Source: a virus
Virus record (IMG/VR): IMGVR_UViG_3300023284_001280
Coordinates: 1 to 45,642 of that record
Reading direction: 5' to 3' (one strand)
DNA: 45,642 nt
The notes under the pieces were generated by a model. It was given only the letters and a program-made list of their open reading frames with translations. It was not told the origin of the DNA and did no database searches. How positions within the stretch are numbered: the first letter of the stretch is position 1; every line of letters starts with the position of its first letter. Shown here one piece after another: positions 1 through 45,642 of the stretch. Made by a program: the position numbers and the translations under genes.

Positions 1-10
1 GGTAAAGCAT
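1..10 (-). CDS. Start of a leftward gene cut by the window edge
   Basis: A minus-strand ATG lies at positions 10-8, two bases after the palindrome ATTTCCTAGGAAAT, whose AGGAAA half would serve as a ribosome binding site. Only three codons (M-L-Y) are inside the window, so the product is unknown. The reason to believe it is that the same palindrome precedes start codons at three other places. It would be co-directional with, and just downstream of, the terminase small subunit gene. Confidence 0.25.
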
Positions 11-12
11 GT

Positions 13-26
13 ATTTCCTAGGAAAT
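13..26. promoter_or_regulatory. Palindrome ATTTCCTAGGAAAT, copy 1
   Basis: A perfect 14-bp palindrome that contains the TAG stop of the terminase small subunit gene (minus strand, 20-18) and ends two bases before the next leftward ATG. Related palindromes are at 11611, 23929, 33397, 38208 and 42573. It could be an operator, or an RNA hairpin that hides the AGGAAA ribosome binding site; the sequence does not decide. Confidence 0.55.
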
Positions 27-608
27 GTCTTCCAGGATACGATCTGGCATTCCCTCGAGATGAGATGCCAGGACCGTCAAGGCGCCAACGGTTTCCTTGC
101 GGACCGTTTCGGTCAACTCGGTGGCCACCTTCTTTGGGAATCGAGGTTGCAGCTGACCCGGGATCCGTTCCATCGTTCGCCTGAAAATTACCAAGGCCTC
201 GGCAATCTCCCGCTCGACGTCCGCCCGATACAGCAGGTCACCACTGAGTTGCTGGATTTCGACTTCCCGTTTGGTGGCGTTGGCCTCGGACAGCCTGGCG
301 TCGGCCAGTCGCTTGCGACCGAGGGGACTGTCGTCGGCCGCGGCCTTATCTTGTCTCTTCGGAAGAGTTTCGCGTTCTAGCTTCCATCGAATAATGTCGG
401 CCAAGGGATAGGCGCCGCGCTGGCCAGGCATTCCGCCCACTTTACGCCAAGAGGTTTTCACGGTGTTCGTAGTCACGCCAAACATATTGGCGATTTCAGA
501 AAACGATTTGAGAATCAATTTGCCCGCGATCAACTGTGCCGCTTCGATGTCTTGGTGAAACAAACGAACGATTAGCTCGCCGAGGGGCGGTGTTTTTTTC
601 TTCGCCAT
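18..608 (-). CDS. Terminase small subunit (Nu1-like DNA packaging protein)
   Basis: A 196-residue protein that would recognise phage DNA and deliver it to the large subunit for packaging. Residues about 35-70 look like a winged helix-turn-helix (SEIANMFGVTTNTVKTSWRK), as in the Nu1/DUF1441 group. The middle (about 95-130) is the charged helix typical of this group (LADARLSEANATKREVEIQQ), and the C-terminal part would contact TerL. The start ATG at 608 is the only good one; the stop TAG lies in the palindrome at 13-26. Unusually, the gene is divergent from the large subunit gene 118 bp away, whereas these two genes are normally co-directional. Assignment rests on domain pattern plus position; another HTH packaging or regulatory protein is possible. 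Confidence 0.7.
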   Translation of the reverse strand: MAKKKTPPLGELIVRLFHQDIEAAQLIAGKLILKSFSEIANMFGVTTNTVKTSWRKVGGMPGQRGAYPLADIIRWKLERETLPKRQDKAAADDSPLGRKRLADARLSEANATKREVEIQQLSGDLLYRADVEREIAEALVIFRRTMERIPGQLQPRFPKKVATELTETVRKETVGALTVLASHLEGMPDRILEDIS

Positions 609-725
609 GCGTTGAATCTTAATCCGAAAAACCGCTAGTCGCCCTTAAAACCAGAAGGGGGGGAGGGGGCCAAATTTCAAAACCAAATTGATCATTCACG
701 GATCTCTCCGGATCTATGGTCGATC
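609..725. promoter_or_regulatory. Divergent intergenic region between terminase genes
   Basis: This 117-bp gap separates the leftward small subunit gene from the rightward head operon. It must hold, or lie near, signals for both directions. A strong purine block, A-G8-A-G5-type at about 655-669, could be a ribosome binding site for TerL if a non-ATG start upstream of 726 is used. No convincing -35/-10 pair was found. A cos or pac site could be here, but there is no direct evidence. Confidence 0.35.
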
Positions 726-2654
726 TTGCGCCCTCCCAAACGGGTCCGCAGTTGGGATTGGATCTGTGAACATATTAAAGACAAAGACGGTACTCCGTTT
801 GATCCGGATGGCTTCCCGCATTGCGAAGGTGTGGCCGACGCTTTCGACGATCCGAGCATCCGGACGATCGTCATGCAATGGGCCACCCGGATCGGTAAGA
901 CATTTATCTGCGAATCGCTGGATATGAAAATGTGGGCCACGGCACCGGCACCCTCGGCCTTCATTTCTAGCTCCAAGAAACTTGCTACCGAAACGGTCCG
1001 GGAGGAATTCTACAAGATGCTGGAATTCTGCGATCCGTTGAAGGACCAGTTGAAGCCGGCCATGCGACGGAGCAATTCACGGATCGACCTGGCCTATTGT
1101 GGTTGCCGCGTTGGCTGGGCAGGATCCGAGTCCACCATGAGCGGCTACGGCGCTTTTTTGATGCACCTTAATGAAGTCGACAAATGGCCTTACTCTGAAT
1201 CTCTCGAGGGCGATCGCCTCGAACAAGCCCTGGAGCGATCGATCAAGCAGTTTCCGGATCACAAGAATTTCATTGAATCCACACCTACTACCGAAGAAGC
1301 CAGCCGGGTCAACGCCTGGTACCTGAATTCAAACCAAAACCAGAGGCAGGTCCCTTGCCCAAAATGCGGCAAGTACCAGGTCCTCAAATGCGGCGATGGG
1401 ATTCCAGGTACCGGGGGCCTGGTCTGGAATCGACTGAAAGATGGCACCGAAGATCCCCAGCTGGCTTACGAGACGGCCCGTTATGAATGCCAGTATTGTT
1501 TGAAGACAATACACGACGAACACCGCCCGAAGCTCATGCGGAGCGGCCTATGGGTTCCAGCAGGCCAATGGGCGGACAAACGTGGACGGCTCAAAGGGAC
1601 ACCGACCAGGCAGGGTCATATCTGGGGGTCTAAACTGTCCTCCCTTTACAGTCTACGAATCCGATGGGGTGACTACGCTCGAAAGAAAGTGGCAAGCAAC
1701 CGCCGGCCAGGCTTGCGTCGGGCCTTCATTAACCTGTGGGAAGGTGAACCCTATGCGCCGCGTAAAAGCAAGCTAACTCCGGAAGAATTGGGTGAACGGC
1801 TCAACTTGAAATATTCGAAGGGCGTGGTGCCGGCAGCCGCCAGTTTCTTGACCTGTGGAATCGACGTCCAGGAGTGGGGCTTCGTCTATTTCGTAGCTGC
1901 CTGGGGTTCGGGTGAAAAGGGTTGGCTTGTGGATTGGGGCTATTTGGATGAACTCCAAGACGTCGAAAATTTGCTTGGAGGAAGTTATCCCTGGTCGAAT
2001 AAGAAAACTCAAATGCCGATCGTATTGACTCTGATGGATTCTGGAAATGATACAGCCCGGGTCTACAAATTTTGCAAAAGGGTCAGCAGGGTAGGCCGAT
2101 ACGTGTGGGCTTGTACAGGTGAGAAAATGTCTCTGGGTGGAGAGCCCTTCCGAAAGGTCATCCTCGGGAAAGGGCGGGGAGGTCGAAAAAACAAACGGGC
2201 ACGCCGGGCGGCTTTGACAGCTCGAGGTCAGATCCTAGTACACGTTGCCGTCAACTTCTGGGAAGAATTGATCCAGGATTATTTTGACAAGATGAATCCC
2301 GGTGAACCCGGTTCCTTTGCCTTTCCAGTCGAAGCCGCCACGGACGCTGAACTCTGCTTGCAATTACTCAATGGAATGCAATCTGAAAAATTGAATCGCC
2401 GGAATGTCCACGAAGGTTTATGGATGAAACGGTGGCCCGACGAAGCGAATGATTTTCGCGATACCCTCAGATATGCACGTTGTGCTGCTGAATTATATTC
2501 GCGCGGCAAATGGAGCCGGACCAGGCCGGCGGCAAAGAAATTCCTGGATTCCAAGGCGCCACCTATGGAAGTAGCTCCCGACGGCCGGATTGTGAGAAAG
2601 GTACACGTCCAGCGCAAGAAACATAAAATCAGAAAGCGTGGTCAGAGGCAATGA
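726..2654 (+). CDS. Terminase large subunit (GpA/PF05876-like)
   Basis: The ATPase/nuclease motor that cuts concatemers and pumps DNA into the prohead. Residues 53-60 (ATRIGKTF) match the degenerate Walker A of lambda GpA-type terminases. A CPKC...CQYC zinc-finger-like insert at about 190-240 is usual in this family. The C-terminal half has RNase H-fold nuclease features: GIDVQ near residue 380 and TLMDSGND near 438. The 642-residue length fits the family. The given start is a TTG; no ATG is in frame. The frame stays open upstream to 639 and reads protein-like (SPDLWSILRPPKR), so translation may begin earlier at a rare codon such as ATT 687. Its stop overlaps the next ATG (ATGA). Confidence 0.93.
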   Translation: MRPPKRVRSWDWICEHIKDKDGTPFDPDGFPHCEGVADAFDDPSIRTIVMQWATRIGKTFICESLDMKMWATAPAPSAFISSSKKLATETVREEFYKMLEFCDPLKDQLKPAMRRSNSRIDLAYCGCRVGWAGSESTMSGYGAFLMHLNEVDKWPYSESLEGDRLEQALERSIKQFPDHKNFIESTPTTEEASRVNAWYLNSNQNQRQVPCPKCGKYQVLKCGDGIPGTGGLVWNRLKDGTEDPQLAYETARYECQYCLKTIHDEHRPKLMRSGLWVPAGQWADKRGRLKGTPTRQGHIWGSKLSSLYSLRIRWGDYARKKVASNRRPGLRRAFINLWEGEPYAPRKSKLTPEELGERLNLKYSKGVVPAAASFLTCGIDVQEWGFVYFVAAWGSGEKGWLVDWGYLDELQDVENLLGGSYPWSNKKTQMPIVLTLMDSGNDTARVYKFCKRVSRVGRYVWACTGEKMSLGGEPFRKVILGKGRGGRKNKRARRAALTARGQILVHVAVNFWEELIQDYFDKMNPGEPGSFAFPVEAATDAELCLQLLNGMQSEKLNRRNVHEGLWMKRWPDEANDFRDTLRYARCAAELYSRGKWSRTRPAAKKFLDSKAPPMEVAPDGRIVRKVHVQRKKHKIRKRGQRQ

Positions 2655-2911
2655 TCAAACAAAACAAGTTTCCGAAGTCCGGACCGCACAAGAGCGGCGA
2701 CCAGTGCCCAAAGTGTTCCGGATATTTTGGTATCTATTGTAGCCGCATTCAAAGATTTCACCGGGTCCGGTATCTCAGGTGTACAAGTTGTAACTTCAAA
2801 CCAGTATTGAACCTATGGGTCGTGGCCTTTGAAAACTTGGCCGCATGGCAACGTGCTAAGTATGCGTACCAAAATTCCAAGCGCGATCCCCGCCAACAGC
2901 CCCCAGACTGA
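2651..2911 (+). CDS. Small zinc-ribbon protein
   Basis: An 86-residue basic protein, translationally coupled to TerL by an ATGA overlap. CPKC at 19-22 and CTSC at 44-47 form a four-cysteine zinc-ribbon pattern; the rest is aromatic and basic, which would suit nucleic acid or protein contact. It sits between terminase and the head connector, so a packaging accessory role is possible, but no named family was recognised. Confidence 0.7.
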   Translation: MIKQNKFPKSGPHKSGDQCPKCSGYFGIYCSRIQRFHRVRYLRCTSCNFKPVLNLWVVAFENLAAWQRAKYAYQNSKRDPRQQPPD

Positions 2912-2964
2912 AATAATCAAGAGATTTGTAATTTGTGATTTGCGATTCAGTCTGAGATTTCTCT

Positions 2965-3237
2965 ATGGGTTTTGGATTCACTCCAGCCACGGGCACTGAC
3001 GCGGAACTACTCGAATTGGTACGCGAAGCTATCGCGACGGTTTGTGCGAACGGTCAGAGCTACACGATTCGTAACCGTGAGTACACCGCCGCAGATTTAG
3101 ATGATCTTTTTAAATGGGAAGATTTTCTAAGTAGGCGAATCAGTGGAGCCACAAACGGTTTAGTAAGAAGTTTCGCAAGACCCAATCGCCGGATACCAAA
3201 TCGATTCAACAATTCCGATGACTTCAACGACTGTTAA
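2965..3237 (+). CDS. gpW-like head-tail connector
   Basis: A 90-residue protein that fits the lambda gpW family: a helix (ELLELVREAIATVCANGQS), a short beta hairpin (YTIRNREYTAADL) and a second helix (LFKWEDFLSRRI). In lambda, gpW joins the portal after packaging and provides the tail attachment base. Its position directly before the portal gene, with its stop codon immediately followed by the portal ATG, is the usual lambda-type order. The upstream 50 bp is AT-rich with repeated ATTTG-type words, whose meaning is unclear. Confidence 0.75.
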   Translation: MGFGFTPATGTDAELLELVREAIATVCANGQSYTIRNREYTAADLDDLFKWEDFLSRRISGATNGLVRSFARPNRRIPNRFNNSDDFNDC

Positions 3238-4956
3238 ATGAAGAAAAGACGACGTCCTAAAATCAGAAAACAATTGGCGCGAAGCCGAGGAGGTAGGTGG
3301 GTTTCCGGCGCCGGCCGCATGTTTATGTCGATGTTGTCTTCTCTACCAATTGCTTTGGATTCAGCCATCTTCGCAATCGCGCCCGTATCGGGTGAGAAGC
3401 GACGGCGCGCCAGAAAAAAGGATCAGTGGCTAAAAAAACAAAACGACTTTCTTGAGCGAGAAATGCTCAGTCGTTTTGAAGCCGCGGACGATCCCGAAAT
3501 CCGTCGTAAACGGTGGCTCACGTCTGGTATCGGATTCGATGCCATCGACGAAGACCGGCTTGAAACACTCCGGGATCGATCGCAAGAGCTATGGGATGAC
3601 GACAATTATGCCAAGGGCGCCATCGAAGGCCGAGTCAAGCAAGTCGTAGGATTGGGATTGAATCCACAATCCAAGATCAGGGAAATGGATGGGATCACAC
3701 AAGATCAGGCCGATGAAATCAACTCGCAATTGGAACAAAAATTCAAAGTATGGAAAATGGCTTGTGGGCCTCAACAGCAATCACTCTGGCAATTGCAGCG
3801 AATGGCCGAACGGGGTAGCGCAATTAAGGGTGAGTCTTTTCTCATCCTATCCGATCGAGCCGCTTCAGACTCTTTTATCCAACCGCCGGTTCCACTGAAG
3901 GTCGAAGTCATTGATGCGAACCGATGCGAGACACCCCCGGGTTTGGGTGGTGATCGCAAGGTTCGCTTGGGAATCGAATATGCGGCCGCTACAGGCGATC
4001 AGGCCAATATCATCGTTGCCTATCATTTCCGCACGAACAGAGCCGACGGCACTCTCGAACATAAGAGAATCAAAGCGCGTTTTCCCAACGGCCAACTAAA
4101 AGTCCTCCACCTGTTCGACCAACAATTACCAGATCAAACCCGTGGTCTTCCATGGCTGGTTGCCGCAATGAACAACTTGCGGGATCTCAAAGACGCTACC
4201 GAAGCCAGGCTAATTTGTTTTCAGGTCCAAAGTTTATTTTGTGCATTTGTTCACACGAACAGCGATCCGGAAGATCTCGCAAAAGCGACGTCGACCGATA
4301 CAAAAAACGGGGATCGTCAAGAGGATATGGCGCCTGGCCAGATCAACTATTTGGGAACTGATGAAGAAATCGAATTTGCTGATCCGAACCAGCCCGGTGC
4401 TGAATTCAAAGAATTCATCAAAACCCATCTCCACGGTGTGGCAGCCGCGGCAGACTTTCCTTACGAACTACTCAATAAAGATTGGGAGTCCACCACCTTT
4501 TCATCTGGCCGCCTATCACTCTTGGATGGCCGTCTGACTTTCCGGACTTGGCAACAACTCCATAACGAAAAATCCAACAATCCTATTTGGCAGCGATTCG
4601 TTTTGGAATGCGTCATTGCAGGTGAAGTCTCGATTTCACTTCGGACATTCAATGAGAATCCGGAATTGTTTTGCTGTGCCGTCGAGTGGAAGGGAACTGG
4701 CTGGCCAGCCCTCCAGCCCGAAAAAGAAGTTCGCGCCGCCAAGGAGGCGATCGATAGTGGCATGGATACACGGCAGAACTACATCACCAGCCAAGGCGGT
4801 GATTTCGATGACGTGGTCAAGCAGCTCCAGCGCGAGAAGGAAGTTTTGGAAGCCGCAGGTCTGCCCACAACGATGGCGCTGATGAATCGACCTGGCCAGC
4901 AAGATCAAGAAAACAACGAAGTCCCAGAACGAACCCCTGCGGGAGCCCCGACATGA
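3238..4956 (+). CDS. Portal protein (lambda GpB family)
   Basis: A 572-residue portal, the dodecameric DNA channel at the capsid vertex. Family features are visible: an N-terminal basic arm, the RSQELWDDDNYAKGAIEG block near 110-130 typical of PF05136, an ENxxR-like conserved region VIDANRCETP near 220, and the C-terminal WPALQPEKEVRAAKEAIDSG block near 500 that is close to diagnostic. The low-complexity tail (QDQENNEVPERTPAGAPT) is common. The stop overlaps the next ATG by four bases. Confidence 0.93.
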   Translation: MKKRRRPKIRKQLARSRGGRWVSGAGRMFMSMLSSLPIALDSAIFAIAPVSGEKRRRARKKDQWLKKQNDFLEREMLSRFEAADDPEIRRKRWLTSGIGFDAIDEDRLETLRDRSQELWDDDNYAKGAIEGRVKQVVGLGLNPQSKIREMDGITQDQADEINSQLEQKFKVWKMACGPQQQSLWQLQRMAERGSAIKGESFLILSDRAASDSFIQPPVPLKVEVIDANRCETPPGLGGDRKVRLGIEYAAATGDQANIIVAYHFRTNRADGTLEHKRIKARFPNGQLKVLHLFDQQLPDQTRGLPWLVAAMNNLRDLKDATEARLICFQVQSLFCAFVHTNSDPEDLAKATSTDTKNGDRQEDMAPGQINYLGTDEEIEFADPNQPGAEFKEFIKTHLHGVAAAADFPYELLNKDWESTTFSSGRLSLLDGRLTFRTWQQLHNEKSNNPIWQRFVLECVIAGEVSISLRTFNENPELFCCAVEWKGTGWPALQPEKEVRAAKEAIDSGMDTRQNYITSQGGDFDDVVKQLQREKEVLEAAGLPTTMALMNRPGQQDQENNEVPERTPAGAPT

Positions 4957-6263
4957 GCCGTTTCATCATTGAATTGCCCAATCCGGAATATTTTCGTGCA
5001 ACGCCAAAACTTGGATTGGATTCCGGAGCCCGAGTCGATCGGGAAAACCGAGTCATCCATGGCGCGACTTTAATTCAAAAAGGCCCGATCAATGACGACC
5101 GGAAGGTTCGTGTTGACGACACGACACTGAAACAAGTCGAACAAATGGTCAACGAGAAAGAGGGTGGGATGAAATCCAGATTTGGGCATCCAAACATGTC
5201 CGACGATGGATCACCACGTAAATTTCTCGGTGTCATTAAAAACGCTCGTATCGAAGGCGACAAGGCATTAGGTGATCTGCACCTACACGATTCATCCTTC
5301 AAAAGCACAAATTACGGTGAACAGGTTTTAGACCTGGCCGATGACCATCCAGACCAATTTGGAATGTCTCTCGCCCCAAAGTGGGATTACGAGGCCATGA
5401 AGAAAACAAAAGAGGAAGTTGATGGCGAAGAAACGGAAGCGCTTCGCTTTAAGAAACTGCGAGCTATCGACGTGGTCGATGAACCCGCGGCGACAAGGGA
5501 CGGCATGTTTTCTGCGAAGGACGTTAGTGATCTGCCCGACGTCGCCACTCAATTATTGAATTATTTCTTCCCCGAAGCCTCCCCCGATGTAATCGAGGAA
5601 CGGACAGGGGATTTTCTCAAGCGATATATTCGCAACCGATTTGGAGATCCTGAAATGAACGATCAAATCTTGGCCGAAACCAAAGAGGCCATCACAAACT
5701 TGCAGGGCCAATACAAAACGATCATCGAAAAGATCGAAGCCGGTGAAAAATCAGAAGATTTCAAAAAGGAATTAGCTTCTGTCACCGAAGGCCTGGCATC
5801 GCTCACCAAGACGATGGATTCGCTCAAGGCCGGCGGCGGGTCCGCGGGTTCCGATGATCCAAGCCGCCAGGCATCTGACGAAGCCGCGGCCGCGCTGGCC
5901 ACTTCACTTTGCGAACGGGCAAGTGAAATCACTTTGGCTTGTAACCTGGCCGGCGTTCCGAAATTAGCATCCGACTGGATCCTGGACGAAAAACTATCGA
6001 TTAACGATGTCCGGAAAAATATCCTCGAGAACCAGGCCAAAACGAACAGTGGCCTAGGTCAACAGAACAACCAAGAAGATGAAAACGAGAAAAAGGATCC
6101 GGTCAACGAAAAGCTCGGTAAAGAGTACGACAAGCAAAAGGAAGAATACGAAAAACTTCATTTAAGTCGCGAAGATTACATCGCGACCAACCGGATCAAT
6201 CTTGGTCTGGACGAACTGGAAGTCGGAAAGGACCACAAAGAAAAAGCCGCCGCCCAAGTTTAG
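4953..6263 (+). CDS. Putative prohead protease-scaffold fusion
   Basis: 436 residues between portal and capsid genes, where head maturation proteases sit. The N-terminal 190 residues contain conserved-looking blocks (SRFGHPNMSDD, FLGVIKNARIEGDKALGDLH, AIDVVDEPAATRDGMFSA) resembling phage protease domains that release and shape the capsid. The C-terminal part from about 240 is charged and helical (EAITNLQGQYKTIIEKIEAG, KLGKEYDKQKEEYEKLHLSR), as expected of a scaffold domain. Catalytic residues cannot be assigned with confidence; His78 of FGHP is one candidate. Function rests on architecture and position. Confidence 0.7.
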   Translation: MSRFIIELPNPEYFRATPKLGLDSGARVDRENRVIHGATLIQKGPINDDRKVRVDDTTLKQVEQMVNEKEGGMKSRFGHPNMSDDGSPRKFLGVIKNARIEGDKALGDLHLHDSSFKSTNYGEQVLDLADDHPDQFGMSLAPKWDYEAMKKTKEEVDGEETEALRFKKLRAIDVVDEPAATRDGMFSAKDVSDLPDVATQLLNYFFPEASPDVIEERTGDFLKRYIRNRFGDPEMNDQILAETKEAITNLQGQYKTIIEKIEAGEKSEDFKKELASVTEGLASLTKTMDSLKAGGGSAGSDDPSRQASDEAAAALATSLCERASEITLACNLAGVPKLASDWILDEKLSINDVRKNILENQAKTNSGLGQQNNQEDENEKKDPVNEKLGKEYDKQKEEYEKLHLSREDYIATNRINLGLDELEVGKDHKEKAAAQV

Positions 6264-6323
6264 GCAAAACTAAACCGTAATTTTAACTAGCAACATATCT
6301 CAAACCTTTAGAGAGAAAAAATT

Positions 6324-7118
6324 ATGAGTACCGCAGAAAATCAAATCATCACCCGTCAAGAAGGTGATTGGATCAATGGCAAAGCAGCCGTGGTTCAGTT
6401 GTTCGGAGGCACGTTGGGTTATTATAACGCAACGGGTTTCATCGACGATAATACCGGAAACGGATTGAACAAATTCGCTGGTGTCGTCCGATGTGAAGTT
6501 GACAACAGTCTCGGTTCCGCTGGTGATCTGGACGTCAGTCTGTGGAATAAAGGCATTTTCGAATTCGATGGAACTGGATTCACTCAGGCGGACGAAGGAG
6601 AAGTCGTCTATGGGCTTGATAATTTTACAGTGAGCTTGGATCCAGGAACTTCTGGTGTTGCCATCGGCACTGTGAAAGAATTCGTTTCTTCCACGAGAAT
6701 CGCGATCGAAATCATGCCGGCGGGTGCCGGTGGTGGTTCGAAGCCACTCGAGGTTTTGTCTCGGACGTTCAGTTTCGGTGACATGAGTGATGGTGGTGGA
6801 ACCAGTGGTTTCATCGATTTCCTAGCTAGCCTTCCGGTTGGCGCCCACGTCATGGGATGGTCTGCCGACGTCACAGTGGGATTCACCGGCGACACGACTG
6901 CCGTCGTTCAGGTCGGTGTGTCTGGAGACGTCAACAAGTTCTCGGCGAACACCACGAAGAGTGTCTTGGCCGTGGCCAAAGTAGGAAGCCACGCATTGGC
7001 AGTCGACGGAGTTGTGGATTCAGCCGCGGCACCACGAGTCACTGTCACGGGAACGGCGGATTTCACGTCAATCTCGGCGGGCACAATGACCATGTCCGTT
7101 TATTACTATCCACTCTAA
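6324..7118 (+). CDS. Head decoration-like protein
   Basis: 264 residues, beta-rich, glycine- and threonine-rich. The N-terminal half (residues 1-130) resembles DUF2190-type capsid decoration proteins, which stabilise the head from outside: short strands followed by GxVxxxV turns and the DNFTVSLDPGTSGVAIG segment. The C-terminal half looks like a separate beta-sandwich that could project from the capsid. A ribosome binding site (AGAGAG) precedes the ATG, and the gene lies directly before the capsid gene, as decoration genes usually do. Confidence 0.65.
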   Translation: MSTAENQIITRQEGDWINGKAAVVQLFGGTLGYYNATGFIDDNTGNGLNKFAGVVRCEVDNSLGSAGDLDVSLWNKGIFEFDGTGFTQADEGEVVYGLDNFTVSLDPGTSGVAIGTVKEFVSSTRIAIEIMPAGAGGGSKPLEVLSRTFSFGDMSDGGGTSGFIDFLASLPVGAHVMGWSADVTVGFTGDTTAVVQVGVSGDVNKFSANTTKSVLAVAKVGSHALAVDGVVDSAAAPRVTVTGTADFTSISAGTMTMSVYYYPL

Positions 7119-7212
7119 AAATTGAAACAAGGAAATTGAGCGAACGGACGATCGCAATTTTGAAAATCATATTTCTGGGTTGGCGGACCCAATTTAACCG
7201 GAGAATTTAACA

Positions 7213-8133
7213 ATGGGACTCAATACCGCAAAAGAAACCGTGATTATGAATAATCTCACGTCCAAGTTTGACAACCGCGTCCGTGCCGCGGAACTCTTTT
7301 ACCCCGAAGTCTCGACCATTATGGACAGCGATCGTCGTCAGGAAGACTATGGAATGCTCGGCAATTCACCTGCCGTTCGCGAATGGTTGGGAGATCGAAA
7401 ATTCAAGGAACTGAGAAGCTCCGATTACTTCCTGAAAAACAAAAAGTGGGAAAGTTCCCTCAAGGTCGCCAAAGATGATATCTCCGACGACAATCTCGCC
7501 ATGTATCCGCCAATGATTAAGGATTTGGCTGACGAAGCCACTCATCATCCCGATGAGCTTCTCTTCGACACGCTGTTGGCCGGTGAATCGTCCGTCGGTT
7601 TCGACGGTCAGAATTTTTACGACACTGACCATGAGTGGGGTGATTCGGGCGTTCAGTCGAACGATTTAACCTTCAATGCGGTGGATCCAGATGACGTCAC
7701 CGTTGCGGAATTCGCCGATGCGTATGAAATCATGCGACAAGCATTTTTGACTTTCAAACGCGACAATGGAAAGACCTATGTTCGGCCAACAGTTAAGCCA
7801 CTAACGGGTCTGATGTTACTTGTCCCGATTGAATTGCAACTTACTGCGACCAAGGCGGTCACCCAGGAAATCACGGACACGGGTGAAAGCAACATCATCT
7901 TGGATTTACCCAGAATCTTAACGAGTGGTTTCTTGACCAATCAACGCAAGTTCTATTTGTTCAATCTCGATAGCTTGCTCATGCCCTTCATCTTTCAGGC
8001 CAGGGAATCTCTGAGTCGTGGAACGAAGGGGATCGGTGATCTCGAGACGCAAGAGATCAAGTTTATGACCCAAGCCAGATACAACGTCGGTTATCTGGCC
8101 TGGTGGAACACTGTTCTGACTCTCTTCAACTAA
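7213..8133 (+). CDS. Major capsid protein (Mu gpT-like)
   Basis: 306 residues with the Mu gpT/PF10124 pattern: SPAVREWLGDRKFKEL near 55-70, YFLKNKKWESSLKVAKDDI near 75-95, then a DDNLAMYPP block, and VGFDGQNFYDTDHEW near 135-150, which corresponds to the conserved DGQ-FFdtdH motif. These form the HK97-fold shell subunit. There is no obvious N-terminal delta domain, consistent with a separate scaffold in the gene upstream. GGAG upstream of the ATG is a good ribosome binding site. Confidence 0.9.
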   Translation: MGLNTAKETVIMNNLTSKFDNRVRAAELFYPEVSTIMDSDRRQEDYGMLGNSPAVREWLGDRKFKELRSSDYFLKNKKWESSLKVAKDDISDDNLAMYPPMIKDLADEATHHPDELLFDTLLAGESSVGFDGQNFYDTDHEWGDSGVQSNDLTFNAVDPDDVTVAEFADAYEIMRQAFLTFKRDNGKTYVRPTVKPLTGLMLLVPIELQLTATKAVTQEITDTGESNIILDLPRILTSGFLTNQRKFYLFNLDSLLMPFIFQARESLSRGTKGIGDLETQEIKFMTQARYNVGYLAWWNTVLTLFN

Positions 8134-8161
8134 ACCTAGCCGATCGAAAGAAACTTCGTTG

Positions 8162-8185
8162 CCGCGGACCCTCACGGGTCCGCGG
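8162..8185. terminator. GC-rich hairpin after the capsid gene
   Basis: A perfect 10-bp stem CCGCGGACCC / GGGTCCGCGG with loop TCAC, 28 bases after the capsid stop. There is no T-run, so it is not a classical intrinsic terminator. It may lower transcription into the genes downstream or protect the capsid mRNA 3' end, helping to set a high capsid dose. Confidence 0.6.
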
Positions 8186-8224
8186 TTGGCGGATTTCTCG
8201 AAGATTTTAACGAAAGGTAAAACC

Positions 8225-8587
8225 ATGAGTGAAAAAATGTACGCGGTGGCCCTCAAGGGAGGTTGGCAGGGAGTTTTCAATCGCCATACCCGAGACGAAC
8301 ACGGCAAAATTATCCCCAAACTGTCCATGACGTGGAATGCGGGACAAACCAGGCTGATCAATAAACAACAATTGGACGCCTGTAAGAAGGACATCGAAAA
8401 CGGCGTCCTGATCGTTAAGGAAGACAAACCAAAACCAAAAGAGCCCGACCATCAAACGCATGAACAAAAGATGGACGAGGCACATAAGAGACGAGCTGAC
8501 GAAAAGAAAAAGAAGTTAGCCAAAAAGAAGTTAGCCAAAAAGAAGTCAGCCAAAAAGAAGGCTGGCAAAAAGAAGTCGACAAAATAA
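8225..8587 (+). CDS. Small head-region protein with histone-like Lys tail
   Basis: 120 residues. The ATG at 8225 follows an AAGG ribosome binding site. The N-terminal 60 residues are a compact, unrecognised domain (YAVALKGGWQGVFNRH); the last 45 are a KKKLAKKKLAKKKSAKKK-type tract built from repeated 15-bp DNA units, like the histone H1 tail. Such tails bind DNA or acidic surfaces. Located just after the capsid gene, it could contact packaged DNA or the capsid interior, but no function is established. Confidence 0.75.
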   Translation: MSEKMYAVALKGGWQGVFNRHTRDEHGKIIPKLSMTWNAGQTRLINKQQLDACKKDIENGVLIVKEDKPKPKEPDHQTHEQKMDEAHKRRADEKKKKLAKKKLAKKKSAKKKAGKKKSTK

Positions 8588-8601
8588 CAAAGTGAGAAAG
8601 C

Positions 8602-9051
8602 GTGAGCATTTACGGACCACGGTTCGATGCGAAAATAAAGGATGACGCCAACACTACTTTTTTGGATGGAGTCTTTGGTGAAATAGTCAGAAGATTCCGC
8701 AAAGGATCCAGCACAAATTTTGACGATCTTCCGGCTGTTGTCGATCGCGATGACTTGTCGGGGACGAATGAAGAATATGGCGATGGTGCTGTGTTGGACG
8801 ATCGCAAGGGTGATGCCGAACGACAAACCTATAAATTGGAATTGTCAAAGGATGTCACTCCACCGATTGACCACCGTGACACGTTTCTGATTGCGCCCAC
8901 TCCGGTCCACACAATTGCCGATCTGCTTGCAGTCGGTAGGAAATGGGGAGTCCGTCGAGATCTGGGTGAAGACGCCGGCCTAAGAGCCTTCCGTTTGATC
9001 CGAAAAGTCGGTCGACACACACGACAACCGAAGATCAGAAGGATGCAATGA
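8602..9051 (+). CDS. Putative head-tail joining protein
   Basis: 149 residues starting with GTG 14 bases after the preceding stop, with GAGAAAG upstream. The order capsid, small protein, this gene, next two neck proteins, tail protein suggests a head-completion or joining role such as gpFII-like adaptors. The sequence is mixed alpha/beta with a basic C-terminus (RKVGRHTRQPKIRRMQ); no motif was recognised. Confidence 0.6.
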   Translation: MSIYGPRFDAKIKDDANTTFLDGVFGEIVRRFRKGSSTNFDDLPAVVDRDDLSGTNEEYGDGAVLDDRKGDAERQTYKLELSKDVTPPIDHRDTFLIAPTPVHTIADLLAVGRKWGVRRDLGEDAGLRAFRLIRKVGRHTRQPKIRRMQ

Positions 9052-9054
9052 CCT

Positions 9055-9585
9055 ATGGCCAACGAAGTTGTTGTCCCGGACGACATGCTTTCCTTACCGA
9101 TGCAAGGCCTTGCAAACCTAGTTGCGGATAGCACTCAGTTTAGGAGCCTGGTCGGAGCTGCCGATCAAGCCGCGGCACTTAAAGAAATTCACTTTCCTTA
9201 TGCAGAGGATCACGACGATGACGACGACGGCGAATTAGATGCCGGGAGGCCCCGGGCCATTATCAATCCAGGCCCGGGCTTCAAGATGACCAACAAAGGG
9301 GCGCAGAGCTGGAATGCAATTGGAAATTTGTACCTGTGCTTTGAAATCGTACCGGATACGGTTTTGCATCCGAAACGAGACGATCAACTACTGGCTTTTA
9401 CGAACATCATTGGAAGGATCATGTTTGAAATGATGCTCAACTCCGCCAGGAACCTATTAGGTGGTGGTGGGACGCATTTGAATATGTATGAGTTTGACCT
9501 GGTCGATGGGCCAGGCGAATGCGTGATCGAAGACGAATCAGAATTATTTTACGCAATTATTTGGTTAATCAGCTGGGTCAATTGA
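9055..9585 (+). CDS. Putative neck/tail completion protein A
   Basis: 176 residues with an acidic run at about 54-62 (DDDDDGELD). The C-terminal half is amphipathic and aromatic (ESELFYAIIWLISWVN), and the final residues are compatible with burial in an oligomer. It is tightly packed, three bases after the previous stop and directly adjoining the next ATG. Position suggests a tail terminator or completion role; no family was recognised. Confidence 0.55.
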   Translation: MANEVVVPDDMLSLPMQGLANLVADSTQFRSLVGAADQAAALKEIHFPYAEDHDDDDDGELDAGRPRAIINPGPGFKMTNKGAQSWNAIGNLYLCFEIVPDTVLHPKRDDQLLAFTNIIGRIMFEMMLNSARNLLGGGGTHLNMYEFDLVDGPGECVIEDESELFYAIIWLISWVN

Positions 9586-10149
9586 ATGGCTGTATCCCAC
9601 ACACCGACACTGGCATTCACGATCAAAATGTCGGACGGATTATATGGGCTAACCAAACAGGAAAGGCTTTGGAATAAATATGCACGCGAGAGTTTGAAAG
9701 AGGGTTTGGAGGACCACCACAAAGAAGTGATCCCACTCCACTTTCGCCTCGGAGCGTCAAGCAAGTATGCCTACAAGCAACGGAAAGGACTAACACGAAA
9801 ACTTAAACGGATCGTCTGGAAAAAACATCCCATGCTCGATCTCGTGAGATCGGGTGAAACATCCAAACAAATTATGGAGCGCCGTCAAATCAAGTTTGGT
9901 GGCGCCTTTGGATCAGGGAATCGCGCCGCAAAGGGTCTCACAGGTCGGTTGATCATGTGGGCCCCAAGTTATTTGAAACGAAGTTACCGCGGTGGTGGAA
10001 TTGATTTTGACCAAATGGCGAGAGAGATCACGGCCATCTCTTCGAATGAAAAAGACCGTTTCATCGTCAACTACGGCCGTCGTTTGGCGTTCCGGATCAG
10101 GAGCTACCACGGGCATCTCCGAACAATTTACCGATCAACCAGAAGATAA
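9586..10149 (+). CDS. Putative minor tail/tail completion protein B
   Basis: 187 residues, very basic (KRKGLTRKLKRIVWKKHP). Basic proteins of this size at this position often belong to the HK97 gp10 or lambda gpZ tail-completion groups, which cap the head-proximal tail end. The ATG directly follows the previous stop. Assignment is by position and composition. Confidence 0.5.
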   Translation: MAVSHTPTLAFTIKMSDGLYGLTKQERLWNKYARESLKEGLEDHHKEVIPLHFRLGASSKYAYKQRKGLTRKLKRIVWKKHPMLDLVRSGETSKQIMERRQIKFGGAFGSGNRAAKGLTGRLIMWAPSYLKRSYRGGGIDFDQMAREITAISSNEKDRFIVNYGRRLAFRIRSYHGHLRTIYRSTRR

Positions 10150-10161
10150 AGGGACAAGACC

Positions 10162-11130
10162 ATGAGCTTTTTTGATCGCCATTCATTATATCCCGCGCGT
10201 TTCGGCAACATTGTCCTGAAACAAATGTTCGACGTGGGGATGACAACGGAAAATTCCAAAACCCGTAAGATCGTCGCCGGCCGACTGGATCCCAGCGTGG
10301 TCATCACAGCGTTTGCGGATCCTATGGTAACTATCCGGACGAACGATTTCGACGGTGTCTTCGCCGGCGGCGGTGACGTCGTCAGTATTATCAACGGGTA
10401 TGACGTCAATGTGCTGGGTGGTCCCCAGACCAACTCGACATTGATCCAATATCAGACGCGAGAAGACGGAGCTACCTTCAAGGCAGCGGGCAATCCCGAC
10501 CATATCGTTTTGACAAATCAAAAAGGATTTTTGTTGCCACGTGATATTTCCGCGGAACAAGACAGCATCGAAGGCGCGTCCATCGGATTGGATTATTACG
10601 CATTGAGCGAGGACGGCTTCGTGAAGCCGTTGATTGAATCGAAAACCACGCTCACCAGTGTGCCTACGTTCAGCGGTATTTGGTATTTAGGCCCGGTAAT
10701 TCTGGGAGCCAGCTTTACCGACCAATTGCTGGGAATACAGTCCGTCCGAGTCAACCCGGGCATCACGTACCAACCGAAGCGCGCCGAAGGCGAGCCGTTT
10801 GCCGAAGTTGGCTCCATTATTAGCCGGGAACCCGAAATCAAAATCACCACGTGTGACATCAAGTCTTGGGAATCGCTCTTAGGTGAATTGTTTGGGTTGG
10901 CACTCACTTCGACCATCCAAGTTCAGGTCTACTTCCAAAAAGGTATCCATGGAGGCCGGCGCGAAGATTACGACCAGGCCTTGCATTATCGAGTCACCGC
11001 GGTCACGGGTGACATCACACCGGATGAAATCCAAGTGACCCAATTGGAAGACAGTCGACTGGAAATCACGCTACGAGTCACCGAACAGATCGCCTTAACG
11101 GCGAACACCACAATTCCGTTGACTCCCTAA
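10162..11130 (+). CDS. Putative major tail (tube) protein
   Basis: 322 residues, beta-rich, with a good AAAGGGACAAG leader before the ATG. It is the largest gene between the neck proteins and the chaperone/tape-measure block, where the tail tube gene belongs. Segments such as SIIREPEIKITTCDIKSWES-like strands and ITLRVTEQIALTANTTIPLT suit a tube beta sandwich, but the length is above a plain tube subunit and the call is by position. Confidence 0.5.
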   Translation: MSFFDRHSLYPARFGNIVLKQMFDVGMTTENSKTRKIVAGRLDPSVVITAFADPMVTIRTNDFDGVFAGGGDVVSIINGYDVNVLGGPQTNSTLIQYQTREDGATFKAAGNPDHIVLTNQKGFLLPRDISAEQDSIEGASIGLDYYALSEDGFVKPLIESKTTLTSVPTFSGIWYLGPVILGASFTDQLLGIQSVRVNPGITYQPKRAEGEPFAEVGSIISREPEIKITTCDIKSWESLLGELFGLALTSTIQVQVYFQKGIHGGRREDYDQALHYRVTAVTGDITPDEIQVTQLEDSRLEITLRVTEQIALTANTTIPLTP

Positions 11131-11177
11131 TCAATCATCCCAAACACATTTCGTAATCACTAGCAAAAGGGAAAATC

Positions 11178-11579
11178 ATGGCCAGCTTTACCGAAAAACT
11201 TAATTTGAATTGGAAAGATATTTCGGGCGATTCGCTGACCCGTGAGATCAGCCTGGTCGGGGACGGAATTGTTCAGCGATCGGTGGCCTTGGCGGATCCT
11301 GAAACGGATAAACAAGTCGCCCTGGTATTAGATGTCAGCACGATCAAAATGCTTTATATGGTCAGTGGAGTGGATCTCACGCTGAAAACGAACAGTAGTA
11401 GTGTGCCGGACGATACGATCAGCATGTTGGCCGGCGTACCGATTTTGTTCTATGCGGGCAGCGGATATTTAATTGGCGATCTTTTCACGGCGGACATCAC
11501 AACTGATATTTTCCTCACGACGAGTGGCGGGGGTGTGAGTGCGTTTGAGTTACGCTGTGTTTTAGATTCCACACCGTAA
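11178..11579 (+). CDS. Small beta-rich virion protein
   Basis: 133 residues, almost entirely predicted beta by eye (alternating hydrophobics, many Gly/Ser/Thr). It follows the putative tube gene by 47 bp with AAAGGGAAAATC before the ATG. It could be a second tail tube or a tail/capsid surface protein. No family was recognised. Confidence 0.55.
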   Translation: MASFTEKLNLNWKDISGDSLTREISLVGDGIVQRSVALADPETDKQVALVLDVSTIKMLYMVSGVDLTLKTNSSSVPDDTISMLAGVPILFYAGSGYLIGDLFTADITTDIFLTTSGGGVSAFELRCVLDSTP

Positions 11580-11610
11580 GCTGGCGATTTGACCTTCCAC
11601 CTGAACTAGT

Positions 11611-11624
11611 ATTTCCTGGGAAAT
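11611..11624. promoter_or_regulatory. Palindrome ATTTCCTGGGAAAT, copy 2
   Basis: Near-perfect palindrome (TATTTC-N4-GAAATA, 11610-11625) ending three bases before the ATG at 11628. The GGGAAA half would be the ribosome binding site, so pairing of the two halves would hide it. Same motif as at 13, 23929 and 38208. Confidence 0.6.
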
Positions 11625-11627
11625 ATC

Positions 11628-12968
11628 ATGGCCGTCGACCTCACTGTCCTATTCACCAATCGGATTGGCCCGGGGGGCACCTTGCTCAACGTCGTCAACG
11701 AATTCCTCGGTGCAACGGGTACGCAATTGGCAACGGACATCGAGACGCGCTGGCAGACGCTTTTCGATGCCTTCGACGCCGAAGACCCCGACGGCCGCAG
11801 TTGGATTGAGGCGATGCTGGGGGCCTTGGAAACGTATCGTGGGACTGCGCCATCGTTTTTGGCCACCCTGGCGGATTCCCTATCCCAAACGCTCGTCGGG
11901 ATGGTGCATTTGGACAACCGGCTGCCGGAAGCCACGATCGAGCTGGCCATGGCCGAGTTGATCGTCCAGCTCAATGCGTCGGCCGATACAGTCAATGCGA
12001 ACGCTGTGGGTGTCACGGTGACGCCGGCGGCGGGCAATGACGGCGACGGGGTTACCGTCGTGAGCCTGTTGGATGGCGAAGGCAAAACCTTGGAATTCGT
12101 CTACGACGAAGATATCGAGGTTTCGGTGGTCAACGCGGACACGTCCGGATCCGAAGAATTGGAAGCCGCGAGTGAGGAAGAGATCGGTGACAAACTCAGT
12201 TTTGAGTGGCCCGAGGGCAGCGGTGCAACTCAGTCGTACACGGCCGTCGATGCGGCCGGCGGGGACAACCTGGCTCTCAACGGAGACTTCGAAGATTTTA
12301 CCGTCGCGGACACCCCAGACAATTGGACGATCATCACGGGATCCGCCGGCACCGACATCCTCGAGACGGTCACGGCCTACAAGGGATCTAAGGGCCTCGA
12401 ATTCAAGGATGACACCGCGGAACCCCACATTCGTCAATTGATCGCCGACCTTGAGTCTAAAACACCATTGGCGGTCAATGTCCTAGTCCGTGAACTCGCT
12501 GGGAACTTCCTGGCCGGCGATGAACTGATCATCGATCTGTTTGATGGGACGTCGATCATCCAGGACGAAGCGGGGAATGACAATTCACTCACAATTGATT
12601 TGCTGAATTTGGGAACCACCTACGTCAGCAAAACGGCCGTATTTCGGCTCCCCGAGCCAGTTCCCGCCTCGGTGTTTTTGCGGGTTCGTGGCAATGGGAT
12701 CTTTGGCGGGGGCGATTCCGTTTTGATCGATCACCTGGCCATGGTCCCCATGGTGCAGCATTACGAGGGCGGGCCGTTCATCACATTCTTTTCAGGCGCC
12801 AACGATTGGTCCGAGGATGATCTTATCACGATTGTGCCCACGAATGATTACGCCGGCCTCGTGCAAACATTCTTCTGGCGAATTTTTGATATGGAAACGC
12901 TTGGTTTAATCTTACCCAGCAACGCGGCGGGGGGCGAAACAATCTTGGACAGCATTATTACTCTGTAG
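11628..12968 (+). CDS. Virion-associated protein with CBM-like domain
   Basis: 446 residues, acidic. The N-terminal 130 are helical (DIETRWQTLFDAFDAEDPDG), followed by a beta region. Residues about 205-370 begin with NLALNGDFEDF and DTPDNWTI, a pattern seen at the start of CBM4/9-like jelly-roll domains, so a carbohydrate-binding role is plausible. The gene is visibly more GC-rich than its neighbours and is led by palindrome copy 2, so it may be a recent insertion (a moron-like unit) in the tail operon. Function not established. Confidence 0.6.
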   Translation: MAVDLTVLFTNRIGPGGTLLNVVNEFLGATGTQLATDIETRWQTLFDAFDAEDPDGRSWIEAMLGALETYRGTAPSFLATLADSLSQTLVGMVHLDNRLPEATIELAMAELIVQLNASADTVNANAVGVTVTPAAGNDGDGVTVVSLLDGEGKTLEFVYDEDIEVSVVNADTSGSEELEAASEEEIGDKLSFEWPEGSGATQSYTAVDAAGGDNLALNGDFEDFTVADTPDNWTIITGSAGTDILETVTAYKGSKGLEFKDDTAEPHIRQLIADLESKTPLAVNVLVRELAGNFLAGDELIIDLFDGTSIIQDEAGNDNSLTIDLLNLGTTYVSKTAVFRLPEPVPASVFLRVRGNGIFGGGDSVLIDHLAMVPMVQHYEGGPFITFFSGANDWSEDDLITIVPTNDYAGLVQTFFWRIFDMETLGLILPSNAAGGETILDSIITL

Positions 12969-12977
12969 GAACTCATC

Positions 12978-13697
12978 ATGTCAAATCCTGGCGGACATTT
13001 TCAAATCTACGTGCCCGGTAGATTTTCGTGTACCAAAGAAGAATCCAAAAAACTTGGTATCACCGAGTTAATGGAAGAAGGGACACAGACGCTCACAGAA
13101 ACCCAACTGGGCCCGGACGGCAAATCTGGATATTTGTTGGGTTGGGAAATGAGGGGTGGAATGGAAGCCATAGCGCCGAACTACAACGCAGAAAAACAAA
13201 CTTGGTTTCCAGCGCAGGCGGTGGAAGAAGAGGACCTTGCAGAAGGACGGTATTGGTACGGATTTTATAATGAACGTCCCGTTACTCCCGAAACCTTGCA
13301 GAAAGAAAAGACGTTTGCTTCCATGCCCGTAACAATGTGCGATGGGAACGAATGGCTTGTGCCCATTGCAGATTTTCTACCGCACACGTGGACGCGCAAA
13401 GGCAAAGTCATCAAGAAAGAGTTTGAAAATTACTCCAATTTGGCTCAAGAATATTTCGATAAGATTTCCACTTATGATCAAAAGGGAATCTCGTTTCAAG
13501 TTAAAGGTGGATTTGAGTTTTGTTGTTTGGGCCTGGCACTGAATTATCGAATTACCGAAGACATCGTCGAAGGTCTGAAATTGATCGACGACGACACGTT
13601 TTTGGCCTTTGCTATGGCATCCGTTGAATTGGATGTATTGCAGATCATTAATGATCAAAAAAAAACAGAAGAATCCGAACTCATCCCCGATGGATGA
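12978..13697 (+). CDS. Putative tail assembly chaperone (G-like)
   Basis: 239 residues located immediately before the tape measure gene, the standard place of tail assembly chaperones. Acidic, mixed alpha/beta, with a C-terminal helical stretch (LAFAMASVELDVLQIINDQ) followed by lysines. Codons for residues 228-229 form A_AAA_AAA (13658-13664), a classical -1 slippery heptamer in the right phase. Slippage would give a 286-residue G-T-like fusion using the frame that ends at 13837. No clear sequence family was recognised, so the role is by position and frameshift signal. Confidence 0.65.
   Translation: MSNPGGHFQIYVPGRFSCTKEESKKLGITELMEEGTQTLTETQLGPDGKSGYLLGWEMRGGMEAIAPNYNAEKQTWFPAQAVEEEDLAEGRYWYGFYNERPVTPETLQKEKTFASMPVTMCDGNEWLVPIADFLPHTWTRKGKVIKKEFENYSNLAQEYFDKISTYDQKGISFQVKGGFEFCCLGLALNYRITEDIVEGLKLIDDDTFLAFAMASVELDVLQIINDQKKTEESELIPDG
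13658..13664 (+). promoter_or_regulatory. Candidate -1 ribosomal frameshift site A_AAA_AAA
   Basis: Nine consecutive A residues (13657-13665) place an A_AAA_AAA heptamer in the zero-frame phase required for -1 slippage. After slippage the reading frame is open from 13664 to the TAA at 13835-13837. Lambda-type tail chaperones (gpG/gpGT) use this arrangement. Confidence 0.55.
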
Positions 13698-13837
13698 AAT
13701 TCTTAATGTGGCTTCATAACAAAGCCCCCGATTATCAGCCGAACCGTATCGACCACGTATTGTTCGCACAGTGGCATGAAGAAAATCTTTCATCCGGATC
13801 AGGTTCCCTGTTACTTCCCACGGAAGGGGGCAGATAA
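13694..13837 (+). CDS. T-like extension of the tail chaperone, 47 codons
   Basis: A short frame, -1 relative to the preceding gene, with ATG at 13694 overlapping the upstream TGA (ATGA). It encodes 47 residues with a protein-like N-terminal half (MWLHNKAPDYQPNRIDHVLF, then AQWHEE). It can be made by -1 frameshifting at 13658, giving 57 extra residues on the 229-residue body, or by stop-start coupling. It ends 14 bases before the tape measure ATG. In lambda the T domain recruits the tube protein to the tape measure. Confidence 0.6.
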   Translation: MKFLMWLHNKAPDYQPNRIDHVLFAQWHEENLSSGSGSLLLPTEGGR

Positions 13838-13851
13838 ATGAGAAATGACCC

Positions 13852-15858
13852 ATGTCGAAAGTCGTATTTGAAGTTGAGGCGCGCCATGCCGGGGCTATTC
13901 AGAAATTCCTTCAATTTCAAAGAGTCGTTGAAGGTTCTGGAAAGACACTTGAACGCATGGGCAATCGGGGGGCTCGGGCCGGTCGCCGCATGACCGGACG
14001 AATGGCTGGTTTCGGCCGTTCCATCTTACAAACGACGATGCTCTTTACGGGATTTGGTGCCACCCTCGGTGCGATCGCCGCCACAGTGATGGTGATACGT
14101 CGCGAATATGATTTTATGAAAAGCCGGAAAATCGAATCCGGTGAATTCGCGTTGAGGGCGGACCCTGGACTGAGAAAGCTACGCGCTTCGTTCGGGGAAT
14201 CAAAGCCTGGCGACAAGATCACCAACGTCGACGAATGGGTTGCTAAATTGAAAACGGATATTGTCGCCACGGGTCTGATTCCAGATCTCGGCAGGGCTGC
14301 GGAGATCTCGGCCGCTACCATTTCTGTCAGTGGTCAACAAATCTCCAAGGATAAGTTGTTTAAAAACATTGAAACAATGGCCAAAATCGCCGGTCCGAGT
14401 ATGGAACTCGAGGCCGCAAGTGGTATGTCGGCCGCGATGACCATTCTCCAACAGCGTAAAGAAGACATCACGGCCCGAGGGGCAGCAGGCCGTGTGGTTC
14501 ATTTATTAAAATCGATTCCCCAAAAAGACTTTCAAACCGCTGCAAAAAATGTATTGCCCGGTATCGGGTCGGCAATGACTGCCGGCCTCACGTTTGAACA
14601 GGCAGGGGCGGCGTTCACCGGCATCTCTCAAACCTCAGCGGACATCCAAGGCCGTCGAAGTGCGACGGCTCTGACCACATCAACTATCTGGGCCCGAGAA
14701 GCCCAAATGGAAATGGCAAAGCGCGACAAACGCATTCAGAATATGCAGTTCAGTGATTTTTACAACTCATTGTTTCAATTGACGGATGTTTATCAATTTA
14801 AGGATGACAAAAAGGTTCAGCGGTTAATGCAAGCAGGAAGAATTCGTTTCATGGGTGGCATGTATATGGGGGAACGTGAAGGCATTTCACCACGGGGAAT
14901 TGAATCAGAAAAAAGGATGGCGGAGAGATTGTTGCCTGGTTTAAAAGAGGCAAGTTTCCAGCAGAAAACAAAAATGGGTACTCTCGGACTCGCAGACGTT
15001 CGACAGCAATTAGCCACTGAGGGTGCTCATCCGAGAGAACTTTACAAAGACTTTATAAAGCGAGGCGTCCCGACGGAAAAACAATATCAGGATATGACGG
15101 ACAAATTGATCCTTGAAATCAATTCAACGAGCACCTCACAAGTCACACGGTTGGATGCGTTGTTACGGGGAACACAAGAATCCTTAAGAGCAGCTCGGAC
15201 CGGGGAACAAGCCCAAGGCGTCCTGCTAAAACAACTGGAACCGTTGATCAAACAGATGAAGGGATTCGCAATTGAAGCCAAATATAAGACTTTTAAGGAA
15301 GCCATCACACCAGGCGAAAGTATTGAGGATGTTCGCAGACGGTTTAGAAAAGATTTCATTATGCCAGAAATCTTAGAACTCTCAAGGAAAAGAGATCGAA
15401 ATCAGAATGTCAATCTAAGACGAAGACAAGATGACGAAAGAATTAGGAGAGAAGGTGGAAGGCGAAGGGCTACTCCTTATGATCCAGCTGAAACTTGGAT
15501 TGGGCCAATGGGCCAACCACTGACGAAAGAGCAAGAATTGACTTTGCAAACCTTGTTGAAAATGCAGGAAGCCATGTTTCTACAAGATGAAATAAATAGA
15601 AAGCAAAGACTGGAAGTGAAAAAGAGACGCAAAGCCGCGGCAACAGAAGGATCTGCAATCGGTACTGAAACACCACTTGAGGAAAGGTTAAATCAATCAT
15701 TGGATCGCAATTCCGAAGCAATTGAGATGCTTTCAGCAATTATGGGTAATCAAAAAATGAAAGTGGAGATTGATGATAAGGCAGGAACCGCTTTACATCA
15801 AACTACGACCTTGGTCACGCCGGCGGAAGAACACCTGGGAGATGGAATAATCGGATGA
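13852..15858 (+). CDS. Tape measure protein
   Basis: 668 residues, mostly helical and basic, with a hydrophobic segment at about 58-82 (TMLFTGFGATLGAIAATVMV). This is the usual layout of a tape measure protein that sets tail length and is ejected into the host envelope. An RMGNRGARAGRRMTGRMAGF block precedes the membrane segment. The C-terminal third is strongly charged coiled coil (RKQRLEVKKRRKAAA). Its length is at the short end, implying a fairly short tail. Confidence 0.85.
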   Translation: MSKVVFEVEARHAGAIQKFLQFQRVVEGSGKTLERMGNRGARAGRRMTGRMAGFGRSILQTTMLFTGFGATLGAIAATVMVIRREYDFMKSRKIESGEFALRADPGLRKLRASFGESKPGDKITNVDEWVAKLKTDIVATGLIPDLGRAAEISAATISVSGQQISKDKLFKNIETMAKIAGPSMELEAASGMSAAMTILQQRKEDITARGAAGRVVHLLKSIPQKDFQTAAKNVLPGIGSAMTAGLTFEQAGAAFTGISQTSADIQGRRSATALTTSTIWAREAQMEMAKRDKRIQNMQFSDFYNSLFQLTDVYQFKDDKKVQRLMQAGRIRFMGGMYMGEREGISPRGIESEKRMAERLLPGLKEASFQQKTKMGTLGLADVRQQLATEGAHPRELYKDFIKRGVPTEKQYQDMTDKLILEINSTSTSQVTRLDALLRGTQESLRAARTGEQAQGVLLKQLEPLIKQMKGFAIEAKYKTFKEAITPGESIEDVRRRFRKDFIMPEILELSRKRDRNQNVNLRRRQDDERIRREGGRRRATPYDPAETWIGPMGQPLTKEQELTLQTLLKMQEAMFLQDEINRKQRLEVKKRRKAAATEGSAIGTETPLEERLNQSLDRNSEAIEMLSAIMGNQKMKVEIDDKAGTALHQTTTLVTPAEEHLGDGIIG

Positions 15859-16298
15859 TCATTTTTAATAATTTAACGATCCCTGGAATCCATGGGCCAA
15901 TTTGGCCATCGCCTCCAGAATTCCAATCAGCCAAATTTAAGTTCTTTGGTTTGGATGGTGTCAGCGAAATCAATGGTGGGCGTGGAATGCGGAGAATCGA
16001 TACTCAAATCTGGATTCATAATAATTTTGCTTCCTTCAAGGCATTGGTATCGTTTCTAGAATTTTTAGATACGCGAGTCGGTGAACACGGTAATTTGAAA
16101 ATTACTTCCGGCGGAGAAGGCGGCGTTCCAAGGACTTACCCGCATTGCACGTTTCTAGGATTCGATCCAGATCGAAGTTTAGGACCACTTCCGGACGTCG
16201 TCGGCCAATTAGATCCAGGACCTTCATTAACTTTTTGGCAAGCTGGCACTTTGATTTGGAATCAATTGAGAATCAAAGGCGGAAGTCTCCCCTTCTGA
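15855..16298 (+). CDS. Putative distal tail/minor tail protein
   Basis: 147 residues coupled to the tape measure gene by an ATGA overlap. Beta-rich with many Gly-Pro turns (PGIHGPIWPSPPEFQ). In siphoviruses the gene after the tape measure encodes a distal tail (Dit-like) ring protein, and this size is compatible with its core. No motif confirms it. Confidence 0.55.
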   Translation: MIIFNNLTIPGIHGPIWPSPPEFQSAKFKFFGLDGVSEINGGRGMRRIDTQIWIHNNFASFKALVSFLEFLDTRVGEHGNLKITSGGEGGVPRTYPHCTFLGFDPDRSLGPLPDVVGQLDPGPSLTFWQAGTLIWNQLRIKGGSLPF

Positions 16299-16310
16299 AT
16301 TAGGTGATCT

Positions 16311-18434
16311 ATGTCAAACCAACGACCAGGGATCGATCTGAAGGTCTTTGTCGATGGCAAAGTCAACCGATCATTTCAAGTACTTGAAATTGAGGAATCT
16401 CTTGGTTCTGGCCGCATGAATTATGCGCGTCTTCGTTACGATTTGGGAAACACTCAGGTCGAAAGAGGCCGCAGAAAAGCCGAGTATATTCTTGATCATC
16501 AGTTCATTGATGCCCCTGAACCAGGTGGTACGACCAAACTCAATGGTGCCGAGGTCGAAATTGTGGGAACCGTGAAAGGTTTCAACAAGGTTTATCATTA
16601 TGGTCACATCGGAATTCAATCATTGAATATCTCAGGCGACGAATCTTTTATCCTCACAAGTCGCATCAAAAACTCAGATTTTGGGATTCCAATTGAGGGC
16701 CAGCGTGTCGTCGACACTTTAACTTTCAAGACCACCTGGCGTCATCTTTTACAAGGAACTCGGCCCGTATTGTTGGATCGTCCGATCATCTTCAATCCGG
16801 AACATACTGACGGAACGATTCGGGGAAACAAACGCAAAAAAAGAAATGAACTCGTTTTTATTCATCCCACATCAGTTGAAACCGAGGGAGCAAAACTGCA
16901 CCAAAAAATTGGAACCGCTCCGAGTAGAGCGAGACTACTTGCTGGATTCTCTGATTTCATTAAAGCAGATCTATTTGAAATCGACATTGTAGAGAATTGG
17001 ACCCTTCCGGAAGCTGTTAAGTATTTGATGGAAGAAATGAACGGTTTCAAAACTTGGATACGAGAATTCAGGTCAATACCCCGTATCAACAATCCTTCTT
17101 TGAAGCAACTTAGTGAAATTTTACCCACGGATCGTGGACTTGTGAAAAATCATCTGATTAGGACGGGCGCTTATCTTCCCGAGGCTTTAGATCAAATACT
17201 CAATCCCTATGGATTCACTTGGAAGGTCAATCTACTCAATCGGGGAATTCGAATTATTCAGATTGTCAAACAAGGAAGTGGCGACAAGATTAAAGTTCAT
17301 TTAGATCGTCCCAAAACAGTGAACCATCAGAAAACGGAAGCCTATAAGACTGATTTGCATTACGACGTAGATAGAATTTACAACCAGGTACGTTTAAAAG
17401 GTGGTTTTACCCGAGTCGAAGCCACCTTCGAATTGACACGTGCATGGCCGGAGAGCCAGGACGATCTCGAGGACAGCGAACAATTCGACAAGACCGACAA
17501 AGATTTCCCGGAGTGGGATAAAAATCCAGATTTCCATCGAGCCTGGAGAGATTGGGTTTTGAATGAAGCGGGCGATTACTCGCGATCCAAAGCCTTTGAT
17601 CTCACCAAATTATTTCGCCAGGCGTTCGGTGCAACCCACCCACCTGTCGTCAGACGACGACGACGATTTCTTCCTATGTTGACGGTGGGTCAAGACGGTG
17701 AACCTTACGGCAACGTCCAGGGCATCTATATCGAATATTTTGATAAGGATGGTTTGAAACAACGTCTTCCTTTAAGGCAAGGCGAAGCAAATTTCACCGT
17801 GAAAATATTGAAAAACGAATGTGGAATTTCATTCACAGGCACCGAAATTCCTTACGACATTTACAAAAATGGTGATGACGCGAAGGTCTTTGTCACGGCA
17901 GTTATTGAAAGCGACACTAGAATCGAGGCCATCGCAAAAAGACCATCGACCAGTTCAGCCAGAGATCGGATCGAATTGATCTTTAATAAACCACTGAGCT
18001 ATCACAGGCATCTTCGACTTCCGGTTGGTGAGAATCGATCTATTTTCTCATCGGTTGTTTCAGTCGGTGATCCTGATTCTTTGGAAGGATCTTTCCCGGT
18101 ACAACTATCGGCCAAAGAATCGGATGGTCGATTTGCAATGTTAAGAGTTGCCCAAACGATTCGCGATTCACTGGATCAAGCAGAATGTAGCGGAACGTTT
18201 TCAGTTGACGGAATCGATCGATTGAAATATGAGCCCGGTGTCGTCGTCACCGAAATATCCGGACGAAATATAAAACTGCCTACGAATACTGAAACAAGTA
18301 AACAACAATTCCCGCAAGTCATCGCAGTCAAGTATTTTCCGCAAACCCAAATGACCACAATCATCCTCAAGACATTCCGAACCACGGAATCGCGTCTTGG
18401 TGAGATCTTGCTCCAAAAGAGAACTGCCACATGA
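16311..18434 (+). CDS. Tail hub/tip protein (gpD/gp27-like)
   Basis: 707 residues following the distal tail candidate. The N-terminal third reads like beta-barrel tail hub domains (RPGIDLKVFVDGKVNRSFQV, then VEIVGTVKGFNKVYHYG); the middle contains WTLPEAVKYLMEEMNGF and LPEALDQILNPYGFTWKV, a helix-plus-strand pattern shared with late-control gpD/phage hub proteins. The tip hub plugs the tube and carries fibres or lytic domains. No peptidase or glycosidase motif was recognised. Confidence 0.6.
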   Translation: MSNQRPGIDLKVFVDGKVNRSFQVLEIEESLGSGRMNYARLRYDLGNTQVERGRRKAEYILDHQFIDAPEPGGTTKLNGAEVEIVGTVKGFNKVYHYGHIGIQSLNISGDESFILTSRIKNSDFGIPIEGQRVVDTLTFKTTWRHLLQGTRPVLLDRPIIFNPEHTDGTIRGNKRKKRNELVFIHPTSVETEGAKLHQKIGTAPSRARLLAGFSDFIKADLFEIDIVENWTLPEAVKYLMEEMNGFKTWIREFRSIPRINNPSLKQLSEILPTDRGLVKNHLIRTGAYLPEALDQILNPYGFTWKVNLLNRGIRIIQIVKQGSGDKIKVHLDRPKTVNHQKTEAYKTDLHYDVDRIYNQVRLKGGFTRVEATFELTRAWPESQDDLEDSEQFDKTDKDFPEWDKNPDFHRAWRDWVLNEAGDYSRSKAFDLTKLFRQAFGATHPPVVRRRRRFLPMLTVGQDGEPYGNVQGIYIEYFDKDGLKQRLPLRQGEANFTVKILKNECGISFTGTEIPYDIYKNGDDAKVFVTAVIESDTRIEAIAKRPSTSSARDRIELIFNKPLSYHRHLRLPVGENRSIFSSVVSVGDPDSLEGSFPVQLSAKESDGRFAMLRVAQTIRDSLDQAECSGTFSVDGIDRLKYEPGVVVTEISGRNIKLPTNTETSKQQFPQVIAVKYFPQTQMTTIILKTFRTTESRLGEILLQKRTAT

Positions 18435-19429
18435 GTCGAGTGAGATCAGATTGGGAGGGTTTGCCTGCTTACGCAGAGATCCGGAGATTTGAATTGACCT
18501 CCGACATGGTCGCCGGCAAAGCCACGGCCAAGATGTTGTTCTATATTAGTGATTCCGACGACTATCAAAAAGAAGATCGGATCATTCGTGACGTTTTTTC
18601 GATCGATCCAAATTTCATTCCAAAGTCTGGTACGAAAGTCTTTGCAAAGAAATGGTCTGACAGTGGACGTTGGGAAATCCTATCGCTTACCGATGAAGAT
18701 GATCCATGCCTGCTTTGGTGTTTTGTACCTGGCACAAGCGTGCCAGGCGATGACGCGATCGATTCAGTCCAGGGCCTTAAAGCCTTGGACATTGGACTAG
18801 TGGGTCGCTTCGCGGGGCCTAAATATGATTTTAGTGCCTACAATAACACCTATTTCAACACGACATATAGAAATTTGGGACTCCACTTCGATGAGGATTT
18901 TACTTTCACATGTACTGTCAATCCAGACATTTTGGGAGTGGATCGAAACTTCATTTTCTCAACCAATGCGTTGGAACTCTATATCACCGGATCCGGTGAC
19001 ACGAATCCAACAAAGTTCGAAGTGGGTTGGACTGATTCAGATCCAACAAGTTTCAAAACGACGGATTTGACGACTGTCGTAAATGTCGGTCAGACCTACA
19101 AAATCTCTGTTCGATGGAATTTTGTTGATAAAGCAATAGAACTACGAGTCGACGGAAATTCAAGTTTCGGATCCACCGCAGATCCACTTTTGGACTCGAC
19201 GCAAGATAATGTCGCATTCGGCCGATCGATCGATTACACCGACGATGAACTAGATGGCCAGGTCGAATATTTCAAGTGGTATTGTTCTTTATTAACGGAT
19301 GAGCAAGTCGACGCGGAAACCTCTAGCTGCGGTTGTTGTGCAGAGGGTGGGAGTGACGGTGGAACGGGCGGATCATCGGCAGCAAAGGAACAACGAAGTG
19401 AGTTGTACTCGTTATCCCGGGGTAACTAA
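18431..19429 (+). CDS. LamG-like tail adhesion protein
   Basis: 332 residues, ATGA-coupled to the hub gene. Residues about 115-300 resemble a concanavalin/LamG jelly roll: LHFDEDFTFTCTVNPDIL, VGQTYKISVRWNFVDKAIEL, and VAFGRSIDYTDDELDGQVEY followed by FKWY, the classic last strands. Such domains bind surface glycans, so a receptor-binding role at the tail tip is likely. The C-terminus is a CGCC plus Gly/Ser-rich tail that overlaps the next gene. Confidence 0.7.
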   Translation: MSRVRSDWEGLPAYAEIRRFELTSDMVAGKATAKMLFYISDSDDYQKEDRIIRDVFSIDPNFIPKSGTKVFAKKWSDSGRWEILSLTDEDDPCLLWCFVPGTSVPGDDAIDSVQGLKALDIGLVGRFAGPKYDFSAYNNTYFNTTYRNLGLHFDEDFTFTCTVNPDILGVDRNFIFSTNALELYITGSGDTNPTKFEVGWTDSDPTSFKTTDLTTVVNVGQTYKISVRWNFVDKAIELRVDGNSSFGSTADPLLDSTQDNVAFGRSIDYTDDELDGQVEYFKWYCSLLTDEQVDAETSSCGCCAEGGSDGGTGGSSAAKEQRSELYSLSRGN

Positions 19430-20195
19430 GGCAAATATCGTAACGATTTGCCAAGGACGTCTCGAACAACTGAAAATCACATTACCCTCGATGCTCAATC
19501 AAGCATGTTGTGAGGCGGTGATCGTTGTTGCCTACGGCGACAAGGAAACGGCACGGTGGTGCGAATCCTTGGATCTTTCAAATCTCATCACGATTGAAGT
19601 CTTGGACAAAATTGAAATGTTCAATCTCTCAAGAGCCAGAAACATTGGCGGAATTGCGGCATTTGAACCGGCCATTGCATTTGTCGATTGCGACGTCCAA
19701 CTTGGCGAAAATTGGCTTATGCACTGTTTGGGTAAACTTGACGGCGGCCGTTTTGGGATCGTGGTGCCCGACCGGATGCAAGAGGGCATTGCTGGAACCA
19801 TTGTCACATTCGAAAGAATTTTTTATCCAAGCCGTGGTTACGATGAAGCCTTGAAAGGCTATGGAATTGAAGACGTTGATTTTATGAATCGATGTAGAAC
19901 TCTCAAACCGGGTTCGAAGTATGACCATCGACTGATTGCTCATTTGGAGCATGGACAAGAATTGCGGACAGCGAACTATCCAGAGAAAGACGTCAAAGCA
20001 TCCAAAAACGCCCAAAAGGAATATTTGAAAAACCGCGTTCATGTAAATCCAAAACATTTTGGTAAAGCAGTCACAATTCACCATGAAGGCTCGCTCGAGC
20101 AACTTCCGGAAGTCCAATGGATTGAACCTCCACCTATAAAGCAAAGGATCGACGGTCCAGCTTTAAGGCGGGAGGCAAAATATGCCATTCAATGA
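19398..20195 (+). CDS. Glycosyltransferase (GT-A, family 2/7-like)
   Basis: 265 residues. The GTG at 19398 is chosen because AAGGA lies 9 bases upstream; longer in-frame starts would run through the adhesion gene. The protein starts with a Rossmann-type strand (NIVTICQGRLEQLKITLPSM), has a DCD metal/nucleotide-sugar motif in FVDCDVQLGENWL, and GYGIEDVDFMNRC, which matches the GxGxEDxDF acceptor-side motif of GT7C-like domains. It would move a sugar onto an acceptor; in this setting the acceptor could be a phage fibre or host surface glycan. A glycosyltransferase inside the tail tip/fibre operon is uncommon. Confidence 0.8.
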   Translation: MSCTRYPGVTKANIVTICQGRLEQLKITLPSMLNQACCEAVIVVAYGDKETARWCESLDLSNLITIEVLDKIEMFNLSRARNIGGIAAFEPAIAFVDCDVQLGENWLMHCLGKLDGGRFGIVVPDRMQEGIAGTIVTFERIFYPSRGYDEALKGYGIEDVDFMNRCRTLKPGSKYDHRLIAHLEHGQELRTANYPEKDVKASKNAQKEYLKNRVHVNPKHFGKAVTIHHEGSLEQLPEVQWIEPPPIKQRIDGPALRREAKYAIQ

Positions 20196-20880
20196 TTTCA
20201 ACGAATCCGGAAAAGACTTTGCCGCAGATACGTCGATCCGAACGGTGATTCTGGGATCCAACCAGAACATTCTTGTCCAGGGTTTGAAGATCACCAATGT
20301 GACGAGCAATGTGGAAACCGTTCGATTGTTTTATGACCCTACCGGAACCACGGCGGACGAAACGACTGCTTTGCTTTGGGATACCCCGATTGAGCCTGGG
20401 ATTGTTTTCGACATGGATTTCGGTGGCGTAGGCCTGCCATTTATTGGCGGTGGATCATTGAAAATTCAAGCCAGTACAGGCAACGCAATCAACATTATGA
20501 CGTGGGCTCGAACCACTGATTATTTGGCGGGTATCAACTTCAAAACGCTAGGTCAAATAAGAAATGGAACTACTTCGCCCATAAATGTCTATACCATGGG
20601 TGACCTGGGTATTGAACACACAGCAATCAAAGCAATCGTTGCGTGCAACGTAACGTCATTAAAACGTAGATATTCTTTTTATGTCGACGGTGTGGGGAGC
20701 ACGTTTAATAACACGACAAAAGTTTTCCACGAATTACATTTGGGCGGGAACTCGACGGACATTTGGATTGAGCCAGGTGAAGGGATTCTTTTAGATGACA
20801 AGCTAGCTTCCGCTGCATTTCAATCGGATCTCGGAAATGCAATCAACTACACGTTGCTGGGAATCGAACACCAAGCATAA
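20182..20880 (+). CDS. Tandem beta-domain virion protein
   Basis: 232 residues; GGGAGG gives a strong ribosome binding site and the start overlaps the glycosyltransferase by 14 bases. Two similar halves are visible: VQGLKITNVTSNVETVRLFY ... GGGSLKIQAS and IKAIVACNVTSLKRRYSFYV ... IWIEPGEGILLDD, suggesting duplicated beta sandwiches. Probably a tail tip or fibre-attachment protein; no family name can be given. Confidence 0.6.
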   Translation: MPFNDFNESGKDFAADTSIRTVILGSNQNILVQGLKITNVTSNVETVRLFYDPTGTTADETTALLWDTPIEPGIVFDMDFGGVGLPFIGGGSLKIQASTGNAINIMTWARTTDYLAGINFKTLGQIRNGTTSPINVYTMGDLGIEHTAIKAIVACNVTSLKRRYSFYVDGVGSTFNNTTKVFHELHLGGNSTDIWIEPGEGILLDDKLASAAFQSDLGNAINYTLLGIEHQA

Positions 20881-20890
20881 GGGGTGAAAA

Positions 20891-23869
20891 ATGGCAGGGG
20901 TAGACGCCTACGCTGGCGCGAACAGTCGCGTTGATTTTTCAATGCGCAGACAAACTTTTCCGCCACAAAAAGCCTCGGGCATTGATCACGCGATCGACCA
21001 TGAGGGTGGCGGTGCCCAAGAGTTGGATGGTGATCATCTCGACATTGATTTCAATCCTTCAGATTACACTCCAGATGCTTCCATTTCCGAAGCGGACAAT
21101 ATCGATCACCTTGCGGCACACTTGAAGGGAATCTCTGACAAGCTGGGTTCGCTCGTAACTGGCTTGTCTTGGAAACAAGCAGTCCGAGTTGGGACAACCG
21201 CCAATATCGATTTGTCCTCTGCCCCGATTGGTATAGACACCATCGGACTATCGAGTGGGGATCGCGTCCTTGTTAAAGATCAAAGTGTTCCCGAAGATAA
21301 CGGAATCTATGACTATAACGGGTCTGGTTCGCCTATGACCCGTTCCAGCGATGCAGACATAGCTGCCGAACTAATAGGGGCCACCCTTTTCGTCACCGAG
21401 GGTGCTGTAAATGCAGACAAAGGATTTCATCAAACCATCGAACCTATCACCTTGGGTGTCACGGGCCTGGTCTGGGAACAATTCGCATCGGCACCACTTC
21501 TCCATGCTTCAACCCATGAAAATGGCGGCGTTGACGAAATCAACGTGGCTGGCCTCTCAGGGTTGCTGGCAGACGATCAGAACCCGGTGAACCACGCGAC
21601 CGACCACCAAAACGGTGGCGGGGACGAAATAAATGTGGCCGGCCTCTCCGGCTTGCTTGCCGACGATCAGAATCCAGTCAACCATGCAACTGACCACCAG
21701 AACGGTGGCGGCGATGAAATCAACGTGGCTGGCCTCTCAGGGCTCTTAGCGGACGATCAAAACCCAGTGAACCATGCAACCGACCATCAAAATGGTGGCG
21801 GCGACGAAATCAACGTAGGCGGACTCTCCGGACTTCTGGCAGACGCCCAAAATCCTTTGAGCCACGCAATTACGCATGAGCAAAGTGGATTAGATAAAAT
21901 AGATGGTGACAAATTAGAAATTGATTTCAGTCCCGCAAACTACACCCAAGATTCTTCGATTGGTGAGGCAGACAACGACCAAGATCTTTCAGCACATTTG
22001 AAAGGGATCAGCGACGAACTAGGGACACTCAAAACCGGTCTCGCTTGGAAAGATTCCGCCCGAGTTGCCACGATATCGGATATTAGTTTGGGTTCTGCAC
22101 CGGTGACTATAGATGGGATTTCAGTGTTCAGCGGCGAACGTGTATTAGTCAAAAATCAAATTGCGGCTGGGGACAACGGAATTTACGACTTTAATGGGTC
22201 CGGTTCCTCGATGACTCGATCGTCCGATGCCGACACTGCTGCAAAATTAGTCGGGGCAACTTTATTCATAACTGAGGGAAGCACGAACGCAGACTTAGGT
22301 TTTCATCAAACTGTCGAACCGATCTCTTTGGGCGCGACTGCACTTGTCTTTTCGCAATTTGCATCAGCACCGATCCAACACGGATCAACGCATGAAGATG
22401 GCGGCAATGACGAAATCAACGTCGACGGTTTGTCTGGACTCCTAGCGGACGATCAAAACCCGGTTAATCACGGAATTGACCATGAAAACGGTGGAGGCGA
22501 CGAAATCAACGTCGGGGGTCTGTCCGGACTCCTGGCAGACGCACAAACTCCATTGAGTCATTCGTCGACCCATATAAAAGACGGATCGGATGAATTAGAC
22601 GCCGACCAGGTTGACATAGATTTTTTCCCAAATGGGTATACCCCTGATCCTTCAATTCCGCAAGCCACGTCATCGAACCATTTGGCGGCACACTTGAATG
22701 GTATTGCAACTAGACTTAGAGAAATTTCTCAGGAATTAAGTTGGAAAGATGCGGCGCGTGTTGCCTCCACTGCGAATGTCAACCTGGCGTCGGCACCCGT
22801 ATCGATCGATGGAATTGCGCTGAATCAAGGCGATCGTGTATTAGTCAAAAATCAAACCCTCCCAAAAGAAAACGGAATTTATGATTGGCAAGAGGATGGA
22901 TTTGCCATGGCCCGAACGCTCGATGCTGATTCGGCGTTAAAGCTATTAGGGGCAACGATCTTAGTTCGTGAAGGAACTGTCAACAAGGACGTGACTTATA
23001 AATTATTAACCGACAATGTGACTTTGGACACGACGGCGTTGACATGGATTTCGGATATTTCGGAATTAAGTTGGAAAGATGCGGCGCGTGTTGGCACTAC
23101 AGCAAATATCAATTTAGCCTCGGCACCTACGTCGATCGACGGTATCACGCTGAGTGTCGGTGATCGCGTACTGGTTAAAGACCAAACGGCAGGCGAAGAC
23201 AACGGAATTTATGATTATCAAGGGGCAACGTCGACAATGACCCGGTCAGCCGATGCCGATTTGGCTACGGAGTTAGAAGGGGCAGCAATCTTCATTCGTG
23301 AAGGAACGGTCAATGAAGACATCGCTTTTTTCCTAGTGACTGACAGTATAGTTTTGGACACGACGGCCTTAGTCTGGATCCAATTTTCAAGTAAACCCGT
23401 AGTCCGTTTATTAGGCCTTGAATGGAGGGCCGATTCAACTGGTCCGTCCAAAGTGACTACCGGCAAAATAGAGGCCTTTGAATTACCTGATGGCGGTTCG
23501 AAGGGAGTCGAGACAAGTTTTGTTATTCCCGACGGAAATAAGCTAATCGCGAATCCAATGATCCACGTGAGCATTGTGGTGTTTTCAGCCGGAAGCGGTA
23601 ACAATGACGTGGATTTTGACGTGGGTGCAAAGTACATTGCCGTAGGCGATTTGACAACAAAAACAGACGACGAAACAATTAGTTTTGCTGTACCCATGAT
23701 AAATACGGTCAACGAAATGAAACACATGACTTTTGAACTGGACCGCAGCTTAATCGGTGATGATGATCACATTTCACTTAATCAGGTGCGAGATGGTTCG
23801 GTCGATGCGTTTGACGGATCGATTGCTTTGCTTGTCGACAGTCATGTAATGCTCACTTACAGCGACTAA
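20891..23869 (+). CDS. Long repeat-built tail fibre
   Basis: 992 residues, the largest gene here. Four copies of a roughly 105-residue domain start near 93, 385, 616 and 727, each with SWKxxARVxT, IDGIxLxxGDRVLVKxQ, NGIYD and TRSxDAD. Between them are runs of a 30-residue unit (HATDHQNGGGDEINVAGL + SGLLADDQNPVN), about four copies at 206-327 and two more at 496-557; His/Gly/Asp-rich repeats of this type are common in phage fibres. The C-terminal 150 residues look like a distinct beta knob. It would reach and bind the host surface. The near-identical DNA repeats invite copy-number change. Confidence 0.88.
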   Translation: MAGVDAYAGANSRVDFSMRRQTFPPQKASGIDHAIDHEGGGAQELDGDHLDIDFNPSDYTPDASISEADNIDHLAAHLKGISDKLGSLVTGLSWKQAVRVGTTANIDLSSAPIGIDTIGLSSGDRVLVKDQSVPEDNGIYDYNGSGSPMTRSSDADIAAELIGATLFVTEGAVNADKGFHQTIEPITLGVTGLVWEQFASAPLLHASTHENGGVDEINVAGLSGLLADDQNPVNHATDHQNGGGDEINVAGLSGLLADDQNPVNHATDHQNGGGDEINVAGLSGLLADDQNPVNHATDHQNGGGDEINVGGLSGLLADAQNPLSHAITHEQSGLDKIDGDKLEIDFSPANYTQDSSIGEADNDQDLSAHLKGISDELGTLKTGLAWKDSARVATISDISLGSAPVTIDGISVFSGERVLVKNQIAAGDNGIYDFNGSGSSMTRSSDADTAAKLVGATLFITEGSTNADLGFHQTVEPISLGATALVFSQFASAPIQHGSTHEDGGNDEINVDGLSGLLADDQNPVNHGIDHENGGGDEINVGGLSGLLADAQTPLSHSSTHIKDGSDELDADQVDIDFFPNGYTPDPSIPQATSSNHLAAHLNGIATRLREISQELSWKDAARVASTANVNLASAPVSIDGIALNQGDRVLVKNQTLPKENGIYDWQEDGFAMARTLDADSALKLLGATILVREGTVNKDVTYKLLTDNVTLDTTALTWISDISELSWKDAARVGTTANINLASAPTSIDGITLSVGDRVLVKDQTAGEDNGIYDYQGATSTMTRSADADLATELEGAAIFIREGTVNEDIAFFLVTDSIVLDTTALVWIQFSSKPVVRLLGLEWRADSTGPSKVTTGKIEAFELPDGGSKGVETSFVIPDGNKLIANPMIHVSIVVFSAGSGNNDVDFDVGAKYIAVGDLTTKTDDETISFAVPMINTVNEMKHMTFELDRSLIGDDDHISLNQVRDGSVDAFDGSIALLVDSHVMLTYSD
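21508..21870 (+). repeat. 90-bp tandem repeats within the fibre gene
   Basis: About four successive 90-bp units coding for the 30-residue GGGDEINVAGLSGLLADDQN module, differing mainly at third codon positions. Two more units lie at about 22378-22560. Recombination between them would change fibre length in frame. Confidence 0.85.
22730..23388 (+). repeat. Adjacent duplicated fibre domains
   Basis: Two neighbouring copies of the roughly 105-residue SWKDAARV domain, beginning near 22730 and 23059 with about 33 bp of almost identical DNA at each start. Copies three and four of the fibre domain series; the close DNA match suggests a recent duplication. Confidence 0.75.
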
Positions 23870-23928
23870 AAATGACGAAATGTTTTGAATTTCGAATGGC
23901 TGAAATTGGCGATGAAGGAATGTCTAAT

Positions 23929-23942
23929 ATTTCCCAGGAAAT
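23929..23942. promoter_or_regulatory. Palindrome ATTTCCCAGGAAAT, copy 3
   Basis: Near-perfect 14-bp palindrome between the fibre gene and the cysteine-peptidase-like gene, ending nine bases before its GTG. The AGGAAA half is well placed as a ribosome binding site for that GTG. A four-codon ATG frame (23941-23955) also begins inside it. Confidence 0.6.
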
Positions 23943-23951
23943 GGCGGCACA

Positions 23952-24449
23952 GTGAAACCCGTCCACCAGACACTCTTTGGATCCGAAGGCAATTGCCTGA
24001 TCACGTGCTTTGCTTGCATCCTGGAAGTGTCCCTCGAGTCGACGCCCACGATCTACTGTGATTACAAACGGTGGCCCGAAAGCGAACACCGCTTACGGGA
24101 ATGGCTGGGTCAATATGGTTTGGATTATTTGATGATCGACGTCTGCCGTTCTCCTGGCGACATCACCTGGCCCAAGGGTTATCATATTCTGGGAGGGCCA
24201 GGTCCCCGGGGTTGTGGCCATGCCGTGGTGGGTTTCAACGGTATGATGGTGCACGATCCGCATCCCAGCGGAGAGGGGCTTTTGAAAATCGAAGATTACA
24301 CGTTTATCATTGCTAAAATGCTCGGACCGACGGCCCCAACCGAATCGAATGAATTGTGCGAAAAGCAATGTCACAAATGCCAAAGAGTTTCTGAATGTCA
24401 CAGGGAAGCCATCAAATGTTTCTGTGGGGGCATTTTGAGTAAAACGTAA
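23952..24449 (+). CDS. Papain/C39-like phage protein with zinc tail
   Basis: 165 residues starting with GTG after palindrome copy 3. EGNCLITCF places a candidate nucleophile at Cys15, GCGHAVV a His at 90, and HDPHP an Asp at 102, a Cys-His-Asp arrangement typical of C39/papain-like folds. Similar phage proteins with the opening GNCxxxCxA and the late VHDPHPSGxGL are widespread but poorly characterised. The C-terminus adds CEKQCHKC...C...CFCG, likely a metal site. It could cut peptides or peptidoglycan cross-links; no substrate is known. Confidence 0.65.
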   Translation: MKPVHQTLFGSEGNCLITCFACILEVSLESTPTIYCDYKRWPESEHRLREWLGQYGLDYLMIDVCRSPGDITWPKGYHILGGPGPRGCGHAVVGFNGMMVHDPHPSGEGLLKIEDYTFIIAKMLGPTAPTESNELCEKQCHKCQRVSECHREAIKCFCGGILSKT

Positions 24450-24474
24450 TTTTCTGGTGAGGCATGTCTGGAAT

Positions 24475-24705
24475 ATGACGATTCGTATGACTTGCGAAGT
24501 TTGTGAATTCCTTGCGCGGCTCGGAGCGGAACTTCCATGCGATCGATGTATGTCCATTTTGGGCAGGTTGAAACCGATTGACCTTCCGCCCAGACTTATG
24601 ATTATGACGAACCCAGACGGGCGCAAGCGACCACCGCAATTCGATCCCCCGCAGGCCACGATTCCTTTTCCAGATCCGAGACCTGATCTACCGCCGGCCG
24701 CATAG
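24475..24705 (+). CDS. Small CxxC protein ending in PPAA
   Basis: 76 residues from the ATG at 24475 (a GTG at 24457 is an alternative). CEVC and CDRC form a zinc site at 7-10 and 24-27, followed by a proline-rich tail (PPQFDPPQATIPFPDPRP) that ends DLPPAA at the stop. It is the first member of the gene series sharing the CCGCCGGCCG linker; here the linker is the C-terminus instead of joining two parts. Function unknown. Confidence 0.6.
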   Translation: MTIRMTCEVCEFLARLGAELPCDRCMSILGRLKPIDLPPRLMIMTNPDGRKRPPQFDPPQATIPFPDPRPDLPPAA

Positions 24706-24720
24706 AAGGGAAAATCCCCC
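24706..24720 (+). repeat. Start-associated sequence, copy 1
   Basis: AAGGGAAAATCCCCC directly abutting the GTG at 24721. It combines an AAGGG ribosome binding site with a fixed spacer; GGG and CCC could pair around AAAAT. Confidence 0.75.
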
Positions 24721-25038
24721 GTGACAAATGAAGAAATTGAAAACCACCTAGAGGAGGCTTTTGAAAAGTTGACCTTGTTGGTTAGTTTTATGGGTGTTGT
24801 TGTCGATGGTGTTCGCGATCTTCAAAAAAGGGTCAAAACTTTAGAATCTTTTCATTCAGAAAATTCACGTCCAGTAGAGAATCCAATTTCCTCGACTACC
24901 TCGGATCCATTGCAGCTGGAAATGAAACAGATCATGTGTGACCTCAGTGGAGCATCCGATCCCCCGCCGGCCGAAAAAACACCAAATCAATACCCCAACA
25001 TGTTAGATCAAAACTGGCAAAATCCCCGACAAGCCTAA
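24721..25038 (+). CDS. Coiled-coil protein with PPPA linker
   Basis: 105 residues starting GTG immediately after start-associated copy 1. The N-terminal 60 are an amphipathic helix or coiled coil (IENHLEEAFEKLTLLVSFMG, then DLQKRVKTLESF). A PPPAEK linker follows at about 82, then a short tail without cysteine pairs, unlike its relatives. The 3' end contains a partial copy of the start-associated sequence (GGCAAAATCCCCG, 25016-25028). Function unknown. Confidence 0.6.
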   Translation: MTNEEIENHLEEAFEKLTLLVSFMGVVVDGVRDLQKRVKTLESFHSENSRPVENPISSTTSDPLQLEMKQIMCDLSGASDPPPAEKTPNQYPNMLDQNWQNPRQA

Positions 25039-25051
25039 AGGAAAATCCCCC
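25037..25051 (+). repeat. Start-associated sequence, copy 2
   Basis: AAAGGAAAATCCCCC directly before the GTG at 25052, the same arrangement as copy 1. Confidence 0.75.
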
Positions 25052-25510
25052 GTGGAATTATTGACATATTTACTTGCAATTTCCATTTGCTTGAATTTGC
25101 TCCAATGGTTCATCAAGACTATTCGGGTAAGACGTCTCAAAAAAGAGGGTGATCGTTTAAGGAGTATTCGAGCTAAATTTACTCCTGTACAATCTGAAAA
25201 CATCAAAAAGGCAAGGGAAATTATAAATCGAATTAAACAAGAAAGTATCACTGATCCACGTGGTTTTTATAAATGCGATTTTTGCGACCAAATCGTTAGT
25301 TTCGATGCGGTAACAGAAGAATATGAAAAATGTGTCAAATGTGGTAATGGTGTTATGCATCATTACGAATCTGGTCTTCCGCCGGCCGCTGATCCAAGGC
25401 CAATGTGGGTTGTATGCGATCGCTGCGGTATCCGGTGGAGTAGGGATTTCGAAGACAAGCCATGTAAGGGCTGTGGCGCTCACTTACGTGAACTCAGAGA
25501 AGATGATTGA
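25052..25510 (+). CDS. Membrane-anchored double zinc-ribbon protein
   Basis: 152 residues. The N-terminus is a single membrane helix (LLTYLLAISICLNLLQWFI) followed by basic residues, so the rest is probably cytoplasmic. Then a coiled stretch, a first zinc ribbon (CDFC...CVKC, about 72-98), a GLPPAAD linker, and a second zinc ribbon (CDRC...CKGC). The linker is at DNA 25379-25388. It looks like a membrane-tethered member of the linker family; function unknown. Confidence 0.65.
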   Translation: MELLTYLLAISICLNLLQWFIKTIRVRRLKKEGDRLRSIRAKFTPVQSENIKKAREIINRIKQESITDPRGFYKCDFCDQIVSFDAVTEEYEKCVKCGNGVMHHYESGLPPAADPRPMWVVCDRCGIRWSRDFEDKPCKGCGAHLRELREDD

Positions 25511-25524
25511 AAGGAAAATCCCCC
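25511..25524 (+). repeat. Start-associated sequence, copy 3
   Basis: AAGGAAAATCCCCC lies 10 bases before the ATG at 25535, with an additional GAGGAAACAA ribosome binding site between. This is the one copy not adjacent to its start. Confidence 0.7.
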
Positions 25525-25534
25525 GAGGAAACAA

Positions 25535-25924
25535 ATGAATAACTTTAAACATGAATGGTCACGTGGGCTTGCATTTCCTGATGCCAGGAGCATGGCCGAA
25601 TATTTCTACGCTTGTGGTGCTGGAGATATTCAGCGAAAGCTGGATGAAATAAAGCCCCTTGCTAATTGCAGTAAAAGGGTTCAGCGCGCTGCCATGGAAG
25701 CATCCAATGAAATTCGGAAGGCTCTAGATAAATTATTTAAAGACACTTCACCAGCTACCCCAGATCTGCCGCCGGCCGCAGGTCCGAATGAAACGGTAAT
25801 CGTTTATTCACACGTTTCCAAATGTGCTAATTGTGGTCAAGTGACTAGTGGCCACGATGCACGTTGTCGTCTGTGTGACAAACCAATGGTCAATGGATTC
25901 TGGCAACCTGACGAAGATGAATAG
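25535..25924 (+). CDS. Helical domain + PPAA + zinc ribbon protein
   Basis: 129 residues. A helical N-terminal domain of about 75 residues (SMAEYFYACGAGDIQRKLDE, NEIRKALDKLFKD), then PDLPPAAG, then a C-terminal zinc ribbon (CANC...CRLC, about 99-116). The same N-domain/linker/ribbon layout recurs at 26295, but with a different N-domain, suggesting domain shuffling at the linker. Function unknown. Confidence 0.65.
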   Translation: MNNFKHEWSRGLAFPDARSMAEYFYACGAGDIQRKLDEIKPLANCSKRVQRAAMEASNEIRKALDKLFKDTSPATPDLPPAAGPNETVIVYSHVSKCANCGQVTSGHDARCRLCDKPMVNGFWQPDEDE

Positions 25925-25925
25925 G

Positions 25926-25939
25926 AAGGAAAATCCCCC
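25926..25939 (+). repeat. Start-associated sequence, copy 4
   Basis: AAGGAAAATCCCCC, three bases before the ATG at 25943. Confidence 0.75.
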
Positions 25940-25942
25940 GCC

Positions 25943-26278
25943 ATGAATGAAGAAGAAACTATACGATTCAAAACTCTAGAATTACGAATCGACGAGTTGC
26001 ATTCCTCGGTTCTGTTTCTCAAAGGATTTGCGAGAGGAATCTCGGATCGGATGGATCGACTGGATGCCGGCATGACCATCGAAAATGACTGCGCCTTGGG
26101 CGTTGCCTCGGACCCAGCCGTGAAGCTGCCAGTCACACCCGACGGAGTCGAATATGTGGCGCCTGGCAGAAATGACATTTTGAAAGGTGGTTATTGGTGC
26201 TACGTCTGTGGTACACCTTCCGAATTGGGTGGACGATGTTGTGAAACAATCATGCGAAAAATTGGGCAGAATGGATAA
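25943..26278 (+). CDS. Coiled-coil + zinc-ribbon protein
   Basis: 111 residues: an N-terminal coiled coil (LELRIDELHSSVLFLKGFAR, ISDRMDRLDAG), a middle stretch (VKLPVTPDGVEYVAPGRND), and a C-terminal CYVC...CCE metal site. It shares the start sequence of the series but lacks the CCGCCGGCCG linker, so it shows that start and linker repeats are inherited separately. Function unknown. Confidence 0.6.
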   Translation: MNEEETIRFKTLELRIDELHSSVLFLKGFARGISDRMDRLDAGMTIENDCALGVASDPAVKLPVTPDGVEYVAPGRNDILKGGYWCYVCGTPSELGGRCCETIMRKIGQNG

Positions 26279-26280
26279 GG

Positions 26281-26294
26281 AAGGAAAATCCCCC
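26281..26294 (+). repeat. Start-associated sequence, copy 5
   Basis: AAGGAAAATCCCCC directly abutting the ATG at 26295. Confidence 0.75.
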
Positions 26295-26630
26295 ATGGAT
26301 CCTATAGAAATTTTAAAGGCGTTCGATAGGCTTTCTCAGCAAGTGCTCAAGTTGATCGACGTCGTCAAGGCTCTCGAGAGGCGTGCCCAAGCAAGCGGAC
26401 TTAAATTCGAGGCCCTTCGTCAAAGTATGGAGGCGCTGAATCTTCCGACGATCCCGGATCCCCCGCCGGCCGCGGATCCACCTAGGCCAAACAGTGACTT
26501 TGCTTGTGCTGTTTGTTTTTCCCCTTCAGTGCGTATTTTAGTTGGTAAACGGTGCCCACGATGTGAGAAAGGGATTGTTGTAAAACACAATCTCCCGCCG
26601 ATACCGGACCCCGAGGATCTTCCATATTAG
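26295..26630 (+). CDS. Coiled coil + PPPAA + zinc ribbon protein
   Basis: 111 residues. Start set by start-associated copy 5. Coiled coil at about 1-50 (EILKAFDRLSQQVLKLIDVV), then IPDPPPAADPP, then a zinc ribbon (CAVC...CPRC) and a Pro-rich acidic end (LPPIPDPEDLPY). Last member of the five-gene series. Function unknown. Confidence 0.65.
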   Translation: MDPIEILKAFDRLSQQVLKLIDVVKALERRAQASGLKFEALRQSMEALNLPTIPDPPPAADPPRPNSDFACAVCFSPSVRILVGKRCPRCEKGIVVKHNLPPIPDPEDLPY

Positions 26631-26714
26631 GCAAACTGGTTAACTTAGTGACGTCTACAGGATCCGATATACTGTGGACCAGGGACCGTGGGCGCTGCCT
26701 GGGCATAAACCAAT

Positions 26715-26752
26715 TGGACTAGTTTTCGGGATTTTGTCACCCAATTAGTCCA
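26715..26752. repeat. Inverted repeat TGGACTA / TAGTCCA
   Basis: A 7-bp inverted repeat with a 24-base loop, each arm flanked by CCAATT, in the 141-bp gap between the linker series and the next gene. It might be a weak terminator or a recombination/attachment site; nothing supports one over the other. Confidence 0.3.
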
Positions 26753-26771
26753 GTCATTTTGGAGGGTGGTT

Positions 26772-27005
26772 ATGATTTACCGATGTCCAGTTTGCAACTC
26801 AGAGACAGTAGCCATTGGAGGCAGGACGATCACTTGCCTTTATGGTGATTGTAAAGATGCAGAATGTGTACCTCTGCCACCCGGTGAAGGATCAGACCAC
26901 TCAAAGAGCTGGGATCAACTTTATGAAGGAGACGAACTGAGTGACTACGCTGAATCCATACTTGCGATGGGCGAGGAAGAAGAGGACCATTCAGGAACTA
27001 TCTAG
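26772..27005 (+). CDS. Small acidic zinc-binding protein
   Basis: 77 residues from the ATG at 26772, preceded by a strong GGAGG. CPVC (5-8) and a C-x5-C pair (CLYGDCKDAEC) give a possible metal site, and the C-terminal half is acidic (EEEEDHSGTI). Function unknown. Confidence 0.6.
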   Translation: MIYRCPVCNSETVAIGGRTITCLYGDCKDAECVPLPPGEGSDHSKSWDQLYEGDELSDYAESILAMGEEEEDHSGTI

Positions 27006-27056
27006 GCTGAATTATACAACGGGGGGTTTGCATATATGTAGCGCGAGGGTTTGAAG

Positions 27057-27272
27057 ATGGAACCGATTAAAATTGTGTATGAACACATTGAGCTTTCTTT
27101 AACGGACAAATGTGATCCGGAGCAAGCTCTTGGCCCAAGTATGGTCGAAGCAAAATTGGCTTTTCGAACAGATTCCGACTCACAGGCATTTATTAAATTG
27201 GCTTTGGAGGCACAAGACGTTACCAACTTGATAAATTGGCTGGGAGCTTGGAGCTACGAAAATAACCGATGA
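27057..27272 (+). CDS. Small hypothetical protein
   Basis: 71 residues from the ATG at 27057 (GAGG upstream; the TTG at 27051 is an alternative). Reads as a beta strand pair then helix (AFIKLALEAQDVTNLINWLG). Its stop overlaps the start of the next gene. No family recognised. Confidence 0.5.
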   Translation: MEPIKIVYEHIELSLTDKCDPEQALGPSMVEAKLAFRTDSDSQAFIKLALEAQDVTNLINWLGAWSYENNR

Positions 27273-27370
27273 AACGATTCTGGATCTACTTCTTTTTCGT
27301 GTTCACGGCGGGTATCATTTTCCACGTCGTCGCGTGGGGAGCGATTTGGTGGTTGATTCTTCACTTTTGA
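27269..27370 (+). CDS. 33-residue membrane protein
   Basis: A short frame coupled by ATGA to the preceding gene. After MKRFWIYF it is a single hydrophobic helix rich in Phe, Trp, Val and Ile with no charged residues until the end. Likely an inner-membrane miniprotein. Its first five codons closely match those of the membrane protein at 35528. Confidence 0.5.
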   Translation: MKRFWIYFFFVFTAGIIFHVVAWGAIWWLILHF

Positions 27371-27381
27371 AAGGAAGTCTG

Positions 27382-27627
27382 ATGAGAGAATTGCTAACCG
27401 CGCTGGTAAACAATTATTCCAGCAGAGCGGAAATGGCGGAGTTGCTGTTCGATTTAACCAGTAAAATTACCGAGGAAGAGATTTATCAAGTCGGTTTCAT
27501 TTTGCGAGGTTGGTGTGACGCTTTTCAAGTCATGGACGGACACATATCTGCCCAACGTGTCATGGATCTACGATCCGATTGGGTTCAACACCTGAGAGAG
27601 CCATCGGCTTCGGCCGAAAGTTCCTGA
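27382..27627 (+). CDS. Small helical hypothetical protein
   Basis: 81 residues from the ATG at 27382, with AAGGAAG eight bases upstream. Entirely helical by eye (LLTALVNNYSSRAEMAELLF). It closes the 26.8-27.6 kb run of small genes before a long noncoding stretch. No family recognised. Confidence 0.55.
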   Translation: MRELLTALVNNYSSRAEMAELLFDLTSKITEEEIYQVGFILRGWCDAFQVMDGHISAQRVMDLRSDWVQHLREPSASAESS

Positions 27628-27817
27628 AAATCGAACAGGTAGCCCCGTGCCTATACGCGGAATTGGTGGTGTCCCTTTCGATAATTCTGTGCATAAAATG
27701 CATTCATTTGTGTGTTTTTCTTTATAAGTCCCCAATATCAAAGGGTTTGGGACTATCAGATAAACTGATATACTGCGCGGCACAGGGAGTGTCACGTTCG
27801 TCCAAGGAAGGGCCAGG

Positions 27818-27887
27818 CCGGATCAGAGCTTTACTTGCGCTTTAAGCGCAAGTCGCGTCTGGCATCTCTCTGGTCCGGTCTTTTTTT
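27818..27887 (+). terminator. Strong composite intrinsic terminator
   Basis: Outer stem CCGGATCAGAG / CTCTGGTCCGG (11 bp, one G-U) encloses a second near-perfect palindrome (ACTTGCGCTT-T-AAGCGCAAGT, 27833-27853) and is followed by TCT7. It ends the rightward unit of small genes. Confidence 0.8.
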
Positions 27888-27896
27888 CACATTGCC

Positions 27897-27923
27897 GCAA
27901 AGAACTTTGCGCTTTTGCGCAAA
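27897..27923 (+). promoter_or_regulatory. Overlapping alternative hairpins
   Basis: GCAAAG-AA-CTTTGC (27897-27910) and TTTGCGC-TTTT-GCGCAAA (27906-27923) share bases, so only one can form at a time. They lie between the terminator and the promoter at 27938. A switch-like or operator role is possible. Confidence 0.4.
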
Positions 27924-27937
27924 ATAGAAGGCATGGC

Positions 27938-27966
27938 TTGACAGGGTAAGCACCAACCCGTATCTT
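27938..27966 (+). promoter_or_regulatory. Candidate sigma70-type promoter
   Basis: TTGACA (27938-27943), 17-bp spacer, TATCTT (27961-27966; four of six consensus). It points rightward, about 200 bp before the gene at 28164, just after the strong terminator. It probably drives the 28.2-30.8 kb genes through the integrase. Confidence 0.5.
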
Positions 27967-28163
27967 CCTGCCCTGCTGATCACTGGCGCCCACGGACGCC
28001 ATTCGCCTTTGGAGTCTGATTCGTAATTTCGCCGATCGTAGGCGAATCCCACTGGCCACTCATTTTTGGATCTCCTGGAAGGGACTCCGAAAACGGTCGG
28101 CCGTCGCGTTGTTGTGCTCAGACTCCAACAACCGGCGGCTGACCTATTTTTTGAAGGATAAGT

Positions 28164-28388
28164 ATGGCTACGAAAATCCCATGTTTATTTGTTGATGATG
28201 AATCTGGAGAGCCATGGCAATTGATAGCCAAACTGGATGAGAAGATTTTATGTAAAGCCAATTCAATGGCTTACGTTGAAGTCATTTTGGATGGACTTCG
28301 AGATGCAAAGTCGGGACGAACCTTTTGCCTTCATTTTAAGCGATTGGATATGACACAATCGGAAATCGACGTATTACCTGATTTATAA
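28164..28388 (+). CDS. Small hypothetical protein
   Basis: 74 residues from ATG with GAAGGA upstream. Compact alpha/beta by eye (PCLFVDDESGEPWQLIAKLD). First gene after the promoter at 27938. No family recognised. Confidence 0.55.
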   Translation: MATKIPCLFVDDESGEPWQLIAKLDEKILCKANSMAYVEVILDGLRDAKSGRTFCLHFKRLDMTQSEIDVLPDL

Positions 28389-28402
28389 TTTGGAGGATGG
28401 TT

Positions 28403-28639
28403 ATGGACGAATTTGGCCGCAAAGTTTTAAATTTTTGGATCTGTCCTTCAACAGATAGACGGATAGCAGAATTAAATCTTGAGTGTGGTCATAAGCAGAT
28501 TGCTTTTTTGAAACAAAATACAAATATGGGACCAATTATCCCCGAGGTTTTTCATTGTGATTGGTGCCAGTTTAAAGAGGAATTGAGAGCTGAATTTTGT
28601 TCAGATGGGACCCCGTCAGATAGGGAGCAAGGCAAATGA
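28403..28639 (+). CDS. CGH-type zinc-binding protein
   Basis: 78 residues; the ATG at 28403 is six bases after GGAGG (28392). The pattern LNLECGHKQI...FHCDWCQFK (Cys-Gly-His then CxxC) recurs twice in the gene at 29328, so the two are probably paralogues. Phage proteins with this CGH/CxxC layout are common but have no assigned role; metal binding is likely. Confidence 0.6.
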   Translation: MDEFGRKVLNFWICPSTDRRIAELNLECGHKQIAFLKQNTNMGPIIPEVFHCDWCQFKEELRAEFCSDGTPSDREQGK

Positions 28640-29073
28640 GAGCCCTCACTGTTTCACAACCGTTCGCATCAATGATTGCGGACGGTGAAAAGTGGGTTGA
28701 AAATCGAAAATGGTGTTCATTCCTTCGAGGACCTCTCGCTATCCATGCAGGTAAAGGCACTCAGTATTTATCCAAGAAAGAGCTTTTAGAATATCCATCC
28801 GGTATTCTTGCGGTTGTTAATCTCGTTGAATGTGTTTTTTTAAATAGCATCAGAGATTTGAATCATACGTATGATTTGAACAACACAGGACTGACAATCG
28901 GAGAAATTCTAAAACACAAACATACTGAAGGACCTTGGTGCTGGATCCTTAATGAAGTTTTTAAACTTGATGAACCTATTAAATGCTCGGGTGCGCTAGG
29001 TTTGTGGGATTGGGAAATTCCTGAGAATCTTCGAAAGGGTCTGGAGGTATCTTATGATCGTAGAAAGCTGTGA
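28636..29073 (+). CDS. ASCH-domain protein
   Basis: 145 residues with ATGA-type overlap to the gene before. The opening LTVSQPFASMIADGEKWVEN followed by RKW and RGPLAIHAGK matches ASCH (PUA-like) proteins, which bind RNA or modified nucleic acids; the end LGLWDWE is also usual. In phages these are accessory genes of unclear role, perhaps processing of RNA or nucleotides. Confidence 0.8.
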   Translation: MRALTVSQPFASMIADGEKWVENRKWCSFLRGPLAIHAGKGTQYLSKKELLEYPSGILAVVNLVECVFLNSIRDLNHTYDLNNTGLTIGEILKHKHTEGPWCWILNEVFKLDEPIKCSGALGLWDWEIPENLRKGLEVSYDRRKL

Positions 29074-29338
29074 ACATTTTAAAGAAAATGTGCCGGGCTA
29101 TGATGGCTGGTGTCTCGAATGTATTTCAAACTTGATTAAAAATCACGAGGAACGCAAAACTTTCGATTATGGACAAGTCAATGATCTACAAAAAGAACGC
29201 GATCAGGTCATTCATCACCAGATGGAAATGGTTCAGGAAATCGCTACCAAAAACAAAGTCATCGATATTCTCAAAGAGAATTATCGTAATTTACTAGAGA
29301 GAATTCAAATGGTAAGCGGATCGGCCCGTGTCACGTGA
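29054..29338 (+). CDS. Coiled-coil protein with N-terminal Cys/His
   Basis: 94 residues; the ATG follows GGAGG by six bases and overlaps the ASCH gene by 20 bp. CEHF...WCLEC gives a small metal-site pattern, and from about 30 on it is a coiled coil (NDLQKERDQVIHHQMEMVQE). Function unknown. Confidence 0.55.
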   Translation: MIVESCEHFKENVPGYDGWCLECISNLIKNHEERKTFDYGQVNDLQKERDQVIHHQMEMVQEIATKNKVIDILKENYRNLLERIQMVSGSARVT

Positions 29339-29342
29339 AACG
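29327..29342. promoter_or_regulatory. Degenerate parS-like site
   Basis: Matches TGTTTCACGTGAAACA at 13 of 16 positions including the full TCACGTGAAAC core, and overlaps the GTG start of the next gene. Lies 1.6 kb left of the parS cluster. It may be a weak ParB site that could affect translation-start DNA, or chance. Confidence 0.35.
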
Positions 29343-29753
29343 ATTCGAAAAGTGAAGTCCTATGAGACCCAGCGGGATGCCTCTTGGTTTCATTTGGTCA
29401 AACTGGATTGTGGCCATTGCCTGGGTGTCATCCACGATGGATTGATCGGTTGTAAATTTTTTCATTGCTGCTACTGCGAGTACAAAAAGCAAATTGATGA
29501 ACAACTTTCCAAATCATTTCTTTGGCAACATTGGGATTTCGTTACGCGAACAGTCGTTTCCTACAAGATGCACGCGAAGGTTAAAGATTTTGTGATGATG
29601 GAACTCACCTGTGGCCACCAGGTGGCAAAACGGAAAATGAAAGAATCCGAGATCCCTGAGCGGATGCACTGTGGCTTTTGTGCTTACGATAATTTGTTGA
29701 AAGAAGATCTTGAGAAGACTTCCTGGTTGAGCTGGAAAAAGTATGAAAAATAA
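29328..29753 (+). CDS. Double CGH/CxxC zinc-binding protein
   Basis: 141 residues with GTG start overlapping the previous gene by 11 bases. Two tandem copies of a CGH + CxxC unit: LDCGHCLGVI...HCCYC and LTCGHQVAKR...HCGFC. It is thus a duplicated form of the protein at 28403. Each unit would hold one zinc ion. Function unknown. Confidence 0.6.
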   Translation: MSRETIRKVKSYETQRDASWFHLVKLDCGHCLGVIHDGLIGCKFFHCCYCEYKKQIDEQLSKSFLWQHWDFVTRTVVSYKMHAKVKDFVMMELTCGHQVAKRKMKESEIPERMHCGFCAYDNLLKEDLEKTSWLSWKKYEK

Positions 29754-29764
29754 GAGACCCAAAC

Positions 29765-30838
29765 ATGCCCCTCCCACGCCAAGAAACGTCGGACTGTCTC
29801 TCCCTTTACAGCCCGGATCTTTCCGATCCGACGATTCCCTCAACGACCGACAGCTTAAACGAATTCTTCGAGAACTACGCGATGCCCATTGTCTACCGGC
29901 CGGCGGGAAAGACCCCTGGCTACCTGACGAGCCTAAACTATTGGGCCAGGGCAACAGGGGATCCACCACTTTGTCAGATCGATCAGTTTATGATGGCCAA
30001 ATTTGTCTCCTATCTACGGGAGAGTTGTCCCAGAATCAAATCTTCCAACACCGTTCGAAAGCATTGCCGGCAATTGGCCTCACTCTTAAAATTGGCCGGC
30101 CCATGCTCCGCGTCGAATCCCCAAGGCATTGGGCTCTTATCTCAAATTCCGTTTTTCCCGACCCCCTCGCCCTGTCACAAGCCGCCCGTGGACAATTTCA
30201 CAGTGGCCGAGATCTCGGACATGGTGTCCGCGGCGCGACTCATGGATGGGCCTGCGAGCTGGGTGGGGCAACGATACACCCCGAGGGTGTTCTGGGAATC
30301 GTTGTTGTTACTGGCCTACAACACGGGCCTACGCATCGGTTCCCTGATGGCCATGGAATGGGGCTGGATCAGCTTCGCGCGGCGATCGAGCGGTGCTTGG
30401 GGGACCATCCGGGTTCCCGCTGGAAGTTACAAAGGCGGTGCCGGCCGGGCTTTTCCATTGAACCAGCCAGCCTACGACGTGCTATTGGGATTGCAAACGA
30501 AATGCGATCCGAGTCTCACGGAATTAGTCTTTCCCTGGCTGCGCAATGGGAGGCCCTGTTGGCCCGGCTCAAAGCGTTTGCTGTACATCCATTTCAAGAC
30601 CTTGCTTGGCCTGGCGTCGATCCCTGCCGATCGGTGGTTCGGCTTTCACGGTATTCGCAAATGCTTCGTCTCGGAAATGGCGGCGATCAATCCACTCGCG
30701 GCCCAGCTGGGGGCTGGCCATTCGACCATGAAAACCACCGTCGATCACTACGTGAATCCGGACATCATTTCAGGGGCAGCCAAGCAGCTTCCCCAACCCA
30801 AACGCTCGGATTCGGGCCAATTGTATTTTTCATTTTAG
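29765..30838 (+). CDS. Tyrosine recombinase/integrase
   Basis: 357 residues with the full catalytic set: Arg190 in NTGLRIGSL, Lys223 in SYKGG, His295-x-x-Arg298 in FHGIRK, His319 in LGAGHS and nucleophile Tyr329 in VDHYVNP. The N-terminal 140 residues form the arm/core-binding region (SLNEFFENYAMPIVYRPA). It would integrate and excise the genome, or resolve dimers of a plasmid form. More GC-rich than neighbours. The attachment site was not found; the parS cluster starts 100 bp downstream. Confidence 0.9.
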   Translation: MPLPRQETSDCLSLYSPDLSDPTIPSTTDSLNEFFENYAMPIVYRPAGKTPGYLTSLNYWARATGDPPLCQIDQFMMAKFVSYLRESCPRIKSSNTVRKHCRQLASLLKLAGPCSASNPQGIGLLSQIPFFPTPSPCHKPPVDNFTVAEISDMVSAARLMDGPASWVGQRYTPRVFWESLLLLAYNTGLRIGSLMAMEWGWISFARRSSGAWGTIRVPAGSYKGGAGRAFPLNQPAYDVLLGLQTKCDPSLTELVFPWLRNGRPCWPGSKRLLYIHFKTLLGLASIPADRWFGFHGIRKCFVSEMAAINPLAAQLGAGHSTMKTTVDHYVNPDIISGAAKQLPQPKRSDSGQLYFSF

Positions 30839-30936
30839 CCGACCGCGGTCGTGGGTTCCTTTGTACAAGAGGAAGATCACCCTTTCGAAATGTGTGTTGG
30901 ACCCACGGCCGTTTTTACTTTTACGGATTTTAGGAT

Positions 30937-30952
30937 TGTTTCACGTGAAACA
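30937..30952. promoter_or_regulatory. parS: parS site 1
   Basis: TGTTTCACGTGAAACA, an exact match to the bacterial chromosomal parS consensus bound by Spo0J/ParB. Starts 36 bp before site 2. Confidence 0.92.
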
Positions 30953-30972
30953 GTTGGAAGGAAGTTTTGGAA

Positions 30973-30988
30973 TGTTTCACGTGAAACA
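30973..30988. promoter_or_regulatory. parS: parS site 2
   Basis: Perfect TGTTTCACGTGAAACA. Starts 54 bp before site 3; the 38-bp spacer after it resembles the next spacer (both contain AGTGCTGGCAAA), so sites 2-4 arose as a 54-bp tandem repeat. Confidence 0.92.
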
Positions 30989-31026
30989 GTGAAAAGTGCT
31001 GGCAAAACTTTGATGAGGATTCGGAA

Positions 31027-31042
31027 TGTTTCACGTGAAACA
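31027..31042. promoter_or_regulatory. parS: parS site 3
   Basis: Perfect TGTTTCACGTGAAACA, 54 bp from both neighbours. Confidence 0.92.
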
Positions 31043-31080
31043 GTCTGGAGTGCTGGCAAACTTTTGACCGTGAGGCAAAT

Positions 31081-31096
31081 TGTTTCACGTGAAACA
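31081..31096. promoter_or_regulatory. parS: parS site 4
   Basis: Perfect TGTTTCACGTGAAACA, the last of the cluster. All four starts (30937, 30973, 31027, 31081) are spaced by multiples of 18 bp. The 30839-31202 gap holds no gene apart from this cluster and the inverted repeat at 31128. Confidence 0.92.
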
Positions 31097-31127
31097 ATTA
31101 GAAGGAACCTGATGATTTTGATTAGGT

Positions 31128-31178
31128 AGCGCCGGAATCTCTATGGACTGACTTTCTCAGAGGGACCTGACCGGCGCT
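31128..31178. terminator. Inverted repeat AGCGCCGG / CCGGCGCT
   Basis: An 8-bp perfect stem with a 35-base loop between parS and the next gene, followed by GCCGTTATTTTA. A weak terminator or a structural element of the partition locus. Confidence 0.35.
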
Positions 31179-31202
31179 GCCGTTATTTTAAGGGGAAATC
31201 GA

Positions 31203-31400
31203 ATGCACCAATGCAAAAGCTGTAGAGCTGATATTCTTTGGATTCCGATGCTGTCGGGGAAATCCATGCCTGTTGACGCAAATCTCATCACACTCATTAC
31301 CGCTGATGGTGCCACGGTTAGTGGTTACATGTCACATTTTGCGACCTGTCCAAACGCGGACCAGCACCGAAAGGCTAAGGTGGCTAGTGAATCTGCATGA
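31203..31400 (+). CDS. Small phage zinc-finger protein
   Basis: 65 residues, AAGGGGAAATCG before the ATG. CKSCRADILWIPMLSGKSMP then HFATCPNADQH is a pattern seen in many phage small zinc proteins near replication genes (CxxC ... HxxxC). Likely binds zinc; role unknown. Confidence 0.7.
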   Translation: MHQCKSCRADILWIPMLSGKSMPVDANLITLITADGATVSGYMSHFATCPNADQHRKAKVASESA

Positions 31401-31671
31401 AATCGTTTTAGATTATTTGGAGAAAAACGGATTCGACGGCTTGTCCTCGGATGAATCTGATTGTGCTTGTCACTTAGGTGATTTGATGTATTGCGGCGGA
31501 CCAGGTCCCGATTGTGAACCAGGTTATCGACACGATCCTGTCCGCTGTCAGATCGTGGGATGCGAGATTTGTGACATATTTCCTTGTTCTGATTTCATAA
31601 TTTCGCCTTCGAAAGTGGATCGCAATTGGCCCGTTGAAAGGAAATCATGTCCTTCAAGCCCCCAGGGATGA
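31387..31671 (+). CDS. Conserved phage Cys-rich protein
   Basis: 94 residues; the GTG at 31387 follows AAGG by about six bases and overlaps the previous gene by 14 bases. VLDYLEKNGFDGL...CACHLGDLMYC...CEPGYRH matches a small Cys-rich protein family common in phages (opening L..NGYDGL, then CxC..DL..C and C.PGY). Eleven cysteines suggest metal binding. Function unknown. Confidence 0.65.
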   Translation: MNLHEIVLDYLEKNGFDGLSSDESDCACHLGDLMYCGGPGPDCEPGYRHDPVRCQIVGCEICDIFPCSDFIISPSKVDRNWPVERKSCPSSPQG

Positions 31672-31817
31672 CCGACTCGGAAGCGTCTGAATTGGTCAGC
31701 AGTCTGGATTTAAAAAATCCTGAGATCCCTTATTACCTTTTGACCAAAAAGTGGAATGACATGACCCAGAAGGAAAAGGATTTTTTAATGAATTACGGAT
31801 TGGAACCTAAAACGTAG
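31647..31817 (+). CDS. 56-residue hypothetical protein
   Basis: ATG at 31647 after AAGGAAATC, overlapping the previous stop by 25 bp. Encodes a short helical protein (TDSEASELVSSLDLKNPEIP, then YYLLTKKWNDMTQKEKDFLM). The good ribosome binding site and tight fit in the operon support it. Function unknown. Confidence 0.5.
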   Translation: MSFKPPGMTDSEASELVSSLDLKNPEIPYYLLTKKWNDMTQKEKDFLMNYGLEPKT

Positions 31818-31834
31818 CTGAAAGGATTCAGACT

Positions 31835-32890
31835 GTGGCAGCGGTTCAAAAATCATTGGTTTCGCCCAACGCGCACCCCATTTCGACCTGGGGCAGCTTG
31901 CATCCTGTCGAGATACTCCATTGGCCCAAAATCTCCGATCAGGCCAAATTTATCTATTGTTGGATGCGAGCCCAAATTGGGGCCAGGTCCGGATCGATCG
32001 CGGTGACCTTTCGTGAGATCGCCGGCGTTCTCGACAAGACAGAAAGTCGGGCGCGATGTTGGATCCGCCAGCTCATCGAGGCGGGCCTGATCGAGCGCCG
32101 AGATTGCAAACGTGGGCACGGGGGAGGCCTCGATTTGTTTGTGATCGACTACATCCGGGTTAGGGATCTGAGACGTTTGGACGATCCCAACGCGGACCAA
32201 CCCCAGCTCTTTGAAACCGTCGCATGCGCGCCTGAACCGTCGGATCCGATAGCGCTTGCGATAGCGCATCCGACGGTTTGCGAAAGTGAAGAAAGTGTTG
32301 ATACAAATAATATTCTTCCAGCCGGCCAGAACGAAATCACAAAATTATCACCGCCCGAAAAAACTGGCGCGCCGTTTGCAAACATGTCTAACATTGAAAG
32401 AGAGTGTATCAATAGACATGGTACATTGAACAGTAAGGTAACATGTCATGTAGGATCCAAACCGTCGCTTCCGCAATCGCATCCGACGGTTTCCAATCGG
32501 GCAGAACGCCAGGCGCTCGATGACATCGATCGACGGATCAGGCAAACGCGAGCCGAAGAGTCACCCGAACTCACTCCATTGTCGAATGTGCTGGCACGGT
32601 CTATCGATCGCTTTTCGGATCGTTCCAAATACGATTCGATCAAGTGTCAGATCATCCACCAGATCGACCAGGCCGTGATCGATCCGGAGCTGCATCATTC
32701 GATCAAAGGCCGAGTGGCGGATGCGATGCTGGCCGGCCAGATGACCGATGCCCAATTTCGAAAAATCTTGACCCAAGTGGCGCGGGATCATCGGGACGGC
32801 AAAATCAAGAATTCACCCGGGAGTTTGTTTTTATTTTTGGTGCGACGTATTGTGCCAGCACTTCGAAAAAAGAAAGGATCTAAACCATGA
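31835..32890 (+). CDS. Winged-helix replication initiator-like protein
   Basis: 351 residues starting with GTG. Residues about 30-125 look like a winged helix (FREIAGVLDKTESRARCWIR, QLIEAGLIERRDC), followed by a low-complexity middle and a helical C-terminal region (ELHHSIKGRVADAMLAGQMT). The layout resembles phage O-type initiators, in which an N-terminal DNA-binding domain binds iterons within its own gene. Five iteron-like repeats are indeed located inside this gene (32214-32492). The parB start overlaps the last codon. A transcription factor is the alternative. Confidence 0.6.
   Translation: MAAVQKSLVSPNAHPISTWGSLHPVEILHWPKISDQAKFIYCWMRAQIGARSGSIAVTFREIAGVLDKTESRARCWIRQLIEAGLIERRDCKRGHGGGLDLFVIDYIRVRDLRRLDDPNADQPQLFETVACAPEPSDPIALAIAHPTVCESEESVDTNNILPAGQNEITKLSPPEKTGAPFANMSNIERECINRHGTLNSKVTCHVGSKPSLPQSHPTVSNRAERQALDDIDRRIRQTRAEESPELTPLSNVLARSIDRFSDRSKYDSIKCQIIHQIDQAVIDPELHHSIKGRVADAMLAGQMTDAQFRKILTQVARDHRDGKIKNSPGSLFLFLVRRIVPALRKKKGSKP
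32214..32492. repeat. Iteron-like repeats, candidate replication origin
   Basis: Five copies of a 15-bp unit related to AAACCGTCGGATGCG: plus strand at 32214, 32234 and 32459, minus strand at 32265 and 32478. Copies two/three and four/five form inverted pairs. A GATAGCGC direct repeat lies in the first pair (32248, 32260). Two AT-rich stretches (about 32284-32345 and 32395-32455) lie between the pairs, as expected for unwinding DNA. The position inside the initiator gene parallels lambda ori in gene O. Confidence 0.6.
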
Positions 32891-34464
32891 CCACCGAAAC
32901 CCTAGAGAAACCTCAGAAGATTGTAAAACTTACAAAGGCCGAAGCCGGCGCATCCGCCTGGTCGATCGATAAGCTGGTACCCGGAAAGGGCAATCCCCGA
33001 ACCGAATTTGATAAAGTCACGCTAGACGAATTGTCTGACTCACTAATAAAGCATGGGATGATCCAGGCGATCCTCTGCCGGCCGTCCAAGAAAAAGGGGT
33101 TCCTTGAGATCGTCGCCGGCGAACGCCGCTGGCGCGCCGCCAAGTTGGCCAAAATGAAAACGGTCCCGATTACCGTTCGGGAACTGGACGATCGCGAGGC
33201 CATGGAAATTGCGGTCCTCGAGAATTTGCAGCGGGAGGACCTGCCGGCAATCGACGAAGCCAGAGGCTTTGCGGCGCTGCTCAATGGGGGTGCTTTTACC
33301 CAAGACGACTTGGCAAAACGATTGGGCAAAACCCAGGGTTATATTTCGAATCGCATCCGGTTGCTAGAGCTGCCGCCGGCATGGCAACAGAAGGTTATTT
33401 CCGGAGAAATATCCTCGACCGCCGCGCGAATGCTTGTGCCGTTTGAAAGATTCCCGGCGGTCCTCAAGTTGTGCGAAAAAAAATTAAAGCAACGTTGGGA
33501 TGGTGCCGGAGATATGCCGTCGACTAGCGATTGGGAGGAAGTGATTGGCGATTCGGTCCACCATACTGGCAAACTCATGACGGGCTGGGAGTGGGACGAA
33601 AAATCCGGAAGGTCGTTTAAGATCTTCAAGCCCACTAAAGAACAAAAATCTGAACTGGACATCGTTGAAATCAAAAACATGTACGGTTCGAAGGGTGAGA
33701 CGGAACAAATCGCGATGAATATCAAGCTCTGGCGAAGACTCCAGAACGAAGAAATAAAACGCCAGAAATCCAAATCCAACAAAAAGGATGACACCAAGTC
33801 AAAGGGTTCTAACGGCAAACCCACAAACCTAACCAAGGCCCAACAGAAGGCCGAGGATTTGAGACTCTCGAATCAGCACGTGCTACAAAGGGAACAATTC
33901 CGCCGTCGACTATGGGATTTGAAAGTAGATTGGCTTAGGTTCCTTTGCGCCTCTCACGTTTCAATCAGCCATTTCACATTGTTTAAAATCCTGATTTGGG
34001 CCACGAGTCATTCCAATCATAAATTTGGTCACATGATCCAAAAGGCGATCAAGGCAGCTGGTTTCAATGCCAGCTCTACTCAGTCAGACTGGAACAGTCT
34101 TTCCAACGTGCCCGATAAACCGAGCGATTTTTCCAATGTGGCGTTCCAACTTGTGCAATCTTGGCTTTGGAACAAAGACGAACCCAGTAATTTTATGTGG
34201 GGTGAAGTTGTAATCGCCTTGGTTAAAGATCTTGAGATCGACCTGGAAGCGGCCTGGAAAAAAGAAATGTGCGGTAAGTATTTGACGACGCGGTATTTTG
34301 CGCTGCATTCTAAGGACCAGCTGATCGCGTTGTGGAAGGAATTGGATGGTCGACCCATCGAGGACAAAATTACCAAATCGGATTTGGTTGAGATGCTGGC
34401 GGATCCCATCAATGCTGGTAAGTACAAATTTCCGAAAGACCTGGCTAAAATCAAAAGGTCCTGA
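32887..34464 (+). CDS. parB: ParB/Spo0J-family CTPase partition protein
   Basis: 525 residues. The N-terminal domain has the CTP-binding box GERRWR (78-83) and ENLQRED (112-118); a helix-turn-helix follows at 138-160 (DDLAKRLGKTQGYISNRIRL). These are the parS-binding clamp modules. The protein lacks the N-terminal LGRGL-type ParA-contact motif of chromosomal ParBs and carries a long C-terminal extension ending in a KSDLVEMLADP helical domain. No ParA gene was found. With four perfect parS sites 1.8 kb upstream it likely loads there; partition via host ParA, silencing, or regulation are all possible. Confidence 0.9.
   Translation: MTTETLEKPQKIVKLTKAEAGASAWSIDKLVPGKGNPRTEFDKVTLDELSDSLIKHGMIQAILCRPSKKKGFLEIVAGERRWRAAKLAKMKTVPITVRELDDREAMEIAVLENLQREDLPAIDEARGFAALLNGGAFTQDDLAKRLGKTQGYISNRIRLLELPPAWQQKVISGEISSTAARMLVPFERFPAVLKLCEKKLKQRWDGAGDMPSTSDWEEVIGDSVHHTGKLMTGWEWDEKSGRSFKIFKPTKEQKSELDIVEIKNMYGSKGETEQIAMNIKLWRRLQNEEIKRQKSKSNKKDDTKSKGSNGKPTNLTKAQQKAEDLRLSNQHVLQREQFRRRLWDLKVDWLRFLCASHVSISHFTLFKILIWATSHSNHKFGHMIQKAIKAAGFNASSTQSDWNSLSNVPDKPSDFSNVAFQLVQSWLWNKDEPSNFMWGEVVIALVKDLEIDLEAAWKKEMCGKYLTTRYFALHSKDQLIALWKELDGRPIEDKITKSDLVEMLADPINAGKYKFPKDLAKIKRS
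33397..33410. repeat. ATTTC-N4-GAAAT palindrome inside parB
   Basis: ATTTCCGGAGAAAT (TATTTC-N4-GAAATA extended), the only copy well inside a gene. If a protein binds the other copies it may bind here too. Confidence 0.35.
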
Positions 34465-34482
34465 TTTCAAGGTAGCTGAACA

Positions 34483-34737
34483 ATGAGGAAAATTTTGAAG
34501 CCTGGCCCGGGTTGGAAACACGTTGGGGGCCCGTGTTGGGAACACTCTAATGGTGTTCGGATTCACCCTTATGGATTAGTACGATTACGTGAGGGGCGAG
34601 TTATTGTTGGTACCGTGTGGCCGGAATCTAATAATATGGATTTTTTCATCAAGGCCAATGGCGGTAATCGAAAGAGAGGCGTCATGGCTTGGGCGTTGTT
34701 TATTTTAAAAGACCTATCAAAAATCAAAAGGCTTTAA
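34483..34737 (+). CDS. Small basic hypothetical protein
   Basis: 84 residues. Basic, with GPCWEHSNGVRIHPYGLVRL and GVMAWALFILKDL; reads as a small beta then helix fold. Follows parB by 18 bp. No family recognised. Confidence 0.55.
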   Translation: MRKILKPGPGWKHVGGPCWEHSNGVRIHPYGLVRLREGRVIVGTVWPESNNMDFFIKANGGNRKRGVMAWALFILKDLSKIKRL

Positions 34738-34740
34738 AAC

Positions 34741-34908
34741 ATGGGGATGAATCGCGAATCCTATAGCGAACTGGCAAACTCTGAAAAACGCCTAGACAAA
34801 CCACGTCGTTGCCCTGATTGTGGTGGCCTGGTCGACGTGATTCCATGCCGAGCTTGTAAAGTACAACGGGATCTTCCTAAACTAAGGAATGCCCGATCGC
34901 CAAAATGA
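34741..34908 (+). CDS. 55-residue CPDCGG zinc-ribbon protein
   Basis: ATG three bases after the previous stop. RRCPDCGGLVDVIPCRACK is a tight four-Cys ribbon; the same spacing recurs in CAGCGGRIQIVPCRVC at 37828, and similar CPxCGG..PCxxC miniproteins are familiar from Planctomycetota (weak host hint). Function unknown. Confidence 0.6.
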   Translation: MGMNRESYSELANSEKRLDKPRRCPDCGGLVDVIPCRACKVQRDLPKLRNARSPK

Positions 34909-35116
34909 AGTCACCACGAAAACGCCCATCGTATTGAAAGATGGCGATCCGTACCCTTTCTATATGGTCATTCGATCATGTGACTTCGATCGCGAGCTGG
35001 TTGAACTGCAAATTGCTAGTGAACCGTCTTTTACTCTGGTTGCGGACCAGCTCATTGAAGCGATCCAAAACGCCAAGCGCGGAAACGATAAAATCGGATT
35101 CACGCCGGACGAATAG
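34889..35116 (+). CDS. Small hypothetical protein
   Basis: 75 residues, start ATG overlapping the previous gene by 20 bp; TAAGGA is close to the ATG. Alpha/beta by eye (FYMVIRSCDFDRELVELQIA). No family recognised. Confidence 0.5.
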   Translation: MPDRQNEVTTKTPIVLKDGDPYPFYMVIRSCDFDRELVELQIASEPSFTLVADQLIEAIQNAKRGNDKIGFTPDE

Positions 35117-35119
35117 GAA

Positions 35120-35311
35120 ATGTGGGAATACTGCGTATATCGACAAATCAAATGGAAGCCTTTCCTAGATTTCAATGCATATGCTAAAAAGCAGGTAGGC
35201 AAAAAGTCTTTCGGCGTCAACGCGGAAGGCAACACGCCCTTTCAAGCTCTCCTTCGGGTCCGGCGTCGAGTCAAACTTATTGATTGCGGGAGAGATCCCC
35301 ATGGTGACTGA
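35120..35311 (+). CDS. Small basic hypothetical protein
   Basis: 63 residues, three bases after the previous stop, with AGGAA upstream. Basic and aromatic (MWEYCVYRQIKWKPFLDFNA). Its 3' end overlaps the next ATG. No family recognised. Confidence 0.45.
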   Translation: MWEYCVYRQIKWKPFLDFNAYAKKQVGKKSFGVNAEGNTPFQALLRVRRRVKLIDCGRDPHGD

Positions 35312-35531
35312 ATTGAAAGAGCCCACAAAAGTCAACTTCGTTCGTATGCCGAAATCATTCCACACTAAGTTGAAGGACGCGACGACGAACGCACCGGGTG
35401 GTATTTCAATGAATCAATTTTCACTTACTGCGATCGAAATCGCGTTACAAGCTAAGAAAGATTTCGACCGCATTTTCGAAATTGGTAAAGGCAGAATGGT
35501 CGATGACATTGTGAGATCATGGGTTGAATGA
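35301..35531 (+). CDS. Ribbon-helix-helix-like small regulator
   Basis: 76 residues from the ATG at 35301. TKVNFVRMPKSFHTKLKDAT then SMNQFSLTAIEIAL resembles the Arc/CopG ribbon-helix-helix fold: a strand with alternating residues, then helix-turn-helix ending near the C-terminus. Probably a DNA-binding dimer. Its first six codons nearly match those of the gene at 35683. Confidence 0.55.
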   Translation: MVTELKEPTKVNFVRMPKSFHTKLKDATTNAPGGISMNQFSLTAIEIALQAKKDFDRIFEIGKGRMVDDIVRSWVE

Positions 35532-35689
35532 AACGATTTAGGCACATGTTGGCGGTTGCTTCTGGCCTTTTACTTATGATCGGGCTTTGGTTGGGTACGT
35601 TGGACTATGAACCTCAGATTAGATATGCGGGCGCTTGGATTGCGATCGTCGGGATTTATATAGCCGCTGGACTTTGTATCAAATGGTGA
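35528..35689 (+). CDS. 53-residue two-helix membrane protein
   Basis: ATGA-coupled to the previous gene. Two hydrophobic segments (MLAVASGLLLMIGLWLG and YAGAWIAIVGIYIAAGLCI) around a short DYEPQ turn form a helical hairpin in the membrane. It could be a holin-like or superinfection-type miniprotein; no evidence decides. Confidence 0.6.
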   Translation: MKRFRHMLAVASGLLLMIGLWLGTLDYEPQIRYAGAWIAIVGIYIAAGLCIKW

Positions 35690-35940
35690 CAGAATTAAAG
35701 TGTGAATGCTGTGGGCAAGACCATACGGACTGCTTGATAACTTGTCCCGAATGCCGAGTCGCTGACCAGAGGGTCAAGCAGCACAGAGAGGCCTTACTGG
35801 CCTTGCAGGAATCCGTCATCCACATGGCCTATACGGATGAAGGAACTTGCAAGGAATGCGGTGCCCTTACGGACGAATCTCACGATCCCACTTGTGAGTT
35901 TGGATCCGCAGAAGGCAAGGCCATGGAATTGACAGACTGA
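35683..35940 (+). CDS. Cys-rich zinc-binding protein
   Basis: 85 residues, start overlapping the membrane protein. CECC, CLITCPEC and CKEC...C give eight or more metal-site cysteines in two groups flanking a helix (QHREALLALQESVIHMAYTD). Function unknown. Confidence 0.6.
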   Translation: MVTELKCECCGQDHTDCLITCPECRVADQRVKQHREALLALQESVIHMAYTDEGTCKECGALTDESHDPTCEFGSAEGKAMELTD

Positions 35941-35945
35941 ACTGG

Positions 35946-35963
35946 CGATTTTTCTAAAAATCG
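35946..35963. terminator. AT-rich hairpin
   Basis: CGATTTTT-CT-AAAAATCG, a perfect 8-bp stem just after the stop at 35940. Weak on its own; it may mark a boundary between operon segments. Confidence 0.4.
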
Positions 35964-35984
35964 TCTCGGCGGTACGCTCGCACC

Positions 35985-36272
35985 ATGCGAGCAATTCTTC
36001 GATGGATCTTGAGACGCTTCACGTCCAGGAAAAAATTCCTCAAGACGGTTCCGGTTCTAAATGAACCGTTCAAGCTGGGCGTCGACTTCGAGCCACCTAA
36101 CAGATCGACCCGGGCTTACTGTACTCCTTGCAAAAGCAATCAGCGCACCTTCACCAACGAAACCCAAATTCGATGTAAACGGTGTGGTCAATTCATAAGG
36201 CGGATCGACGATGACCAGGTCACCCGTTGGCATTCATCGCCTTTTGCCGCTTACGTTTCTTCTTTGGAGTAA
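35985..36272 (+). CDS. Small basic zinc-ribbon protein
   Basis: 95 residues. An arginine-rich N-terminus (MRAILRWILRRFTSRKKFLK) then YCTPCKSNQRT...IRCKRCGQFI, a CxxC/CxxC ribbon near 46-68. Basic N-terminus plus ribbon suggests nucleic acid or membrane contact. Function unknown. Confidence 0.6.
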   Translation: MRAILRWILRRFTSRKKFLKTVPVLNEPFKLGVDFEPPNRSTRAYCTPCKSNQRTFTNETQIRCKRCGQFIRRIDDDQVTRWHSSPFAAYVSSLE

Positions 36273-36276
36273 TCCT

Positions 36277-36606
36277 ATGTCAAATAACGAGCGACGTGGA
36301 GGTAAGGGGCAGTCTCATGGTTTAGCTTTGCCAGCACAACTTGAACTTGCTCGAAAAATCAGGGAAGCACAAAACAAAGAGCTTGAACAAGCCCACATGC
36401 AATTGTCGATGAATTTGAATTCGATGCTTATGGTCGAGTCCTACAAGCATTCTTTGAATCAAGTCAACCACACACCCGGGGATACGTTTGATACCGATGT
36501 AATCGCGGAGCTGGCCGTCATGTCGGTGGATTCCCTTTATAAAAAGTTGGGAATTGAAGTCACCAAGAAAAATGTCGAACCGGAAAGCAAACTGGATCTA
36601 GATTAA
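36277..36606 (+). CDS. Helical hypothetical protein
   Basis: 109 residues; ATG at 36277 after TTTGGAG. Helical and Gln/Glu-rich (LELARKIREAQNKELEQAHM). It directly adjoins the acetyltransferase gene start, so the two may work together. No family recognised. Confidence 0.55.
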   Translation: MSNNERRGGKGQSHGLALPAQLELARKIREAQNKELEQAHMQLSMNLNSMLMVESYKHSLNQVNHTPGDTFDTDVIAELAVMSVDSLYKKLGIEVTKKNVEPESKLDLD

Positions 36607-37155
36607 ATGGGTGAGCTCGTCGTCCAACCCGTTGAAATGTCGACCATGCACCAAGGTCATTATCCAGGTGTGATGGAAATCATTGCGGAAGTTTCAGACC
36701 CAAAATACGACTACGAAAGTTTGCAAAAACTAATGTCGGATCCCCTGGTTGCCGGCCACGTGGCAACGAATGGGAAGACATTCGGGGACGTCCTGGGATT
36801 CTCCATGTATTACGTTCAAAAGGATCGGCTTGAATTGTTGCACCTGGCGGTTCGCCGGCATCGTTGGCGCCAGCGGATCGGTTCCCAACTGATGATCAAA
36901 CTGAAAAACACGGCGATGCAAATACACCGACTGAAAGTCGAGGCCTCATTGCCCGACCTAAACCTCGGTGGTCAATTGTTCCTTCGGTATTGCTTGTTCC
37001 ACGCCATCCAAGTATTACCCGACTTCGATCAAAATCCGCCGGGCGAACTTTATGTCTTCCGGTATCGACATGATCAGCCACCCGACGGCCGCCGACCAGT
37101 CCACACGAATCGATTTGTGGATGGCGATTTTTCTCAACAACCTCTTTCCTTTTAG
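36607..37155 (+). CDS. GNAT-like N-acetyltransferase
   Basis: 182 residues. GFSMYYVQKDRLELLHLAVR and HRWRQRIGSQLMIKLKN match the beta4-alpha3 acetyl-CoA loop of GNAT enzymes, in the RxxxG-x-A-like variant RQRIGS. RimI-like proteins acetylate protein N-termini or small molecules. A phage copy might modify a host factor; no substrate can be inferred. Confidence 0.7.
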   Translation: MGELVVQPVEMSTMHQGHYPGVMEIIAEVSDPKYDYESLQKLMSDPLVAGHVATNGKTFGDVLGFSMYYVQKDRLELLHLAVRRHRWRQRIGSQLMIKLKNTAMQIHRLKVEASLPDLNLGGQLFLRYCLFHAIQVLPDFDQNPPGELYVFRYRHDQPPDGRRPVHTNRFVDGDFSQQPLSF

Positions 37156-37182
37156 AATTCAGCGAACATTGGAGGATCTTTC

Positions 37183-37446
37183 GTGCTAGTCCTGACCAGA
37201 AAAAAGAATGAAAGCATTGTCATCAATGACGACATCACCATCACTGTGGTGGAGGTCCGGGGCGATCGCGTCCGGTTGGGAATCAATGCACCTAAAGAGG
37301 TCCCTGTTCACCGACAAGAGGTTTATCACGCAATAAGACGGAAACATGGGGAAAAAACCGAAGAAAACCAAGAAAAATCAGCTGACTCCGCTACAGCTCG
37401 CAGCGATCAGCCAGGTGGGCAAGCTGGCCAAGAAGACCCGGGATAA
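37183..37446 (+). CDS. csrA: CsrA/RsmA RNA-binding regulator
   Basis: 87 residues starting GTG after TGGAGGATC. The N-terminal 60 match CsrA closely: [20 protein letters not shown], the GDRVRLGI strand and [11 protein letters not shown] with the RNA-contact residues L4, R6 and R44. A 25-residue acidic/polar tail is extra and results from an overlap with the next gene. CsrA dimers bind GGA in leader loops and block or aid ribosome access, so the GGA-containing start sequences in this phage are candidate targets, as is its own leader. Confidence 0.93.
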
Positions 37447-37780
37447 ATTGCCTGAGGGATCCGGCCAAATGGTGGATTTCTATGTCCACATCCAGGGGGC
37501 TATGTCGGTCGGCTGCAAAAAGAACACTGAAAAGTCCGAAACCCCTTCCCTGGTTACACTTCTGGCGTGGGTCTTCGCTCAAGTGGGTCCTCGGACCCGG
37601 ACCACCATTCTCGACGCATTCGAGACGATGACCTGTGAGCAATTGACCCAGCAGATCGACGAGAAATTGCTGGAGAAAGCAGGGGTAGGAATCGAAGCTA
37701 TCACTGCAAGTAAAGACATAAAGACGCGAGGCGACGTCGTCGGCAGCCTCTCGGCCGAGCTTGTCCCGGGTCTAAAGTGA
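37346..37780 (+). CDS. Hypothetical protein overlapping csrA
   Basis: 144 residues; the ATG at 37346 lies 101 bp inside csrA. It begins with a Lys-rich stretch ([20 protein letters not shown]), then helical regions ([20 protein letters not shown]). The downstream 340 bp after csrA is coding only in this frame, so the gene is real, but the first codons shared with csrA could belong to either. Function unknown. Confidence 0.55.
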
Positions 37781-37827
37781 CCAAATAATAACGGTACGAG
37801 GGGGGGGTGAATCTAATCTGAGGTTTC

Positions 37828-38136
37828 ATGGTCAAGACTCCTGGTCGGAGAGCCTTGCCTGATGGCCTGGTGGCTCTCATACGCTTGCTCCACGGCGCTG
37901 GCTGGTCCTACCGCCAGATCGCCGAACCGCTCGAGCTCCACCATAAGACGATCGGTAACTACATCACGGGCCACTCGGTCCAGGAGCCCACCAGCACGTT
38001 GGGCCCAGGCGAGCGCCTGCTCAAGGTCCCGCAGCGGTGTGCCGGCTGCGGGGGCAGAATCCAGATCGTTCCATGCCGGGTCTGCCGATGTCGTCGATTC
38101 CAACGGCTCCGGATCCAGACGCTCCGTTCTGGGTGA
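37828..38136 (+). CDS. HTH + zinc-ribbon small protein
   Basis: 102 residues. An HTH like those of resolvase/transposase-type proteins at about 20-50 (GWSYRQIAEPLELHHKTIGN), then CAGCGGRIQIVPCRVC, a ribbon of the same type as the 34741 protein. A DNA-binding regulator is likely. The G8 run just upstream (37801 region) lacks an explanation. Confidence 0.6.
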   Translation: MVKTPGRRALPDGLVALIRLLHGAGWSYRQIAEPLELHHKTIGNYITGHSVQEPTSTLGPGERLLKVPQRCAGCGGRIQIVPCRVCRCRRFQRLRIQTLRSG

Positions 38137-38207
38137 TTCTGGCGATTTTTCCTCGAGGCCTCGGCGTCTTACAACGCGGACAGACCAAACGCGCATTTGG
38201 AGGCGAT

Positions 38208-38221
38208 ATTTCCCAGGAAAT
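38208..38221. promoter_or_regulatory. Palindrome ATTTCCCAGGAAAT, copy in front of 38231
   Basis: Core of a longer, nearly perfect 26-bp palindrome (38202-38227) flanked by GGCGA and TCGCC arms; ends nine bases before the ATG at 38231. The most extended member of the series, hence the best candidate for an operator. Confidence 0.6.
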
Positions 38222-38230
38222 CTCGCCACG

Positions 38231-38605
38231 ATGTCCGAGAGAATTTCACCCGTAACCAAGATGATTATCGCGAATTTGTTGTTCGCGAGCCCCCATGAGA
38301 ATGTCCAGATTGCGCCCATCGCCCGATTCGTCGGGGTTAGTGAAAAAACAGTCCGCCGTGAGGCCCGGGACTTGGGGATTATTTACGAAGGTGGACCGCA
38401 TGGCGGTGTCCGATGCAACAAATGCGGGAGTCTCTTGAAGTCCGACCATCACTGTCACGTGTGCGTTGAAGGTTTCAAAAAGAAATTGAAGTTTCGACGC
38501 CAAGCATTTGAAAAGCAGCTTGAAGAAAACCCCATGTCGATTTTGAACCGTTGGAACGAACCGAGTCCTATGAGCGAGAGACGTAATGAGCGACGGCCCA
38601 CTTGA
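38231..38605 (+). CDS. HTH + zinc-finger regulator-like protein
   Basis: 124 residues. IAPIARFVGVSEKTVRREAR is a clear HTH near 28-48, followed by CNKCGSLLKSDHHCHVC, a zinc ribbon, then a basic helix. The ATG at 38231 is taken because the palindrome/AGGAAA block immediately precedes it; the frame is open further upstream but overlaps the previous gene. Likely a DNA-binding regulator, possibly of the palindrome family. Confidence 0.65.
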   Translation: MSERISPVTKMIIANLLFASPHENVQIAPIARFVGVSEKTVRREARDLGIIYEGGPHGGVRCNKCGSLLKSDHHCHVCVEGFKKKLKFRRQAFEKQLEENPMSILNRWNEPSPMSERRNERRPT

Positions 38606-39200
38606 AAAGTATTCGATCAGTAAGAGTCTTGGCTGGATCCACAACGGGGACTTACTGTTGTTCCGCGCCAGCAAATGGTTCACCAGCCGTGCGATCGCAA
38701 TTGCCGGCCGAGGCCATTGGAGCCACGTCGGCATGGCAGCCTGGTGGGGATCGAGACTGATTTGCCTTGAAGTGCGCGAGTGGAAAGGAGGCCGTGCAGT
38801 CACCCTGGCCAGCCAGGTCGCACGCTATCCGGGGAAGATCGAAGTATTCCACGTGAAGCCGGAATTCTGTGGTGCTTACGTCAACACCACAAAACGAATG
38901 AAACAATATGATCGACTCAAAGTGATCGGGGCAATGATCGACATGACCGGATGCGACTATGGATGGTGGCATCTACTCGGTGCCGCCGTTCGACATCTTC
39001 CGGTGTTGCGCCTGTTTACTAAGCCCGTCACTAATGGCGACGTCGGGAAACATCCCCCGTTTTGTAGCGAAGCCTGTTCGATCGCGGCACGATTGCACGG
39101 GCCGGATCCAGTTCCCCAGCTGGCCAATCGAATGACGTGCCCGAGTGATTTGGCCCGAAGCATGTTGTGGTATTCCAGTGGGAGAGTCTTGGTTCCATGA
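38586..39200 (+). CDS. YiiX-like permuted NlpC/P60 enzyme
   Basis: 204 residues. NGDLLLFRASKW, then GRGHWSHVGMA (His47), LEVREWKGG (Glu62) and PFCSEA (Cys160) give the His-first, Cys-late order of the permuted NlpC/P60 group. The TCPSDLARS ending is also typical. Members cut peptide, amide or ester bonds, often in envelopes. In this place, next to a secreted protease and holin-like genes, it may aid lysis. It overlaps the preceding gene by 20 bp. Confidence 0.75.
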   Translation: MSDGPLEKYSISKSLGWIHNGDLLLFRASKWFTSRAIAIAGRGHWSHVGMAAWWGSRLICLEVREWKGGRAVTLASQVARYPGKIEVFHVKPEFCGAYVNTTKRMKQYDRLKVIGAMIDMTGCDYGWWHLLGAAVRHLPVLRLFTKPVTNGDVGKHPPFCSEACSIAARLHGPDPVPQLANRMTCPSDLARSMLWYSSGRVLVP

Positions 39201-40531
39201 AAACCTTTATCTGTTTTTTCATCATTTTAGGCGTCGCTGTTGGCCAGTGCGTGGGACCGTACTGCCCAATACCCTATTCACGGACACCCCCGAATTATTC
39301 AAAAAAGGCACCAAATTATTCACAAAGACCTCCGAATTATTCAAAATCACCACCGGCCGCGTGCCGAATCCAGTCCGGAACGTACATAGGAACCGGCATC
39401 TTGGTTGCAAAAACAAATCGAGCTGCACTGGTTTTAACTTGTGCCCATTTATTCAATAAGCATGAAACGATTCTTGTAACTTTTGGTGACGGTAAAAAAT
39501 ACAAAGCTAGGTTGGAACGTATCGACCGGACGTGGGATTTGGCTGCATTGGTTATTGCGTCGCCGGCGGCAGACCCCGTAACATTTGCGACGATCGTTCC
39601 AAAGCGTGGAGATCGAGTCTTCGGGGGTGGCTTTGGAGGAAACGGTAGGTGGGCATGGGTAAGCGGCGCAATCACAGGTTTCGCAAAACCTGAGAGAGCC
39701 AAAACTTTCGAATATGTGGCTTGGCAAGGAAGTGCAAGAGATGGAGATTCTGGAGGCCCCTTAGTCAACCGAGCCGGGCAATTGGTTGGGCTTGTAGTCG
39801 GAACTGGAACTGAAACGTCATTTTCCGTCGGACCCGTGCTCGCTCGTATTCGTCATTTTTTGAGAGGCTTATTGGATCGATTCCGAGTACGTAGACGGCC
39901 GGCGGCGCCACCCATTACAGAACCACCACCAGTGGAAGCGCCGCCGGCCAAGGTATCACCCCCATCACCAGTGGAAGCGCCGCCGGCCAAGATATCACCC
40001 CCATCACCAGTACCCAAAAAGTCCAAGCCGCCCATTAAAACGCAACGGAAGCCCCTTGAGGAAAATCTTCGGGACATTTGGCCTGGCCGCATCGCAAACT
40101 TGCCCACACCTGTCAAAGCTGGATTTTGGGCGCTTATCGGCAAAGCCTTCGGGATCTCCGCGGTGACGGCCGCGGGAGCAGCAACCGGAGGAACGGGCGC
40201 CATGGCTGCGTCTATGTTGTTTTGGTATCTCGGCCGGAGACGCAGGAAAAGAGAACGGAGGCCTGTCGCCAATTCGGCGGTTCCCTTTTCACCACCGCCA
40301 ATTAACCCACCAGATCTCCATCCGCGGGATGTTTCCGAGGCAAGGTCATTTTTACAACTTTCGGAATTGGAAGGACGTGATCCGGTGGTCGACGGACTTG
40401 TTGGTCGCCTTACGTTGGACGCCCTCGACGAACTTATCGAGGGAAACAATAAACAGAAATCTATGTTCGCGAGTGAGTTTAAGACGAAACTCCAGTCGCA
40501 AGTAAATGAAATGGTTCCACTTTCAATTTAG
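39197..40531 (+). CDS. Secreted trypsin-like serine protease
   Basis: 444 residues, ATGA-coupled to the enzyme before it. Signal peptide at 1-17 (MKTFICFFIILGVAVGQ), then three NYSKxxP repeats, then a trypsin fold with His84 (TCAHLF), Asp114 (RTWDLAAL) and Ser185 (RDGDSGGPL). Next is a Pro-rich region with two PPSPVEAPPAK-type repeats, a Gly/Ala-rich probable membrane helix near 330-350 (ISAVTAAGAATGGTGAMAAS), an Arg-rich stop-transfer, and a C-terminal helical tail. A protease facing the periplasm is unusual for a phage; it may act in lysis or on surface proteins. Confidence 0.85.
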   Translation: MKTFICFFIILGVAVGQCVGPYCPIPYSRTPPNYSKKAPNYSQRPPNYSKSPPAACRIQSGTYIGTGILVAKTNRAALVLTCAHLFNKHETILVTFGDGKKYKARLERIDRTWDLAALVIASPAADPVTFATIVPKRGDRVFGGGFGGNGRWAWVSGAITGFAKPERAKTFEYVAWQGSARDGDSGGPLVNRAGQLVGLVVGTGTETSFSVGPVLARIRHFLRGLLDRFRVRRRPAAPPITEPPPVEAPPAKVSPPSPVEAPPAKISPPSPVPKKSKPPIKTQRKPLEENLRDIWPGRIANLPTPVKAGFWALIGKAFGISAVTAAGAATGGTGAMAASMLFWYLGRRRRKRERRPVANSAVPFSPPPINPPDLHPRDVSEARSFLQLSELEGRDPVVDGLVGRLTLDALDELIEGNNKQKSMFASEFKTKLQSQVNEMVPLSI

Positions 40532-40540
40532 GAGATTATC

Positions 40541-41212
40541 ATGCCAGTTGGAGATCCAGGAAAAGAACAATTCCGTCGCGCTATCGTCACGTTACGTAAT
40601 TTGCATATTATTGCAGGTATTCAACCGCTGATGCTTTTGCGAACAGAATTACTCGGAAACGATGAACTCGAAGATCGTGGTGGAATGGATGACCCCACTC
40701 GAGATCATTTGACTAAGCTGCTAGTCCACGCGGACCGCTGGCGGCGACGCATTACGCACAACCCGGATGACGAAGAACTGGGTGATATGATCGAAGATGC
40801 GATCGACGTTGCCGGCGCGCTCGAAGAGGGCGAAAAGCCTTTCGGTGGTGATGATATTCAAAACTCCAGTGGTGGTCTGATCGATTTGGCCTTTGCACTG
40901 GATGGTACAAATCCAGACATTCCATTGCAATCAATGATACGTATGAAATCCGGCAATGCGCTCATTCTTTTGGGTGCTGTAGATCGTGCGATCGTTGCTT
41001 GGACACGCCTAGAAAGTCGAGCGCGCACACGTTTCATCACGCAACAAGATTCGATGAGAATGTACGGTCATTACCAACAATTGCTGGCATTCTTGAACAC
41101 ATTCGGTGGTGATGAAAATCGAATCGATGTGGCGCAAGTATTGCCGAGCGATGAACCGCTTGGACCAAATGACAGCCCGAACCGTGTTGGAGAGTCCAGC
41201 AAATCGGCCTGA
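40541..41212 (+). CDS. Helical hypothetical protein
   Basis: 223 residues, GGAG before the ATG. Helical throughout with acidic loops (NPDDEELGDMIEDAIDVAGA). Its stop overlaps the next start (TGATG). No family recognised; it might work with the protease upstream. Confidence 0.6.
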   Translation: MPVGDPGKEQFRRAIVTLRNLHIIAGIQPLMLLRTELLGNDELEDRGGMDDPTRDHLTKLLVHADRWRRRITHNPDDEELGDMIEDAIDVAGALEEGEKPFGGDDIQNSSGGLIDLAFALDGTNPDIPLQSMIRMKSGNALILLGAVDRAIVAWTRLESRARTRFITQQDSMRMYGHYQQLLAFLNTFGGDENRIDVAQVLPSDEPLGPNDSPNRVGESSKSA

Positions 41213-41370
41213 TGAAAGACGTCCAGCTGGAGTTGTTCGAGGACCCGGACTGGACCGTGTTCAAGGCCTCGGCACCGCCGCGTAAAAAAAGAAAGCTCAA
41301 GCCGAAAAACCTCGGCCAATTTGCCGAGGTTTATCGGCCAGCTTTACCAATGGGTAACAAAACGAAATGA
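41212..41370 (+). CDS. 52-residue basic protein
   Basis: Starts on the stop codon of the gene before (TGATG). An acidic start (LELFEDPDWT) then a PPRKKRKLKPKN basic cluster and a short tail. Likely nucleic acid or membrane binding. The tight coupling supports it. Function unknown. Confidence 0.5.
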   Translation: MKDVQLELFEDPDWTVFKASAPPRKKRKLKPKNLGQFAEVYRPALPMGNKTK

Positions 41371-41422
41371 TCGTACCAAAATAATTGGTGCGACCAGGTT
41401 GTGGACCTTCCATAATCGGAGC

Positions 41423-41680
41423 ATGACGGATAATCCTAAGACGCTCCGAGAATGCACGAACGATCTGCACTATCTCGTTACAAACCACGTTAAGAAACAA
41501 GAAAAGTTTCAAGAGCGTATCGACACGCTGTTGTCCGGTGACAACGCACAGCCAGGCCTTCTCACTCGAGTCGATCGACTTGAGCAAGATCACAAACGAT
41601 GGCACTGGTGGATCGGTGCCATTTGGACTGGCATGTTCTCCATCGTCATCGGTTGGTTTATCGATAGGTCGACACCATGA
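41423..41680 (+). CDS. Holin-accessory/XhlA-like membrane protein
   Basis: 85 residues from the ATG at 41423. A coiled coil (LLTRVDRLEQDHKR) followed by one membrane helix (WHWWIGAIWTGMFSIVIGWF) at the C-terminus, the XhlA/haemolysin holin-associated layout. With the NlpC/P60-like enzyme and protease upstream, it completes a probable lysis group. Confidence 0.55.
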   Translation: MTDNPKTLRECTNDLHYLVTNHVKKQEKFQERIDTLLSGDNAQPGLLTRVDRLEQDHKRWHWWIGAIWTGMFSIVIGWFIDRSTP

Positions 41681-41772
41681 AATTACTTCGGGAGATCTGG
41701 ATTGCCGCCGTCATTTTTTCTTGCGCCGGCTGGCTTCTGCGTCGTTTCGTTTGCTGGCTTCTTACCGATTAA
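41677..41772 (+). CDS. 31-residue membrane miniprotein
   Basis: ATGA-coupled to the holin-like gene. One hydrophobic helix (IWIAAVIFSCAGWLL) with flanking Arg. It overlaps the 3' end of the convergent gene on the other strand by 90 bp, which weakens the call, but the coupling favours translation. Confidence 0.4.
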   Translation: MKLLREIWIAAVIFSCAGWLLRRFVCWLLTD

Positions 41773-42159
41773 AGGCATCACCCGAACGACCCAAAGATGG
41801 ATGCCCACTTGGGCGCAAACCGTTTGGCACCGGTAGACGTAGCCCTTCTGAAGCGCTTTAGCACGATCGTTGAGGCCCCATTTGGTCAGCATGATAATCC
41901 CTGGACGCTTTTTCAACACGGTCGCATAATAGATCGCCTGTCCTACTGCCTCGGCCCATTTTCCATTTGCTGCCCAATCGATTTCAATTGCGTGGGTCTC
42001 CGTCATGTAGTCGCACACGGTGCCATCCCAAAGACGGACCCCGTTGACGGCATCGAATTTTTGCACATTCTTTTTGGCCCATTCGTTTTCACTGGGCCAA
42101 GCCCCCAGCCCGGGCGTTGCCAGGCCCAACAGCATCGCAATAGTGATTAGAGTTTTCAT
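41683..42159 (-). CDS. Secreted PD-(D/E)XK nuclease-like protein
   Basis: 158 residues, minus strand. Signal peptide (MKTLITIAMLLGLATPGLGA), then WDGTVCDYMTETHAIEIDWA and GKWAEAVGQAIYYA, which matches a small family with the D...ExD-x-A-x-K core of PD-(D/E)XK nucleases. Export suggests an envelope or DNA-entry role, such as affecting competing DNA. It is coupled by ATGA to the repressor-like gene upstream. Nuclease activity is an inference. Confidence 0.6.
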   Translation of the reverse strand: MKTLITIAMLLGLATPGLGAWPSENEWAKKNVQKFDAVNGVRLWDGTVCDYMTETHAIEIDWAANGKWAEAVGQAIYYATVLKKRPGIIMLTKWGLNDRAKALQKGYVYRCQTVCAQVGIHLWVVRVMPLIGKKPANETTQKPAGARKNDGGNPDLPK

Positions 42160-42383
42160 CGTTTCAAAAGATCTCCCAAAGGTTTGCCCATGACGTCTGC
42201 CAACGTAAGGCAGACTTGGATCGATGGACTCACGGTGTCGTCGTTGACCAGTTTATTAAGATACTGCCTGGTGACCCCTGCTTTCATAGCAATTAGTCCC
42301 TGATTGTGGGTTTTGAGATACTTTTTTACGTGCTTGAGGAAACAAGCGTAACGTTTTGCAACGCGAGAATCTTTTGCATCCAT
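42156..42383 (-). CDS. XRE/Cro-CI-like HTH protein
   Basis: 75 residues from the ATG at 42383, with GGAGG five bases upstream; a longer frame from 42425 is less likely. GLIAMKAGVTRQYLNKLVND is the helix-turn-helix, followed by VCLTLADVMGKPLGDLL, the usual XRE dimer helix. A short Cro-like repressor or antitoxin-type partner of the coupled exported protein. The palindrome TATAACGAACGTTATA (42541) upstream is a plausible operator. Confidence 0.75.
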   Translation of the reverse strand: MDAKDSRVAKRYACFLKHVKKYLKTHNQGLIAMKAGVTRQYLNKLVNDDTVSPSIQVCLTLADVMGKPLGDLLKR

Positions 42384-42540
42384 AAGGCCCTCCAATCTTC
42401 GATTTGAAATGAGATCAGCGCCCAAAAAAACCCGACCGGGGGTGTCGCCGATCGATGACTCTGGGATTGTACAGCAAAACGTTGACTAAATCTTTGCAAA
42501 AAACATTCTCCCGATCTTTCCCTGAAATTTGCTGGGAACG

Positions 42541-42556
42541 TATAACGAACGTTATA
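42541..42556. promoter_or_regulatory. Operator-like palindrome TATAACGAACGTTATA
   Basis: A perfect 7-2-7 inverted repeat about 160 bp upstream of the XRE-like gene, the size expected for a Cro/CI dimer site. Only one copy was seen. Confidence 0.5.
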
Positions 42557-42572
42557 GGTGCTTGTCTCGAGT

Positions 42573-42586
42573 ATTTCTTCAGAAAT
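42573..42586. repeat. ATTTC-N4-GAAAT palindrome, upstream of XRE gene
   Basis: ATTTCTTCAGAAAT, extended to TATTTC-N4-GAAATA (42572-42587), 30 bp right of the operator-like palindrome. Not next to a start codon. Confidence 0.45.
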
Positions 42587-42651
42587 ATCTTTGGCGATTT
42601 GCTTGCAATAAACTGGGTATTTGCCCGGAAAACGTCTTGGCGTTTGCCCAC

Positions 42652-42675
42652 AAAAAAAGCCGGCACGTTGCCGGC
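42652..42675 (-). terminator. Leftward intrinsic terminator
   Basis: On the minus strand GCCGGC-AACGT-GCCGGC is followed by T7. It would end leftward transcripts coming from the cassette array at 43-45 kb before they enter the repressor region. Confidence 0.75.
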
Positions 42676-42980
42676 GTTACGGCCTGGAAGCCGCGCGGGA
42701 TTGATTCCTAGTATTTAATGGAAAGGGTGAGAATCCATTTTCGATTTTGAAATTTCTGCGAAAGCCTTGAAGTTTCAAAAATAATCCATGGAAGGCGCAG
42801 TTCGATCAAAGCTGCGCTGTTGTTTTTGATCTTCTCAAAGCGCGATTTCTCCTTGTCTTGACAAGCACCCCGCGCGAATCGATGCGCGCATTGTGGGCAC
42901 TGTCGACGTAAGTTGTCGAACGAACTATTTTCCTAAAAATTTATATTTTCTCACATTCCCAGCTGTCCAGCTCGAGCGCG

Positions 42981-43120
42981 GGCCGAGCTGGGTGCATACT
43001 GTCACCGGGCCGGCCATGGGCCGAACTGGGTGCATACCGTCACCAGGCCGGCCACGGGCCGAGCTGGGTGCATATCGCCACCAGGCTAGACCGTAGGCCG
43101 AGCTGGGTGCCCTGGTCGTC
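42981..43120. repeat. 38-bp tandem repeat, about 3.5 units
   Basis: Units begin at 42981, 43019, 43057 and 43096, each starting GGCCGAGCTGGGTGCATA and containing a GTCACCAGGCCGG-like end; the last is truncated into copy A of the long intergenic repeat. The shared CACCAGGCCG word links it to the 106-109 bp repeats, so it looks like a degenerated or expanded part of them. Confidence 0.8.
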
Positions 43121-43177
43121 GACCAGGCCAACCGATGACGCGCCACGTGGCCCGTGGCGCGTGGATCGGTTCGCCTA
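43121..43177 (-). repeat. Intergenic repeat copy A (partial)
   Basis: Covers the strong hairpin half of the long repeat (ACGCGCCACG-ggcca-CGTGGCGCGT with AACCGAT/ATCGGTT outer arms) just after the stop of the 43175 gene; the start-proximal half is replaced by the 38-bp tandem repeat. Confidence 0.8.
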
Positions 43178-43336
43178 CTTCCCCCCGATGAATCGAACCG
43201 GCTTTTTGCCTACCTTGCGCCATGCCTTGGAGAATTCGTCGAATTCATACAAGGCCCTGACCCTTTTTTTGCAGCGCCATGCGTGATAGGCCGAGAGCAA
43301 AGCTGGAAGCGACCAGCCCTTTCTAGTTGCCTTCAT
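43175..43336 (-). CDS. 53-residue basic protein, cassette 1
   Basis: Minus strand, start ATG at 43336 right after repeat copy B, stop TAG that forms the first bases of copy A. Basic and aromatic (KGWSLPALLSAYHAWRCKKR, then FSKAWRKVGKKPVRF). No family recognised. The clean fit between two repeat copies is the main evidence for a gene. Confidence 0.6.
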   Translation of the reverse strand: MKATRKGWSLPALLSAYHAWRCKKRVRALYEFDEFSKAWRKVGKKPVRFIGGK

Positions 43337-43442
43337 GGGTCACCCTTTCGAAATAGAGCGGTGATGAGCCATCACCAGGCCGAGAGGCCAGCAGGCCAAC
43401 CGATGACGCACCACGTGGACCGTGGCGCGTGGGTCGGTTCGC
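43337..43442 (-). repeat. Intergenic repeat copy B
   Basis: 106 bp separating cassettes 2 and 1. On the minus strand it reads: stop of the gene before, strong GC hairpin, GGCC-rich middle, GGTGATG-gct-CATCACC hairpin, then TTTCGAAAGGGTGACCC before the ATG. Confidence 0.85.
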
Positions 43443-43604
43443 CTACTTGCTTTTCTCGGCCTGTTTTGCCTTGTCGGCAATCTTCTCCAGAGCATAATCG
43501 GCCAGCTCGGCCATTTTGGCCTTGAAGTATCGACCCAGAGGCGCTGAACAATGATAGATGCCGATCATAATCCCACAAACGACGACGATAATTCCAATAC
43601 CCAT
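43443..43604 (-). CDS. 53-residue membrane protein, cassette 2
   Basis: Minus strand from ATG 43604. An N-terminal membrane helix (MGIGIIVVVCGIMIGIYHC) then an amphipathic charged helix (AKMAELADYALEKIADKAKQ). Small inner-membrane protein; could act on the cell envelope, but nothing specific is visible. Confidence 0.65.
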   Translation of the reverse strand: MGIGIIVVVCGIMIGIYHCSAPLGRYFKAKMAELADYALEKIADKAKQAEKSK

Positions 43605-43713
43605 AATTTCACCCTTCCAAATAGAATGCGGTGATGAGCCATCACCAGGCCGAGAGGCCGACCAGGCCAACCGATGACGCGCCACGTGGCCCGTGGCGCG
43701 TGGATCGGTTCGC
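43605..43713 (-). repeat. Intergenic repeat copy C
   Basis: 109 bp between cassettes 3 and 2, nearly identical to copies D and E; start-proximal part reads TTGGAAGGGTGAAATT before the ATG, a slightly diverged form. Confidence 0.85.
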
Positions 43714-44940
43714 CTAGCTAATCGTCTCGGCAAAGCTGTTTGCAGCTTGCTCAGATTCAAAGGCGAAGCCGCCGGGCGTTTTGCCCCATTGTCGAGAGTA
43801 CCAGCCGCCCGCGTCTTTGCATCGCGTACGAAGCACTACAAAAGAGGCACGTTCGACTTTCTCGGCCAAGACCACCATCCAAAAGTCGAATTGCTTTTTT
43901 GTGTGAAAATGCTTTTGGACAGTACAAAAAGTATTTTCAACCGTCTCGACTTTTGGCGAATCCAAAAGAGAAAATGCAAAGCAGTTATTTTCGCTATCGC
44001 GGTAAATGCCGATAATTTCAGCGCCGGCCGGAAAGGTCGACTTTTGGAATAAACCGTATACATGTTGTTGTAAGTCCTCGGTGTCACCCTGGCCGTATAA
44101 ATAACGGGTGTACTGGCCTTCATGCTTCACGTCTTGCGCTTTGCACAACCATTGCCCCACTTGAAGGTATAATTCGTGGGGAATGCTGCGGTGAGAATGA
44201 ACGTATTTGGCGCGACCGAGAACGACTGAAACCGCGTCCCCCTCGGCACTGTGATCATAGTTATACATGTCGGTCATTCCGTCGAAACTTCCGTCGGAAT
44301 ACTTGCCGAGAATTGAATCGACGTCTTTTGTCGTAGGGCCAAGATCCCACGATACGTCTACAGAGTTTCCCATTGAAAATGAATCCGAGCGGACCGAAAA
44401 TTTGATCCCCGGGAAAGCCTTGCGAAGTTCTTGCTTGATATTATAAGACGCGCGGGAATGTTCGCTCATTTTACCATCGTGGGCCTTTGCCCATGGGTAT
44501 TGCTCTTGCAAAGTGGCCACAATTTTAGCCGTATCCGCGCTTTTTTTCTCAGCCTTTTTTTCGTGTTCTTTATGGAGTCGTTCCAATTTTTGGTCGCGCT
44601 CTGTGCGCTCTTGGGGTGTTTCCCTTTTGTCCACTTCGAAAAGTTCAAGTTTTGCAGTCTCTTTTTCGATCGCCTCGATTACCGCCTTGTGATTTTCCTT
44701 TGTAATCTCGTAATCGAATTGATTTCCGATTCGCTCCTGGGCGGCTTGACATGCCTCATCACCAGGGGCGGGACCAAATAGGTTAGTCAAAACGGTTCTG
44801 CCTTCATCACCTCCGACAATCCCGGTTATTTCAACGAATGACTTGCCTTTCCAGCGTAGCGCCTTAAGCGCTCCGTGGACCTTTTGGGTCTGTCGTGGTC
44901 CTGCTTTGCTTGTCCATTGCTTGGTTGTTGCTTCGTTCAT
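43714..44940 (-). CDS. LPD29-domain protein, cassette 3
   Basis: 408 residues, ATG at 44940 right after repeat copy D. An N-terminal part, a charged coiled coil near 105-140 (RDQKLERLHKEHEKKAEKKS), then IKQELRKAFPGIKFSVRSDS followed by DVSWDLGPTTKDVDSILGKY, which matches the LPD29 domain of phage and plasmid polyvalent proteins. The C-terminal 130 residues hold WYSRQWG and FAFESEQAANSF. LPD29 genes are probably early accessory or anti-host factors. Function unknown. Confidence 0.75.
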   Translation of the reverse strand: MNEATTKQWTSKAGPRQTQKVHGALKALRWKGKSFVEITGIVGGDEGRTVLTNLFGPAPGDEACQAAQERIGNQFDYEITKENHKAVIEAIEKETAKLELFEVDKRETPQERTERDQKLERLHKEHEKKAEKKSADTAKIVATLQEQYPWAKAHDGKMSEHSRASYNIKQELRKAFPGIKFSVRSDSFSMGNSVDVSWDLGPTTKDVDSILGKYSDGSFDGMTDMYNYDHSAEGDAVSVVLGRAKYVHSHRSIPHELYLQVGQWLCKAQDVKHEGQYTRYLYGQGDTEDLQQHVYGLFQKSTFPAGAEIIGIYRDSENNCFAFSLLDSPKVETVENTFCTVQKHFHTKKQFDFWMVVLAEKVERASFVVLRTRCKDAGGWYSRQWGKTPGGFAFESEQAANSFAETIS

Positions 44941-45049
44941 TGTGTCACCCTTTCGAATACAATGCGGTGATGAGCCATCACCAGGCCGAGAGGCCGACCA
45001 GGCCAACCGATGACGCGCCACGTGGCCCGTGGCGCGTGGATCGGTTCGC
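44941..45049 (-). repeat. Intergenic repeat copy D
   Basis: 109 bp between cassettes 4 and 3; includes both hairpins and TTCGAAAGGGTGACACA right before the LPD29 gene ATG. Confidence 0.85.
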
Positions 45050-45244
45050 CTAGCGTTTCAATCCAAGGGCCTTTGCAGCCCTCGGGCTTATCCACCCTTT
45101 CGAATTGGTTTGAACGGTCGCGCGGTCGACCGTCCCTCTGAGATAAGCGGAAACTATTAGAATCGATTTTTGCTGATCCCCGCCGGTTTTTTTCATAGCT
45201 ACCCTATATAGATCGGACAATTCCATATTTTGCGTCATCGCCAT
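45050..45244 (-). CDS. 64-residue protein, cassette 4
   Basis: ATG at 45244 after repeat copy E; stop TAG is the first base block of copy D. Helical start (MELSDLYRVAMKKTGGDQQK) and an end (GWISPRAAKALGLKR) that looks like a small DNA- or protein-binding module. Its first 81 bp are duplicated, inverted, at the right window edge. Function unknown. Confidence 0.6.
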   Translation of the reverse strand: MAMTQNMELSDLYRVAMKKTGGDQQKSILIVSAYLRGTVDRATVQTNSKGWISPRAAKALGLKR

Positions 45245-45351
45245 TGTGTCACCCTTTCGAGTAGAGCGGTGATGAGCCATCACCAGGCCGAGAGGCCGAC
45301 CGGGCCAACCGATGACGCGCCACGTGGACCGTGGCGCGTGGATCGGTTCGC
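45245..45351 (-). repeat. Intergenic repeat copy E
   Basis: 107 bp between cassettes 5 and 4, nearly identical to copies B-D. Confidence 0.85.
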
Positions 45352-45453
45352 CTAGCTTAGAACCCAGCGCTTCACAATCCCCACCACTATGCCAGCGCCA
45401 TAAGCCAACGTGCAAAGCAAGAGGTACGCGATCATCCAATCAAATAGTGCCAC
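45352..45453 (-). CDS. 33-residue membrane miniprotein, cassette 5
   Basis: GTG at 45453, placed exactly where the ATG stands in the other cassettes (after CGAAAGGGTGAGACC); stop TAG merges into copy E. A single membrane helix (MIAYLLLCTLAYGAGIVVGI) with a basic end. First gene of the array in transcription order. Confidence 0.55.
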   Translation of the reverse strand: MALFDWMIAYLLLCTLAYGAGIVVGIVKRWVLS

Positions 45454-45511
45454 GGTCTCACCCTTTCGAATCGGAGTAAAGCAAACAGAGAAAACAGCTT
45501 ATCTATCGGCC

Positions 45512-45556
45512 ATTCTGCGTCGCTATATTGTCTTGTCAATAGTCAAAGGGTGTCAA
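45512..45556 (-). promoter_or_regulatory. Candidate leftward promoter of the cassette array
   Basis: Two TTGACA elements on the minus strand (45556-45551 and 45539-45534) lie 17 bp apart. The second is 16 bp from CAGAAT (45517-45512); the first is 18 bp from GACAAT. TGTCAA direct repeats here may also be operator half-sites. It would drive the array from cassette 5 leftwards. Confidence 0.45.
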
Positions 45557-45565
45557 CAATAGGCG

Positions 45566-45642
45566 ATGACGCAAAATATGGAATTGTCCGATCTATATAG
45601 GGTAGCTATGAAAAAAACCGGCGGGGATCAGCAAAAATCGAT
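45566..45642 (+). CDS. Truncated second copy of the cassette 4 gene
   Basis: Plus-strand ATG at 45566 opens 25 codons identical to the minus-strand gene at 45050-45244 (from MTQNMELSDLYRVAMK on) and runs off the window. Its leader differs from the cassette leader by small insertions. If real, it would be divergently transcribed from the array. Confidence 0.35.
   Translation, partial: MTQNMELSDLYRVAMKKTGGDQQKS

Follow-up and report, generated by a model that had tools for sequence, protein, structure and literature searches.

Near-identical, structured stop-codon-to-ribosome-binding-site connectors in a leftward gene array of a probable planctomycete phage: a possible joint for RNA insulation and gene exchange

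How phages swap small accessory genes without wrecking the operons that carry them is an old question, and it is raised anew by one end of the viral record IMGVR_UViG_3300023284_001280, analysed here over its whole length of 45,642 nucleotides (the window). There, an earlier note made from sequence alone had described leftward genes of unrelated content joined by almost identical repeats, and had offered three functions for these: terminator plus leader, processing of a polycistron, or a recombination joint like integron attC. From right to left, the region is laid out as follows.

45562..45642 (+): 81 nt that repeat the 5' part of gene 2 in inverted orientation; the leader has diverged, and the copy is truncated where the contig stops
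45527..45556 (-): sigma-70-like promoter candidate upstream of gene 1, TTGACA-N18-GACAAT; 10/12 matches, by consensus only
45352..45453 (-): gene 1, 33 aa, GTG start, single transmembrane-like segment (open reading frame, ORF)
45245..45354 (-): spacer copy 1, with the gene 1 TAG; hairpin 1 at 45303-45352, hairpin 2 at 45267-45285
45050..45244 (-): gene 2, 64 aa (ORF)
44941..45052 (-): spacer copy 2; hairpin 1 at 45001-45050, hairpin 2 at 44965-44983; core the same as in copy 3
43714..44940 (-): gene 3, 408 aa; LPD29 domain at residues 167-252, plus a C-terminal module
43605..43716 (-): spacer copy 3; hairpin 1 at 43665-43714, hairpin 2 at 43629-43647
43443..43604 (-): gene 4, 53 aa, N-terminal transmembrane-like segment (ORF and sequence)
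43337..43445 (-): spacer copy 4; hairpin 1 at 43394-43443, hairpin 2 at 43359-43377
43175..43336 (-): gene 5, 53 aa, basic (ORF)
43120..43177 (-): half copy 5, hairpin 1 only, at the array end; its 58 nt match copies 2 and 3 exactly
42967..43119 (-): degenerate 38-bp tandem repeats, GGCCTGGTGACGGTATGCACCCAGCTCGGCC; model R1 runs into them (68.9 bits)
42659..42675 (-): intrinsic terminator candidate downstream of the array, a GCCGGC stem and then TTTTTTT
42156..42383 (-): Cro/CI-type helix-turn-helix gene, downstream and separate from the array (Pfam HTH_3, E 1.9e-7)

The basic layout reported earlier, five genes of 33-408 residues with near-identical stop-to-ribosome-binding-site repeats between them, is borne out. 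By the ORF list, the minus strand of 43120-45453 holds genes of 33, 64, 408, 53 and 53 aa, separated from stop to start by spacers of 107 (45245-45351), 109 (44941-45049), 109 (43605-43713) and 106 nt (43337-43442) that are 88-94% identical in pairwise comparison. That the genes are unrelated while the repeats are far more alike also stands: the flanking gene ends (first or last 96 nt) show 44-56% identity where background is 48% +/- 3%, and comparison of the five array proteins with one another gave no match, the sole hit covering 6 residues (E 0.6). Each spacer runs from the upstream TAG to the next gene's Shine-Dalgarno (GAAAGGGTG) and start codon; its 89-nt core, TAG...CACCGC, is exactly the same in copies 2 and 3, with a few differences in copies 1 and 4. 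As to the number of repeats, four full, near-identical copies are confirmed, and the last, after gene 5, is only half a copy, so that the count is four full and one half, not five full; its first 58 nt are kept and are 100% identical to copies 2 and 3, and the degenerate tandem repeats beyond it are similar to the hairpin-2 part. Gene 1 has as its leader the Shine-Dalgarno part of the spacer only. Since the spacer lengths leave remainders of 2, 1, 1 and 1 on division by three, and hence have no common frame with either gene, readthrough of a stop codon would not fuse neighbouring genes, and a readthrough reading was rejected.

As for what the array encodes, gene 3 matches Pfam LPD29 (E 5.8e-19) and PHROG 15549 and 15406, and its C-terminal module is also present in large phage proteins. 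LPD29 is reportedly one of the domains of polyvalent proteins, which phages and plasmids are said to use in conflicts with their hosts. Gene 1 has neither a Pfam nor a PHROG match; small membrane proteins seem to be encoded by genes 1 and 4, each of which has a transmembrane-like segment.

Copies this similar could stem from a recent segmental duplication, whereby one connector was copied a short while ago and has no selected function; copies 2 and 3, identical over 89 nt, would suit such an origin, as would the lack of the repeat elsewhere in our searches (see below). A segmental duplication should, however, carry gene ends along, yet identity stops at the stop and start codons; moreover, every copy folds strongly, and related elements show this layout again with a different sequence. 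Two copies that are not neighbours, 1 and 4, have in common a loop T and a 2-nt deletion relative to copies 2 and 3, and variants common to such copies are not what stepwise tandem duplication predicts; their distribution appears to fit exchange or conversion better, in a comparison of two characters only. We consider duplication without function very unlikely.

The spacers are notable for their folds. Predicted RNA folds of the full copies reach -60 to -63 kcal/mol, with z scores of -5.5 to -6.0 computed against dinucleotide shuffles, no shuffle being as good. Hairpin 1, GGC-G-AACCGAT-CC-ACGCGCCACG / CGTGGCGCGT-C-ATCGGTT-G-GCC, is built of 20 pairs (3+7+10), interrupted by a 2x1 bulge and by a G:G mismatch that is conserved, and its first base is the third base of the upstream TAG stop codon. 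Between it and hairpin 2, which has 8 pairs (GGTGATG-GCT-CATCACC and one G-U), lies a mini-hairpin with GGCC arms; from hairpin 2 to the Shine-Dalgarno there remain ~8-10 nt of poorly conserved sequence, the least conserved part of the spacer. This is the repeat anatomy that had been proposed (a strong hairpin with outer arms, a GGCC middle and a GGTGATG/CATCACC hairpin), and it was found in the four full copies. Pairing changes among the array copies consist of one G-U, one broken pair and zero two-sided changes, the copies being too alike for covariation, and no Rfam family matches the array up to E = 1.

Hairpin 2 could also be read at the DNA level. Its perfect 17-bp palindrome, GGTGATG-GCT-CATCACC, occurs in 4/4 full copies with a Cro/CI-type gene next door, as might be expected of an operator array in which the palindrome is bound by the downstream helix-turn-helix protein (75 aa) and the operon is thereby silenced, like the stoperators of mycobacteriophage L5. 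There are, however, no more copies of the palindrome near candidate promoters or elsewhere in the window, and the conservation of hairpin 1 would be left unexplained; such a role thus seems to us hardly credible.

Transcription signals bear more directly on the part played by the folds. A consensus scan, confined to the sigma-70 type, found no such site on the coding (minus) strand of the spacers, and no U-tract follows hairpin 1 or hairpin 2 in any spacer, the tails after hairpin 2 being CATTGTATTC, CATTCTATTT and CTCTATTTCG. An intrinsic terminator in each spacer, i.e., a G+C-rich hairpin with a direct U-tract, was rejected for want of the U-tract. With neither U-tract nor promoter in the spacers, one promoter-like site upstream and one terminator candidate downstream, the array has the look of a single operon, and one leftward transcript is favoured from these signals. 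Of the suggested "terminator plus leader", the leader thus survives, and the terminator is not supported, given the missing U-tract and the missing per-gene promoter-like site.

Within such a transcript, long stem-loops between cistrons have a precedent in the early region of phage T7, where RNase III sites of this form punctuate the early polycistron. The predicted stem of the window, at 20+ pairs, is on paper long enough for RNase III and is likewise intercistronic; the T7 sites differ in not being near-identical stop-to-ribosome-binding-site units. The connectors might thus be RNA elements pure and simple, one T7-early-like site for RNase III-type processing or 3'-protection per cistron, to which recombination is irrelevant. 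Such elements would explain well why a stem of 20+ pairs with a mismatch and a bulge lies at each intercistronic boundary, always in transcript orientation, with no U-tract and with single candidates for promoter and terminator; they would not explain why identity also covers the loop, the GGCC segment and the Shine-Dalgarno, all dispensable for a processing site, and the window copies give them no covariation support. As the full account of the array, we find this unlikely, albeit deserving of weight. Processing of the polycistron, as had been suggested in the earlier note, is compatible with the modelled folds, and is the role that we prefer at the RNA level for a connector that may also serve in recombination.

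Regarding recombination, the analogy with integron attC does not hold. For R' (GTTRRRY) the repeat offers GTTGGCC, with C as the sixth base, and for R'' (RYYYAAC) it offers GGCGAAC; the 60 nt beyond R' and the would-be crossover are as conserved as the hairpin; and no integron integrase was found in the window, where the tyrosine recombinase (29765-30838) is a generic Phage_integrase by Pfam, with no NCBIfam integron model matching. REP/RAYT elements were likewise rejected, as all copies lie within one operon and the window has no Y1_Tnp. Where the earlier note spoke of a recombination joint, it is in the sense of homologous exchange that the idea is supported, indirectly and by analogy, by the hairpin-bounded blocks of planctomycete elements described below.

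The same repeat was sought in other phages, as had been recommended, and none turned up in IMG/VR, ~85,000 genomes, phages or plasmids. In the 2.9 million viral contigs of IMG/VR, the outer-stem pattern gave 12 chance matches only and no second occurrence, and the inner-stem pattern and the pattern of hairpin 2 plus Shine-Dalgarno gave zero matches. Across 84,980 genomes, the outer stem had 17 scattered chance matches, and in 0/17 was the inner stem present; three matches were in planctomycetes, and none of these came with a similar repeat family. BLASTN of the repeat against phages and plasmids returned nothing, and a covariance model run on 294 Planctomycetota genomes with strict filters, and on 21 related loci, returned nothing better than E = 1. 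At the sensitivity of the search tool, the large terminase subunit (TerL), the major capsid protein, the gene 2 product and a flanking 158-aa protein have no relatives in IMG/VR. The LPD29 relatives L018-L020 carry hairpin leaders in two copies, but their viruses are A+T-rich and otherwise unrelated, and no Rfam family fits; they were set aside.

The host is probably a planctomycete, given that the best TerL matches and a run of syntenic structural genes are found in Planctomycetota prophages. The window TerL aligns with these over nearly its full length at 243, 235 and 216 bits, versus at most 128 bits for Pseudomonadota; the assignment rests on 31-34% TerL identity. The prophages of genomes G058 and G191 have the syntenic structural-gene run in common with the window phage at 22-36% identity, and are flanked by 49-bp direct repeats, of which that of G058 overlaps a tRNA gene.

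In these prophages, hairpins at stop codons part the genes of a variable region adjoining the terminase block. The early region of the G058 prophage (element A) has a 55-60 nt repeat in four copies, each running from stop codon to Shine-Dalgarno; the hairpin, TGTCCGGGTAA-N6-TTACCCGGACA, differs in sequence from the window spacer, and we claim no homology between the two. Six copies occur in the G191 prophage and ~50 in B and C, two further elements of G058. Among 66 hairpins examined, 44 are no more than 120 nt from a stop codon, as a raw count without a shuffled control. The stems covary, with 33 two-sided cells versus 17.4 +/- 2.9 after shuffling and 1-8 with the partners slid; given the relatedness of the copies, the shuffle count should not be read as a probability. 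The palindrome was found in 9 of the 170 genomes of the family examined, multiple copies being mostly clustered, and in 0/200 from Pseudomonadota. We know of no description in the literature of the hairpin-separated arrays of G058 and G191. They lie at 275-299 kb (L094-L096), 4.39-4.42 Mb (L097, L099) and 1.155-1.164 Mb (L051) of G058:C1 and at 2.741-2.746 Mb of G191:C1 (L056), with the hairpins often paired ~55-65 nt apart. Another planctomycete contig, G609:C63, has ~17 intergenic palindromes of 65-90 nt (GGGACCTATGGGACGCATGCGACCAATGA...TCATCGGTCCCAC...) at 23.7-51.4 kb (L088, L089), often directly after stop codons; considered as a host-type element, these palindromes were set aside as dispersed and different in sequence. 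G619 and G592 yielded nothing comparable to the array.

Comparison of the elements locates their breakpoints. A, B and C of G058 have a common left flank, with a 374-aa gene that is 53-63% identical, and a common right flank of pre-terminase genes; between these, B and C carry ~20 genes each with no protein in common. DNA identity of 90% between B and C stops at B11306/C27386, inside hairpins starting at B11300/C27380, and identity of 93% returns at B33634/C42981, right after the hairpins at B33605/C42950. Homology between A and C ends at 24956, and the stop-to-Shine-Dalgarno repeat c1 starts at 24957, recurring in C 1.6 kb further on behind three other genes. A and the G191 prophage, with TerLs 83% identical, diverge at 24959. 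Gene blocks in these elements thus have hairpins at both of their ends. Among the larger cargo genes are some of defence type, encoding TIR-NB-ARC-TPR, Roc-COR, Mrr endonuclease, TIR and DUF4062-TPR proteins. No TerL homologue was found in the stretches of B and C that were read, so these two may be satellites or remnants. The G058/G191 arrays thus resemble the window array in having stop-codon hairpins between unrelated genes, and in A four stop-to-Shine-Dalgarno copies; they differ in that the palindrome is unrelated, shorter and A+T-flanked, the genes lie on both strands, and many elements are involved.

Among known systems, T4-like phages have small, variable and mutually unrelated early genes with copies of a stem-loop between them, the promoter early stem-loop (PeSL; Arbiol et al. 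2010 and Comeau et al. 2014, after passages of PMC4503421 and PMC3950731); according to the same passages, PeSLs are thought to mediate modular shuffling, and a similar motif occurs in the haloarchaeal virus HGTV-1 (PMC4503421, PMC3950731). Like a PeSL, the window stem-loop sits where the upstream gene ends, with the stop codon at the foot of its stem. The window repeat differs in that (i) it has neither a U-tract nor a promoter of the sigma-70-like type, the one type scanned for, and (ii) it is nearly identical from copy to copy, extends exactly from stop codon to Shine-Dalgarno and lies inside an apparent single operon. As a promoter was sought and not found, PeSL membership is not claimed; by analogy, the best reading is that the element would work like a promoterless PeSL. 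Were it instead a true PeSL, i.e., a terminator plus new-promoter cassette making each gene its own transcription unit, the position and hairpin would fit the layout, hairpin 2 did score as terminator-like through the loose T content of its tail, and the analogue hairpins of G058 and G191, which may be terminators, often precede T-rich sequence. Neither window hairpin is followed by a real U-tract, however, no minus-strand sigma-70-like site lies in the spacers, and the stretch from hairpin 2 to the Shine-Dalgarno is the least conserved; such a cassette is thus quite unlikely in our view.

In cluster K mycobacteriophages, the start-associated sequence (SAS, 13 bp, GGGATAGGAGCCC) is a repeat that ends at the translation start of many genes, preceded in about half by inverted repeats (ESAS, 17 bp, imperfect); these are scattered across the genome's right half, on the start side only, and are not tied to an upstream stop codon (PMC3203893). 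The start-side motif of the window is TTCGAAAGGGTG, not GGGATAGGAGCCC. That motif also occurs on the minus strand at 45093-45104 (inside gene 2) and 30878-30889 and, with one mismatch, on the plus strand at 29030-29041.

We propose that a temperate-type tailed phage has here an early or accessory operon in which a standard connector links the unrelated genes and serves both RNA insulation and gene exchange, a proposal for and against which we find the arguments about evenly balanced. For the array itself we infer the single transcript, the RNA role and the exchange. In RNA, the connector would present a stem-loop of 20+ bp rooted in the upstream stop codon and then a small hairpin and ribosome-binding site; its most likely role would be to separate the cistrons of one transcript, such that the upstream message is processed or its 3' end protected from exonucleases and the next gene is translated independently. 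In DNA, a crossover between two near-identical 110-nt connectors would leave the operon intact, and genes could be lost, gained or exchanged as units. Because near-identity extends exactly from stop codon to ribosome-binding site, every homologous crossover would be productive, and the genes would be swappable as units; connectors of this kind are also easy to spot in raw sequence. The weakest point is that the repeat and the phage are so far unique.

More tentatively, planctomycete phages and related elements may use structured stop-to-ribosome-binding-site connectors as dedicated joints for exchanging accessory genes, with lineage-specific sequences, the 110-nt two-hairpin version of the window being the most elaborate; as part of this possible but rather doubtful scheme, the cargo would be counter-defence genes in the window phage and partly defence-type genes in its relatives. 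Since the analogous hairpins bound exchanged blocks, several with defence-type proteins, hairpins could serve as gene-finding markers, and might point to new defence or counter-defence genes in the poorly studied Planctomycetota.

Other features of the window merit mention. The inverted copy of gene 2 at 45562-45642 forms a perfect 81-nt inverted repeat with 45162-45242, with leaders that are similar but diverged (AAAGGGTGTCAACAATAGGCG versus AAAGGGTGACACAATGGCG); it is either the start of a second, divergent array or an assembly artefact, as 81 may be a k-mer length. Ahead of their start codons, several genes at 24702-26317 have AAGGAAAATCCCCC as a common leader, which makes a second and shorter start-associated repeat. 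At 38586-40531, a YiiX-like papain-fold protein (weak match) adjoins a trypsin/HtrA-like protease. Lastly, four perfect canonical parS sites (TGTTTCACGTGAAACA) at 30930-31110, between the tyrosine integrase and a ParB/Noc-like gene (32887-34464), constitute a chromosome-type partition site in a phage.
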